The notes beneath the pieces were generated by a model, which made no database searches, was not told where the DNA came from, and saw nothing but the letters and a program-made list of their open reading frames with translations. 64,000 bases of DNA from Protonemura montana (Eukaryota > Arthropoda > Insecta > Plecoptera > Nemouridae), in the NCBI GenBank assembly GCA_947568835.1, contig OX387608.1, positions 12,686,001-12,750,000 of the forward strand, given 5' to 3'. Positions 1 through 64,000 of this stretch are shown here, in pieces. Made by a program: the position numbers and the translations under genes. How positions within the stretch are numbered: the first letter of the stretch is position 1; every line of letters begins with the position of its first letter.

Positions 1-118
1 TGACGATAAAGGGAGGAGAAACCCGGTACCGGCAAGAGCACCAAGGGGACCACCGGTTGAACGTTCCATCCGAAGGACGGTACAACGCCAACAACAGGAT
101 TCCTCCACAAATCCATAC
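1..118 (-). repeat. S5 SINE, partial antisense copy
   Basis: Antisense central part of the S5 family, cut by the window edge. It shows the reverse complement of the conserved centre (CACCAAGGGGACCACCGG, then CCGAAGGACGGTACAAC) and ends at ACAAATCCATA. The 5S-like head is absent. Confidence 0.85.
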
Positions 119-239
119 TACCATCTGGTGGTCACAACCACTAATACGTTTTGCCGACTATAAACTCTATGGCACAACTGTTTGAAGAAAAAAGTCGACA
201 CAACAATGTAAAAACTATAATTCATTACGAGTGCAAAAA

Positions 240-428
240 TCACCATCTGTGCGACGTCAACCCACGCGTCGCGACGCATTTAAATGACGTCACGACGCCA
301 TCGTGCTGACGTCGGATCACAGCTTGACACTCGTCGGGGGTGCAGGTGGACGGCGTCGCGGCGCCGGCTGGCCACAGGCGAGGCGTCGGTGCGCTGCGAA
401 ACAGCGACACGCGGCGTTTTACAGACGT
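240..428. promoter_or_regulatory. CpG-rich patch with CRE and 12-bp palindrome
   Basis: A GC- and CpG-rich island in AT-rich DNA. It contains the palindrome GCGTCGCGACGC at 266-277, a full CRE-type palindrome TGACGTCA at 285-292, and many GACG/CGTC repeats. This composition suits a promoter or enhancer, but no transcript can be assigned. The same palindrome recurs at 2029 and 29952. Confidence 0.4.
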
Positions 429-2168
429 CGGTTTCGGGATTTACGCGATTTTAGTTGAGTTTTGTTGGTTGAAAATATTGTTAGTGGTGTTTAAATAATG
501 ATTTTTTGGGACTTTTACCGAAAAATTCCTCAAAAACTTAAACATTTTATGGTTTGAATTGTTGGCTTTTTATTCCGGCTTAAATTAGTATTTTTACTTG
601 AAAAACAGTGAAAACTCGGCGCCTGCACAAATAGCTCCTAGACGCAGCCCGCAGAGCAAACTCGGCACCTCCACATATCCTACCCAAATTCTACTCGGCT
701 CCTCTGTGGAGATGACGTAAGATAATAGAGTTAACGTAAATTGAGCAGTCCTCTAACAATGCTACTGACATTTCTGTCAAAAGAATGTGAATCAAAGAAA
801 AAACTTCATGGAAAAATTACGTCGAAAGGATTACCGGTCAAAAAAAACGTTCCAACAATTGTATACCCTTTTGCGAGCTCCCGAAAAAATGGTTCATATT
901 ACAGGCGAAAAAATATGGATTAGATTTATAATAAAGTTCCATTCAGACCTGATTTTAAAATAGCATGTTGTTATCGCTGTCCAATCTTAACGAACTTTTC
1001 TTGAAAAAAATGTACCTTTCAAAACAAATTGTGTTTGTTATATTGGAAAATCTCTGTTAATTCTATTGGATCTTAATCAGCCACGTGCTGACTTATGTTC
1101 TGCACGTGGTTCATTGAGATCATTGGGTAGATCTGTTTTGCTCGTGCATTCATAGAAGCATGACACAAGATGAACCTGTCGTCAGCTGGGCCGGTATGAC
1201 AGGCAGAAATGCTATTTGTAGATGGCATTGCGAACCAGACATAGCTTCTAAGGATAGAAACTAGAAAGAAACGCGTTTCTTTGGCACCAAATGCCTAGAG
1301 TGCTATTTTCTGAGTATTCTAAACTTAAAAATCTAAAAAAAAAAAAACACTTCATAATCATTATTGTCTAATGACTCTAATTGTCTACTTTTTATCCATA
1401 AACAACAGTTCAGAAAGAAAATCTTTTTGAATTATTAAAAAAAAACAGCTAAATTTTCTCAATATAACAAAATTTAGCAATGGCTCTCGGCAAGATCACA
1501 GAATCGATCCTGGGTGGCTATCATCATCAACGTTTCATATTTTTTTTCATATTTCTACAACAGACAAAACAACATCCTACTCACGAAACTAGCCAATTAT
1601 TATTTTTTTCTTTTCGAACAGTCCAAAAATATAGTCATGTCATTTGGTCAGGATCAAAAGAATCAAAATAAACAAAATATAACAATTTTGCGTCGATGTA
1701 AATCAAATAAAAGCTGAACTTTTCTCACCTTGAACAGCATTCACATTTGATATCGTTACGGATTCGAGAAACGAAATGTCGAGGAAATAAAATTGATAAA
1801 CAGAAATTTAAAACAGTATTTCTGTTAACTTCAAAATTACTGCATTGCCTCTTCAATAGGCATTCAAAGATAACTGAAATAACTTTACTTTGTTTCATTC
1901 TCGTCTTACAATTGAACTTTAGATAATCCATAGAAGTGTCCTACTTCCAGCTAAAACAATTAGCTCACCATGCTAATTTCACATTCCACGAGCGACGTAC
2001 GAACAAAAGACTGCATTTAACGACCTCAGCGTCGCGACGCCGAACCGACGTAAAGCTATTAAAATATTGTTAGTGTAACGTCAGTAGTGTGCTTGTAAGT
2101 TGATGCCGGGTAGTGTAACTTACGAGTACGTTGGTGAGAATATGTTTTAGAGTATGAAGGAAAAGTGT
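429..2168. other. No gene recognised
   Basis: AT-rich DNA without credible exons; the short open frames show no conserved domain. Visible items are a pair of 8-bp E-box arms (CCACGTGC 1081-1088 and GCACGTGG 1102-1109) and a short CpG patch with GCGTCGCGACGC at 2029-2040. Confidence 0.6.
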
Positions 2169-2513
2169 CATACACATGACCAGTTCTGTTCGGGAGAGAG
2201 GTTGGAGGGATGAAAGTTAGTACAGCAACTTCATTCGCCTTGCTTATCAACCTCTTGACAGCATGGATTTGTGGAGGAATCCTGTTGTTCGAGTTGTACC
2301 GTCCTTCGGAAGGTACGTTAAGCCGGTGGTCCCCTTGGTGCTCTTCGACAGGAGTAGGTTACGTGCCGGCACCGAGTTTCCCCTCCTCCCTTCTAGGTTA
2401 GATTAGGTTCATCATCATCCTCATCATCATCCACTCATTCACAGACGCCATTAGACCAGTGCCGCATGACCAGATGTCAAAACAGTGCGTCGTTAAACAC
2501 CACATAAATAAAA
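2169..2513 (+). repeat. S5 SINE, 5'-truncated copy
   Basis: Sense copy lacking the 5S head. It begins at TCATACACATGACCAG and carries the conserved centre, the TAGGTTAGATTAGG motif, the TCATC microsatellite and the GTCGTTAAACACCAC 3' end. It contains the recurrent 63-codon open frame (2210-2401), which I regard as a property of the repeat and not a gene. Confidence 0.9.
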
Positions 2514-3385
2514 AAGGTGTCATAGGGAGTTTATGCTAGTGAATAATGCGTAAGCAACATGCTTGAGGAGTTCATTAATGTATAAGCAATATGTTACGGA
2601 GTTGATGATTTGAGGTATAAAGAAAGCAATTTTGATGGGGAGTTGAACCTTTATAGAGTATAAGGTAAACAATATTTAAGAGGAGTTGATTCTTGAAGAA
2701 GAACTTGATTAATTTAAGCAATATTTTTTTTAAGTTGATGTTGTGGAGTTTGAGTAGCTACTACGTATGCATGATGAACTAGCAGTCAACTTCCACAGCG
2801 TACGTGTAACGCCACACAGGACCAATGCATAGTTGCATGCTTCGTTTTATAAGCGCTAGACTTCTAACTAACCTAAACTTTCTTCTATGCCAAAAACGTG
2901 TCACAACAAATTGACTGAGCAAGAACTGTAAAAGCAAAGATAATTCTGTATTAAAAATCAACGTCAAACCAAAAAAAAATCTATCAAAAATTGAAAAGAA
3001 AATTGCTGGCAAACTATTCCAATTTAAGGTAGCCTATTCTCTTGAAGCTGTCTCCAGCGCATCTACATTATAGGGATTTCGGATTATTCCCTTCGCGAGT
3101 AAGCCCCAATCAAACTTCACCGTGAAATGCGTCTTCCAGCCGGAATCTAATAAAGCGAGTTCCTTCTTCGACAGTCCCGACACTCAAAGTTTAATTTTTT
3201 TTTTCACTATATTGAAAAAGTTTTCGACGCCGTAAAAATTGTCTCGCGTGAGATTTTTGTCGCGCGTATGCATTATGAGGAGAGAGACAAGGGAATCGAG
3301 TGTGTTGATAGAATACTCAAGCTAGATGAATACGAGGTAAAAATCTTGGAGAAAAGTTGTCGAGCACGTTTTTTTTTATTTTATT
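2514..3385. other. No gene recognised
   Basis: AT-rich sequence with no conserved coding similarity and no clear repeat family. Confidence 0.5.
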
Positions 3386-3556
3386 TTTAGGAACACTATT
3401 ACCCTCTCAAAAATCGATGTCCACGCGGGGACCCGTTTGGTCCCCGAAGGTCTCGTTTTTGGCATCGATTTTTGAAAGATTAGAAGTGTTTCTAATAATA
3501 AAATACCCCGCGCATTGCAGGCGTTTGCAATTTAAAATCAGATCTCATAAAGTCGT
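3386..3556 (+). repeat. T1 SINE tail with foldback arms
   Basis: An antisense T1 tail fragment (GGAACACTATTACCCTCTC, then AAAAATCGATG) is followed after about 40 nt by its sense counterpart (CATCGATTTTTGAAAG, GTGTTTCTAATAATAAAA), giving an imperfect hairpin. The sense arm continues into the T1 3' end, with CCCCGCGCATTGCAGGCG and TTTGCAATTTAAAATC. The loop holds a perfect 7-bp stem, GGGGACC (3427-3433) against GGTCCCC (3439-3445). Confidence 0.75.
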
Positions 3557-5340
3557 GCTCTTTTTTTTAATTTTTCTATGTGTTTTTTTGAAGGTGGAAG
3601 GCAAAAACTGTTCCGTTTTTTTTACTTTTTAAAAATTTGTCAAAATCTCTGGAGGTCAATAAAATTATTTTTATTGATTTTGATGTCTGTTTGGTAGGTT
3701 CTGGGAATGGTTGGCATGTGTTTCTTCAAACTTACTGGTAAATTACTCAATTTTTTCGGAAAAAATCAGAAAAAAGACAAAACCTAGCAGAGAAATCTGG
3801 CCAAAAATTTGGAGAAAAGAATGATAAGAATCAATTAGGTTATAAATAAATAAATTTAGGAAACCCCGATTTTTTTTTCCTGCTAGTTTTACTAAACTTG
3901 AGTCAAATTGTGAAAGTGTTTGTTAATTTATTGTTGGAGAAAATTGATAGTTCTAAATTTAATAATTTTTCTGCAACAAAATCGGTTACTATTGTTCTAA
4001 CTTTAACGGCGCGGTCGAAGTTGGTCTATCAAATGGTTTATTTGTAGTTATACGATTTAGATATGTAAACCAACCAACGGCTTTATCTCCGTCTCTTGGT
4101 TTGATTTGGTCAAAGTTATCAAAATGTGTCAAAATTCTGGCAAAAATCGCAAACACTAGTTTTTCTGCTTTGAATAGTTTGCATATACATTTATCAAGGC
4201 AACTGGCATCATGAATCGCCAACATGACCTACCCTAGAAAGTATTTTGGCTGATAACAAGGACAATCTCAATGGTATTTTTTTTACAAAATTTCGCTTTT
4301 GACACATGTAAGTCTTCATTTTCAGCAAGATCTAATTGGAATCATGTACTGAGGTTTGCAAAGGATTCAGGACTTTTTTTTAGATCAAATAACGTTATTC
4401 GCGTATTAAAAAGATCTCCCAAAAAAGACATTTGAAACCAAAATTGAAGAAAATTTTCAATCATCAGACGAACCATTCGGTCGCATCTGTTTAAAAATCT
4501 TATAATCTTCAAAAACCTATGTATACATTTAAACCCAGCTTGAAATCGAACAGTTCCCGTACCAAATTACTGACAATACATTAAGCTGTCTTTCTCTTCA
4601 CTTTCTTTTACCTTCTTCCATTCTTCATTTGAATACGTTCATTACTTTTTATCGATAATTCATTAAATAACGGTTCACCATTAAAAATTCTTCCTTTCAT
4701 AAAAAAATGTCATACATATCCTGTGGCAAAATAACTCCAGAAAAGCCCCTAGAAATGCCTTTGGGAAAGCGGAAAGGTCACATCGACGACGTCGCTAGAT
4801 TTTCCATAGAGATTTTACTATAATGAACAACGATTCACGTTTTTTTTTTTTATTTAGTTTTAAGGATGCGAATACAGCAAAGAAGATGCCCATCGCTGTG
4901 ACTTGCCACATTATTTTTCACCATGCAATCTCAACACACATTATTATAGCACGGCCGTAAAAAGATTCAAGTTTTAATGGGACACTAGTGCTAATATCAT
5001 TCATGATCATGAAAATCTTTCTCACTTTTATGTCTAAGGACCTTTACTCTTAATCGCGTCTACCAGAGCTTGTAAAACATGTTTCTCACGAACACCCGTT
5101 ATCACAAATTTATTGCGATTTTAAGACTTTTTGTGGTAACGACCATCTCCAAATATTTCAATAAAAGACGTGTAACTTTAACCGCAAAAAATTCCTCGTG
5201 AATTTGAATTTCCTGTTTTTCTTCAACCTGGCTCATTTTTTTGAGGTTAATTTGATTTTTGTGGTAACTCATTCTAAGTAGACAAGAAGAATGTGCCTAT
5301 ACTTATTATTGGAATCTCAAATGTTGACTGATTAATAAGT
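3557..5340. other. No gene recognised
   Basis: AT-rich DNA with poly-T and poly-A runs. The open frames are short and lack known motifs. No repeat of the named families was seen. Confidence 0.5.
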
Positions 5341-5598
5341 GGGGTTAACGACACACTGTTTTGCAATCTGACCATGTGGCACTGGTCTAATGACGTCTGT
5401 GAATGATTGCATGATTATAAGGTTCATTGTAAACCTAATCTAGCCTAGAAAGAAAGGAGGAAAAACCGGTGCCGGCACGTAGCCTGCTCCTGTCGAAGAG
5501 CACCAAGGGGACCACAGGCTTAACTTCCTTTCCGAAGGACGGTACAACGCGAACAGCAGGATTCCTCCACAAATCCATGCTGTCGAGAGGTTGAAGGG
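5341..5598 (-). repeat. S5 SINE, antisense, head missing
   Basis: Reverse complement of the 3' end (GGTTAACGACACACTG), the microsatellite zone, the telomere-like motif (CCTAATCTAGCC), the conserved centre and part of the region before it. It stops at GTCGAGAGGTTGAAGGG, before the 5S-like head. Confidence 0.9.
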
Positions 5599-5913
5599 TC
5601 AACATCTTAACGAATTTCAAAACAGATTACGATTACGACCCGGCTACAAACCAAATCACCTCACGTCCAATACAACCAGCTCAATTTACAGAATTCCATT
5701 CCCCCAACCACCATCACCCACCACCCTTAGACCACGCACACATTTAGGCCGAATTATTGGCAGATGCGAAGCTTTATAACCACCCCCACCCCCGCTCCGT
5801 CCCTATAATCTAACACCTCACTGCTAAAATCTAACAACTCGCGGACGGCTTCGAAGCGCGTGAAATATAATAATCCGTACGACGCAAATTCACGTGCACG
5901 CGTCGCGGATTTA

Positions 5914-5942
<29 letters not shown>
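5914..5942. repeat. Homopolymer of 29 C
   Basis: An uninterrupted run of 29 cytosines, with a second run of 12 C at 6005-6016. Such tracts can form G-quadruplex or i-motif structures and often vary in length or are miscounted in assemblies. A CpG-rich stretch (GCACGCGTCGCGG) lies just upstream at about 5896-5908. Confidence 0.9.
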
Positions 5943-5945
<3 letters not shown>

Positions 5946-6352
5946 CCTTAGATTGTGACGTCTGAAGCGCCCCGACGCCTATAGAGGGATGGGTGGGGGT
6001 GAATCCCCCCCCCCCCTTGCCACCCTCATGCCCGTCCCGCAAACACTTAATGAGCCGAGAGCAGCTTGAAACTGGTAGAGCGCCTTTATTATAGGGCAAT
6101 AGAGATGTATGGTTGTCAGAGGGCAGCATATAGTGGTCCGTGTATGCGAGGGTTTTGGTATAGCCATCGTTTCATTCTAAATTTAATAAATTGGCTATTG
6201 TGGATTATTTATAGTTCCAATGATGTTCACATAGCCATGTAGCCTTGATTTGATTCCAATATCACTTACGTATTGGTTGATCCTTCTGCAAGAATCAGCG
6301 AAAGCTGTATTTTGATGACGCTCAACGACAGCTAAATTGATCGATTGATTTG

Positions 6353-6582
6353 TTGTGTTTAGCGACTCATTGTTTTCTCAACTGACTCTGTGGCACTGGT
6401 TTGATAGCATTGGTGAAAGAATAGATGATGATGAGGATGATGATGAGGATGATAATGAACCTAACCTCGTCTGGAATGGAGGAGGGGCAACCGGTGCCGG
6501 CACGTAGCCTACTCCTGTCGTAGAGCACCAAGGGGACCACCGGCTTAACGTCCCTTCCGAAAGACGTTACAACTAGAACAAG
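6353..6582 (-). repeat. S5 SINE, antisense, head missing
   Basis: Begins with a diverged 3' end (GTGTTTAGCGACTCATTG), then GATGATGATGAGG microsatellite, GAACCTAACC, and the conserved centre. It breaks off near TTACAACTAGAACA, inside the centre. Confidence 0.88.
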
Positions 6583-7371
6583 TCAAAGACGCAATATTCA
6601 CTTGATTTCTGGGTTCAGTTCCATGCAAGCTAACTTTGGAATTGAAATGTATAAAGCATACAAATTAAATCTGAAAGTTACAGCTCTGAATATCACAAAT
6701 TTTAAAGTGACAGCCAATGAACAAGCTTGACTTTATAGTATATTTAAGGCTAGAAATACTAGAAAATATACCTGCCACACAAACTTTTTTTTCAGGACTA
6801 AAACAGCCTACAAAAATGGATGACACACGGCCTTCTTGCTTACTATCTCTTATGGTAAAATGTTATAAGAAAGCCATAAAGCGGCCATTTTCGTTGGTGG
6901 TTCTTTTCCTGAAAAAACCGTATCTCTCCGATGATGCAAATTTTTAAGCGGCTGTAAGTTGACCATTTTGACTTGTACTCTAAAACAGTACCAACCTGTG
7001 AGCACCGTATCTCTAAACAATGTACATCTCCATGCGTTTACTCTTACACTGTACTGTTTCACGTTACAACATCAACGTATCTGGTCGCCCTAGATCACCT
7101 TTATTTACATAGTAATTACATATTTATATGGGGACAATGTTTTGACGCGCCCGGGATAGATATAGCCTACTCTGATGGGGTCCGTTCTCGCCCACGCGCT
7201 ATCGGAACGTACTTTATGACAGCCAACAGGAAAATAACAGGCGACAAAGTGATGCAAAACGCTAGGTCTATAGCCCCAGCAAAGAGTGCTTGTTCATTCC
7301 TGTGTTTATTTATTTGTTTTAATTGTTTGTGCTTAAACCGAATAACAGCTACTCTGATTTTAAAATGGGTT
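6583..7371. other. No gene recognised; one 151-codon open frame
   Basis: The frame 6973-7428 is the longest in the first 39 kb, but it has no domain, its composition is unremarkable and its 3' end runs into an S5 copy. The region around 7140-7260 is more GC-rich and could be part of an older unidentified repeat. Confidence 0.4.
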
Positions 7372-7730
7372 CTCGTAAAATCACTAAAGTTAAGCAACAC
7401 TGCGATGAGTCAGGTATTGAATGGGTGACCATTTACAAAACCAGTCCTGTTCGAGAGAGAATCTGAAGGAATGCAATTTTGCACAGCAGCTTCGTTCGCC
7501 GTGCTTATTAACCTCTCGACAGCATGGATTTGTGGAGAAATCCTGTTGTTCAGGTTATATCCTTCGGAGGGGACGTTAAGGACCTCTTGGCGGGAGTAAG
7601 CTACGTGCAGGCAACGGGTTTCCTCCCTTCTAGGCTAGATTAGATTCATATCATCCTTATCATCATCCACTCATTCACTGACGCCATTAGACCAGTGCTA
7701 CAAGACCTGTTATCAAAACAGTGTATCAAA
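7372..7730 (+). repeat. S5 SINE with partial 5S head
   Basis: The 5S-like head is recognisable (AAGTTAAGCAACACTGC, then GAATGGGTGACC, matching the A-box and C-box regions of 5S rRNA genes). The centre is shortened: part of the conserved GGTGGTCCCC segment is deleted. The 3' end is degraded at AACAGTGTATC. Confidence 0.88.
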
Positions 7731-8802
7731 ATAATGGAAAGTATGCTGCATATTTTGATTTTTCTGTCGGTATAACCATTGTTACACCAGAGATATTGTC
7801 GAGATTTCTTCCTCAAACTTAACGCCCCCATTTCGAGCCCCCGCCGTTCACGAAACCACTCCTGGAAAATGTAAATGCATGTCTCAAGAAGACGTGAACG
7901 AGAATTTCTTGACAACTTTCAAGCACATCGAGGTAGACTTTAGTGTAGTTAGATTAAGAGGCATACAAACTTTGTTTTGTCAGAGCTTAAGATGCATGCA
8001 CTTTGAAGACTTAGTTTGTGTTAGACTTAGTGAGATTACGGTGCAAGAAACGTAGGCTTCCTCTTGGCGGTGTCTGCATTTTTGGAGCAAATCTCGAGTT
8101 TTCAAAATTACAATGAAGTTGTTTTAGAAGTCTACGGTTTCCTGAGATTGTCTGGTATCAAAATTACTCGAGACACTCAATAGAAATATCTTATTAAACA
8201 AGATGACATATATGTTATGTTAATTATGTATACACCTATCGTGCTGGTATGTACCTAGACTTGTTCATTTATTTATTCAGTAGTAGTACAGTAAAGACTT
8301 GTGATTTAAGACTATTCTTCCAGAGATTTTCTGGCCGTAAAGTTATAAATAAATCACTTCAAGCCACTTATCTCAAATAACCGGGGTAGGAATTGTCGTA
8401 GAGAGACTTTAAAGCAACTGCCGCCATTTTGAGAGTCTCTAATTTGAGTTCTCTCGAAGAGCCTGTGCTATTTTTAGTGTTTTTATCGGTAGTTACCGTT
8501 GTTTTCGTAAGGTTCACAACTCTAATGGTTAAAATTGATAATTGATCATTGGTCAATGAATCAGAAATTGGTCAAAAAAAATCTTTATATATATAATGAT
8601 CGAATAAAAAATTAAACGCTACATGCATGTTTCAAAAACTCTAAAATATAAGCTGAAATAATATGTATATTTTAGAGACACCTCGGAAATGTTGCCAACA
8701 ATGGATTGTGAGGCTTCAATTTTGATCAGCTGGCTAGATTCTATGCGCAGTGCTACAAACCCGAAAGAAAATTTTTAAAACCAGAGGCATTTACAACGTT
8801 AA
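7731..8802. other. No gene recognised
   Basis: AT-rich intergenic DNA. No domain-bearing open frame and no member of the named repeat families. Confidence 0.5.
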
Positions 8803-8978
8803 TCCAGTGTCCTCTTGGTGCTCTTCGACAGGAGTAGGCTACGCGCCGCACCAGATTTCCTCTCCTCCCTTCTAGGCTAGGTTAGGTTCATCATCATCCT
8901 CATAATAATTCACACATTCACTGACGCCATTAGACCAGTGCCACATGGCCAGATGTCAAAAACATTGCGTCGTTTCCA
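8803..8978 (+). repeat. S5 SINE, 3' half
   Basis: Begins inside the conserved centre (GTGTCCTCTTGGTGCTC) and runs through TAGGTTAGGTTC and TCATCATCATCC to a diverged end, AACATTGCGTCGTTTCCAC. The terminal AAACACC is missing. Confidence 0.88.
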
Positions 8979-9483
8979 CGGGCTAACACTTTCTTTGTGT
9001 AAATATTTTAATAAATACATTTTATTTATGAGGTGAATCTTCTTCTATAAAATTTAAAATTCTTCTTTATTGGCCTACTTTATTTTTCATTTGTGTACCG
9101 CAACCAAGACGCTTAAAAACACATATTTCTCACTCATGGCAAGTATTAAAAAAAAAAAAACTACCAAAAATTCGTTAATTTCTTTTCAAAACTGTTTAAG
9201 ACACAAAAAGTGACACTGCCTAAGATTAGGTTATGTATCGTTTCACCTAGTTCACGCATCTTAATGCGTATCACGAGACCGCATGATATTGCAGCACGGC
9301 TCGCAAGCAATAATATCACACCATAAAAGTAACATCACCATATAATATGGCGGGGGGCGCATTTTTATTGCCCTCCGGTCCCAGTGGCGTTGTAGCAGGA
9401 ACTCAGACCCTCACGAGACGAAATACTACACTGCTTTTATCACAGCATTTATGGTATTTTTTATCAGTTATTAAAAGATTTAT

Positions 9484-9690
9484 GGTGTTTAACGACGCAC
9501 TGTTTTCGCATCGTACCCTGTAGTGCTGGTTGAATGGTGTCGGTGAATCAGGTGATGAAGACTAATACGTTTTACCTAACCTAGCCTAAAAGAAACCCGG
9601 TGACGGTAAAGGGTACTCTTGTCGAAAAGCACTATTGTGGCCAAAGGCTTAACGCCACTTCTGAAGGATGGTGTACACTAGGATTAATTT
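9484..9690 (-). repeat. S5 SINE, antisense, diverged
   Basis: Starts at TGGTGTTTAACGACGCACTG and continues through CCTAACCTAGCC into a heavily mutated centre. One of the most degraded copies here, suggesting an older insertion. Confidence 0.82.
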
Positions 9691-10204
9691 GAGTTTGCCA
9701 CTTTCTGGGGTGCTTGTACCAACCTAGAAAACATGACACCATGATGCCACTGTTAACTATCCGATTTAAAAGCAACAAAATAATGTGTTTCTTTGGTTGA
9801 AACATTTAATAATTTTAGGAAAACAAAATATTTAATGAAAAACAATAGATGTTTATCAACCAAAGTTAAAATTAATATATTTTGGATTACTTTTAACTTT
9901 TATCAGGTTTAGGCAGGAAACCAAGCTTGCAAACCGCTTTTTGGCAGCCATTGCTAGAATCCGCTAGTGTACGGTAGGTATTTAGCAGAAGTCATTAGGA
10001 CTTTTAGTTTTGCATTTAAGTTCTTATTTTTCAATAGAATTAATTTCACACAAATAAACTGATAAATCCACAAAGAATTGAAGTGCATGATGCATTGTTT
10101 GGTCATAATTTTCTGGTTAATTTTCAAACTCCCCGGTGAAGACTGGCTTTATTTTGCATTCTAAAGTTGGCAATGTGTAGTCAGAGCCCACCAGGTTGTG
10201 GCAA
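9691..10204. other. No gene recognised
   Basis: AT-rich intergenic DNA between S5 copies, with no coding evidence. Confidence 0.5.
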
Positions 10205-10337
10205 GGTAAGGCTAACACAACTGTACAACTTTCATACAGGATTCATCTACAAATCCATGCTGTCGAGAAGTTTATAAACAAGGCGAGTGAAGTTGTTGAA
10301 CTAGCTTACGTACCTCCAACCTCTCTCCCGAACATTT
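10205..10337 (-). repeat. S5 SINE fragment, antisense
   Basis: Covers only the middle of the element (GATTCATCTACAAATCC to CCTCTCTCCCGAACA). It is directly followed by the 3' end of a second antisense S5 copy, so the two are tandem or one inserted beside the other. Confidence 0.8.
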
Positions 10338-10341
10338 TATT

Positions 10342-10795
10342 TTATTTGTGGTGTTTAACGACGCACTGTTTTGACATCTGGCCCTGCGGCACTGGTCTAC
10401 TGGCGTCGGTGAATGAGTGGATGATGATGATGATGATGATGAACCTATCTTAGCCTAGAATGGAGGAGGGGAAACCCGGTGTCGGCACGTAGCCTACTCC
10501 TGTCGAAGAGCACCAAGGGGACCACCGGCTTAACGTCCCTTCCGAAGGACGGTACAACTTGAACAGCAGGATTCCTCCACAAATCCATGCTGTTGAGAGG
10601 TTGATAAGCAAGCCGAATGAAGTTGCTGTACTAACTTTCATCCCTCCAACCTCTCTCCCGAACAGAACTGGTCATGTGTATAATGGTCACCCATCCAATA
10701 CCTAACCCAGCGAAGTGATACTTAACTTCGGTGATCTCTCGAGAACTTTGCCAACATGAACTTTGTTAACATGCCAAACCGTTCGATATCTTCAA
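10342..10795 (-). repeat. S5 SINE, near full length, antisense
   Basis: Runs from the 3' end (TGGTGTTTAACGACGCACTG) through a (GAT)n run, the conserved centre and the region CCTCTCTCCCGAACAGAACTG into the 5S-like head (GGTCACCCATCCAATACC, then CTTAACTTCGGTGATCTC) and the terminal CCAAACCGTTCG. It carries the recurrent 63-codon frame at 10450-10641. Confidence 0.93.
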
Positions 10796-11699
10796 AGAAG
10801 GACTGGTAATAATAATGATTACAGAAAACAACCATTGGTAACCAGGCGCAAGTACGCTCAGAATTTTTTTTACAGACATGTAAAAAAAATACTCGATATT
10901 ATTTGGTCTAATTTACATCATGTCACAAGCGAAAATTTTCAAACACAAGTCCACACGAATATTTTACGGGATAATTTAACATTACCGGCGATTCTCATAA
11001 ATCGCAGTACCAATACCAAAATCTAAAAAAAATCCACACATCAAACGGTGTATTTACAAGTGCCTACCCCACCCATTGCAACTCAACCCCCCTGGTAGCC
11101 TCTGTGAATTCCGCCACTGTAGGTCCAGCCTCCCAACACAGATGTGGTTTAATAGTCACTAAATAAACTGTGCATGCATAGATATTTATAGGTTACGATC
11201 AGACGCCATTAACGCTAGATACGTGCCCTATAATAATATGTCAATAACATAGAACGATATCGCTCGTTAAACCGCTCGTTAAAAAGGAGAAAGAAAAAAA
11301 AACTTGCGAAAGGACCACCAAATTTGTTTGGCGTTAATTCTAGCAAGTCATTTGACACGGCGAATCGACCTGTCATTTGACTAACGCGAAAACAGATCGG
11401 TTAGTGAAATTCAAACAACAACAAAACCGTTACACTTTATGTTTTTTGGATTCATTTTTAATTACAGCAGCTTTGGTGTCTCTCCGACTCGATTGACATT
11501 TAAATCAAACCGAGAAGGCTGATTTTGTTTTTGTTCTCATTCAGCTGGCAAGTTTAGAAAAATAAGAGCAACCGATTCGGTTCATGTGCTGCGACCACAA
11601 AGTTAATTACCGAGATCCTATTTCAAGAATCTCACCGAGTGTTTCTATGCTTTGAGGGGCATAAAATATGTCTGATTTTCCTTTTTTAACTGATTTGTC
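10796..11699. other. No gene recognised
   Basis: AT-rich intergenic DNA. No conserved exon or known repeat was identified. Confidence 0.5.
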
Positions 11700-12050
11700 A
11701 ACGAGCCCTCTGGTGCTGGTCTAATGGCGTCGGTGAACACTTGGGTGATGATGTTCCTAATTAGGACTAAAAGGGAAAGAGACATTACCTACACCGGCTT
11801 AACGTTTCTTCCGAAGGACTATATAAGGCGAACAACAGGATTCCTCCACAAATCCATGCTGTCGAGAGGTTGATAAGCAATTGGCGAATGAAGTTTCTGT
11901 ACTAACTTTCATCTCTCTAACCTCTCTCCCGAACAGAACTGGTTATATGTATGATGGTCACCCATCCAATACCTGACTCAACGCAGTGTTGCTTAACTTC
12001 GGTGATCTCACGAGAACCGGTGTTGCAAACGTGTCAAATTGTTTGGTGCG
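11700..12050 (-). repeat. S5 SINE, antisense, internally deleted
   Basis: The tail is shortened, and the part of the centre normally reading GAGCACCAAGGGGACC is missing. The 5S-like head is well kept (GGTCACCCATCCAATACC, CTTAACTTCGGTGATCTC). A separate 3'-end fragment, GTGTTTAACGACGCATTG, lies at 12096-12122. Confidence 0.88.
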
Positions 12051-12122
12051 AGCTTATCACACTTGTCTATAGAAGCGAGAGATCGATTGATTTCTAGTGT
12101 TTAACGACGCATTGTTTCGACG

Positions 12123-14030
12123 TTATTTCTAGGTCTCTCAAATTGTCTGACATTTCTAGATTGTTGGTAATTTCTTTTAAAGTTTCTTGAACGAATCAAT
12201 GTGCACAAGTTTTTTCCTGAAATATTATACACGGCCTCCTAGATACCTGTTTTTGAAAGTCATGTGAAACGATAAGTCAGAAACGCACATCAAATACGGT
12301 GGAAAAAAGCAAAAAGAATAAAAAAAACGAGCCCACAGAACGGTTGCAAGATTCAGAATCATTTTGTCGTAAGAGAAGTGAAGAAAGCCGGGATGTATAA
12401 CAAAAAAATAATAAGAAAATAATAAAAATCGGCGAGTCCTTTAAAAACAAACTTTCTTTCATCGGTCTGCAAACTTTGATTTTTTTCCTGGCAATCTTCT
12501 GATATTCTCGGGTTTCATGATTGGTCAAGCCAAGGTCAAAAAGGACTTTCTCGATTAATAACGTCACAGCCTGGGGTTGCAAGGGGAACTCACGGCCATG
12601 AAACTCTTGCAAAATATTAAAATTTTTGTACAAAAAGACAAAAAATGGTATTTTAAATTTGCTTTACCATCTTAAAATAGCCAGTACTATGTTCTTTTTG
12701 TAGAACATTGTAAATACTAATAAAAAAGAATCTAGAAAAAAAAAACCGGCTATGCAAATAAGAAATATTGAAGTCTTACAAATGTAAATGTGAAAAAATA
12801 TATATATTCAGGTTGGTATCCCCTTTGGCTTAGGCTCCCCCTAGGCTCCCCTTAGGCTCCCCTTTGAGATATTTCTCGTCAAATAAACAAAACACCGAAA
12901 ATGTTTACAGATGGCTTTGTACCTATAACTTGACGTTATTAACGTCGATTGATTACTCCTCGTGGGTAGCGAAGCAACAAGTCCGAGGCACCTTAATTGG
13001 TAGTCGGTTACACGTTTAGATCGCCCAGCCTGCCGTTGTTCCGATTGGTTCGATCCAATTATGATAATGTTTATCGAATCGTTCCCAACTACGTAGCCGA
13101 TTGGTTTCCGTCAATTAAATTCTATTTTACGCGTTTGTTTCGGTGCCCGCTACCGTGGGCAGACCTGGCCTGCATTTTCATGAGGATGGCGAGTGGGAAA
13201 ACCCACCAGTGGCGTCCAGAGGGAAAACTGTGAAAAGCTTGGGAAATCGACGCAGATATTGCTCAACGTACAAGGCAATAGGTTAAACTATAGTTGTTGG
13301 TTTTGTGCACGGCGTAATGATACATGATGTTGATTACTATATTATCTTCTTGCTATAATTAATTACTATCACAAGAATTGTGAAATAACATGTAGTCGCA
13401 TAAATACCGGATAAATATCGGTTTGTATCGGTAAATCATTTCGATGTCGTGCTTTCAATTATTCTGATGTAAATTGTATATGTAAATATAATAAATGGAT
13501 CAGCAATCACTGCAATGTCAAGAGTATAACGTCTGCTAATATTAAACGGGGACTTTATTGTCTATTCTAAAGTAGAGTTAAATCGAATAGAGTTTGCAGT
13601 TACAAGATTAACCCATGGATTAAGTTCAAACAGATACAGAATCCTAATGGGGGAACGACAATGCTAAAGAAGTCACTGCTAGTAGTTTAGAAATCGGCCG
13701 CAGAAGCGCGTTGGCATCGCGATGAAAAAAGAGAGACGGTTGTGTCAGAGAAAACTGTTTCGATAACCTAGAGAGAGAGAGAGAGGCGAGAGTAAATGGC
13801 AAGCAATGCCATTCATCGGAAGAGATCGAAACTGTTCCAGATTTTAGCTGATGGGAACACCGTTAAGCTTTGCTGGACTTCCCTACACTAAGGTTTCGAG
13901 TGACAATTTTTCCCCCAGACATGTGTAAGCTACGAAAGCTTTGTCTGTTTCATCTTCGTTTAAATTCATATACACCTGATGCGTTTCTGAGGAGAATGGA
14001 AAGGAGCTAGACTGGAAAATATGTGGAATT
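12123..14030. other. No gene recognised; short 11-bp triplet repeat
   Basis: Holds three tandem copies of an 11-bp unit (TTAGGCTCCCC, CTAGGCTCCCC, TTAGGCTCCCC) at 12830-12862 and a GA run near 13770-13785. The open frames at 12277-12633 (-) and 12997-13233 (+) have no recognisable domain. Confidence 0.5.
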
Positions 14031-14096
14031 TCGGGCCTCCCTTTTGCCGGTGGGGTGCTCTACTAACTGAGCTATCTGGGCACACAGATTCCAGTT
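14031..14096 (-). repeat. T2 SINE head (tRNA-like), antisense
   Basis: The reverse complement contains CCCAGATAGCTCAGTTAGT and AGAGCACCCCACCGGCAA, a tRNA D-arm/A-box-like segment. No matching acceptor stem or complete B box follows, so it is a tRNA-derived repeat and not a tRNA gene. Similar pieces occur at 41405 and 57575. Confidence 0.65.
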
Positions 14097-14589
14097 TCAC
14101 GGGGTGGGATAAGAGATCCCCTAAAGGGGAAAGATAATCTTATAATCTTGTTTTGGGATGCGATGCACAAAAGATAAAATTATTTACGACTGTTCAAAAA
14201 AAAAAGTCAGATTTGAAATGTCAGTTCGATTTTTTTTTTTTTTTTAACAAATTTGGAAAAACGAAACCAAATAAAATCCACCACTGGCGTTGATACGGAA
14301 TTTTCATTAGCATCAGGTTGTTTTCCTCGTGTGTTGCCTTGCAGAAAGCGATTTGAAAGTAAACCGGGCACGAATGAAAATCGTAGTTGCCGAGTATAGC
14401 AGTACATGGTAAAGCACCCCGCTTCTCTGGCGGTCGATCTCAGGTGGTGGAGGCCAATTGCCAATAAGACTTGTAGCCATTGCGAGTTTCAGCAGCCATT
14501 CGAGAATTGCTGGATAAAAGAGATTGAGAATGAAGATGTGCAGCCTCTTAGGTTACGCCCCGGGTTTTAACGATCTTGCGAGCAATAAG

Positions 14590-15012
14590 GACCGAACGGT
14601 TTGGCGTGTTGAAAACACCGGTTCTCATTAGATCACCGAAGTTAAGCAATACTGCGCTGAGTCAGGAATTGGATGGGTAACCATCATACAGATTACCAGT
14701 TCTGTTCGGGAGAAAGTTTAGAGGGATGAAAGTTAGTACAGCAAGTTTATTGGCCTTGCTTATCAACCTCTCGACAGCATGGATTCGTGGAGAAATCATG
14801 CTGTTCGCGTTGTACCGTCCTTCGGAAGGGACGTTAAGCCGGTGGTCCCCTTGGTGCTCTTCGACAGGAGTAGGCTACGTGCCGGCACCGGGTTTCCCCT
14901 CCTTCTTTCTGGGCTAGGTTAGGTTCATCATCATCGACTCATTCACCGACGCCATTGGGCCAGTGCCACAGAACCAGAAGTCAAAACAGTGCGTCGTTAA
15001 ACACCAATAATC
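14590..15012 (+). repeat. S5 SINE, full length
   Basis: A complete sense copy: start CCGAACGGTTTGG, 5S-like head (AGATCACCGAAGTTAAGC, GGATGGGTAACC), CAGTTCTGTTCGGGAG region, conserved centre (GGGACGTTAAGCCGGTGG), TAGGTTAGGTTC, TCATC run and AGTGCGTCGTTAAACACC end. A 63-codon frame is open at 14726-14917. Confidence 0.95.
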
Positions 15013-15077
15013 AATCAAACAAAAATTAAATACCTGTCATTCTTATAAAATGCACTCTCGGTAAAGTCATGTCCGAT

Positions 15078-15170
15078 TGACTCTAATGGTTAGAGCAACG
15101 TTCGCGACATGTGAAGTTCGTAGTTCGAGTCCCCGATTGATCACCAGGTCATTAGTGTTTCTAATAACAA
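15078..15170 (+). repeat. T1-like SINE fragment
   Basis: tRNA-like segment with CTCTAATGGTTAGAGC (A-box-like) and GTTCGAGTCCCC (B-box-like), followed by the T1-type junction GTGTTTCTAATAAC. More diverged than the other T1 copies. Confidence 0.65.
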
Positions 15171-15867
15171 AATTTATGTGTTTTTTTTTCATTGCAGAAG
15201 GATTAAGAGACTTGCCAACAACTTACACCGTTTAGATCCGTATATTTTTTTTACAAAATTGATATATTTTCGGTCTTGCTATTTTTTAATTAGTATTGTG
15301 ATTGCATACAAAAAAAAAACAGACAATAAATTTCATCTAGTCTACCAGAATCATTCGACTTTATTGTCAACATGACTTCTTCGAATTCAACTGCTAGAAA
15401 ATAGCATCAAACACAGACATGACGCTCTAGTCGCGTAATGCATCCGAAAACAAATTATTTGTTGAATTTGCAATAAAAAAAGGCTGCTTGTTATTTCTGT
15501 GCCGCAAAGAACAAGCACCGCGTGCACGTTCAGCCTCAAGACTGCAATGAATTACCGAGATGGAATTCTAGAGCAACTGCAATGAAATGAAATAATGGCC
15601 GGCAATTCCGAGTCAGTCGAGTATATATAACCCACGTTATATCGTTGACTGTAATAATAATAATGTCCTATACACAGCACCTTTTAAACGAGATCGGTTT
15701 CAAATGATACGGGGCATTTCATAGCGGTATAGCTTGGGCTACATTAGGAAAGCAATAATTGTACCATAGCAGCGACGTGAGATTTAAACATTTTTTAAAT
15801 TACTATAATTCATTCACGTCCTGTTGAATGAAAATGGATATTCCTGATTTAAACCGCATTTGTAAGG

Positions 15868-15950
15868 TAGTTAATGTGAAATTTGATTTTAATTGCAAAC
15901 GCTTGCAATGCGCGGGGTGTTATATTATTACAAATAATTTTTGAGAGGAT
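15868..15950 (-). repeat. T1 SINE tail, antisense
   Basis: Reverse complement of the T1 3' end: GTGAAATTTGATTTTAATTG, then CTTGCAATGCGCGGGGTG. It abuts a sense T1 copy, so the two form an inverted arrangement. Confidence 0.8.
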
Positions 15951-15956
15951 TTTAGC

Positions 15957-16222
15957 TACTCGAGATTGACAGGTTGTGACGTGATATAGCGTCACTAGAA
16001 TCAGAGTGACTGTGAGTATTCACAGCCTCTTGGTTCTACTCCTTGAAGATCTGACATTCTCATCAAATACACTAAAATCATCTAAAAAAAATTATGTGTC
16101 CAAGAAGCTTAACGGGTAAGAGCAACACCCGCGATAGGTGGAGATCAGGGTTCGAATTCCCGTTTGAGAATCAAGGGGTAGAATCAATGGGTAGTAGTGT
16201 TCCTAATAATAAAAAATGTATA
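15957..16222 (+). repeat. T1 SINE, sense copy
   Basis: Contains the T1 leader (GGTTGTGACGTGATATAGC, with stem GTGACG/CGTCAC), TTCACAGCCTCTTGG, ATCAAATACACTAAAATC, the tRNA-like head (AACACCCGCGATAGGTGG, B box GGTTCGAATTCCC) and the GTGTTCCTAATAATAAA junction. The GCAATTTAAA tail is missing. Confidence 0.88.
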
Positions 16223-17192
16223 GTTGATATTTTGCAATTGGAAACTTAGTAAATTTTTTTGTTTTTTGTTGCAAATACAATTTTTCTTCAATAAACATTT
16301 CCTAATCTCACATTTAGCCAGTAAAATGAAAGAAAACGTACATTAGAACAAACTGGAGCGAGTGCTTTTCAAATTTTCCTTTGACAGCTTTAAAAATATG
16401 AATGATTGAATAATTTTATTAAACGTTCTCTCTGGAGGGCAGGAATAACAGAGAATTCATCCCAGAGATAACACGCGACGGGTCTTCCATCACATTTGAC
16501 TCAAATCATTAGCGTTTCGTTCGAAAATACTTGTAAAAATTACTCGAAATCGAATGAACTATTTAATTTGCGCTTGAGGAATTGCTTCCACGAGTGGCTG
16601 AAAACTAAGTTAACCGGTGGCCCTGTTTCTTTGAACATTACAGACAATCTAATTTGGCTCGCTTTTCCCATACACCCATTCTTTTCTCTCTCTACCAAAA
16701 TCCAATCAAGTCGGAACATTGCTCGCCCGAGTCTTTCTCTGTTCAACCAAAGGCCTGCACATTTTCCTCTTTCCCAAACTTATTAGTTACCCATTTTTCA
16801 ATATTTCGCTGCTCTGCTTAAAGTAAGCTTTGCGGGAAATCCCATTGTTGCTTACCCACGGCGAGCGCACGGAATGAAAGAAAAGTCTATGGAAAACCCC
16901 ACGCAATTTTCCGGCGACGTGGAAACTGTAATGCCGAGCGTTCAGAACTTTTCGTCCAAGACGTAACGAATTTACGCTTCCAGTTTCTGTATTACGACGC
17001 TTATTAATAGCCGCGCATTAAAGGGGCTTTGTTTACCGTTACAAAAAGACTTTTGGGCTTTTTTTTTATTAATCAAATATTTCAGAAGAATGAATTGTGA
17101 TGAAAATACGGATGCGTTCGTCTGCGTGGTAGTCTCAAGGCTTCTCGAAAAACGGATCGTATAAGATAACATTGTATTAAGTTCCTGAACAT
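16223..17192. other. No gene recognised
   Basis: Open frames 16496-16786 (+) and 16540-16746 (-) overlap each other and carry no known domain. No repeat assigned. Confidence 0.5.
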
Positions 17193-17345
17193 GTTATGAT
17201 TGTTTTTAGACTCATGTCTACTTGATTTATCCTTAGCACTAGTTTTAACAAAAACTATTTTAAATGGGTTTTGAATGCAAGCAATAGACAACTATATTTC
17301 CCGACGTTTCGTAACATGTACTAGTTACTTCTTCAAGGGTAAGAG
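17193..17345 (-). repeat. R1 repeat, antisense
   Basis: The reverse complement reads CCCTTGAAGAAGTAACTAG, TACATGTTACGAAACG, then CATTCAAAACCCATTT and AATAGTTTTTGTTAAAAC. GTAAC...GTTAC forms a stem directly before GAAACG. Other copies: 30808, 37940 and 56962. Confidence 0.75.
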
Positions 17346-18775
17346 CAGTCCTGACAATTTTCCGATAACAAAAGAACCACATAAAATTATAACAATTACC
17401 TAGTTCAAGCATCCTAAATGCATCTAAATAAAATAATCAGGGTCAATAACTCAAAAACTAACATATTTTGTATTTTCTGAAATAAAATCCCGAACACTGA
17501 ACAAGTTGTTCATTGTCCAGTTCAAGTATCTACATTTCTTTTTTGGTTTACTGATTTCGTCCACGTTTTTGTCGACATTTTCAGAATAACAATTGGTCCT
17601 ATTTATACCTAAATTAGCACAACAATCACAAGTAATTGTCTTAAAACGGTGTACGAATTTGTTTTGTACTTGTTGCCGTACGTGCAATGAAATAAGTTTT
17701 TTTTTCTACTGTTCAAAAAAGATATTGACATTTCAAGGACACCACTGGCACCATTGTAACGTGCCACACTGGTGCCAAAGGTGTGATTGAAAAACATGCG
17801 TTTTATAAGCACCTGTTACCTCGCTCGTTATAAATCCGTTTCTTGAACATGTCATACTTTCGAACACTTATCTCTTTTTTTAGATTCTTTCATAGATATA
17901 AAAATATTCATTTATTCCCAAATTTGACAGCAAATCACTGTCTTTGGCTTCAAATCAAATCAACCAATCAAATAGATTCAGGTTAAATCAATTTCTAGCC
18001 AAGATCAGAAAACATGGACAGCAAATTGAATCTACATTTGAGAACTATCAAGCTGACCGGAAGTCATCCATTCAAACAACCCTCTGCAGTTTTCAGTTTT
18101 CACCGTTTCAATTCACATGGATATAGGGATAGGAAGTCATGGCAAAAGCTGTTCGCACCCTCTGCCACGATATATCCTCCAGAAATATGTTGACAAATCA
18201 ATTCAAATCGCGCAGCCATGTCATTCGATACCCAATACCCGATTGAGTTACCTTTTTTTTCAATTTCCATCACCCAATCTCCTCCCACATGCAAAGCTTC
18301 GTCTCAAATGACACACATTATAATTTCACAGTATTTCTTCACAACATTGTAGCTATTCTTCAACACGGCACACATTTTTCTGGATCCCCATCTGAATTCC
18401 AGATTAAGGTGTGTTTGAAGATTCATGAAAGCTGAACGCTACTAGACAAATGCCAAACGGCCCGTTTTCAAAGCAGTGCGTCGTTAAACAAAGCCAATCA
18501 ATCACCGTGTCCATGTAACTCTAAAGTAGGCATGTGTTTCAAGACGATACCAAAGATGATCAATCAATATGTCTTGTGTGTGTATCGGCATTTGAAAGAT
18601 GTCCAGGGTTTAATTTACCTTTCCTAAAAACTGATTTCGCCAACAACACATTTGTAATCCCTTTTGCGCATAAGATTGTGGTACAGGCACACTTATGATG
18701 AACTGCCGGCAAGTTTTGCTTGATGCACAGGCTTCTTAGAAGTCTGAGAGTTCGAGAAAAATAGCTGCCGTCTTT
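17346..18775. other. No gene recognised; small S5 3'-end fragment
   Basis: AT-rich DNA with overlapping short frames and no domains. A sense fragment of the S5 3' end, CAGTGCGTCGTTAAACAAAG, lies at about 18472-18495. Confidence 0.5.
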
Positions 18776-18860
18776 GTCAATGTTTGAGACAGTAGTAAGG
18801 TTCATAGTAATAAAATACCCCGCGCATTGCAAGCGTTTGCAATTTAAAAACAATTTCAAA
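18776..18860 (+). repeat. T1 SINE tail, sense
   Basis: Carries GAGACAGTAGTAAGG, TAATAAAATACCCCGCGC and TTTGCAATTTAAAAAC. It precedes a full T1 copy in the same orientation, giving a tandem array. Confidence 0.82.
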
Positions 18861-18889
18861 TAAATAAAACGCATCAAAAGTCAAATTGA

Positions 18890-19182
18890 AGTTACTCGAG
18901 ATCGACAGGTTGTGACGTGATATAGCGTCACTGGAATCAGACTGTGAGTATTCATAGCCTCTTGGTTCTACTCCTTGGAGAACTGTCATTCTCATCAAAT
19001 ACACTAAAATCGTCGCAAAAAGCCAGTGTCCAAGTAGCTCAATGGGTTAGAGCAACACCCGCGATAGGTGGAGATCGGGGTTCAAGTCCCCGTTTGAGCA
19101 TCAATTTTTGAGACGGTAGTAGTGTAATAAAAATAAAATACCCCGCGCATTGCAAGCGTTTGCAATTTAAATAAGATTTTAA
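18890..19182 (+). repeat. T1 SINE, full sense copy
   Basis: The best T1 copy: leader GACGTGATATAGCGTCAC, CTTGGTTCTACTCCTTGG, ATACACTAAAATCGTC, a tRNA-like head with A box TAGCTCAATGGGTTAGAGC and B box GGTTCAAGTCCCC, then TTTTTGAGACGGTAGTAG and the GCATTGCAAGCGTTTGC tail. The tRNA-like head points to a pol III promoter. Confidence 0.92.
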
Positions 19183-20037
19183 AAGAACTTATAGAATATC
19201 TTCGTATTTATAATTCATCGAAATTGATTGACAATTAAAAACATACCACTATTGATATTATTTGATCATTATCATTTTGATGTAGAGCTATAGAAAGTTA
19301 AACAGAAACCATTATTGATTAGTTCCCATCCCAACAAAGGACGACAGTCACAGATCTAATGTTAATCACTGGTATACATTTGGTATTTGGTAACCAATCT
19401 CTCCTCCACTTACAGATAACGACATTTAGACCAACGTGCTGATACAACTGGCCAAACACAAACAATAGCCCAACTTTGGCGACAATTTCCACGATGATTA
19501 TTCATAATTAGTTTCAGATTCGCACGCAAGTTCCCATAAATTGTGATTAAAGCGGTGCGGGTTCTATTTACACATGGCCGGTAAATTTCTGGCTTGCATC
19601 TGGGCCACGAGTTATTAAATCGGATTAAATCTATTATCACACAAATTACATGGCTATAAATAGGTAATACTTTGTATTAACCTTATAGAAATTCGGTGCG
19701 AGATAATATGATATGATCATCAGTACTTTTAAGTGGCACCAGTGCTGTTATACCAAGTTATGTAATATATGTTTTTATGTTTTAATGTAAACCTACCCTG
19801 ACAATTTCCAACGCTGTTTCACCAAAATAAGTGAAGAAAATTATGGCATGTATAAAAAACAACAGAAAAACAAATACAAATACATTGAAGATTGTTTATT
19901 AGGCAGTTAGTTTGTTTTGAAGTCCCTTGTAGAACATAAATTAATGATATGTCAGGAAGAATATTGTATAAAATGAAACAAATTTTACTGGACACGAGAA
20001 TAAAGCTACAGAAATCAGTGAATTCTCTATTGATTTA
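19183..20037. other. No gene recognised
   Basis: AT-rich intergenic DNA without coding or repeat evidence. Confidence 0.5.
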
Positions 20038-20480
20038 GTGGGGTTTTAACGACGCACTGTTTTGACAACAAGCCGTGTGGCACTGGTCTAATGGCGTTAG
20101 TGAATCAGTGGATGATAATGAGTATGATGATGAACCTAACCGAGTCTAGAAGAGAGGAGGGGAAACCTGGTACCGGCAAGAAGCCAGTGTCGAAAACCAA
20201 GTCGAAGAGCACCAAGGGGACCACCGGCTTAACGTCCCCTCCGAAGGACGGTACAACGCGAGCAACAGGATTCCACCACAAATGCATGCTGTCGAGAGGT
20301 TGATAAACAAGGCGAATGAAGTTGCTGTACTAACTTTCATCACTTTAACCTCTCTCTCAAACATAACTGGTCATGTGTATGACGGTCATCCATCCAATAC
20401 CTGACTCAGCGCAGTGTTGCTTAACTTCGACGATCTCACGAGAACCGGTGTTTCCAACACACCAAACCGTTCGGTTACCG
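20038..20480 (-). repeat. S5 SINE, full length, antisense
   Basis: Complete from the 3' end (TTTTAACGACGCACTG) through CCTAACCGAGTC, the conserved centre with a short insertion near CCAAGTCGAAGAGC, and the 5S-like head (CATCCATCCAATACC, AACTTCGACGATCTCACG) to ACACCAAACCGTTCGG. Confidence 0.93.
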
Positions 20481-21508
20481 TTTAAAGTTGATGCACTGTC
20501 GAACCCATTTGTACGAGGTCACGAACTGACTATTGTCATGATCGCTTACAACATTCGATATTCCAACCGTGCCCCATCCGGGGATTTTCATTTTAAATCG
20601 CAATATGCGCGGTCACGGAATTGAAAGGCAAACGATGGATGGGGTGAACCATCGCCAAAGGGGCAAGGGTCACAAATCCCTAGTCGAGGAAATGCAATCA
20701 GTTTTTTTTTTTTTTTGATACAGAAGTAATAAGTAGGCAGACTTTGGCAAACATTTGAACGCATAGGGTGGGCGTTCGAGAGGAGAGGGGTTGCGTTGGT
20801 GGATTTGATTCAAAAATAAAACTGGCGTTTAATCAGAGGTAAATCCTACAGGGGTACGTTCAGGCAATTTATTGTTGTTTTGTTTCTGTGTGAGGGGGGA
20901 TGTGAACGAAGCTATGCTTTGTAGATCTTGGTTTATACACCATTTACATTTATCGAATCAGAGAAAAATAATAATACTAAATTTTATGGGTTTTTTATGT
21001 TCAGTGTTTTATATCATTTCGCAGTGGTATTACGGGAATATTTGAATACGTTTGACTATAACTCGGTGGCAGTTCTCTTTTGCTAAATTATCTAGAGAAT
21101 TTATCAAAGGGATTTAAAGTCAAGATTTCTCTAACGAAGAAAATACTACAAAATAACATGTCTGATTAAGTCAGTTGCTAGACTCCTTGCATATGTGTTA
21201 CTGGACAAAGTATCTCAATCATTGCTTACATACATTTTTAATTGCATTTCCTGGTTTCTAAGTTTCTCATTAAATATTTTTTCTTAGTTCTTACTCGCTT
21301 CAAAATTCTCTAGACATAGTATTTTTGTGAATACATAGCGCATCCAACATGTACATCAATGTCCATACATTAAGTCATGTGTTGAATGCATCTGTTGGTG
21401 CAGTTGATCCTTAATGCACGTACATACTGGGGATCTCTTTCGAAAATAACACAAAAATTATACCAAGAAATATTTATATTTTTGCCTTTCAAGTGTAAAT
21501 ATAATCAC
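20481..21508. other. No gene recognised
   Basis: AT-rich intergenic DNA with a poly-T run near 20700. No coding evidence. Confidence 0.5.
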
Positions 21509-21760
21509 GCCTGGAAGAGAGGAAGAATGCCCCGGTGCCGGCAAGTAGCCTATTTCAGTTGAAGAGTACCAGAGTGACCACCGGCGTAACATTCCTTTCG
21601 AAGGACGGCACAATCCTCCACAAATACGAGAGGCTGATAAGCAAGACTAGCATAATTCATCCATACAACCTCGCTCCCGAATAGTAGCTACTGGTTATAA
21701 AGATCACTCAATATAACCCTCCCAGCGAAACTTGTGCAACACCTCAAACCGTTCAGTGAA
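21509..21760 (-). repeat. S5 SINE, antisense, degraded
   Basis: Recognisable by CCGGTGCCGGCAAGTAGCC, GACCACCGGCGTAAC, CCTCGCTCCCGAATAG and CCTCAAACCGTTC, with several deletions including most of the 5S-like head. Confidence 0.82.
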
Positions 21761-22654
21761 CTCTCAACCAATTTCTGATGTAACGATTTGTTGCTGAACT
21801 TCAATCCTAACTATCTCATTTCGAAGACTTAAAATTATCTGATAGCGCTGTGCTAATAGCTAATAACTTAAACTACAAACCAATTTATTATGTTAACTAA
21901 TGTCTTACCTCAATTTACGGTTGGAATAAGCCACGCGTTGATTTCTACCACTTAAACGAGAAAATTTGTTCCACGGAGTATGATTTACTGTAAAACAGCT
22001 AAAACCCTGTCACTGTCTCACTTGGATTTTATTTTGCCAAGCTGCTTACACAAAGACAGCTAACCCGAAAATGAAATAACTATGAAACTAGACGAACTGG
22101 AAATAGTAAAAACGAATTGTAAATATATTTAATTCTACACCACGAATTATAGTAAAAATCTAGATTTGAAAAGTTAGGCACACGTCACTGATACGTCTTT
22201 TACTAGAAAAAATACTGACTATTTGAATTCTAGCCTACACCACAGCCTGCTAGAGTGAAACTGACTGAAATGAGCTAGCTGCTTGTCGAAAAAACCGGTT
22301 GTCAGGCTGGCCTAACCTAACCCAAACTACCCGAAAAGGCTTTGTTATTGTTTCTAGAAATGATTAATTAACTCGAGCTATTGGATGTAGTTTCATATCG
22401 AGCTAACATTATTTCATGGAATGTCACCTGCCTCTCCAAACATTGATTTAATCTCGACTGTTGCGTCATACTAGTAATTGCTGTTCTATTACCTGGTTTA
22501 ATAAAAATAGATTCCGTTCGATTCAATTGTGACATTAAACATATTGAAAGCGCATAACAGAAATGGAAAAATAATCTGTTATTATTTATAATAATAAATA
22601 AATTCAATCAATGATTCGACAGATAACACGGCCTGTTTTAAAACGCAATTTAAC

Positions 22655-22945
22655 TATTGAGTTTAAAGGTGTAGTCAGAGGGTAGAAAAGTTACCGGCCG
22701 ATGCCATCCGATGGCGCTTGCGACCGACCTGTTTACCAAAACAATTAAATAACTACGACTCAAAATATCGATACATATCAATCAATCGTTAAGCTAAGCA
22801 TTAATAGATGTTGATTGGGCGTTAATCAGTCTCAAATGCGAGTAATCTGCAAGAAATAACGAAATTAAATTTCTAAACGCTTGAAACTATGGTGAATCCA
22901 CCTAGAAGCATCCTCTAATTTTATCGGTGAGGTAGCTATTTAGTA
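22655..22945 (+). repeat. R2 repeat, copy 1
   Basis: About 290 bp that aligns by eye with 26065-26365: both begin TTGAGTTTAAA and share GTAGTCAGAGG or TAGTCAGAGG, TGGCGCTTGC, ACTCAAAATATCGATAC and AACGAAATTAAATTTCT. It is diverged and has no visible coding capacity, so it is probably an old non-autonomous element. Confidence 0.75.
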
Positions 22946-24932
22946 ATCATTTTTCGAATCCCAATTGAACAATTCGTGTTACTTCCCGATTCGGTACGAA
23001 TTTTTGAGACGGTACCTATACTCTGCCCATTGAAAGCCCGATTTTAAACAATATTTCAAAATTATAATACCCATGTAAATAAAACAGCGAAGATTAAAAT
23101 TATGATGAAAGCGGGGGAGGGTAGCTTCTAGCCTCACCCCTTGCGAACCACAAACTCGATTTCTCAGAAGTATCACAGTAGATATCAATTAAGAAAATCT
23201 CGCTGGTAGTCAACACGCTTTGTAGAAACGAGGCGCTATAAATGATCGGCCAACTTTACACGTAAACACAGTTCGCGATGACGTCAGCGCTAAGGGTGGT
23301 ATATGGGGGCTTGATGAAGGAGTCACAATCAGCACCCACTTCATGTTACGGCTTGTAGGGATGCTACGTCTCTGGGGGGGAAATCTTGACTCTGAGGAAA
23401 AAAAATAGATGGAGAAAACTCGTGTAACTTCAATGTTGTGAAACCTGTTTAACGAGAAAACATTTTTCCTGGCAGACGCGCCACCGGTCGTTTTTTGGGG
23501 TGACATGTTGACAATTAAAAAAAAATCAACTAATCATCTTTGCTGATATCTGACTTTTATTGTCGTGCCAAGATTTTTTGTTTTTCGAGCTTTTTTAAGA
23601 GTTTTGTAGGCAGTATTAAAAATCCTGGCAATTCTTTTGCAGATATAATAAGTATAATGAAGTCATTCTACTAAAATCATAACTGAAATTTATTTCCTTG
23701 TGCTGGCATCTTCTCTGAAGGACTGTGAGCTTTCGGGAAAGGAACTGTGAATTCAGTTAACAACATATAGAATGATTTAAGCTAGGGGCTGAACGTGTTT
23801 TAGAACTATATGCCAAAAGCTTTGAGAAAACGTTAAGAAATCGTAAGGGTTGAACTCGGAAACGGATTTAAGAAAACAATGGGATATTTACTCGATGATT
23901 CCTTGAATTTAAATGCTCGCTAATAAAAACAGGTTGTAATTTCGAAAGGTTTTCGTATAAATACCCACACCCTTGTGCTATCCGATGCTCATCCAAAGAG
24001 AAAAATCCTATTTGACTGAGTAGATAATTTTAAATGCCCATTCACGTCAAGCAGCAGACGGAAAAAAAACAAATTAGATTTCAGAAAAACGGCCGAGCTG
24101 AAACGCTCATCGTAAAACCTCAGGTGCTAGAATGGATACGAGTTTCGGATTTTTGTCAATACTTAAAATCTGATTTAACTCTTTTTTTGTGTGCGTGTGA
24201 GACCGATTCGTTTTGTAATTGCCTCGGTGAAAGTAACACGACCGCTTTAAAGCTGTTCAAACTAACATTTCATTAGCGTCATCCTCTTTACTGGCATCGG
24301 CGAAAAGATTTATGTGCGTAGGTAGGTATTTTAGCCTCTCGAGCTTCTTGGAGCGCTGGAACAATTTCACAAGAATAAAACCATGTACTTAGCTTGTTTG
24401 TAAAGGGAACTAAACGGAATACCACATTCCGTGGTAATGTAGAACGCTTTGGCTATTTAAATATTTTCTCCTTAGGAATTTCAGACAGTAATTTTAATTC
24501 ATATTCATAATGGAATGCGTCAAATCAATACCCTCAACAAAACGTATAAAAAAAACACAAAAAATTCTCGAAGATAAACAGTGAATAAGTAACCACAGCT
24601 TAATTTTTTTTGTATGTGAATTTTGCATAACCATCTATCCATAAAGAAAATTAAAGATAACAGAGATAACACCGTGCCTTCAAATTCTTATAAGAAATTA
24701 TATTTTCAATTAAAAAAATAGCTTTGTGCGGTCAGCTAGTTATTCAAATAGCTGTATTACCACAGACACTGCTGACGCAGATATTCCATTTTAATTCAAA
24801 AATTGCAGCGATAAACCTTGGTGCAGGAGAGCCCCACAAAGTGTATGCCATTTCCCTCAAATTAAAAGATACAATAGTTCGGATCTCTTCCAACGGATGG
24901 TATTATTTGTTGCTTGATTTATAGGGTGAAGG
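22946..24932. other. No gene recognised
   Basis: Frames such as 23210-23506 (-) and 24034-24276 (+) show no known motifs and lack convincing splice or codon signals. Confidence 0.5.
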
Positions 24933-25313
24933 AAAACTTTTTTGACAATGGGTCCTGTGGCACTAGCGGATGAGTGCGTGATGATGAAGACGATTATGAA
25001 CCTAACCTAACCTAGAAATGAGAAGTGGAACCCCGATGCGAGCATGTAGCCTACACCTATCGAAGAGCACGAAGGGAATCACCGCTTAACGTCTCCTCCG
25101 AAGGACGGGACAACGCAAACAATATTAATTATCCACAAATCCATGCTCTCAAAAGATTGACAAGCAAGGCAAATGAAGTTGCTGTGCTAACTTTCATCTC
25201 TCCAGCCTACTTCCTGAACAGAACTGAGCGTGTATATTAAGGTATATCCATCCAATATCTGAACCAGCGCAGTAAGAGTGGTGTTTCCCCACGCCAAACC
25301 GTTCGGTCCATTC
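24933..25313 (-). repeat. S5 SINE, antisense, moderately degraded
   Basis: Shows GAACCTAACCTAACCTAG (a near-perfect run of the telomere-like motif), a mutated centre, ATCCATGCTCTC, TTTCATCTCTCCAGCC and a shortened 5S-like head ending CGCCAAACCGTTCGG. The terminal 3' sequence is damaged. Confidence 0.88.
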
Positions 25314-26064
25314 TTGCATTGCTGGTCATCAAATCAGTTTCCTCTGTCATAAGTCATAACCTTCTCCATCTCTTATGAATGCGATGTCAACGGGCTCCTG
25401 CGGCAGATTTCTTAACAATCAGCAACGATCGTTTTCGCCTAACCGTACCCCATATAAGGATGGCATATCAGTCTAGACTTATAATCTCTCGTATTCACTG
25501 TCTAATGCTTAAGGATTTGTCTAGCATTTAAAATAATACCAATACAAATATTTCAAGCATCTACCCACGCCCCAACTCAAACTAGAATAACAACAATTCT
25601 GCAAACAAATCGCAATCGTTTGTGTTTACCTCATGAAACTCAACATTAAACGGGTACACAACAGAAATACGAGAACGCTTGCAGTGATCGCTTTCAGAAA
25701 CAGCCGGCTGGGCTCCCACAATCTACCTGATAGAGCGGTTGTATTATTCTCTCTCATCAAGTGAAATCCACACTTTAGTTTTCTCTGATAAGTGGAGAAG
25801 ATAACACCCTTCTGATAACGTGTTTGCTTTGCGTGTGACCCAGCGTGGGTGGACAGGGATGCGTGAAGTAACGGAAATCAATCCATTTCGGTATTTAGAA
25901 GATTCACAAGGAAACCAACGGTGTTTTAGTAGATTTTTTATATATAGAAAATGTTTTGATCATTTCTGGGATATTTGGTTCGTGGAAAGCTATTTTTTGC
26001 TGCTGTCAAAGTGTTTTTCGGTCATTTTATTATTACATACACGTTTTCTATGTGTTTCTTTACG
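25314..26064. other. No gene recognised
   Basis: AT-rich intergenic DNA. No coding or repeat evidence. Confidence 0.5.
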
Positions 26065-26365
26065 TTATTGAGTTTAAAAGTATAGTCAGAGGACCAGCGT
26101 TAAAGTTATGCAACGTGTAGGAACGGTAGGTGCCACCTGGTGGCGCTTGCTACCGCCTTTTTTTATAAACCTCTATACAATTAAATAATGACGACTCAAA
26201 ATATCGATACAGATGTATCGATTGTTGAGATTAGCGTTGTTAAGTGTTAACCATGTTTCAAATACGAGGAATCTGTGAAAATTAACGAAATTAAATTTCT
26301 TAACACTCGAAACGACGGTGACTCCACTGAAGAGAACCCTTCATTTTTGTCGGTAAATTAGTGAT
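26065..26365 (+). repeat. R2 repeat, copy 2
   Basis: Partner of 22655-22945 in the same orientation, about 3.4 kb away. Shared blocks include TATTGAGTTTAAA, ACTCAAAATATCGATAC and GAAATTAAATTTCT. The divergence is high enough to suggest independent insertions or an old duplication. Confidence 0.75.
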
Positions 26366-27337
26366 ATTCCCACCAAATGTCAAATTTACTGATCAAATGG
26401 TGCTTGCTTTTAAAATGGTGCTAACCAAGTGCGTTAGCACTTACTTATTTGACATTTATTTGACAGCTGCGCTGACCAAACAAGTTTTCTTCTTAATAAA
26501 GCAGATTTTCAATATTTTCACTAAGCATTTATATTGCTACTGATAAAAAATCACTCAAAGCACTAGATTATCCATTTTAAAATAAGTTTTTGATTGCTTT
26601 AACACCAGATTTCAAACAAAAATGTGAAAATTCTTCTCTTATTAGACGACTTACTCCAACTATAAAGCGCCCCTAATTTGTCCCAACCACTGCAACTATT
26701 ACCCTAACAGATTGCTATCTTTATCAGTATACATCGTCATAATTGCACATTTCAATTGTATTTTATCAAAAACAACTATCATTTACCACAATTACTCGAT
26801 GACCAGTATACGTCACACATTTTATGTATTTTTTATTGGTTCCAATTAAAACCGCAGATGCACTTACCATGTGATGAAACAATTAGCTATAAAAAAAATT
26901 AGATAATAAATTCTCTTGCAAAAGTGCACCCTTATTTTGGATGAAAAACAACAAAACATGATGCTAGTAGGGTTGTTGTTAATTGGAGTTGAACGAGAGA
27001 TCCTATTTCAGCCATGGGGGGCGTTCATTCTGACGCTGCATGGCTTTACGGTGCACAGTTCCATACATTGGCTGACCCACATTGTGAATAGTTTTGAAAC
27101 CTTGTTAGCGTCATGTTCAGTAACGCGTGGTTAACGGTGGTTAAGTAAGCAAAGTAAATCATTGGTTGGTGTTAACCAGTTAGTTAGGTTGACGGATTGA
27201 AAGTTTAATTAAATAGCTAGTCCGCTATTGTTCCAATAAGTGTAGGGTATGAAACTGGATGAATAATTCTTGGGCAATTAATTTTGCTAAGTTTTTTGTT
27301 ACAAGTTAAGTAGCAGTTAACGATCTAATCACTAATA
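26366..27337. other. No gene recognised
   Basis: AT-rich intergenic DNA. Small open frames lack domains. Confidence 0.5.
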
Positions 27338-27775
27338 CCGAACGGTTTGGTGTGTTGGAAACGCCGGTTGTCGTTAGATCACCGAAGTTAAGCAATGCTG
27401 CGCTGAGTCAGGTATTGAATGGGTGACCATCATACACATGACCAGTTCTGTTCGGGAGAGAGGTTGGAGGGATGAAAGTTAGTACAGCAACTTCATTCGC
27501 CTTGCTTATCAATTTCTCTACGGCATGGATTTGTGGAGGAATCCTGCTGTTCGCGTTGTACCGTCCTTCGGAAGGGACGTTAAGCCGGTGGTCCCATAGT
27601 TGCTCTTCGACAGGAGTAGGCTACGTGGAGGCACCAAGTTTTCTCTCCTCCCTTCTAGGCTAGGTTAGGTTCATCATCATCCTCAATATCATCCACTCAT
27701 TCACCGACGCCATTAGACTAGTATCACGTGGCCAGATGTCAAAACAGTGCGTCGTTAAACACCACAAATTAATAA
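27338..27775 (+). repeat. S5 SINE, full length
   Basis: A complete sense copy and a good reference for the family: CCGAACGGTTTGGTGTGTTG, AGATCACCGAAGTTAAGC, GAATGGGTGACCATC, CAGTTCTGTTCGGGAGAG, CGGAAGGGACGTTAAGCC, TAGGCTAGGTTAGGTTC, AGTGCGTCGTTAAACACC. Open frame 27472-27663 (63 codons). Confidence 0.96.
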
Positions 27776-28443
27776 TAACCTAATCTCTAATTTATATCCA
27801 CCTTTACACTTTAATATTTTTGTCTTGAATTTTTGTATCTTATATTTCAGTAACACACTTCTCAAAAATGGGTGTTGAAAGCTGAGATTATTAAAGTTAC
27901 TGTAGATTACTGTAGATTGTAGTTTTTAATTTTTTGCTTTGAGAGAGAAAACACTTTGTGCCAGTTTTCCAGCGACGTTAAGCAATTAACCGACTTTTAA
28001 CAAACAAATTATCTTGTGATTTGCTGTTTGTAAGTAAATTAAAAAAAAACGGACTGTTAGGTTCTTAACGAACCACTGTAAAACCCGGTTTTCTAAACGT
28101 GTAACCTCTAGTGTTGTGTAAAACATTTAACCAGTTTGAACTGCAGATCCACCTGCAAAGTGGCAACAGGTCACCACTGGTTCTAACTTATGATGACCAT
28201 GATATTGTGTAACCTCTACTTAGTATTAAGTAGATAAAAAATGCTAAGAATAAGAAAATGTAGGCATGCGTAATGAACAGAGTTTACATACAGATACAAA
28301 ACACAAAATAACAACTTATTGAATTTCTCAATAATTATAAAATTATCTAGAATAAACTTTAAAACTTGCCTTTCGACTTTCCTGAAGTGAGTTAAATATT
28401 TTAATTATATCACCAGTCAAACGACAGCGAAGCAAATGACAAA
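27776..28443. other. No gene recognised
   Basis: AT-rich DNA. Nothing identifiable. Confidence 0.5.
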
Positions 28444-28682
28444 TGACAGGTTGTGACGTGATATAGCGTCACTAGAATCAGAGTGACTGTGAGTATTCAC
28501 AGCCTCATGGTTCTACTCCTTGGAGAACTGTCATTCTCATCAAATACACTAAAATCGTCTCAAAAAGCCAGTGTCCAAGTAGCTCAATGGGTTAGAGTAA
28601 CACCCGCGATTGGTGGAGATCGGGGTTCGTGTCCCCGTAGATCATCAAATTTTGAGACGGTTTTAGTGTTCATAATAATAAA
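28444..28682 (+). repeat. T1 SINE, sense, tail lost
   Basis: Well-preserved leader and tRNA-like head (TAGCTCAATGGGTTAGAG; B-box region GGTTCGTGTCCCC, with one change), ending at GTGTTCATAATAATAAAAAG. The GCAATTTAAA tail is missing. Confidence 0.9.
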
Positions 28683-28964
28683 AAGACAGAGAAGTACTTT
28701 TTTTCCATTAAAATCTTATAAATCGGTCACGGGAAACCTCCGGATTTCCAAATTAATGTTTGCTTAGCAGCCAACGCGCACCCTCTCTTTGGCGGTCCGT
28801 TTGGTGTACTTTCAAACTGTCGTGTCGAACGGTATCCCCTTGTGCACAATGATTTTAATTTCAATGACTAAAACCCAGTGCCAAAGGCCAAATTATCAAA
28901 ACTACGTGTGTCATTAAATAAACCATAAAAAAAAATCCTTTTCAAATGTTCAGTCATTAACAAA

Positions 28965-29075
28965 GCCTTGCAATTGTCCTGGCAAATAGATAACTGCCAG
29001 TTACAGAATCATCCAATCAGATACTTCTTATCTTGTCTTAACCTCCGGTTAAATATTTAACTGAACATTCTAAAA
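28965..29075 (+). repeat. MITE-like repeat, copy 1
   Basis: Shares GATAACTGCCAGTTA, CAATCAGA.ACTTCT, TCTTAACC..GGTT and the later TAAAACTGGC with 36885-37000 (GATAACTGCCAGTTAAAG, AATCAGACACTTCT, TATAACTGGCC). Probably a small non-autonomous DNA element; only two copies are in the window. Confidence 0.5.
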
Positions 29076-29098
29076 CTGGCACTGAATTTAGTTTCTTA

Positions 29099-29247
29099 GG
29101 TCCGGTATTACAATATTTTGTTTACTCAGTGTTAAGCTCTTAACTCACAGAAACAGCTGACTTTCACTGCCTGTGACTGGTTGTTACCATAGCAATTGAT
29201 TTAACTTCCACTTTATTTGGGAGTTAAGAAATATATAATACCAGGCC
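29099..29247. mobile_element. 149-bp MITE with TA duplication
   Basis: The ends match as inverted repeats: GGTCCGGTATTA at the left against GGCCTGGTATTA read from the right, flanked by TA on both sides (29097-29098 and 29248-29249). This suits a Tc1/mariner-type non-autonomous element. No coding capacity. Confidence 0.6.
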
Positions 29248-29869
29248 TAGTTCACAGAAATTGGGAACTATGCTGCAAATGAAGAAAAAAAACCCTGCCT
29301 ATTACACACTGGGATGTAAGGGAACGTGGTAGCTACATAGTGGGTCGGATTTAGTTTTTTTGAGTTTCCTCATTCAAAGTAGCTGTAAATGGAGGAAAAT
29401 TTTTATTATACATGCATTACAGTAATTAGAACAACATATGTTTTTTCTAGAATTATGCAAGCATTTGCGGCTGAAATATCTGAAGTGACGCACGATATAC
29501 CACTTGACTTGCCATGTACCACCCATATAGCAGGTCATATTTGCCATGACTGAATATCTTTAAATTCTTCAATACAAGCACCACTTAAAAACTGTACAAG
29601 AATGTAGCTTAGATCAACAAAAAAACACAGTAATTTTTTAACAATTTTCTTTCCAGTCAGGTGGCAGACTAGTTTGATAACCCAGTATAGACCGTGACCC
29701 ACTATGTACTACCTTCCCCTACAGTATGTACAGCACAACAATTTTCCATAACGATTCTAAAAAAGTACAAACATGTCTAGACTTTCCATTTCGGAAATAG
29801 TTCCATGAAATTGCCTATCACCTTCCGTTATCACATTCCTTTTAAGTCAATTTTTCAAAAAATCTCCTC
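29248..29869. other. No gene recognised
   Basis: AT-rich DNA between a MITE and a CpG-rich island. No coding evidence. Confidence 0.5.
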
Positions 29870-30115
29870 CTAGAAAAATTATTTCGGCGATTGGCGTTCG
29901 CTCACTTTCGCTTCCGACGTCAAACGATGTGCTTCGCGACGCTACTCTTGAGCGTCGCGACGCCGAGTCCTGAGCGTAGCACGTTCGGGGCCGAAGCGCG
30001 CCGTCGCGACGCATTACGCGGCTAATTAACGACGCGACGCCTTGGGCGACGCCTTCACGTAACGACGCTCTCCTTTGCATCATCATCGTCGACACGCATT
30101 CGTGTCAGTGGCGAG
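29870..30115. promoter_or_regulatory. CpG island upstream of the bHLH gene
   Basis: About 240 bp dense in CpG, with GCGTCGCGACGC at 29952-29963, the variant CCGTCGCGACGC at 30001-30012 and many GCGACG/CGACGC repeats. It lies 1.7 kb upstream of the first coding exon found for the bHLH gene, which has a splice acceptor just before its ATG. The island is therefore a candidate for that gene's promoter and 5' untranslated exon. This is inference from composition and position. Confidence 0.4.
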
Positions 30116-30280
30116 CAGTCGAGAAATATCGAGAATAAGAGTGTTCTATAGTTTATTTAAGATGAATATTTCCCTCCATAACTGTAAGCTGATTGATTAA
30201 GATCAGTAAGATTTTTTAATGGCCCAGTAAGGCCGAGTGCGCTTCGCAACGCTACTTAAGAGAAAGGCAATTATTATTAT

Positions 30281-30607
30281 TTGTGGTGTTTAACGACGCA
30301 CTGTTTTGACATCTGGCCATGCGGCACTGGTCTAATGGCGTCGGTGAATGAATGGATGATGATGATGATGAGGATGATGATTAACCTAACCTAGCCAAGA
30401 AGGGAGGAGGGGAAACCCGGTGCCGGCATGTAGCCTACTCCTGTCGAAGAGCACCAAGGGGACCACCGGTTTAACGTCCCTTCCGAAGGACGGTACAACA
30501 CGAACACCAGGATTCCTCCACAAATCCATGCTGTCGAGAGGCTGATAAGCAAGGCGAATGAAGTTGCTGTACTAACTTTCATCCCTACAACCTCTCTCTC
30601 GAAGAAA
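30281..30607 (-). repeat. S5 SINE, antisense, head missing
   Basis: Very well-preserved 3' two-thirds (TGGTGTTTAACGACGCACTG, (GAT)n, CCTAACCTAGCC, complete centre), ending at CAACCTCTCTCTCGAAG before the 5S-like head. Contains the 63-codon frame 30391-30582. Confidence 0.93.
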
Positions 30608-30654
30608 GGTAATTTAAATGAGATTTGGCATGACTAATGCAAAGAGTGTTTTTT

Positions 30655-30750
30655 TAATGTGAAATCTGATTTAAATTGCAAATGCTTGCAATGCGCAAAG
30701 TATTTTCTTATTCGGAACACTAAAAACTTCTCAAAAATTGGTGCTTAATT
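30655..30750 (-). repeat. T1 SINE tail, antisense
   Basis: Reverse complement of the T1 3' end (GTGAAATCTGATTTAAATTG, CTTGCAATGCGC), followed by a corrupted junction and AATTGGTGCTTAATTGG. It runs into an R1 copy. Confidence 0.75.
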
Positions 30751-30807
30751 GGTTAGATCAACACCTACGACTGAGCAGCAACACCCAGCACTGCTCTCAC
30801 CCTTGAA

Positions 30808-30900
30808 GAAGTAACTAGTACATGTTACGAAACGTTGGGAAATTTAGCTGTTCTTTACTTAGCATTCAAAACCCATTTCAAATAGTTTTTGTTAAACGCA
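30808..30900 (+). repeat. R1 repeat, sense
   Basis: Shows CCCTTGAAGAAGTAACTAG, CATGTTACGAAACGTTGGG, TTACTTAGCATTCAAAACCC and AAATAGTTTTTGTTAAA. The stem GTAAC/GTTAC sits right before GAAAC. Confidence 0.78.
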
Positions 30901-31327
30901 GCACCAATATTTAAGAGTAATTGGTATTTCTAATATAAACAATATGGTCGACCAAACGCCACTGCCAACTGGCCTATCCTTCTCCTAACTTATTGTAATA
31001 TCTCACGTGGCGAGCCGTCGGACGTGTTTTTGGCCTAACGGCCCCTCTGATCGTCCACTTAACTCGGAGTTAGGCGACTCTATCATCGGATTAGTTTCGA
31101 TGTAGCAGTGACGTAATCGGCGAGGGAAATTGGATCAAGTGTCATTGTCACCTTCAGCGCGTCGTAACGACGACCTTAACGAGTTGTTATAAATGTGGCG
31201 ACTACCTTAACGAGGGGTTATAAATGGAATGGCGATTGGATGGAGACCTAGAGTGCGTTTGATTAAAGTTGGAAATTGTCGAGAAGACCGAGTTGAAGTC
31301 GGGTTTTTGTAAATACACAGCTTAGCG

Positions 31328-31640
31328 TTTAAGAAACACCGGTTCTTGCAAGATTACCGAAGTTAAGAAACATTGTGCTGGGTAAGATATGGGATGGGTA
31401 ATCACCGAACAATTTGGTATGCTAAAACATCGATCCTCGTGTGTGCAGTTAAGCAGCACTGCGTTGGGTCTAGTATTAGATGGGTGACCATCATACACAT
31501 GCCCAGTTTAGTTTGGGAGAGAGATTGGGAGATTAAAGTTAGTACAACTTCACTCTCTTTGGTTTTCGACAGCACGGATGAGTTGCTGTTCGAGTTTTAC
31601 TATTCTTCGGAAGGGAAGTTACGTCAGTGGTCGAACCGTT
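31328..31640 (+). repeat. S5 SINE with two tandem 5S-like heads
   Basis: The first head (31333-31408) has GATTACCGAAGTTAAG and GGGATGGGTAATC. The second (31408-31500) starts CCGAACAATTTGG and has GCAGTTAAGCAGCACTGC and TAGATGGGTGACC. The usual S5 middle follows, with a degraded centre ending near ACGTCAGTGGTCG; the 3' tail is missing. No other copy in the window has a doubled head. Confidence 0.85.
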
Positions 31641-31840
31641 ATCGATCGTTAAGCAGGCGTTAACTCCGAGGTTTAAAGTTTAAACTCTACTTTGTTGATC
31701 CGTTATTGAAAATGTCGAAGAATCTATCCTCGATAAACAACATTTACTTTTCATGTGTGCCCTTAATTTGACTTCTCACAAATTTTTCTAAAAATGTATC
31801 GATTTCTTTTTACAGACGTCCGTGCCAGCATCCCCCTACC

Positions 31841-34440
31841 ATGCGGTCAGAACCTTCCGAAGACGCAGCCGCGACGCTAGAGACGGCGTCGCCAGCCGCG
31901 TGCTGGCAAACCGACGCCGCAGCCGCCGCGGCGGCGGCAGCAGACGACGTCTATCGGGCGTCGGACGAACTAACCGGGCGAAGAAGTCGTTCTTGTAGAA
32001 GAAACAGACCAGTTCCTGTCATAACGCCTGACCTTGAGTTGACTGATTCATCATCGGTATGTTAACTGTTTATAGATGAAATCTGATTTAAATTGCAAAC
32101 GCTTGCAATGCGCGGGGTATTTTATTATTATCAACACTATAACCGTCTCAAAAATCGATGCCCAAACGCGGACACGAACCCCGATCTCCACCTATCGCGG
32201 GTGTTTCTCTAACCCATTGAGCTACTTGGACACTGGCTTTTTGAGACGATTTTAGTGTATTTGATGAGAAAGATGGATCTCCAAGGAGTAGAACCATAAG
32301 ACTGTGAATACTCACAGTCTGATTCTAGTGACGCTATACCACGTCACAACCTATCAAACTCGAATAACTTCAATTTTGTCGTTGGATTCGTTGTTGTATT
32401 TAGATGAAATCTGATTTAAATTGCAAGCGCTTGCAGTGCGCGGGGTATTTTATTATTATCAACACTACAACCGTCTCAAAAATCGATGCCCAAACGGTTT
32501 TTGAGAAGGTTGTAGTGTTGATAATAATAAAAAGGTTACTGTATACTTTATTATCTTGGCTTATCAGTGTCATGACGTCATAAGGCCACTAGTTACTTTC
32601 TGACTTTTGAGTCGAAAATTTCCCTGTGCCCGGCATCGGGCAGTTCGTCACAATGTACTAGGTAATGTGTGGGTGCAACCCAAAGAAAATGCCTTTGCTG
32701 ACAAACTATAGAGTTACTGTGTATGGTGGGGTAATATTTCTGTCCCAATTTGGTACGTAGCGTGGCCATAAAACCGATCTGTTGGAAGTGTTGACAACAC
32801 TGGTTCTCATGAGATCACCGATGTTTAGCAACACTGCGCTGGGTCAAGTATTGGATGGGTGACCATCACACTTATAACCAGTTCTGTTAGGGAGAAAGGT
32901 TGAAGGGATGAAAGCTCTTATTACAGTAAACTCGCCAAACTTATCAACCTCTAGACAGCCTGTAATAGCAGAGGAATTCTACTATTTGGGTTGTATTGTC
33001 ATTCGGACGGGACGTTAGCCGGTAGTACCCATGGTGCTCTTGAACAGAAGTAACCTACGTGCCAGCACCGTGTTTCCTGCTTCTGACTAGTCTAGAAAAG
33101 GTTCATCATCATCCAATCAATCACCGACATCAATAGACAAATTTCACAGGGCATTTTTTGTGTAGTTGAACACCACTAATCAACCAATCCCATTGTTTGC
33201 CTAGGTGAGCGATGACGTTATTGGTGTACGCATTACACGCAGCTACCACACGAGCAGCACGACCACACTGGCAGCGGCGGCAGCGTCGGCCACGAGGCGC
33301 CGCAAACCCACGATGAACGCAAGGGACAGGAATGTTCGAAGACTAGAAAGCAACGAGCGTGAACGTATGAGAATGCATAGTCTCAACGACGCATTCGAGG
33401 TGAGGAAACTTGGTTGTTTAATACCCGCATCAGAATCAGAAAGCAGAATTGAGAAGCTCTGTCAGGCGATCTCCATGGTTTCCTAACATTGAATTTACCA
33501 GTAAACCTCCTCTGCTAGGCCCTGATATACCCGTGGTTACTTAAGATGTCAGAATTGAGAAGCTCTGTCAGGCGATCTCAGCATCTCCATGGCTACCAAA
33601 CGTTGAATCTACCATTAAACCTCCTATGCTAGGCTATGATATACCCGCGGTAACATAAGATAGCAGAATTGAAAAGCTTCGTCAGGCGATCTCAGCATTT
33701 CCATGGCTACCAAACGTTGAATCTACCATTGAACCTCGTATGCTTGATAGTATTGTGTGATAGAATTTCAGGAATTCAAAATAAGCAAGTAGTTTTACTT
33801 ATGAGACCCATAAAAAGAGATAACAGCATCCCGAGAAAAAATCCTAAACTAGTCAGCAATATGGAATACTTATAAATTGACAAGAACTAATTTCGATTTG
33901 AAAATTTTGAAGATTCCGAAAATCCACCCCCTCATCCCCCCCTGTTCGGCAAAATTCACCATAAACCCCCCTTTTTCACTACTACACCACTGTCTGATAT
34001 GCTACGTACCCAAAGTTTTGTGTAAAAATTTTAATCCAGGATGGAATATCTGTGAAAAATGTGGTTTATTATAAATCTTCTACCCGACAAGTAGTTAGGT
34101 TGGAAAGGTGATTTCAAATACGTTCCCTTGTCGTCGCTGTCCGCTAACAAACCCTTCTTTATCGTTCCAGTCTCTCCGCGAAGTTATACCTCACATCAAA
34201 AAAGAGCGGCGACTTTCCAAAATAGAGACACTAACACTGGCCAAGAACTACGTGATGGCGTTGACGAACGTGATCTGCGAGATGAGAGGCGAGGAGTCTC
34301 CATACGGCGAAGATAATGCCAGCTGCGGTGAAACTTCGCCGGTCGCTGTCCCACCCGAGCCGTCCTGTCTTCCCGACGTACCCTTTGAGGAGCAGGACAA
34401 GAGCTTCTACGACGATAATCGGCTTCAGGAAGACGATTGA
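31841..34440 (+). CDS. dimm: bHLH transcription factor, dimmed/BHLHA15 (MIST1) type
   Basis: A nuclear transcription factor of the dimmed/MIST1 group, which in flies drives the secretory programme of neuroendocrine cells. Exons: 31841-32056, 33205-33399 and 34171-34440, all joining in phase 0 with GT-AG introns, giving 226 residues. The basic region and helix 1 (about 117-137: RRLESNERERMRMHSLNDAF) end exon 2. The loop and helix 2 (REVIPHIKKERRLSKIETL, then TLAKNYVMALT) open exon 3. This basic region is characteristic of the group. The N-terminus is Ala-rich (A-runs in exons 1 and 2) and the C-terminus acidic. It is shorter than fly Dimm but close in size to vertebrate MIST1. A splice acceptor lies at 31815, before the ATG, so a 5' exon exists upstream, perhaps in the CpG island near 30 kb. 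Both ends of intron 1 lie very close to SINEs. The family is certain; the exact start is less so. Confidence 0.95.
32072..32370 (-). repeat. T1 SINE, full antisense copy in bHLH intron 1
   Basis: Begins only 15 bp after the donor of bHLH exon 1. It runs from the 3' end (GAAATCTGATTTAAATTGC, TTGCAATGCGCGGGGTA) through ACCGTCTCAAAAATCGATG, the tRNA-like head (CCACCTATCGCGGGTG, AACCCATTGAGCTACTTGG) and the leader (CTATACCACGTCACAACC). Confidence 0.92.
32401..32540 (-). repeat. T1 SINE tail forming a foldback hairpin
   Basis: A second antisense T1 tail (GAAATCTGATTTAAATTGC, GTGCGCGGGGTATTTTATTA). Its junction segment TTATCAACACTACAACCGTC...AAAAAT is then repeated in inverted orientation as TTTTTGAGAAGGTTGTAGTG...TTGATAATAATA. 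The two arms of about 33 nt span roughly 32451-32532, with a loop near CGATGCCCAAAC. Confidence 0.8.
32773..33183 (+). repeat. S5 SINE abutting bHLH exon 2 acceptor
   Basis: Full-span but diverged sense copy: CCGATCTGTTGGAAGTG, AGATCACCGATGTTTAGC, GGATGGGTGACCATC, CAGTTCTGTTAGGGAG, GACGTTAGCCGGTAG, and an end reading GTAGTTGAACACCACTAATC. Exon 2 starts at 33205, 21 bp beyond the end. Confidence 0.88.
33418..33750 (+). repeat. Tandem repeat, about 106-114 bp x 3
   Basis: Three head-to-tail units begin CAGAATTGAGAAGC, CAGAATTGAGAAGC and CAGAATTGAAAAGC at 33444, 33550 and 33664. Each contains GTCAGGCGATCTC, CCATGG and AAACCTCCTATGCTAGG-like blocks. The array lies in intron 2 of the bHLH gene, 18 bp after the exon 2 donor. 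Confidence 0.88.
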
Positions 34441-36884
34441 GAAGTTTCGTAACAATAGGCTCAAGGTGGAAGTTAGTGGCGAAGGTTTTAGAGCGACTGA
34501 TTTTAGATGAATCAGACCGATCAGAGATTTCGATATTTCTGAATTACGTTTAACCGTGTAAATTAGAAGTCGGTGAAACTCAACGGTACATTTTTAGGTA
34601 AATAATTTTTTTGGCTAATGTATTTTATTTTGTACAAATTCTTTCTAATGTTCCTTGTTAAATTTGTTTTTGTACTTATATTTTAAATTGTTGATTTTTT
34701 TATTTTCCTTTGCTGTTTTAATATCAAGTGTCATACTAATAGCCTACATTTGAATGATTTATGCGCGCAGCAATCAAACCATCACAACGACGTACGAAGA
34801 AATTGTGTAGAGACGTGAAATATCGATATTCGGGACAATTTCCTTGTTTGGTGATTAGTAGTTTTTTTTAGAAATTTCATCTTGCTTTCATGTGTCAACA
34901 AACTCATCTAGGGAGTAAAGATATCGATGAACACGCCAAAGACATCCGTTCAGTGATTTACGAAACTATACATCGCTCAGTGCCGCAAGCAAGTAATCAA
35001 GTGTAAGGTAGTTATCGAGAGAATATTCAAAAACACAACCTATTCCTAAGACCATTATAGTAATTGGGACTGGTAATTCAAGGTTGTGCCTATACTAAAC
35101 TAGCATCCCAGTTCACATACCTGAAAGCTGTGTAAATTGATAGACTGCAATGATTACTAGTTATATGGAATATATTATTATTCTTTAGATATAATGTGTA
35201 ATGTGTCAGGCTATTTTGGTGTGTAAAAAATACCCTATATTGAGTAATGAATGATGATACTAACCTAAAAGGTAGTCATTATTTTTCAATGTATATAAAT
35301 ATTATACAGCGAGATACCGCCAAAAAGAATTTTTGCCCCGATAACATCACATAGCTGTCGGTATTGCTCAGAAAAGTGGGTCTGAAAATGTTCTACGGTT
35401 TTAATTCGGAATGCCCTTGATGCTAATTATTAACTACGCTGGAAACGCTCTACAATCCAAAGGTGGTGTTCGTTGTATTTTTTTAATTAACTCTGTACTG
35501 GAAATGATTGTGCGATTTATTTATTATAAAGTGAAAGTAAATTGAGCTGAGTTGTTTCACAGTTCTTGTGTTTTCGAGGATTCTCAGAAAGAGGTAAAAT
35601 GCCAATTCAGCATCTGGGGCCGAATCCTCAAAGAAAAGTTTAAGTCTAACCCTCGAAGCTAAAATTGATCAGCCAATCATAGACGATATTTCCAGATTTT
35701 CAGGAGTGACTAGTGATCAGCTTAAACTCTGCATTGCAGAACCAGAATGTGAGGTATCAATATATGAGATGAAGGTGTCTTCGTCTTCGTTTGGCTAGGC
35801 CGAGTTCTATAACTTTTCTCTCGGCAGAAAGAAGCGAAAGAATGGTACGCGGTTTGAGACACTTGCCCCACTCATTAAATACTTTCGGCAGACAAAAATG
35901 CGAAGTGACGTCCAGCTGTATTTTCATTATTTCGCAACAGCTACATGTTATGAAAGGTTGTAAAGACAATTAAGCCAAAAGTGGTAATAAGACTTATTGG
36001 AAAATTAAACAAATTAAAAGATATTGTACCTTTCAGCCAAGAGAAATGTTACAGAATAAGTGTAAAAGCAAAAGCAAGCGAGCGGAAATTGTATCCGCTG
36101 CATCACGTTTCATCCAAAAATGATACAAGTCCAAGAGTTTGGAAAACTTTAATCATTGCTTAATATTGACGAACTAGCCAAAGATACTGTTTCTAGTGTA
36201 CTACCATCATTTCTTAAGATAAGTGTGCTTGTAGCGTAACAAAAAACTAAACTTTTCTATCTGCCCTGCCTAACGTAAACCGCGTACATGATAAATTTCT
36301 TGAAGATAGTGACAACATTATATTTAGAACCTTTAAGCTACCTTCAACTAGACAGATAGTAGTTTTGATTGAAGGTAATTGGGATATGAAGAAGGTTCTG
36401 AGCAGAAAATAAATGGAATGTGCATTTTCTTTCGGTCACCAAGAAATTGCATAAAAGTTAGTGTTCGAAGACAACCGTTCTGGTTGTACTTATAACTATA
36501 AACAAATTTATCATGAAACGATTGGCCTAAATCAAAAATGTCTGAAGGCACGATACGGTGTTGTACGTAAGGTATTACGCTAAGTAACCTGTACTGATAA
36601 GTACTCGACGAAGAAAAAAAATGGGATAATATTCGTCAAATTTGGTAATTCCTGACTGACTAGGACACATTGCATTCAACTTTAGTCTATGTTAAAAAAA
36701 AAATACGGAAATTATGGTCCAAACTTCCACTTGGATAATCTAAGACTTGAAAAAATCAAAATGAAACTGTCCATGCAGAGATCCACGAATTAAAAACTGG
36801 TTTCTATAACCAAATCCCGAGGGATCGGAAAATCGAGAAGTGCATCATATAGCACTACTGAGAACTAGTTTTCTGATGTCCAGT
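34441..36884. other. 3' flank of bHLH gene; no further gene seen
   Basis: Presumed 3' untranslated region, then intergenic AT-rich DNA. Short frames have no domains. Confidence 0.5.
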
Positions 36885-37022
36885 CAAAGAGATAACTGCC
36901 AGTTAAAGACTCATCTTTACAGTCACAGCCAATCAGACACTTCTAATCGCATCTTAACCATTGGTTGCGTTTTCAACTGGACATTGTATAACTGGCCCTG
37001 GGCCAGTTGGGCCCTGGGCCCA
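36885..37022 (+). repeat. MITE-like repeat, copy 2, with double palindrome
   Basis: Partner of 28965-29075 (see there). Its end carries two adjacent perfect 15-bp palindromes, CTGGCCCTGGGCCAG (36992-37006) and TGGGCCCTGGGCCCA (37008-37022). Confidence 0.5.
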
Positions 37023-37939
37023 ATGTAAATAAAACATGTAGAAATAGCCAAATGTTAGAACTCAAATTTAGGAAATATAAGCATAAAGATATATATCATT
37101 GTTGAGGCCTATGTCAATTTTAACATGGTTATTTCATAGTACATACATATTTTATGGAATTTGCAAACATTCCGATTCCATGTAGGCTTTTACTATATTA
37201 CTCGATCAAATGCTAGTCAATTTCTTTAATCGTTGGTCTTTGGTGTCTCTATATGTAAACTACATTGCCTATTCTCTCCAATCACTCTGATAATGACGTT
37301 TAAAATTAATTTTCATTTGTTTCTGATTCTGAAATGTGACAGTCAACACTAACCACTTTTTGAGCCAAAACAGTTTTAGTGTAATGGCAAAAATATTTTT
37401 TTAATTATTTTCCAGAAGTAAAGTAAAGTGTAGGTGCAAACCTATTTCATCTGATCTTCTCATTGACATTCCTCCCAAATGTATTACATGCATCACTGTC
37501 TTACAACTTTGTCTTAAAAAATTGTCTTATTTCATCGCTAATGTGAGGCAGTCTTTCTGCTATTATACAAAATCTGTCGCCTAGATGTGAAATATGTGTA
37601 TACATGTGTGATAAAAAAAAACTTTATTGTATAAAAAAAACTATACTTAAACTAAATGTCTATTTTTGGAATATTATTGTGATGTAGCTTCCAAACATAA
37701 GAAACTGTACCTACGTGTGAAAAGTAAAATGTATAAAGAAAATATGAGTGAATAAACAGTAAGGTGCTTCCGGAATTTTTGTAAACTCTTAAGTTGTTTA
37801 GCCTACGAACGCAGCATAGCCACCAGAAATAAACTCCGTTGATGTGTATGACCATTGTATGACGGTTCAGAATAAGGTTAGTAACAATAAACATAAGAGA
37901 AGGCTGCTTTAACCGCTTTAACCCTTGATTAAGTATCAG
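37023..37939. other. No gene recognised
   Basis: AT-rich DNA. The frame 37652-37945 (-) has no domain. Confidence 0.5.
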
Positions 37940-38080
37940 GTACAAGTTACGAAACGTTGGGAAATTTAGTTGTTCTTCACTTAGCTTTCAAACCTCAGTT
38001 CAAATAGTTTTTGCCAAAACTAGTACTAAGGTTAGACAAAGAAGACATGAGTCTAAAAACCAGTCTAACAAATCACATAC
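37940..38080 (+). repeat. R1 repeat, sense, diverged
   Basis: Shows GTTACGAAACGTTGGGAAAT, CACTTAGCTTTCAAACC, AAATAGTTTTTGCCAAAACT and GACATGAGTCTAAAAACCAG. The 5' half of the stem is mutated (AGGTACAAGTTAC). Confidence 0.75.
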
Positions 38081-39346
38081 TTGTTGAGTAGCTCATATAC
38101 AGGGATCAGCTATGAGTAACTTAAGCTTATAGCCAAGTAAATATCTCTACATGCCATTAATGGCACAGTCCTGCAAATACGGATCAACAATATGGCCTAA
38201 AATGTATTGCGTTGCACTTCGAAGCAGTTATTGGTAGGTTATCATTGTCAATGCTAATAATTACTCGTACCAATGAATTTAAACAGAACCACCCAATATT
38301 ATTCTGGAATAACTTACATGCCAGCTCTTGGAGACAGATGTTCCATTCCACATTCAGCTTCTAGCCTGCAAAACTTTAGGGACACTAATATATAGGTTTA
38401 AATCTTCACCAACTACTAGAGTCAAGTGAGCACTGTAATACAAGCATATGTTGGCCTTGAGTTTTAATTTGTCTAAAACAACATTTTTTGAATGTAAATG
38501 AAATAAAAATATTTACAGAAAAAGGATTCAGAAAGGAGAGTGAAATTATGGCACACTATTTTGATACCATATTTTATTTACCTAATTTTAGCTCTTGATC
38601 ACAGCATACAACATATACAATCTTTCAGGCACCAGAAGCAGAAAATTTCTAAAAACAAACATTTTCAACATTTGTGTGCAAATGCATCAGGTACATTATC
38701 ATGTAATCTCTAGCTGAGCTAGGTAAGATGTCACCCCCGAGGAAATTATCTAAATTGAGTTCCTCTTTAATTAAGCAGCTGCAATCATCTTCATTCAATA
38801 AGATAGTAGAGCCATTACCAGTACCTTTGAAGGTACTAAAATACAAAAGCTTAGCCAAATGAATACAGGAGATCCAAGCACAATAACATTACCAATTGCC
38901 TATCAAAAGGTATGACGTGCTTTCATGTTTTGTGCTAATCAGAGTATTAAAACCAATAGTATGTACATAGAAATAAAATTCAATTTAAAATTGTGTTCTC
39001 AAACTAAAAACTATGTAACTAGGTTCATACATTTAGGAGAATGACAAGAGACTAGGCATATGACGTGAGTTCAGAAATGTCTATCTCCTGTCTAGCTAAT
39101 ATCGGTGAATTCTTATAGAATAGGCAAAATCCCCCTCCTTCTTAAGACTATGAAGAAATCGCCAAAAATAATGGAAATAAATCATGAATACAAGTGCTGC
39201 ATTCACTTTAAATATGCAATTTTCTTTAAAACAAGACAGAAGCATATAAATGGCGAAGGTAAGTACATAATACATACAGTGGTGATTTACCAAATAATGA
39301 GCAAATCAAAATAAACTCAGTAATTCTAGCAATAGAACTTGCTTAG
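38081..39346. other. No gene recognised
   Basis: AT-rich intergenic DNA downstream of the minus-strand MIF4G gene. Confidence 0.5.
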
Positions 39347-39352
39347 TTTATT
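39347..39352 (-). other. Candidate poly(A) signal for MIF4G gene
   Basis: AATAAA on the minus strand, about 180 bp downstream of the stop codon of the MIF4G-domain gene. Confidence 0.5.
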
Positions 39353-39530
39353 ACATTCTAAAACATTTTCTATTACCACTACATAGTAAAACTCTAGAGT
39401 TACTTTTCCCTAAAGTCTTTCTACTAAGGCTCTACTTTACGTTACTCGTTTTCGATTATACATTTCCGTCGACCCGTTTCCGATTTCGCCCCACACAAAT
39501 CGAAACTCGCCGCCCCGATTCTGTTTGGGC

Positions 39531-42406
39531 TCACCCCCAGTTCTCCTCATCCTTTGTTGCTTCGCTAACCTTTGACCCGTCATAGTTCACGTCGAAACGG
39601 TCATCGTGGCCGTAAGCTCTACCCCGGGCAGGCCGCAGACCCCACGCCTCGATGTCTTTATCGCTTGGCGTAGGTTTCGACAACCATGTGCTGCTATCAT
39701 TTCGGTCGTCCCTAGGCCGCCGCCCGCCCTCCCTCACCCCCCAATTTCCACGCTCCTTCTCCTCCCGGTCCCCGCCCCCCCAACTCCCTCGCTCTTTCCT
39801 CTCCTCCCGCCCCCAGCCCTTCTCCCTGTCGTCTCGCTGTCCACCCCACTTCCCCTCCCTGTCCTTTCCACCCCTGTTCTGCCCACCCCACTCAGCTTTG
39901 CCCTTCTCAGGGTTTTCCCCCTTGCCCCAGCCGCCCTCTTCCTTTTGCCTGCCTGCCCACGAGCTCTGTTCCTCCCGCCAATCGCTGGCCGGACGCTGCT
40001 CTTGCCTGGGCCGGGTCTGGTGAACGGCTGCCACCTCCGGCGAAACTGTGCCATTCGGCGACGGGAACCCTTCGCTCTTCGGGGATGGCAAACTCGTCTC
40101 GAGCGCGAGCGCTGACGGCAGGGACGCGGTGACAGCGTTCACTGCCTCCCTGGGACTTTGCGGAGTCGTCGCAGGCTTCAAGGCATCGAGAGCAGCTTCG
40201 TCCATAAATTCAAGGGGAATCGTGTCTGGCAGGGACATCAGCTTATTGATACGGTTTACAGAGTCGGGCGTTAGCCGCTGCTCGAAGAGCGTGAGGAACG
40301 TGCCATTGATCGGCTTGTATTGAGTGGCGTGGATGTGTAACGCCAAGAAGAGCCAGGCGCGGGACGCGGCAGGCAGAGAGTCCGTCAGGCAGCGATTCCA
40401 CATGCGGTGGACCATCGCTTCAAGATGCTCGACGTTATGCTTGCACAATGTGCAGCTGTTTAATGCCAGCTAGGGGAACAAACAGATCACAGTTGGGTGT
40501 CAGATTTATGCTGGTGACATTACCTCTAGGGTTGGGATTGGAATTGATATTTTAAAAACCAAAGCGATTTATGGTTTGTGAAAAGCTTGCACTGAAAACT
40601 TACTGGCGGAGTTATTGTAGAATTAGGTTCATTGAAGAAACAAGTCTTCTATCTTTTGATTGAAATTTAAAACTGTACCAGTTAAAAAAAATGATTTTAC
40701 AAAGTCAGTGAGTTCTACCGTTGAGTGTGTTGGTTCTACCTTTAAATCTAATGAAAGTTCTCAAAGCATTTTATCTGTTCTGTCTGTTAAATGTATTGTC
40801 TTTTTCTTATTTTTCTTAAATAGATTATTAAAATATTACTCTGTAATCGTACACAATAAAAATAAAGGAATTATTTTCGTTGTCTTCTTGCTTGAACAAG
40901 AGCAAATCAATCTTCAGAAATCGTGCTTTAGACATTGATTTGTCTTTGATAATGTTGAAACACATTGAAAATGTTTGCAAATCTACATCTTTAGAATCTC
41001 GTTATTGGGTTTAAAGATTTCTGCTCTATTTGTGCTCACTTAGATTTCAGTCACCAATATTTCTACTATGTACTGTTACATAATTGACTTCTATATTTCA
41101 TATCAACTGTTCATTCATGTATAATAAACAAATAAAAATTGCGTAATGTATGATTAATTGATACAAATACATATAGGAAATATGACTCCAACTCACCATA
41201 TTAACGCACAGCTCGATCTCCACAGGTCCACCTGCGATCAATCGATTCTGATAATCAAGGAATGCCATGACCAGGACATCAATCGGCATATTGTTGGCAA
41301 ATCTCACAAACTTAAACACCTCGCCGAGGAATGCGACGGCGTTCAGGTATCGGGCCGGGTTAACCGCTTGGAGTGACTCGGAATCTGGTGACAAAGGGGT
41401 TTTGACAATGAGCACCCGACCGGCAATTGGGAGGTCTCGAGATCGTATCCCGATTCGGTCGCACATTTTTTCAGTTTAGCTCCCCTTTCATCCATCGCTT
41501 GCTACTTTTAGCTCCCTATTGGAAACAACATCAAAACAAAACAAAAAACTGCAACAAACGGGTTAAGTTACAAGTACCACCAACATCAAACATTGTTGCT
41601 GTTTCTACTTTCCATTGATTGGGTTTCGTAAGCATCTCTTCACTACGCATATTAACCAGTATATAGTAGATTTAATAGCATTCTGCTGATTCTTGCCATA
41701 AAAAAGCAAACAGAATGGGAAATTCTGCCAAAAACAGTTTATTTTGCTGTCACTAGCAGCATTAAATTTAGAAACAAGCCTTAAATTTTTTTCCCAGCAT
41801 GAGGTTTATTAGTAGAACAATGAAAATGCCTGGGTATGATGGCGAGGCACAGTTTAGAAAAAAATATATATAGGTAGTATACTCAACAGTAATAGGTACC
41901 TATAATTGGTAATGAGATATTTTGAAATAGTAACAAATACATACTTGTATAATCATTTTGAAGTCTCTTTATAATGGCGTTGCGTAGCTTGTGCCCATCG
42001 ACGGAGAGCAATGACGTTGTGCAGATGGCTACTGCTGCTCGATGACCAAAGTTTCTATCATCTAATGCACGGTTATGCAAGCACTCAATAAATTTGCTAA
42101 ACAGAGAAAAGTGTTTCTTTTTAAGTAAATAGATAAAAGAATAACGATTGTAAAAATGTTGTGATGAAGAGAAAAGCATAATATAACTTACTCCAGTCGT
42201 TCAATTGAAGAGCAAAAGAAAACAATCTCCTGTCGAATGTTTTTGAGGACAAAACCATCATTGACATCGAGGACGTCGATTTTGGCCAGCAATATGTCCA
42301 GTGGGATTTGTAACTGGGCGTCTATTAACGGCCGTCGCAATTGCGGTGGAGCTTTGTCTGGATCTCGTCTGACTATGGAACCCCGACCTCTTCCAATTGA
42401 AGTCAT
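39531..42406 (-). CDS. MIF4G-domain protein, CTIF/MIF4GD-like, with WG-rich tail
   Basis: A translation-related MIF4G protein of the CTIF/MIF4GD/PAIP1 type. Exons on the minus strand: 42406-42192, 42096-41945, 41384-41197 and 40469-39531, with consistent phases and GT-AG sites, giving 497 residues. Residues about 25-255 form a HEAT-type MIF4G domain; FANNMPIDVLVMAFLDYQNR resembles the NNMP segment of MIF4GD. The rest is low complexity: a Pro/Ser/Ala linker, then a Gly/Glu/Lys/Arg-rich tail with tryptophans at about 349, 356, 366, 379, 393, 404, 415, 428, 447, 461 and 496, mostly as WG or GW. MIF4GD itself is about 220 residues and has no such tail; CTIF carries its MIF4G at the C-terminal end. 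The exact orthology is therefore open. An acceptor (TTTTTATTAG) sits 4 nt before the ATG, implying a 5' untranslated exon. It is divergent to CPSF4, and a T2 fragment lies just upstream of exon 3. Confidence 0.85.
41405..41476 (+). repeat. T2 SINE fragment (tRNA-like 3' half)
   Basis: Reads GAGCACCCGACCGGCAATTG, GGGAGGTC and ATCCCGATTCGGTCGCACA followed by T6. It is the second half of a tRNA-like head, with a B-box-like part. It lies in intron 2 of the MIF4G gene, about 20 bp beyond the exon 3 acceptor, on the opposite strand. Confidence 0.65.
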
Positions 42407-42411
42407 CGTGC

Positions 42412-43248
42412 TAATAAAAAGCAAATAGGTGAAGTCAAATGCTTGAGTAACAAACTCAGAGATTGAATTACGATTATATCCTGCGAAATTATGTATTACC
42501 TGGATCAGTGGGGTTAACAGCACGCCGCATGTATACAGGACAAGAAACGCAAGCAGTATTGTGGGAAATGTTTACTACCTTTTTTCAAAGTGACTATTCC
42601 CACTACTGAGGATAAGGATGAATCACTACTTGCACGGCTATAACATGCTAACCACAGTCTGAAAAGCTACTCGCAATGCTCAATTAAGAAGTTCACTCGT
42701 AGACGAACCATAATTTTTGTTCAGTTCATTGATTGCCAGCTATGTAAAAAGATGTTTGCACGTGTCTACCGTAGGAATAGTAAGCACTGCCCGACCGTGC
42801 GAATAATATTAAAGCACCTATTTCAGGGCAGCCGTGCGAATAGGCTTAGCCATATTTATTCGCAGCCGACATCGGTGACATATCGACATTGGCGTGCACA
42901 TGTGTTAGGTTGGTATTTCCTTCACATCGAAAGCTGTTGGTAAATGTGGAATTTCAAAATTGACGTTCTTGCTCCTTGCTAATGCTATTAAATTTATCGT
43001 GCAACAATTTACAAAATAAATGAACATCTTTAACAAAAATACAGCTTGATTTTTATATTTTTTATTTTAAAGAAGTGATATTTTTATTTTGTACTTAAAA
43101 GTTCCGTGACAATTTTTCCCACAATTTCTACTGCATGAATGGCGGGCTTGCATAAGCATAGGAGTTGTGCTGTCGGCTTTGTGTGTTGCGAGTTTCACCA
43201 ATCTGCATCTCTTGATGTTGTAAAATAACTTAACGCCAGGCTCTAATC
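42412..43248. promoter_or_regulatory. Divergent intergenic region, MIF4G gene / CPSF4
   Basis: The two start codons are 842 bp apart and face away from each other. The region must hold the 5' ends of both genes, including a probable untranslated exon of the MIF4G gene. No TATA box or other decisive motif was recognised. Confidence 0.5.
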
Positions 43249-46200
43249 ATGGAGTTTATTGTAGCAAGTGTAGATAACTTAAAGTTTGACATAGAAATTG
43301 CTCTAGAACAACAATATGGGGCTCTGCCGCTACCATTTTCTGGAATGGACAGTAAGTAACATAACCTCTTTTTTTGTATACTGTCTTCAAAACATTAGCA
43401 ATCTCCTTACACAGTAGTTTATTTTATACTGTGAACTAATTTTTCTCAGCGATAACCAATCTTATACGAGTATACACTTTCAGAATCTATTGCTGCAGTC
43501 TGCGAGTTCTATCCCAAGGGTAGCTGTAACAAAGCCGCGGCTTGTCCATTTCGACATGTTCGTGGTGACAGAACAATTGTTTGCAAACATTGGCTTCGAG
43601 GTTTGTGCAAAAAAGGAGATCAATGCGAGTTTCTACATGAGTACGACATGAGCAAGATGCCAGAGTGTTACTTTTATTCACGATTCAGTAAGTATCCTAC
43701 TTATTACTTTAATTGAACGGAAACAATTATTATTCACCACAAGCATTAACGAGCTTACGTCCGTCTCGCATGCCAGATAACTTACACTTTGATAGATCTT
43801 GACATTAAATGTTCAACTTTGCCAATGGGATTTTGATTGGATTTTTCAGGCAAATATAAAATTACTTTGTTTAGAGTGATCTTTATACTGTTACTGTTAA
43901 GTAATGCACTTATTAATGATAATTGATTCTAATACCCACTTTGCCATTCCAATCTAGATGCATGTCATAATAAGGAGTGTCCATTCCTGCACATCGATCC
44001 TGAAAGTAAAATGAAGGACTGTCCATGGTACGATCGAGGATTCTGCCGACACGGTCCTCTTTGCCGGCATCGGCACGTCAGACGAGTCCTGTGCATGAAC
44101 TACGTTGCTGGCGTTTGCATCGACGGGCCGGATTGCAAATTCATGCAGTAAGTTTTTACTTATCAAAATCATATTGAATGCAACAAGCATTACTGGTTTT
44201 CAACTGTTTTACCGTTTTATTACCGATTTATTTCTTGTAAGCTTGATATTTCAAATTTATGAAAAATGAGATCGTTTGCATGCAGTCATATTGTCTGTAA
44301 AAGGCAATTTTGGCGTTTCGCCCGGCAGCACAAGCTTTCGAACGCAGCACAACGTCTCAGTATTGAGAAAGGCCACCTAGCCCTTTTCTTTGTTGACCCG
44401 AGCTTCTCTTTCGTACGTGAGCTGCTCTGACCCCCGAAGTCCAACTTTTTTACAGTGTAAATTTCCTTGAACGCTTGCCTCGACACGGTCATGTGCTAGA
44501 CAGGGCAGTCTTGGACGAGTATGCTGACGCTAGGACAGAGAGAGTTCCGGGTACTTCGTGGGTTTTGTGCTCGTGGCAAATGTGTCAGTGATTGATTCAC
44601 ACTAGCAGTCTCTTTGGGTGCCAAAAAAATATATACACATATTCATTTGGGACACTCACTCTAAATCAAAAGCTGCCTCTTTTTGGACCTCTGAAAAAGG
44701 ACCTTTTTGGCCCCTTTTTGATCATCACTGATAATAAATATAAATGTAATGTAACTCAAACAGCGTGACTATTTGGTTTATTTTGTCATGTGGATGCTTG
44801 GAAACCATCCGGTTGTTCTGTTTCATTTGCATTTTCTCCATTCACTTGCAAAGTTGGGCAGACCCAAAAATGTAATTTCTGCTCGGCAAGAAAAGTTTGA
44901 TTTAAATGGTTGGGCTTGGGTGGTAAAGGTGAAGTTGTTGGTTGGGTGGTATTTCTTGCCGGTCATTATACTAAAACACTCAATAGCCGCCACTCTCTAC
45001 GCCCAGTGAAAATTCTTGAAAACCAACTGGCTTAAAGATTGATAGGGTTGGTTTTTAAAAGTGTGTCAACTTAAGACAGAAGCAAGACATTCATGCCGTT
45101 TTCGATTAGTCTGCACTGTACGGGATTGAAACTTGCTCGATGACGCCATGCCATCTAGCTGTCAGTGCATTCATTTGTCATTCTTTGTGCAAGAAAAGTT
45201 CATTCGAGAGTGAGAAACTCTGCTAGTCGAATAAGTGAAAGTAGCTCGAGGGCAGAGTCACATGCCAAAAAAACATGCAGACTGCCCTCACACACCGGGG
45301 CAGCAACAAATACGCCTACAAATATGCCATCAACTAATAAGTTGATATTACTTACAGTCCAAGATTCGAGCTTCCAGCCAACGAACTGTTACAAAAAGAA
45401 CCGAAGAAAATGATCATCACTTGTCACTTCTGCGGGGAAAATGGCCACAAAGCTTTGTATTGTAATAAAATGACTCCAGAAGCAAAAGCACAACAGGAGG
45501 TACGTACTTTTTCAGTCAAACGTTATATGTTTACTTGTTTTCTTTAAATTTTATGTTCCAGACAAGTACATAAAAATTCTCAAAATTCACGTCCACTTTC
45601 ATCTCACTCGTGCGTATTTGTCCGAAGCCAGTCTCATTCGTTGAAATGCCACTAGATACAAATCAAATCCGTAGAAACGAACCCACTCCAGCTCCCTCTT
45701 CAAGTGTTCTCACTTCTGCTCTGAAATCTACCAACATCTCCCACCGTCAATCACCAATCAGAAAAAAGCACTTCCTTCGAAACCAAACTTAAATCCTCCC
45801 TCGACCCTTTCCTTATTATTCATTATTAGAGATAAGATAGTTATGCAATTGCATGTTTTGATTTATGCATTAAATCCCATGCAAAAACGTGGATATATCC
45901 ATTTCATCACTCCCTGGTTCTAAAAATACTGTTTTTATTTTGCATGTTTTGCATATTTGGGCACTTTTTTTGAAAATTGCATATTTTGGGTTTTTTTTGC
46001 ATGTTTTTGCATGTTTTGGCCTTTTTACCAAATCTTCTGAAAATTCACTCGTTTTTTCAAATTATGTGTACAAAAAATTATTTCAAACTACCCCTTAAAA
46101 TTCAACAGGAAAATGATCGATAACTTATTGAAATAGTTTTGGACAATTTCACTTGGGCCGATTTCTCTTCATGACACGCTGTGACATTTTTTGGTTTTCA

Positions 46201-47660
46201 AATCTATTTGTTATGATGGGCATTATGAAGGAGGGCGGGGGAGGGAGGGACTCGCTAAGTATAGCACCTGGTGAAAAGGTAATTACCTGGGTAATACCTG
46301 GGAATACCTAGTTCCCAACCCTCTCAACCTCTTCTATAAATGAAATGTTATCTTTTCTCCTTAAATCTGTCTATTTAGAGAATTTTTGTTATTACAGAAG
46401 TTGACTCTTATGTGGTTGGAAAGTCTTTCCAAATTTAACCCAGGTTTATTACCTGCAGTGCATCTCCATGTAGTTACTACCTGGAATTCTGTGATTATCC
46501 CATCCCCTCAACCCCTACTAGCAATGAACTCATCAGCTCATTTCAGTGACTCCACTCATTGTGCATTGATTCTTGAAAGAGCCCTGCCAAAGAAGCACTT
46601 AACAAACGGGACTGTGTACTGAATAAGAATATTTCTTACAAGCTATTGTGTGGAGTGCAGAAAATTATGGCAGGAGACACATATGATTTTGGAGAAGATG
46701 GTTTGTCCCCCTCTCAAATTTGTAATTTAAAATATGCCCCAGTGACGTCGTTTGATGTTGAAAGATCGTTCTCCTCATATAAAAACACTGAGACAGTTAT
46801 CAGATAGGCGGCATCGGTTAACGCCGCTGAATATTTAAATGATTTTAGTTAGCTATTGTGCATCTAGGTTTAAGTTAACAGTTACATACTGACGTATAGT
46901 TAATAAAACCAAATACACGATGATAAAATTATAGAAATTTGTGTTTTTTACCCACTAATCCACTTTACACCTGATTTTTTTTTAAGATTTTGCATATTTT
47001 GGCATTTGTTTTTGCATGTTTTGCTTGTTTTGCCACTTGTTCTTGTATGTTTTGAGGTTTTATTTTGCATAACAATCCTATCTCTATTCACTACACATAA
47101 GATGAGAACGTGACCTCTACCCAAAGAGCATATGTTAATATAATAACTACTTTAAGTTTATATAACTTAACTATAGATTCGGTGTAGTTACAGAACATAC
47201 CGATTGGAGCAACGGTGGCAAGCCGCGATAGGTATTTGATAAACGTTTTAGCCAGCGCCTTTGTCACTCAAAGAGGAATGTTGCATTCACAGCCTTTAAG
47301 CAAACTGTCCACCAACATATTTGTCTGCAATATGAATAACAACATGTATTTATGAGCACCCAGTCCGCTAGGTCACTAATTAGTTGCACCTGAAAGAAAA
47401 GCTAATGCGTGACTTTTCTCGTTTTTTTTTTTCAGAATTCCAACAACGTTTCTGTATTTATATCAAGACAGGGTAACGACGATGGCGGTGGTGGAATGGA
47501 TCGTGTCCCTCACATAAAGCCACCGCTGAAGCCCTTAGAGGAGGTGACTTGCTTCAAGTGCGGTACTAAGGGACATTATGCGAACAAGTGTCCAAAGGGT
47601 GCTCTGGCTTTCTTAAGTCACAGCCAAAATCCTCCGCCTCCTGGTGGATATAGGCGGTAA
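43249..47660 (+). CDS. CPSF4: Cleavage and polyadenylation specificity factor 30 kDa subunit (CPSF4/Clipper)
   Basis: The CPSF subunit that recognises the AAUAAA signal during pre-mRNA 3'-end formation in the nucleus. Exons: 43249-43351, 43484-43687, 43958-44147, 45358-45499 and 47436-47660, with phases 1, 1, 2, 0, giving 287 residues. Five CCCH zinc fingers occupy exons 2-4: ZF1 ends CPFRH, ZF2 is CKHWLRGLCKKGDQCEFLH, ZF3 ends CPFLH, ZF4 is CPWYDRGFCRHGPLCRHRH, and ZF5 ends CKFMH, whose last His is completed across the exon 3/4 junction. Two CCHC zinc knuckles follow: CHFCGENGHKALYC in exon 4 and CFKCGTKGHYANKC in exon 5. Human CPSF30 has one knuckle and fly Clipper two, which supports an arthropod source. 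The C-terminus KGALAFLS resembles the human end. Intron 4 is long (1,936 bp) and holds a degraded hAT transposon. AATAAA occurs downstream near 47925 and 48042. Confidence 0.97.
45827..47086 (+). mobile_element. Degraded hAT transposon in CPSF4 intron 4
   Basis: 1,260 bp with matching termini: left TAGAGATAAGATAGTTATGC, right (read inward) TAGAGATAGGATTGTTATGC. It is flanked by 8-bp duplications TTCATTAT (45819-45826) and TTCACTAC (47087-47094), with 6/8 match. Near the 3' end, 46640-46807 translates to a fragment with YAPVTSFDVERSFSSYKN, typical of the C-terminal hAT dimerisation region, followed by stops. Subterminal DNA is rich in TTGCATATTTTGG motifs. It is non-coding as it stands and inserted in the sense direction. 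Confidence 0.85.
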
Positions 47661-48945
47661 GGTGATCGCACTTTAAGTTGTTGTTCAGAGCTGCGATTTG
47701 TTGTTACACATTGTAAAAGGTTTTGTTCTGTTAAATGCAAAGCCGTTAACATCACTTACACAGTTTGAGTAGTGACATTTTTTTCCCACGACTTACAGGA
47801 GTGTAATTGATTATATAATTTTATTTAATCGACTAGTAGAAATAGCTTTGTCATAGGGTTACTGATAAATGTTTTGTATAAATTGATTAAGGTTAATTTA
47901 ATTTTAATTGTGTTCCTGTACGCAAATAAAAATCCGCTGCAATTAGAAAATTACTATTCAATATTTTTTCTGAAGTTTATGACTGTACCTAGTTACTTTA
48001 CGTACCTTTCACCTATTTTCTATGCATCTCAGCTTACAATAAAACATTTAGAATGACACAATTGATATGCCTTCAAAAAAATGAAGGCACTAGAATTGTT
48101 CTAAAATGAAAATTCCCTGCACTTTAATCCTTTTTGAACCAACTGTTATGAAACCCACAAAATATGCTAAATTACAGCTTAACTGTTCAGCCTTTTATTT
48201 TAGTGCAAAAATCGTGCCCATGGTCAACGAAACCATCAAACAAAGAAAACCCGTCATTCACTAAATTTGGTCAACCAACATAAACCCAGCGTCAGTTGCC
48301 GCTTTTCATCCCGTGTAGGATTTTTATGTGCATCGTCCACAGGTCTAGCTTCAACGAGTCTCAGAGAGCCATGCAATAATTTTATTGTATAGTGAGTTAG
48401 ACTGAGCACAGTTTAAGATTGGACATGCAAACAACCAGCCAACGGAATGATATGATTTTGCCAACATGACGTGGTAGCTGATCGAAGACACGCTATTTTA
48501 CGAGTCAATGCAGAATATTTTTCTCAACAACATCTGCATGTAACTTGAATGCAACATGAGATCATTAAACTTGAATGTTTTCTATTTCAGCATCTGTGAC
48601 AGACTTGAAAATATACTTTAGAATTATTTTAGAGGTACTTAAAAAAACAATGGCTTGTGAACATGTAAGTAGGTATAATCTAGATTATTTCTGTTTTCTT
48701 TTTTAAAAGAGAAAAAAGGTTGATGAATGCTTTTGGCGTTTGAGCAGAGGTGTGGGAACCGTTCACAAATTAAATTTGTGATATTTACATATCCTGCGAT
48801 TTAAGCCTCCCGCATTTTCCGCGATGCTTGTGAAGGCATCGACTTTGGCCTCGACTAAAATGGAGTGTACATTGCAGAGCTTATATGTCAAAGTACAATT
48901 GTGTGCACTACCCCTCAATAAATAGAGATATAAAATTACCGAAAA
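47661..48945. other. CPSF4 3' region and INTS15 5' flank
   Basis: Contains poly(A) signal candidates for CPSF4 (AATAAA near 47925 and 48042) and AT-rich DNA before the INTS15 start. The genes are in the same orientation, 1.3 kb apart. No further gene seen. Confidence 0.5.
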
Positions 48946-50536
48946 ATGTCCGGAAATGACCTCAAATATTCTCTTAGGAAAACTGAGTTTCCGTATTGTG
49001 CTAGAGAGGCATTATCAAGAATTGGTAGGTCCTTAAGTCTCAGTGGTCATCTTTAACCTAGGATCGCATATTTACCTGTGTAATTGAACAAGCTTACCTA
49101 AGCCTTATGAAGAAAGTTAATACATACCTATTTCAGAACAATTATGTACAAGCGGTGGCACTGGGCGAGCGCCTACTACTGTCCAAATGGAGCTATCTAT
49201 GGAACTTATGGCAGAGTTTGTATTCTGTGAAATCGACCGCAGAGGACTTCCAAAGCGGGTAATAAATTATGAAAAACGTCACTCAGTTAACCATTTAAAA
49301 TTTAATGATTCGAGCAAGCTGGGTAGCTGAACGCACTTAAGTATTTCTTTTCATTTCTTTTCAGAAAATGTCAGCGCTACAAGAACTAAGACTACTTGAA
49401 GTTCTCTGTGATTACTTTGGTCATTCTGCTGGTAATAATGAAGCTGCAAGAAACACTGTTTTCATGTCCCTTTTTCCCCCAGCCCTTACCGAGCGGTCAC
49501 GACTCCTTTCAAAACTCGTATCGATGTCAATCTCCACTAGAAATATACCAGTTCTTACGGCAACTGGAATTTGGATGCAGCAACTTAGTTGCACCTCTCA
49601 GTTTAGCTTGGACCTAGCAGCACAGTTAGTGCAAGACTTTTTTGTGCTTGTTCCAAAAGCGCTTAGCTGTTGGAATGATCTCCCAAGAATGGCACCTCAG
49701 TTTGCTGCAAACTTTCTCACGACAGCTGCAGAAATGTATGGTGTTGACAAAAGATGTAGGTTTCAACCGCCACCAGATTTGTTGCTTAAAATTATCACTC
49801 GGTGGGTTTTTGACAATCCAACGCTATGCCTTGCTGCTTTGTTGGTGGATTTGAAACTAGCCCTACCAATGGGTGGTATTCTCATGGCAGCCGTCACTCC
49901 GTTTGCTGGTCTTCTGAGGTAGGTTTTGTAGAGCTTGTCTCATGCTCAGTACAAAACAAAATACTTAAAAATTTTTTATCAGAGCGTTATTTTCTAGGTG
50001 GTGTGTACTGGCGCCATTACACTTTGCATCATTTGATGCATGCAAAACTACAAATAAAGAAGTTTCACCACCAAAAGACAGAAAGCAGCTCGAGGCATTG
50101 TACGCACTGCTTCAACAAGCATTGCTTGAAAGTTTGCTGGAGTGCAATTCGCATCATCACGTCGTACCATCAAGAGACAACGTATTATCTTCTCAACATT
50201 TAACAGCAATAGTTGAGCCCATTTTAAGGTATAAGAAGACTTTTGACGAGATGCCACAAGAAAATGAAGAGAGGTGTAGAAGAGACGAAGAAGCAATTGA
50301 CGAGGCGTTGAATAGGTTTGGACAAGCGATACAGGTGGCGTTAGCCGTCGATTGTATATACGGAAATGTCGGTGAGTTTATTTTGAAAGATATCTGAAAA
50401 ATTATTGATCAGCCATTAATAGTTTATGCTTTAATCTGGATGCTATGATTTTTTTCTAGGGGAACTGTTCAAGCACATAGATACCTTACCTGAGAATCAG
50501 CTACTCTGGATCGTTCTAAACAAGCACCGGAGTTAA
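48946..50536 (+). CDS. INTS15: Integrator complex subunit 15 (C7orf26 family)
   Basis: INTS15 is a subunit of Integrator, the nuclear complex that cleaves snRNA and other nascent RNAs at RNA polymerase II; the human protein was long called C7orf26. Exons: 48946-49024, 49137-49258, 49365-49918, 49998-50371 and 50460-50536, with phases 1, 0, 2, 1, giving 401 residues. Family marks: LPKRKMSALQELRLLEVLCD against human PKRLNSLQELQLLEIMC; LLSKLVSMSISTRNIPVL; and GLLRWCVLAPLHFASF against human GLIRWCVKAPL, whose Arg is rebuilt across the exon 3/4 junction. The late helix LNRFGQAIQVALAV also matches. The proline/histidine-rich tail of the human protein is missing; translation stops after WIVLNKHRS. 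AATAAA candidates lie at about 50868 and 50891. The gene converges with RRP7A. The residue-level match to my memory of the family is strong. Confidence 0.93.
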
Positions 50537-51246
50537 AACGTATATCGTTTCTTTGATATGGTTAAATGAAATTTTGACATGAAATGAAAACATATCAGCC
50601 CATGTTTTCATATATTTGAAGGGTCATATTTTTGCCAAAAACACTTTGTATAATGAATTGGTTAAAATGTGCTCAAGCCAGTAATCAACAAGCTAATTTT
50701 TCTCTTGAGATGGATCGTAGACTTCAGCTGTTGCTATACTGAAGTATATTACATGATAGCGATTTTGGCTCAAAAACTGGTGAGATTAGGATCACTTTTT
50801 TTACAATATTTCAAAAAGAGCTTTAATTTGCAATGGAAATCTTGGCATTCCCTGACACCCCCCTACAGAATAAAGTCAATTTTTCTTGTATAATAAAGTA
50901 ATAACAATAATGAAATAAGTTGGAAGCTTCAGAGAAAGTATTGCTGAAATTTCTGAAAGAAAATCTGCTAAAGGAAAGTTCTCATTTTATAAGACAAGCT
51001 AAGGCAAGGCTAGATAAACGATTGGAAAACAATTCAAAAATAAATTCGGGTTTAATAAAAAAATTTAATTTATAACGGCTTTTAGGCTAGTGTGATAAAA
51101 GATAATCAATTAGATCTTATCAATTATGTACCTTAATTAATTAACAAAACTCATTTGTTATAAAACAAAGGGTGCATTTTATTCACTGCTTACACAGATA
51201 TTGTATAAAACTTCCAAATTTTGAAAGAAATGTATTTAATTTGTAT
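50537..51246. other. Tail-to-tail gap, INTS15 / RRP7A
   Basis: The 3' untranslated regions of two convergent genes. Plus-strand AATAAA for INTS15 is near 50868 and 50891. A minus-strand AATAAA (51175-51180) serves RRP7A, about 70 bp after its stop. Confidence 0.6.
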
Positions 51247-54200
51247 TCACTTCGTAAATGGCTTATAGCGTCTCGACTTCTTCAAAGCCTCTATCCTTTT
51301 CTTGTCCTCTTCGAACTTCTGTCGTAGATTAACCAAGTCTGAAAACAAAAAAGTGAATTAAGATATGGATCAATCATCTGAAATATGATCTCAGTCGTTT
51401 CCGATCAGACACTTACGACGCATTTTTCCTTCGCGGATTTGATGAACGTAGAAATTTTTCAGCTCTTTTCTACTGCGCTTTTGCTCCTCTGTTGCGAGGA
51501 TCTTTTTTATTACGCTCTCCTTGCGAGAGAAACCCGGTCTTCTTCCTCTGCAATAACAAAAAATTAATATTGAAAAATATCTATACCCTGGGAGTTCCAT
51601 GTCCTGATGAATATCTTCCTGAAATGTCCCTTATTGGTAAAACAGAACTCAACTCCCAATTTTCCCAGGACAACCCTGGCTTTCAGGCTACCGGTTCCCT
51701 TTCGGGTGTCCCGAGAGACTTCACCCTGAATTTTCCGGTTTTCCATTTGTGGTAATTTTTATTTATTTTACCATTATTATTTTGATTCATTTGCATACTT
51801 TAACCTCTATGTAAACATGTTGAACGGCACTTTTAATTTATAGTTCATACAAAGTATGTGAAAGCAGAGATAATCCTTTATCTATGGTGAAAGCATTGTT
51901 GCAAAGGTGCATTCATAGACCCAAGACAAACTCTCTTCAGCAAGATATACCTTTCCAGCAGAGGCACCACCGGTCGTTTTGGGATGACATGCGGGCCAAC
52001 TGTCATTTTTTAAAAACTAACAATAATATTTCATTAGTGACTCAACAACACGTGAGAAAGCCACGCAAAAAGATTTGCTCTAATCTCCATTTTCACTTTC
52101 CGTATGAACCTCTTAAAATGCGGTCACTTAACATGAGACTTACTTTCTTGTAACAGTAATCCACCCATCTTCATCTGGAGCAAGTAAATCTTTGTCTGAT
52201 TTTTCCTTCATGTCGATGCTTTGATCGAAGCTCATCATAAACGTCTTAACTTCATTTTGCAGAGCTTTGTCGTTTGGTATCCGAGCGTTGTAATCTTGGC
52301 ACCACTCTGGAGGAAATCAACGTAACTTTAACAGGAGTTTGAGCTGTACAAATTTTAACTGTATTTCGAACAATAGAATAATGCCACCAAGCAAATGGAA
52401 TCAACACTAAATAAGTAGAGCCAAGATTTTACGGTGTTATGATTTCGATAATTTCGTGGTAAGCTTTTTGGATTTCGGTGTTATGGCGGTGTTATGGAAA
52501 AAGTACAGAATTTCATGTCTATAGCAGATTTCAGACATAGGTGACGAAAAAAAGATGATACGTGTTTTTAGCATTAGTTTTATCGAAATTTTAGTGCTAA
52601 TTATTTGAATTTTAGCGTTTATAGCTAAATAGAAAAAAGAGCTTTTGCGATCTACATTCGAAAGGAATGCGGATTTTGGGCAAGCACTGGGATCTTAAAT
52701 AAAGAAGTGATCAATAATAATAATAATAAAGCAAATATTTAGTGTAGGTCCTCAACATCGGTATTTGTAAGGGACTTGGAACAAAATTAAGAGCACAAAT
52801 CAATATTTTACATAAATGCTACCATGAAATACATTGTATGGCAGCATGAGGGACACCTACTACTTGTTATGACTTAACATTGAACAAGTTTCAATGATAG
52901 CTTCCTTCATTCTTGTTCCTTTGTCAGTCAGCACAAGGTTTTATTGACTAAAAAACCTCTCTGCATCAATACTGTTCACTGGGGCTGAAATAGTTTGCTA
53001 AGTCAGAACTGCAAATGAGGGGTTTGAGATTTTTATGTCCATGATAATTTGAATTAGACCCACTGCCTGGTACTAACAACATACTTTACAAGATTGTCTT
53101 TTTTCTCCCAGACAAGTCTAGTGTTCCAGATTCCACACATCAAAATATATCCATCACTCACAAAGAGTTGCTTTGCTTGATCCTCAAAAGTCAAAGATTT
53201 ATTACACCCCATTGAAATTTGAAATCCCAGCTAATCTCTATATAGACTGAATGCATGTGGTGCTGGTGCTCACATGGCAAGGAGGGAAAGATTCAGCCAA
53301 CCAATGGCAATGGTTTCCTACAGCAAACATTTTGCCCCACTACTTCTACCCCCTAAGCTTAGGAATGTTGACAGCATTTGATGAGAAACAGACCTGAATA
53401 TGACAAATTCATGGAAATGTGTGTTTATAGAGATAAACTAAACATTTTACATTTTTGCATGGAAATAAGTGGCTATTTCGCAAAATACACATATAATAGT
53501 GAAATAGCTTCATTATCTCTCGATTTAGCATGAAAACAAATGGGTTTGTTTATTTATTTTCTGTGAAATATGATTTGATAAAAATGAAAAAAATAACAGA
53601 TTATCTGAAATTTAAGATAATTGGATGGGAAAAGGCTCATTTCGCGATGATTTCGCGGGAAATAGTTGATTTCGTTGTTATGGATGATTTTTCGTGAATT
53701 TCGCGTTTTGTCGCGATGAGCTTCTTACATATTTGAGTTGGGAATTCAATGAATTGCACTCATTTGTAAGAATAACAAGAGATAAGAACAATTCGTGATT
53801 TCGCGCATCACCATATAATCGTGGCTCTATAAATAAGGCAGATTATGTCTTAATCTAAAATGGCCAATTTGGAATTGCATTTTTCTCTTTTTATGTAGCG
53901 AGGGACAGATCGGCACGTGAAATTGAAACTTAAATAATACCAACACCAACAAAATAGATTCATTTTCATATCTGAACACAAAATATGTTTGCTAACTCTA
54001 TCCCACTATTGAATGCAAATTAATTTTCCGTTGGTCCTTACTGTTGAATCCTGTCGCAACTCTGTGTTTTTCGGTCGAGAGGATCAATGGGACAGATGTG
54101 TCCAAGTTCAGCGCCTTGTGTAACTCGTTAGCTTTTTGGAAAACCACATAGGCAGTCTTGAACCCTTTCACAAGAGCATTCTTAGGAAAATATAGAGATT

Positions 54201-55220
54201 TTTCGGGAGACGGCACAGTTGCTGTTGGCTTCTCGTGGAAGAATACTGATACAACTGAGCCACAATGGCTGAAAACGTTTTTCAAGCAGTCCTAAAAAAA
54301 AGAACATGTAAGTGAGCATCGAAAAATTAAGCTTAAGAAAAGCACCAAAATCTGGTAAATAGGTCACCATATCATTTGGAATTTACCAATACTTCAAATT
54401 TTTATGACACAACCTCCTAATTGTAATGTAGGGTTTCATATTTCGTAGGCTTAGTATGGAATATAAGAGATATGGCTATGATCACAGAATTGATATGAAA
54501 TGAAATGTGTAATTCCTCGGACGTCCGTTCTAACGTAAAGAAATTTTTTTCGTTTTATCTTGCACATTAAACACCTATATGACGTCTGTTTTATCTTAAC
54601 TTCATGCCTAATGATTTCGAACATTGGTTTAAAAGGTGCAATTATTAAATACTAGAGGTATTATTAGAATGCAATCTGGCATCTGTTAAATCTACTGGTG
54701 TCACAAATGCAGCCTCTATCGCTCGGCAGGATGTTTAGCAACGCTTAGATTCTGATTAAACTCATAAACTCAACGATACAAGTATTGATTAGGTTCGCCC
54801 TTAATACCATAGATAATACGTAGAAATGATTACCCACCGTAGTGCAGTATGGAGGGACGTTCATGAGGAAAAGTGTACGATCGCTCGGTTTTTCAGCTAT
54901 TTTCTCTCGAACGGAATGTTCTTTGAAAAACACATGATGCGGAGAGGAGCTGCCTTCTTCAAATTGAAATAGGAAAACTGCGAATTGAGAAAAATATCGT
55001 TATTGTGTGTCACGAGAAAGTTAGGTTAATGTTTTTATCGCAAGGTAATGAGAGGTTCTGACCATTACGGTCAATACTTAATACGGAAACTATACACTGT
55101 TTCAATGAATTTATTTCGCTTTAAATGTGTGTGATGTATATTTCTCATTATTTAGTCACCACCACAAGGAATGTAGTTAAACGCACCTTTAAATCCCTGC
55201 ACGTGCCCTCGGTCGCCCAT
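51247..55220 (-). CDS. RRP7A: Ribosomal RNA-processing protein 7 homolog A
   Basis: A nucleolar factor for small-subunit pre-rRNA processing. Minus-strand exons: 55220-55187, 54977-54838, 54291-54042, 52306-52144, 51547-51417 and 51338-51247; the phases agree and the total is 269 residues (human 280). The short first exon reads MGDRGHVQGFK and joins to VFLFQFEEGSSSPHHVFF, aligning with the family's start. Next comes the RRM-like domain entry RTLFLMNVPPYCTTDCLKN, the segment ending GFNKWCQDYNARIPND, the GWITVTRKGRRPGFSRK motif (human GWVKVTRRGRRP) and the terminal helix HLVNLRQKFEEDKKRIEALK with the end RRYKPFTK (human RKFRPY). Intron 4 (1,735 bp) contains a hAT remnant. The gene is divergent to NAA60, with start codons 524 bp apart. 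Confidence 0.94.
52416..53829 (-). mobile_element. Degraded hAT transposon in RRP7A intron
   Basis: 1,414 bp with imperfect terminal inverted repeats (left TAGAGCCAAGATTTTACGGT, right read inward TAGAGCCACGATTATATGGT) and perfect 8-bp target duplications TAAATAAG at 52408-52415 and 53830-53837. The ends are rich in TTTCG/TTTCGCG motifs. Around 52880-52980 the minus strand translates to a broken piece with SIDAERFFSQ, a stop and NLVLTDKGTRMKEAIIE, resembling the C-terminal hAT dimerisation region. The duplications imply a fairly recent insertion, or chance preservation. Confidence 0.85.
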
Positions 55221-55743
55221 TGCTGTTGCATATATCAACAGCCTACTATATATTTTTGCTTAAACCTCCTTTTGCAAGCGTTCATATGAGGGAGCCGCAG
55301 GCAGAAAATAATTGATCAAGTAGGTTTTGAAATACACAAGGTGAATTTGTAAACAGCTGTTTACAAGTAATCTGTCAATGTCAGTCTATCAGTTCGGACG
55401 AGATGAAAAGCGAGATTCAGCGGCAATGTTTATTTGTTTTTTGTTTAAATTGTAGTGAGAAAAATCACACGTCAAGATAGTCGCAGTTAACCCGTAATTC
55501 AAATTATGCTAATAATGAGTAGTATTTGTGAACAGGTCATCCTAGACTTGCTATAAGAAGCTGAAGAATGTAGGGGATTTCGTAGCCGTTCCATGGCAGG
55601 ATTTAATTGGTAACGCGTTCAATCAATTATCTCAATGTATTCTTATCTTATCTATATGTTCATGAACTGTTTTTAGAAAGTACATGGCTGATGATGTATG
55701 TGTTCGCAGGTATGCAGGCTACCAAATAGAATCTTCGACCTGT
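55221..55743. promoter_or_regulatory. Divergent intergenic region, RRP7A / NAA60
   Basis: 523 bp between two start codons facing outward. Probably a shared promoter region with short untranslated leaders or exons. A splice-acceptor-like TTCGCAG at about 55708 suggests that the NAA60 leader is spliced. Confidence 0.5.
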
Positions 55744-57403
55744 ATGACCAAGCCAGTGCCATTGTGTGGTTTGACAAACCTTCAACTACGGTTCTTATGT
55801 CCAACCGACTTGGAAGAGGTACGTTTTTGAGTGGATGCTTTGGAATTGAAAAATCTAAATGTATCTGCGATAATTTTATGTAACTCCACCCCGCGTTTAA
55901 TGCATTACTGTTGAACTTTGCAGGTACGATACCTCTGCCAGGATTGGTTCCCGATCGACTACCCTTACTCATGGTATAAAGATATTACAACAAACCCTCG
56001 ATTTTATTCGCTCGCTGCAATTTACGAAGGGGTCATAATTGGCCTAATAGTAGCCGAGATAAAACCTTACGTGAAATTAAATCGAGAAGACCAAGACATA
56101 CTTTCGCATGTGTTTAATAAAAAGACTGAGGTTGGCTATATTTTGAGTCTCGGCGTGAGCAAAGATCATCGACGAAATGGCATAGCGTCACTCCTCCTCG
56201 ACAATCTCATTTCTCACCTGACAACTGTAGAGCACAATGACTGTAAAGCCGTGTTTCTACATGTGCTCTCCACAAACTCACCTGCAATTAAATTCTATGA
56301 ATATCAGAAATTCAGGTATGAAATACTCTGTTAAACTTTCATCTTTGCCTGCACTTATATTATGTACCTTGCTTGTAATATCTAAATTGTGTGCTTTTTG
56401 TATTTCAGGTTACATTCCTTCCTTCCATACTACTATTCAATCAAAGGAAAATGTAAAGATGGCTTTATTTATGTGCTGTACATCAATGGAGGACATCCGC
56501 CTTGGGGAATTTAATATCCTTTTGTAACAATTATAAGGTGTACTTTTTGATTTCTTGTAAACATGTAAATTTGACTAGGTCAAGAAATTTACATGAATAT
56601 TATGGCTGCCTTCATTAAACAGCCGAATGCAAAGAAGTTCATTCAAGCAAAAATCTACAGTATATTTATATTATAACTTCTGGCTATTTTACACGTTTTT
56701 GTAAGCTGCCCATCCTGACAAAAGCCTTTGAACTGACTGCCTTCCAATATTGTCTGCGTTCTCAATTTACAACAATTTCAGCAAATTTTTTGTGTGAAAT
56801 CTGATTGAAATTGCAAACGTTTGCAATGCGTGCCGTATTTTATTATAAGGAACACCAATAATTTTAAAATTCTCAGCCAATTGTTTGTGAAAAAAATGGT
56901 CGCTAAGGTTCCTTAAAGCTTCTATTTCCGAACAATCACATTGTAAACAAGCCATAGAAATATGATGGTTTTTAGACTCATGTCTACTTGATTTATCCTT
57001 AGCACTAGTTTTAAGAAAAACTATTTGAACTTGGTTTTGAATGCTAAGTAAAGGGCTACTAAATTTAGTAAATTTAGGAAATTTAGTAGCCCTTTACTTA
57101 GCATTCAAAACCCAGTTCAAATAGTTTTTCTTAAGCCATAAAAATGTTTCTTTGCTGCCAATGCCCCAAATGCTGCCGCCTATGCTACAATGATCTGTGC
57201 CAATGCTTTCAGCCATGACCGTTCCTTAACTAGTACTCACTGATTATGTAAAGCACCTGTGCGGCGTCGTCTACCGCTCTGACCCGTGCGGTCTGCCCCT
57301 GTGGCTCTGGGGCAAGATGCAGCGCGCCGTTCACTGGGCGTGGCCTGGCGTTCGCAGGGTCGTCGTGCAAAACAGCGCGGCCATCCTCTCGTTTCACAGC
57401 TAA
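55744..57403 (+). CDS. NAA60: N-alpha-acetyltransferase 60
   Basis: A GNAT-fold acetyltransferase that in other animals acetylates N-termini of transmembrane proteins at the Golgi. Exons: 55744-55818, 55924-56315, 56409-56513 and 57241-57403, giving 244 residues (human 242). The start MTKPVPLCGLTNLQLRFLC aligns with human MTEVVPSSALSEVSLRLLC. Family marks: CQDWFPIDYPYSWYKDIT, VGYILSLGVSKDHRRNGIAS (acetyl-CoA binding loop, R-x-x-G-x-x), FLPYYYSIKGKCKDGFIYVL and INGGHPPW. The third intron is not GT-AG: it begins ATATCCTTTT (56514), has TTCCTTAAC (57222-57230) and ends AC (57240), all typical of U12 AT-AC introns. Splicing it turns PPWGI-stop into PPWGIYDYVKHLCG, matching human PPWTILDYIQHLG. 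Reading through instead gives TAA at 56512-56514 and loses the C-terminal part, which is linked to membrane association in human NAA60. The gene is followed by a T2 repeat. Confidence 0.94.
56788..56870 (-). repeat. T1 SINE tail, antisense, in NAA60 intron
   Basis: GTGAAATCTGATTGAAATTG, then TTTGCAATGCGTGCCGTA and GGAACACCAATAATTTTAAA: the reverse complement of the T1 tail and junction. Confidence 0.78.
56962..57134 (-). repeat. R1 repeat with 56-bp foldback
   Basis: An antisense R1 piece (TTTTTAGACTCATGTCTAC, CTTGATTTATCCTTAGCAC) leads into an inverted repeat. The left arm 57011-57066 and right arm 57079-57134 are complementary at 55 of 56 positions, with a 12-nt loop. The right arm is therefore a sense R1 segment (CTTAGCATTCAAAACCCAG). 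Confidence 0.9.
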
Positions 57404-57574
57404 CACCTGGCGTTAGCCTAAATGCCATTGAATCAGGGTAGGCTAGGCTAGACCCGGCAAAACGTGCTATGAAGCAAAGCGCTTTTTTTGTACAGTCGTC
57501 AAGGTCACCAACACTATGTTGGTAACATTTGGATGTTTAGTAGAAGAGGAAAACTGGACAAAAGTGTGTACTGA

Positions 57575-57640
57575 ATCTGGATAAGAACCCGGGATTGCCG
57601 GTCAGATGCTCTACCAACTGAGCTATCCAGGCACACAAGA
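57575..57640 (-). repeat. T2 SINE head (tRNA-like), antisense
   Basis: The reverse complement reads GCCTGGATAGCTCAGTTGGT, AGAGCATCTGACCGGCAATC and CCGGGTTCTTATCC. The A box is good and the B box damaged; no complete cloverleaf can be formed, so it is not a tRNA gene. It starts about 170 bp after the NAA60 stop. Confidence 0.68.
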
Positions 57641-60637
57641 CTTCAGACTTGCTGGGGCAGATAACGGTAGATTTTGATTCAAGGGCAATCTGTGTTAATA
57701 ATTTGCAAGAAACAAAATTGGGCGACTCCTCCTTTGGTTGCCAATCCGACTGACGAATATTGGTCCAGACCAGAGTTAACGTTCCTGCATAGAATTTGGA
57801 ATTTTGGTTAGGTAGAAGCCGGTAATTTATAGGAATCTGCGGGCTTGTTGCCACGGAGTGAATGGACAAAACCTAAACAGCAAATTCCTAGCGCCGAATC
57901 GGAATGAAATGTCCAACCGCCAGTAGGTAGGGAAATGAGCTTTTGCAGGCACTCAAGCTGCCAGTTCGCTTCGTTATTTCGGCTCAACTATGGGCGGTAG
58001 CTAGCGTGCATCTGTGGATAGGCCATCTGCTTCTACCTATCCAATATTCCAAATTCCATAGTTTGTGTTCTCATGTCAGTGATATCGATATTGTACCCCT
58101 GTCTAACGCTGGAGTCGGCAGAGCAGTGACCAGACGGACAATAGACGTCACGTTGACAAAGTAAGTGATTGACAGCCATTGGAACAATAATCAAAACTTG
58201 CTCTCTTCCAGTGCAACTTCAGCATCTCGTTATCGTTATAAGAGTTCAGAATGAAATAATTGAAACAAATCGTAGCCAGTACTTTCATTAGTGAAAACAG
58301 AGTGACAAATCACCAACAATCATAGCACCTGTTCTTTGACAGGTAAACTAAATGCATCCACTGACATGCTTCGTGCGTTTGGTTCTGGGTTTCCTCTGCA
58401 CCTGCAGTGCGATTCTAGGACTTCATTGAGCTCTCGATCTAAAGCTACGCCGATCGACAAGTGTACGATCGAGAGCTCACCGTGCGATTCTGTCGTAAGA
58501 GCAGCATCCTGGCCTATTTACTTGCTGTGACATGGTTAGTCTAGCCTACTCTGCATTAACAGGAATGAGAGTCACGAACATGATGACAAACATGATGTGT
58601 GTAAAGATATCGGTTAGCTGGGATCGGAATTGACAAATCTAATCATAACGGTCTTCCTACAATTAACCCAAGCAGATTACGCGAAGTGTAAAACGTAAGG
58701 CATAACGTTAGCAAGCTCCCACAATAGGTGTAACTCAGATCGAAAAGATAATGGGCCAAATCTTAGTGTCTGCTCATATCCTTCTAAAAAAACAGACAAA
58801 ACAAAGTGACACACAACTTGTATGTGATGGCAACTGGGGTTGTTGAACTTTGATATCAACACGATGTAAGAGCATGAAAGAAACTTAAATAAATTTGTTG
58901 CGTTTGCGGCACCAATCCTTTGTTGTTGCTTGCAATTGTTGTGTGTAACGTCATTTTAAACTGAAAATTGGATTTCTTTCATGTTGTGTCGTATTAGGGT
59001 TTGCACAAATCACCTGAGTAGCCAATTTTGTGAATGAAATTTCAAAGAGAAACTCGTCTGACTGATCTCTTTGCACTCGTCTGAATTCTAACTCATGCCA
59101 ATAATTGTTTACAAATATTGTTAAAATTTATTCTGTTTAGGGAAGAAAATTCTCGAATGCCACAAACTATCCTTGTTGAATATTGCAAGCGTGCTTCATT
59201 CATCATCGACAGATTGCCAGCTATTGTTAGATATATTTGATATTTAAATGACATGTTAGACCCAAGACTTTATCGCGATATGTCTGAACGTAGTTTAGTA
59301 GGTACGGAAACGATTATAAATATTACACATGAATAATGGGCCTTAAAACTATGAAGATTCTAATTAATTAAGAAAATGTACACCAGTCTTTTAAGATAAG
59401 AGGTACCCAAGTGTACTGGATTACAAAGTTAACCGACATAGCGATTACTTGACTTGTACTTGGGTTGATTTGGAGAAAATCTCTTGTTGGCAAGGTCTTT
59501 TTTTACCGTTTTAATCTAGAACAGAAAAAAAGAGGGTTAGAATCCCAATGACGTTGAGTACCTTTCTTATGAACGATTAATAACTGTAAGGAGCCGGCGA
59601 AACTTGGGGACGGGTTTACCACTTCAAGGTAATCTGTTTTCATTTTCTATGCCTTACAATGGGCAGTGAAATTTTCAAGATTTTTTATCTTTTTTTCTGA
59701 ATGGTGTTTCTTGGTTAGGTTGGGGACATGCTGCAAAACGATACTGCTCATCGTAATTCCAGTTGCTTACTGTGAAGCCCACGGGAAAGAAACTGAAAAA
59801 GAATGATTTTGTTATCGCCAATCTTACAATCATAATCGGTTTGCAGTGATCGATCTGGCCTTGACTTTAGAAATCCAATTCTCATCAAATTTGAAAATTT
59901 ATACAAATCAAACATTGTACAATTGAGACAACCTATTCGAACGATGCTACCCTTGAGATTTTCCGTTTTTTCTACTATAATCTTTTATTTGTTGCTTTGT
60001 TAGAACCCGGTTACTTCAAGAGAGTTTATGATTGCCAAGAGATGGCACAAAATATGTTGTTGTGGTGTAATTGTAATAATCACGGACAACTGTGCTGAGC
60101 GTGACATGAATAGTGTTTATCAGTATTTTATTGCGCAATTTGTTACGAGTCTGTTTTTATGCGTCGATTAGTTAAAGCTGCTCAAATTTTATTGTTAGTG
60201 GTCGATTACAAGTAGGTGATCGATCGTTTAAAAATTCGTATGCCAATTTAATCGCACACAAAAGGTATGAAAAGCAAGAGCAAATACAAACACTGAAAGA
60301 GCTACAAACTCAACTGGAATTTTTTGTTTTTCGATTATTATGAAATGTTAACTAAATTTGTTTGTTACAAAATAAATACATTAGCTATTATTGGACCTTT
60401 TTACCTAACTTAATCCTTTTTGCCATGTTTTCAACCACTTACAACAAACTGCTGAACTCAGAAAAGAGTCCACTCAAAAGATTCAAATCTCAAGTATCCG
60501 TTTTATGGATACAGTACAGGAAAGAGAGGTAGGTACTGACCACATAGCATGCTATGTGCTTGCCCAAATGACAAATCGAATCGAAATAGGTTAGAGAACT
60601 TGCCAAAAAAAAAATGCAAATCTAAATAACACAGTAA
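57641..60637. other. No gene recognised
   Basis: About 3 kb between NAA60 and MRPL37. Includes the 3' flank of NAA60 (no AATAAA close to the stop was seen; a candidate lies near 58890). Short frames have no domains. Confidence 0.5.
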
Positions 60638-60643
60638 TTTATT
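60638..60643 (-). other. Poly(A) signal of MRPL37
   Basis: AATAAA on the minus strand, only 24 bp beyond the stop codon, implying a very short 3' untranslated region. Confidence 0.65.
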
Positions 60644-60666
60644 TTGTAGGTACTAACAATTATACA

Positions 60667-61896
60667 TTACATTTCCAAACCGTTTGCGTAGAACGCCATC
60701 AATGCTTTAAAAACTTGTGGGTTGTATTCTGTCAGCTGTGGCCTACCGCTCTCATACAAGCAACTTTCAAACAGGGGTATCCGCGGTGAAGTCCAACACA
60801 AATTCTTGAGTCCATCTCGACCATCCAAGTTTAAAGTGTTTAGCTGAAACACCATAAAGTGAAAAAGTCTACCATCGGTCTGAACACTCTGCAAAGTGAT
60901 TGGTTTCGGGAGATCCACAACTTTCTCTCCGAACGTCTGTCGAGCTTGAGCCGCTGCTACCGCAAAGCTCTTCATTAATGTTCTGCCGACAATTTGATCT
61001 TCAGTCACCTCTGTCTCGTAGATGTTCTTCACCTCTGAGATATTGAAATGAAAAATCGCTGTGTGAGCGGTTAGGCGGTTTTTATTTACTAACGGAGCTA
61101 TGTTCTCTATCTTGTAGAAATGTTCTTTTTCCAAAGTGATTGTGTGCTTGATAGGGGTGAGGTCTGGGAGCTCAATTTTGTTTGTGTCCGCTGCTGAAGT
61201 AGGCAGTGGTTTTGGAGCCATCAATAATTGCTCTGCGGTAAGTTCTAGTTGAATGAGATCTCCTTCTTTTTCAAATGGTACGGAGACAAGGCTGTCACGT
61301 ATGAGGTACCGTTGATCAGGACGCCGGAGAGACGTTTCGCACAACTGCATAAGTTGAGAAGTTAACAATCTATTTCGGCGATGGTCAGGAATACCATAAA
61401 CCCTCGGAAAGTTCCATGCTGGTCTTGTGGGGTCATGAAGGCGCGGTAATTTTTCTTGAACTGCATCGAAAACGTGTGATGATAAAATGCACCTCTGAAC
61501 AAGATTGTGGAGGTTTGGATTAGATGCCTGTTCCTCATCAATTAAGCTCTCGAGCAGCCCGTGACCTTCCAATTCCACTGTTTTTGTGATAACTTTAGCC
61601 TGATTGAGTCCTTCTAAGAGAGCATTGTGATCTCTGTATTTATAGCAGGGCCTTTCATTGTACAAGGGATGAGTCTCATCATATGGTTGCGGTTGAGGAC
61701 GGAACCCGACTATTTCTACTCGTTGGAAAACTTTTTTCTCCTTTAAAACTTCTTGTGGAGTAAACACTGGTATTCCCTTTGCCTGAAGCTCAGAACTGGC
61801 TCCAGTTTCTCTCGGTGTTCGTTGGCCCTGTATTTTCCAATGCTTCTTGAACATGCGATCGAGATGTTGGCTGGAGAGCACTTTTGAGAGCCGCAT
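60667..61896 (-). CDS. MRPL37: Mitochondrial large ribosomal subunit protein mL37
   Basis: A structural protein of the mitochondrial 39S ribosomal subunit. It is encoded by one uninterrupted 409-codon exon; the human protein is 423 residues. The first 25 residues (MRLSKVLSSQHLDRMFKKHW...) are basic and could be a mitochondrial targeting signal. Family marks: HPLYNERPCYKYRDHNALLE (human [20 protein letters not shown]), KVITKTVELEGHG, NFPRVYGIPDHRRNRLLTSQ, and near the end ITLQSVQTDGRLFHFMVFQL followed by NTLNLDGRDGLKNLCW (human [20 protein letters not shown] and LDCNEGVKNLAW). The lack of introns contrasts with its neighbours; a retrocopy origin is possible, but the conserved frame and own promoter position argue that it is the functional gene. 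It is divergent to NUDCD1 with 250 bp between start codons. Confidence 0.94.
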   Translation of the reverse strand: MRLSKVLSSQHLDRMFKKHWKIQGQRTPRETGASSELQAKGIPVFTPQEVLKEKKVFQRVEIVGFRPQPQPYDETHPLYNERPCYKYRDHNALLEGLNQAKVITKTVELEGHGLLESLIDEEQASNPNLHNLVQRCILSSHVFDAVQEKLPRLHDPTRPAWNFPRVYGIPDHRRNRLLTSQLMQLCETSLRRPDQRYLIRDSLVSVPFEKEGDLIQLELTAEQLLMAPKPLPTSAADTNKIELPDLTPIKHTITLEKEHFYKIENIAPLVNKNRLTAHTAIFHFNISEVKNIYETEVTEDQIVGRTLMKSFAVAAAQARQTFGEKVVDLPKPITLQSVQTDGRLFHFMVFQLNTLNLDGRDGLKNLCWTSPRIPLFESCLYESGRPQLTEYNPQVFKALMAFYANGLEM

Positions 61897-62146
61897 CCTG
61901 ATCTATGTTGATTGGTACGAAATTAGTACACGAACAATAAGTGCACGAAATTATCCAAATTTGCTCACAGATGGCTTGCTTGCAAGAAATTGAAGAAATA
62001 GTATCAGGTACAAAGATATTATAACTAGCAAGAACTTTCAAGAGCAACCTAACCTTCCCCTTTCGCCTATTCGCACAATGTGGGCGTGTGGGAAAGTGCT
62101 TTGTGTCAGTAGTCATTAAAGTCAAGAAATTGGTAGTGACAACAAA
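61897..62146. promoter_or_regulatory. Bidirectional promoter region, MRPL37 / NUDCD1
   Basis: 250 bp separate the two outward-facing start codons, so both genes must be controlled from this stretch or from its flanks. No TATA box was identified; a GC-richer part (CGCACAATGTGGGCGTGTGG) lies near 62071-62090. Confidence 0.55.
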
Positions 62147-64000
62147 ATGTCAACATTACTGGAATTGCGACCTGATAGAGATCTGCTGGACTCTAATTTC
62201 AATGGATACAAACTTTCTTTGGATCCAGTTCCAATATTTCAACACAGTTTGCAATCTCGTAAGTTATCATGCCACCAACCGCCAAAGTACGGTTATGTTT
62301 GACTCGGCATGGCCTCAAATTTTGTTTAAGTTTTAGCAAACTATATAGAACCAGAGTGTTAACTGCTAGGGTTCTCATAAAACATATTCATGCCGTTTAG
62401 ACCCCGACCATCTGCTTCCCAGCGATGATCAGTACTCATTTCTGCACGCAAAAGTCTTTGGGCTACACAACCACTTGTACGGCGACCCGTGGTCCATTGA
62501 CGATATCTACTACATTGACAACAAATGGCGAATGCAGAAGAGTGTCTCCAACCCAAATGTATGCATTTCGTTGCATGGTACTATGAAAAATTTAGCAGGA
62601 CACGAAAGCAGGTTTCTAACGAATATTAATACTTTTTGCAGTCGGGACGTCCAGAAGGTATGATTGATGTTTGGGAGATACCAAGTCATCATGAACGGAA
62701 ACCAGGACATTTCAACATTTCAATGAGCTTCACCTCTCTCACCCTAGCAGTTGTTTCTGATGGAGCTGGAACATTACATTTAATAGATACTGGTATCAGA
62801 ACCGAAACCACCTCATGGAAAACTCTTTATAGCGATGAAGTGTGCGGTAAAGAAAAAGGGTACATCGTTGTTGACTCTCGTCTGCACACAGTTGATCAAA
62901 AACGTTTTGTTCACTGTCTCCTCCAACACATTGACGAGTCAACCATTACTAGTTCCACTGGAGAGGTCCCACTTTTCAAAACAATCCTCGAATGGATCAC
63001 GCTTTTAGAAGGAGAGAACAGCTGGTCTATTTCAAGCGTTAGAAAACTTTCCGGCGACGGAGGGTTTGAATACGCTGCCTTTGAGGATGGGTGCGAGAGC
63101 ATCTACATCGCAAGCACTAAACAGTTTAAATTTATAATCGACTCAGAGAATCCTGTGGAGATGAAATGTCCAATGGAACCTAACGAAGAGAAGACGTGTT
63201 TTTCGTGGCAGCAAACTGGAACGGATATCACTGTATGGATCCCCATGCCATGTGAAGACCTAGACATGGCAACGCTTTCGGTAGAGATCAAGGAGAATTC
63301 TCTGCGGGTTGCTTTACGTGATCACGTTTTGTTGGAAGGACAGACGTGGCAGCAGCTGGATCAGGCTGCAGGAACATGGAGCGTGGACAGATCTAAGTAA
63401 AGCAGATGATTCCTTAACAAACTTGCATACTAAATTGCATTTAAGTCCCAGATTTAATGGATTGAAGAACTTGTAACTGCTATGGCTACTTTGCTTGCTA
63501 TTGCTTATAGGAAGTTATTTCATTTCCTTTTTTCATTGATTGCAAAACCATTTTTATAATGGTTTTTACACAAAAAAAAATTAAAGGACAAGTAAAGTGG
63601 AAAATAACACTTTGCTTGATTCAGATTAGTTGTGATTAACTGGAAATGTATCTAGGGATTATGAAGTTTGATTAAAATTGCAAATCTTGCAATGTGCTTC
63701 CTTAAAACATACATTATTAACATCGGGCTAAAACCTCTCGCTACCCTTCACAGCGTGGAACTCCGCCTGCGCAAGTTGCAGCCGTCGGTCCACTGGGAGG
63801 AGCTTATTTTGGGCAACGTTGCTGGAGAGCAGATCGTGGCCGACCCCGAAACGTCGCCCTCACTGCCTCATCTCACGTCTGACACGGAGGTGACCGCCTC
63901 CGACGTACAGGACCTGTGCGCGCCCACGTTCAACACCGAGCAGCTCGAAGACTGCGACTCCTTGCCAGACGTTGCAATGCTCGTACGGCTTGACACACAT
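62147..64000 (+). CDS. NUDCD1: NudC domain-containing protein 1, 5' part
   Basis: NUDCD1 (CML66) contains a CS/NudC domain linked to HSP90 co-chaperone function. Exons in the window: 62147-62258, 62401-62558, 62642-63396 and 63754 to the window end, where the gene continues; 424 codons are present of about 580 expected. Family marks: LLDSNFNGYKLSLDPVP (human LLDPRFEGYKLSLEPLP), DDQYSFLHAKVFGLHNHL, YYIDNKWRM, and the CS domain in exon 3, with CFSWQQTGTDITVWIPMP and LRVALRDHVLLEGQTW (human YYWQQTEDDLTVTIRLP and KDHQFLEGKLY). At the end of exon 3 a TAA appears in frame if intron 3 is ignored; the donor GTAAAG splits that codon, so TCT-AA joins C-GTG to give Ser-Asn-Val-Glu-Leu. Exon 4 then reads LQPSVHWEELILGNVAGEQI (human LTWPELVIGDKQGELI). 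Confidence 0.95.
63660..63700 (-). repeat. Possible T1 SINE tail remnant
   Basis: GAAGTTTGATTAAAATTGC then CTTGCAATGTGC resembles the antisense T1 3' end, within NUDCD1 intron 3. Short and diverged. Confidence 0.45.

Follow-up and report, generated by a model that had tools for sequence, protein, structure and literature searches.

A conserved AT-AC intron of the U12 class predicted ahead of the C-terminal exon of NAA60 in Protonemura montana

How does the NAA60 gene of Protonemura montana obtain its C-terminal tail, when the reading frame of its third coding exon runs straight into a stop codon? In the window, the whole stretch of 64,000 nucleotides of DNA that was analysed here, the codons of this exon end in ...HPPWGI and its last bases, GGA ATT TA, reach to 56513. 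Unspliced read-through yields a stop after 190 residues, at a TAA that consists of the two final exon bases, TA, and the A at 56514, the first base of the proposed intron. Further downstream, a segment beginning with T GAT TAT GTA AAG CAC CTG at 57241 leads to a stop codon that ends at 57403. We consider it very probable that the last coding intron of NAA60, which separates these two segments (Table 1), is an old and conserved, predicted AT-AC intron of the U12 class, the removal of which by the minor spliceosome would add the C-terminal tail.

Table 1. Predicted features of the NAA60 locus (window positions) and of a second candidate AT-AC intron (positions in locus L025).
Feature	Position	Strand	Basis or remark
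NAA60 coding exon 1	55744..55818	+	start codon 55744 placed by homology; genome protein search puts query 1-29 here
NAA60 coding exon 2, bulk of GNAT domain	55924..56315	+	gene model; human NAA60 alignment; PF00583
NAA60 coding exon 3, 3' end ...YVLYINGGHPPWGI-TA	56409..56513	+	matches human up to exon end
Predicted U12-type AT-AC intron, 727 nt	56514..57240	+	signals; homology across junction
5' splice site ATATCCTTTT	56514..56523	+	predicted pairing with the host's U11 and U6atac
Palindrome in NAA60 intron, 124 bp	57011..57134		two 62-nt arms, 95% complementary, no spacer
Branch site TTCCTTAAC	57222..57230	+	predicted pairing with the host's U12, one A unpaired
AC acceptor	57239..57240	+	11 nt past second branch-site A (57229)
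NAA60 last coding exon, C-terminal tail	57241..57403	+	best-scoring segment against human tail
Syntaxin-6-like intron in locus L025	donor 1682, branch site 1841, AC end 1859	reverse complement	predicted

The scripted gene model joins four coding exons into a 244-residue NAA60, with introns 1 and 2 of 105 nt and 93 nt, both GT-AG. The joined protein matches the GNAT domain PF00583 (E 8.3e-16) and has its best match among N-acetyltransferases in NAA60: NAA60 entries fill the top five places among 24 PDB sequences (E 4.7e-80 to 7.6e-69), followed by the next at E 3.9e-19. Searches of the genome, which covered 258.5 Mb in 34 contigs, recovered the four exons in order with this protein and, apart from them, one weak match at another place of the contig (38% identity, E 1.9e-4), and the gene was therefore counted as single copy. 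Judged by these comparisons, the gene is NAA60, the NatF N-terminal acetyltransferase, present once in the genome. Two scans of genome-contig and viral-contig collections gave no confirmed relatives of NAA60.

Evidence for a junction between 56513 and 57241 comes from the protein that it restores. An earlier note on this DNA had proposed this joined product, and connecting the two positions indeed gives 244 residues that align with human NAA60 (5hgz, E 4.7e-80) across the junction, query 8-216 lying on chain 9-217 with 54% identity over 209 aligned columns; the final 28 residues, past human residue 217, lie outside the human alignment. When all plus-strand segments of at least 12 residues between 56514 and 64000 were compared with the human tail, the letters of which were taken from the 5hgz alignment, the frame of exon 4 scored 48 and the next of the 194 segments 27. 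The exon-4 peptide was also shuffled 5000 times, and all of the shuffles stayed below its tail score of 47 (highest 39); among the 189 AC acceptors tried from 56560 to 60000, solely the one at 57240 regains the human tail match (47; next 22). The last coding exon also differs in composition from the intron (63% vs 33% GC). Stretches of high helical moment occur in the tail encoded in the window and in the human tail alike, and no conclusion is drawn from them.

The signals expected of a minor intron are present at the ends of this interval. U12-type introns carry the consensus ATATCCTTT at the 5' splice site and TTCCTTRAY at the branch site; the former is matched exactly at 56514, and TTCCTTAAC fits the latter. 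Its two candidate branch-point adenosines, 57228 and 57229, lie 12 and 11 nt from the end of the acceptor at 57240, and the 11 nt from the second A fall inside the optimum of 11-13 nt described for U12-type introns (PMC3584512). Use of the nearer AC at 57235-57236 would, as read from the sequence, bring an early stop. U12-type introns are further described as lacking a distinct polypyrimidine tract ahead of the acceptor (PMC3584512), and by eye no such tract precedes the acceptor in ...CGTTCCTTAACTAGTACTCAC. Donor, branch site and AC acceptor of the AT-AC intron were thus all found as the earlier note had stated them; its placing of the branch site "727 bp later" is right in that the site exists and wrong in the distance, since 727 nt is the length of the intron and TTCCTTAAC starts 708 nt after the donor. 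An AT-AC intron of the U2 type was also considered and rejected: introns of this sodium-channel kind have a G at donor position +5 (PMC2831892), whereas a C stands there in NAA60.

How much weight the motifs can bear was assessed against chance. The two strands of the window, 64 kb long, together hold one copy of ATATCCTTT and two of TTCCTTAAC, and the looser combination of ATATCCTT, TTCCTTRAY and an AC within 18 nt yields, with either strand considered, a sole pair separated by under 3 kb. Of 300 single 64 kb strands simulated with a first-order Markov chain derived from the window, however, 10% contained one or more pairs of this kind, and genome-wide the donor 10-mer ATATCCTTTT is found on both strands at 856 places vs 924 for a reversed-pattern control, which is no excess. 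For these two reasons, the motif pair by itself was not accepted as evidence. It is the position of the donor at the end of the conserved frame, together with the recovery of frame and homology across the junction, that exceeds chance; at one fixed position, the donor 9-mer is expected with a frequency of about 8e-6. Donor and branch site at a spacing of 60-90 nt, a range too short for both the 727-nt NAA60 intron and the syntaxin intron treated below, were found nowhere in the genome, a result without bearing on the number of introns as long as these two.

The host also appears to possess the machinery for such an intron, judged by matches to the snRNAs of the minor spliceosome. Rfam models gave one match each for U12 (113.9 bits), U6atac (99.6 bits) and U11 (92.7 bits) and two for U4atac (74.9 and 65.2 bits), all of them above the Rfam cut-offs, and the genes concerned are presumably active. 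Each model was without a match in 14 control genomes, although the named controls are prokaryotes and their zeros tell little beyond specificity. The U12 of the host contains GUAAGGAA, its U11 starts with UAAAAGGG and its U6atac contains AAAGGA. In duplex folds, the donor forms 11 continuous pairs, including wobbles, with U11 (32 of 12798 sampled 12-mers of the window pair at least equally well) and nine pairs with U6atac (257 of 12798 equal or better), and the branch site forms a helix with U12 in which one A stays unpaired (185 of 12797 sampled 17-mers equal or better). The pairing energies of the host snRNAs with the NAA60 signals are good, not unique.

Recognition of both intron ends by U11 and U12, followed by the exchange for U6atac, is the established pathway of the minor spliceosome. 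In NAA60, ATATCCTTTT would accordingly be bound by U11 and TTCCTTAAC by U12, U6atac would then displace U11 from the donor, and 56513 would be connected to 57241 by the minor spliceosome. Splicing, which we infer to proceed as predicted, would supply the C-terminal exon, the putative counterpart of the Golgi-anchoring tail of human NAA60. In the human protein, residues 182-216 matter for Golgi localisation, residues 190-202 form an amphipathic helix, and the fragment 1-199 is more active in vitro than 1-242 (PMC4993997). The link to membrane association that the earlier note drew for this region agrees with these localisation data, and the tail probably binds membrane in Protonemura montana as well.

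The intron additionally harbours a palindrome that folds into a long hairpin, and the intron RNA as a whole has a markedly lower folding energy than its 20 shuffles (z -8.1). When the genome was searched with 57005-57140, 80 matches came back, which correspond to about 40 places because a palindrome matches both strands; this is a lower bound, since scoring covered 40 of the 1305 first-look candidates. On one side of the palindrome, several retrieved copies have further letters in common, and the repeat element may be longer than the palindrome itself. The palindrome belongs to a dispersed repeat family, for which MITE-like serves as a label only.

Three other readings of the locus have to be weighed. 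The major spliceosome could remove a GT-AG intron instead, for example from a donor GT at 56453 to an acceptor AG ending at 57233, which would give an in-frame protein of 226 residues that includes the tail. This joint is the best of 746 combinations and even scores marginally higher against the human tail than the AT-AC joint (48 vs 47), since the same exon is entered in the same frame. Its price is the loss of 20 residues, CKDGFIYVLYINGGHPPWGI, among them YVLYINGGHPPW, which is identical in human, and as every GT donor ahead of the TAA lies at or before 56478, a GT-AG joint would in any case cost conserved residues. It would also leave the U12 signals without explanation, and we regard it as extremely improbable. 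Equally improbable is the reading that there is no intron, that NAA60 ends after 190 residues and that the downstream frame is a relic. The unspliced frame does stop at 56514; the downstream frame, however, is open and GC-rich, its match to the human tail stands far above those of the 193 other plus-strand segments and of the 5000 shuffles, and the U12 signals are intact at both ends of the intron.

A third possibility accepts a minor-spliced intron and makes its retention a switch, in which the retained message would end at the boundary TAA and encode a soluble, active enzyme of 190 residues; a soluble short form by retention had been suggested in the earlier note. The exact coincidence of the TAA with the exon/intron boundary and an ATTAAA at 56614 inside the intron speak for it, although a lone ATTAAA in an A+T-rich intron may be meaningless. 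A retained last coding intron would leave no known downstream exon junction to trigger decay, assuming an intron-less 3' UTR; retained-intron messages, on the other hand, often stay nuclear. A soluble retained form is conceivable because the human tail (182-216) serves Golgi localisation and the fragment 1-199 is active (PMC4993997). The perturbation studies consulted point elsewhere: human NAA60 shows increased alternative splicing after RNPC3 knockdown, reported as altered splicing and not as retention (PMC12332006), and Naa60 protein is reduced in miso-null fly ovaries (PMC12084885). Since these reports do not show the NAA60 intron retained, we consider such a switch very unlikely, if somewhat less so than the two readings above. 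Equally doubtful is its extension to a control of location, in which slow minor splicing would produce a decay-escaping retained message and hence a soluble instead of a Golgi-bound enzyme, with the hairpin repeat tuning the ratio of the two. Removal of a U12-type AT-AC intron between 56513 and 57241 stays the reading that we prefer.

Several further loci were noted around NAA60 and elsewhere in the assembly. A minus-strand gene at 54930-51247, which resembles RRP7A, stands head to head with NAA60 (55744-57403, plus strand), the coding parts of the two being less than 1 kb apart. Matches to INTS15 lie at 49341-50394 (+) and a match to mitochondrial ribosomal protein S30 at 60670-61902 (-). The window also contains a tRNA-Ser at 19027-19102 and four scattered 5S rRNA matches above the Rfam cut-off, of 42 to 69 bits, at 14591-14711 (+), 27337-27457 (+), 20355-20475 (-) and 11927-12047 (-). 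Outside the window, COX1 matches of equal score (455.5 bits) are found at C4:5760925-5762262, on a contig of more than 5 Mb, and at C34:3504-4841, with further partial ones on C4; the duplicate may reflect either a recent transfer of mitochondrial DNA to the nucleus or an assembly joint. The copy on C34 is of mitochondrial type: at presumed conserved residues of COX1, it has TGA as Trp, AAA at Lys, AGA at Ser and ATA at Met, which fits the invertebrate mitochondrial code and argues against an ascidian or echinoderm host.

The predicted intron has well-documented relatives. The fly gene CG18177 carries an AT-AC intron of the U12 type as intron 4 of 4, and the intron of its human orthologue, FLJ14154, is of the U12 type with the same subtype (Lin et al. 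2010, PMC2831892, Table 2); the sixteen U12 introns common to fly and human retain their subtype (PMC2831892). CG18177 has been used as dNaa60 (PMC3131286), NAT15 is given as its human orthologue (PMC2952598), and NAA60 is counted among the human minor-intron genes (PMC12332006). The consulted parts of two further papers that concern NAA60, PMC9769039 and PMC10937998, name no minor intron. By gene, subtype and place as last intron, the intron in Protonemura montana is a probable orthologue of that of fly and human NAA60, its position being judged by the term "last intron" and the authors' statement. The AT-AC intron is therefore not the surprise that the earlier note took it for, as it had already been published for fly and human NAA60 (PMC2831892, PMC2952598, PMC12332006). 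It is a further, well-conserved and rather ordinary example of a known minor intron, and it leaves existing knowledge of NAA60 as a documented AT-AC minor-intron gene in fly and human unchanged. Its value is that a deeply conserved minor intron was correctly predicted from sequence alone in one more animal, and it has a practical side for annotation, as a gene finder restricted to GT-AG introns would lose the membrane-binding tail of NAA60.

One control gene was tried in the same genome, a syntaxin-6-like gene with two exon matches to PF09177, the name of which we assume from the Pfam match and the human sequence. Its predicted AT-AC intron starts with ATATCCTTTT, continues to TTCCTTAAC and ends with an AC 11 nt past the second branch-site A; the junction joins DLDDTI in frame to SIVEKNPTKFKID. 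STX6 is another AT-AC gene common to fly and human (Lin et al. 2010, PMC2831892, Table 2), and the published syntaxin 6 intron thus has a candidate counterpart here, with donor, branch site and 11-nt spacing identical to those of the NAA60 intron. The two introns differ in that they lie in different genes and in that the syntaxin-6-like one is short, at about 178 nt vs 727 nt. Compared with the intron of fly CG18177 and human FLJ14154, the one in Protonemura montana is the same in gene, AT-AC subtype and place, here as the last coding intron, and differs in its 727 nt and in the palindromic repeat that it carries.
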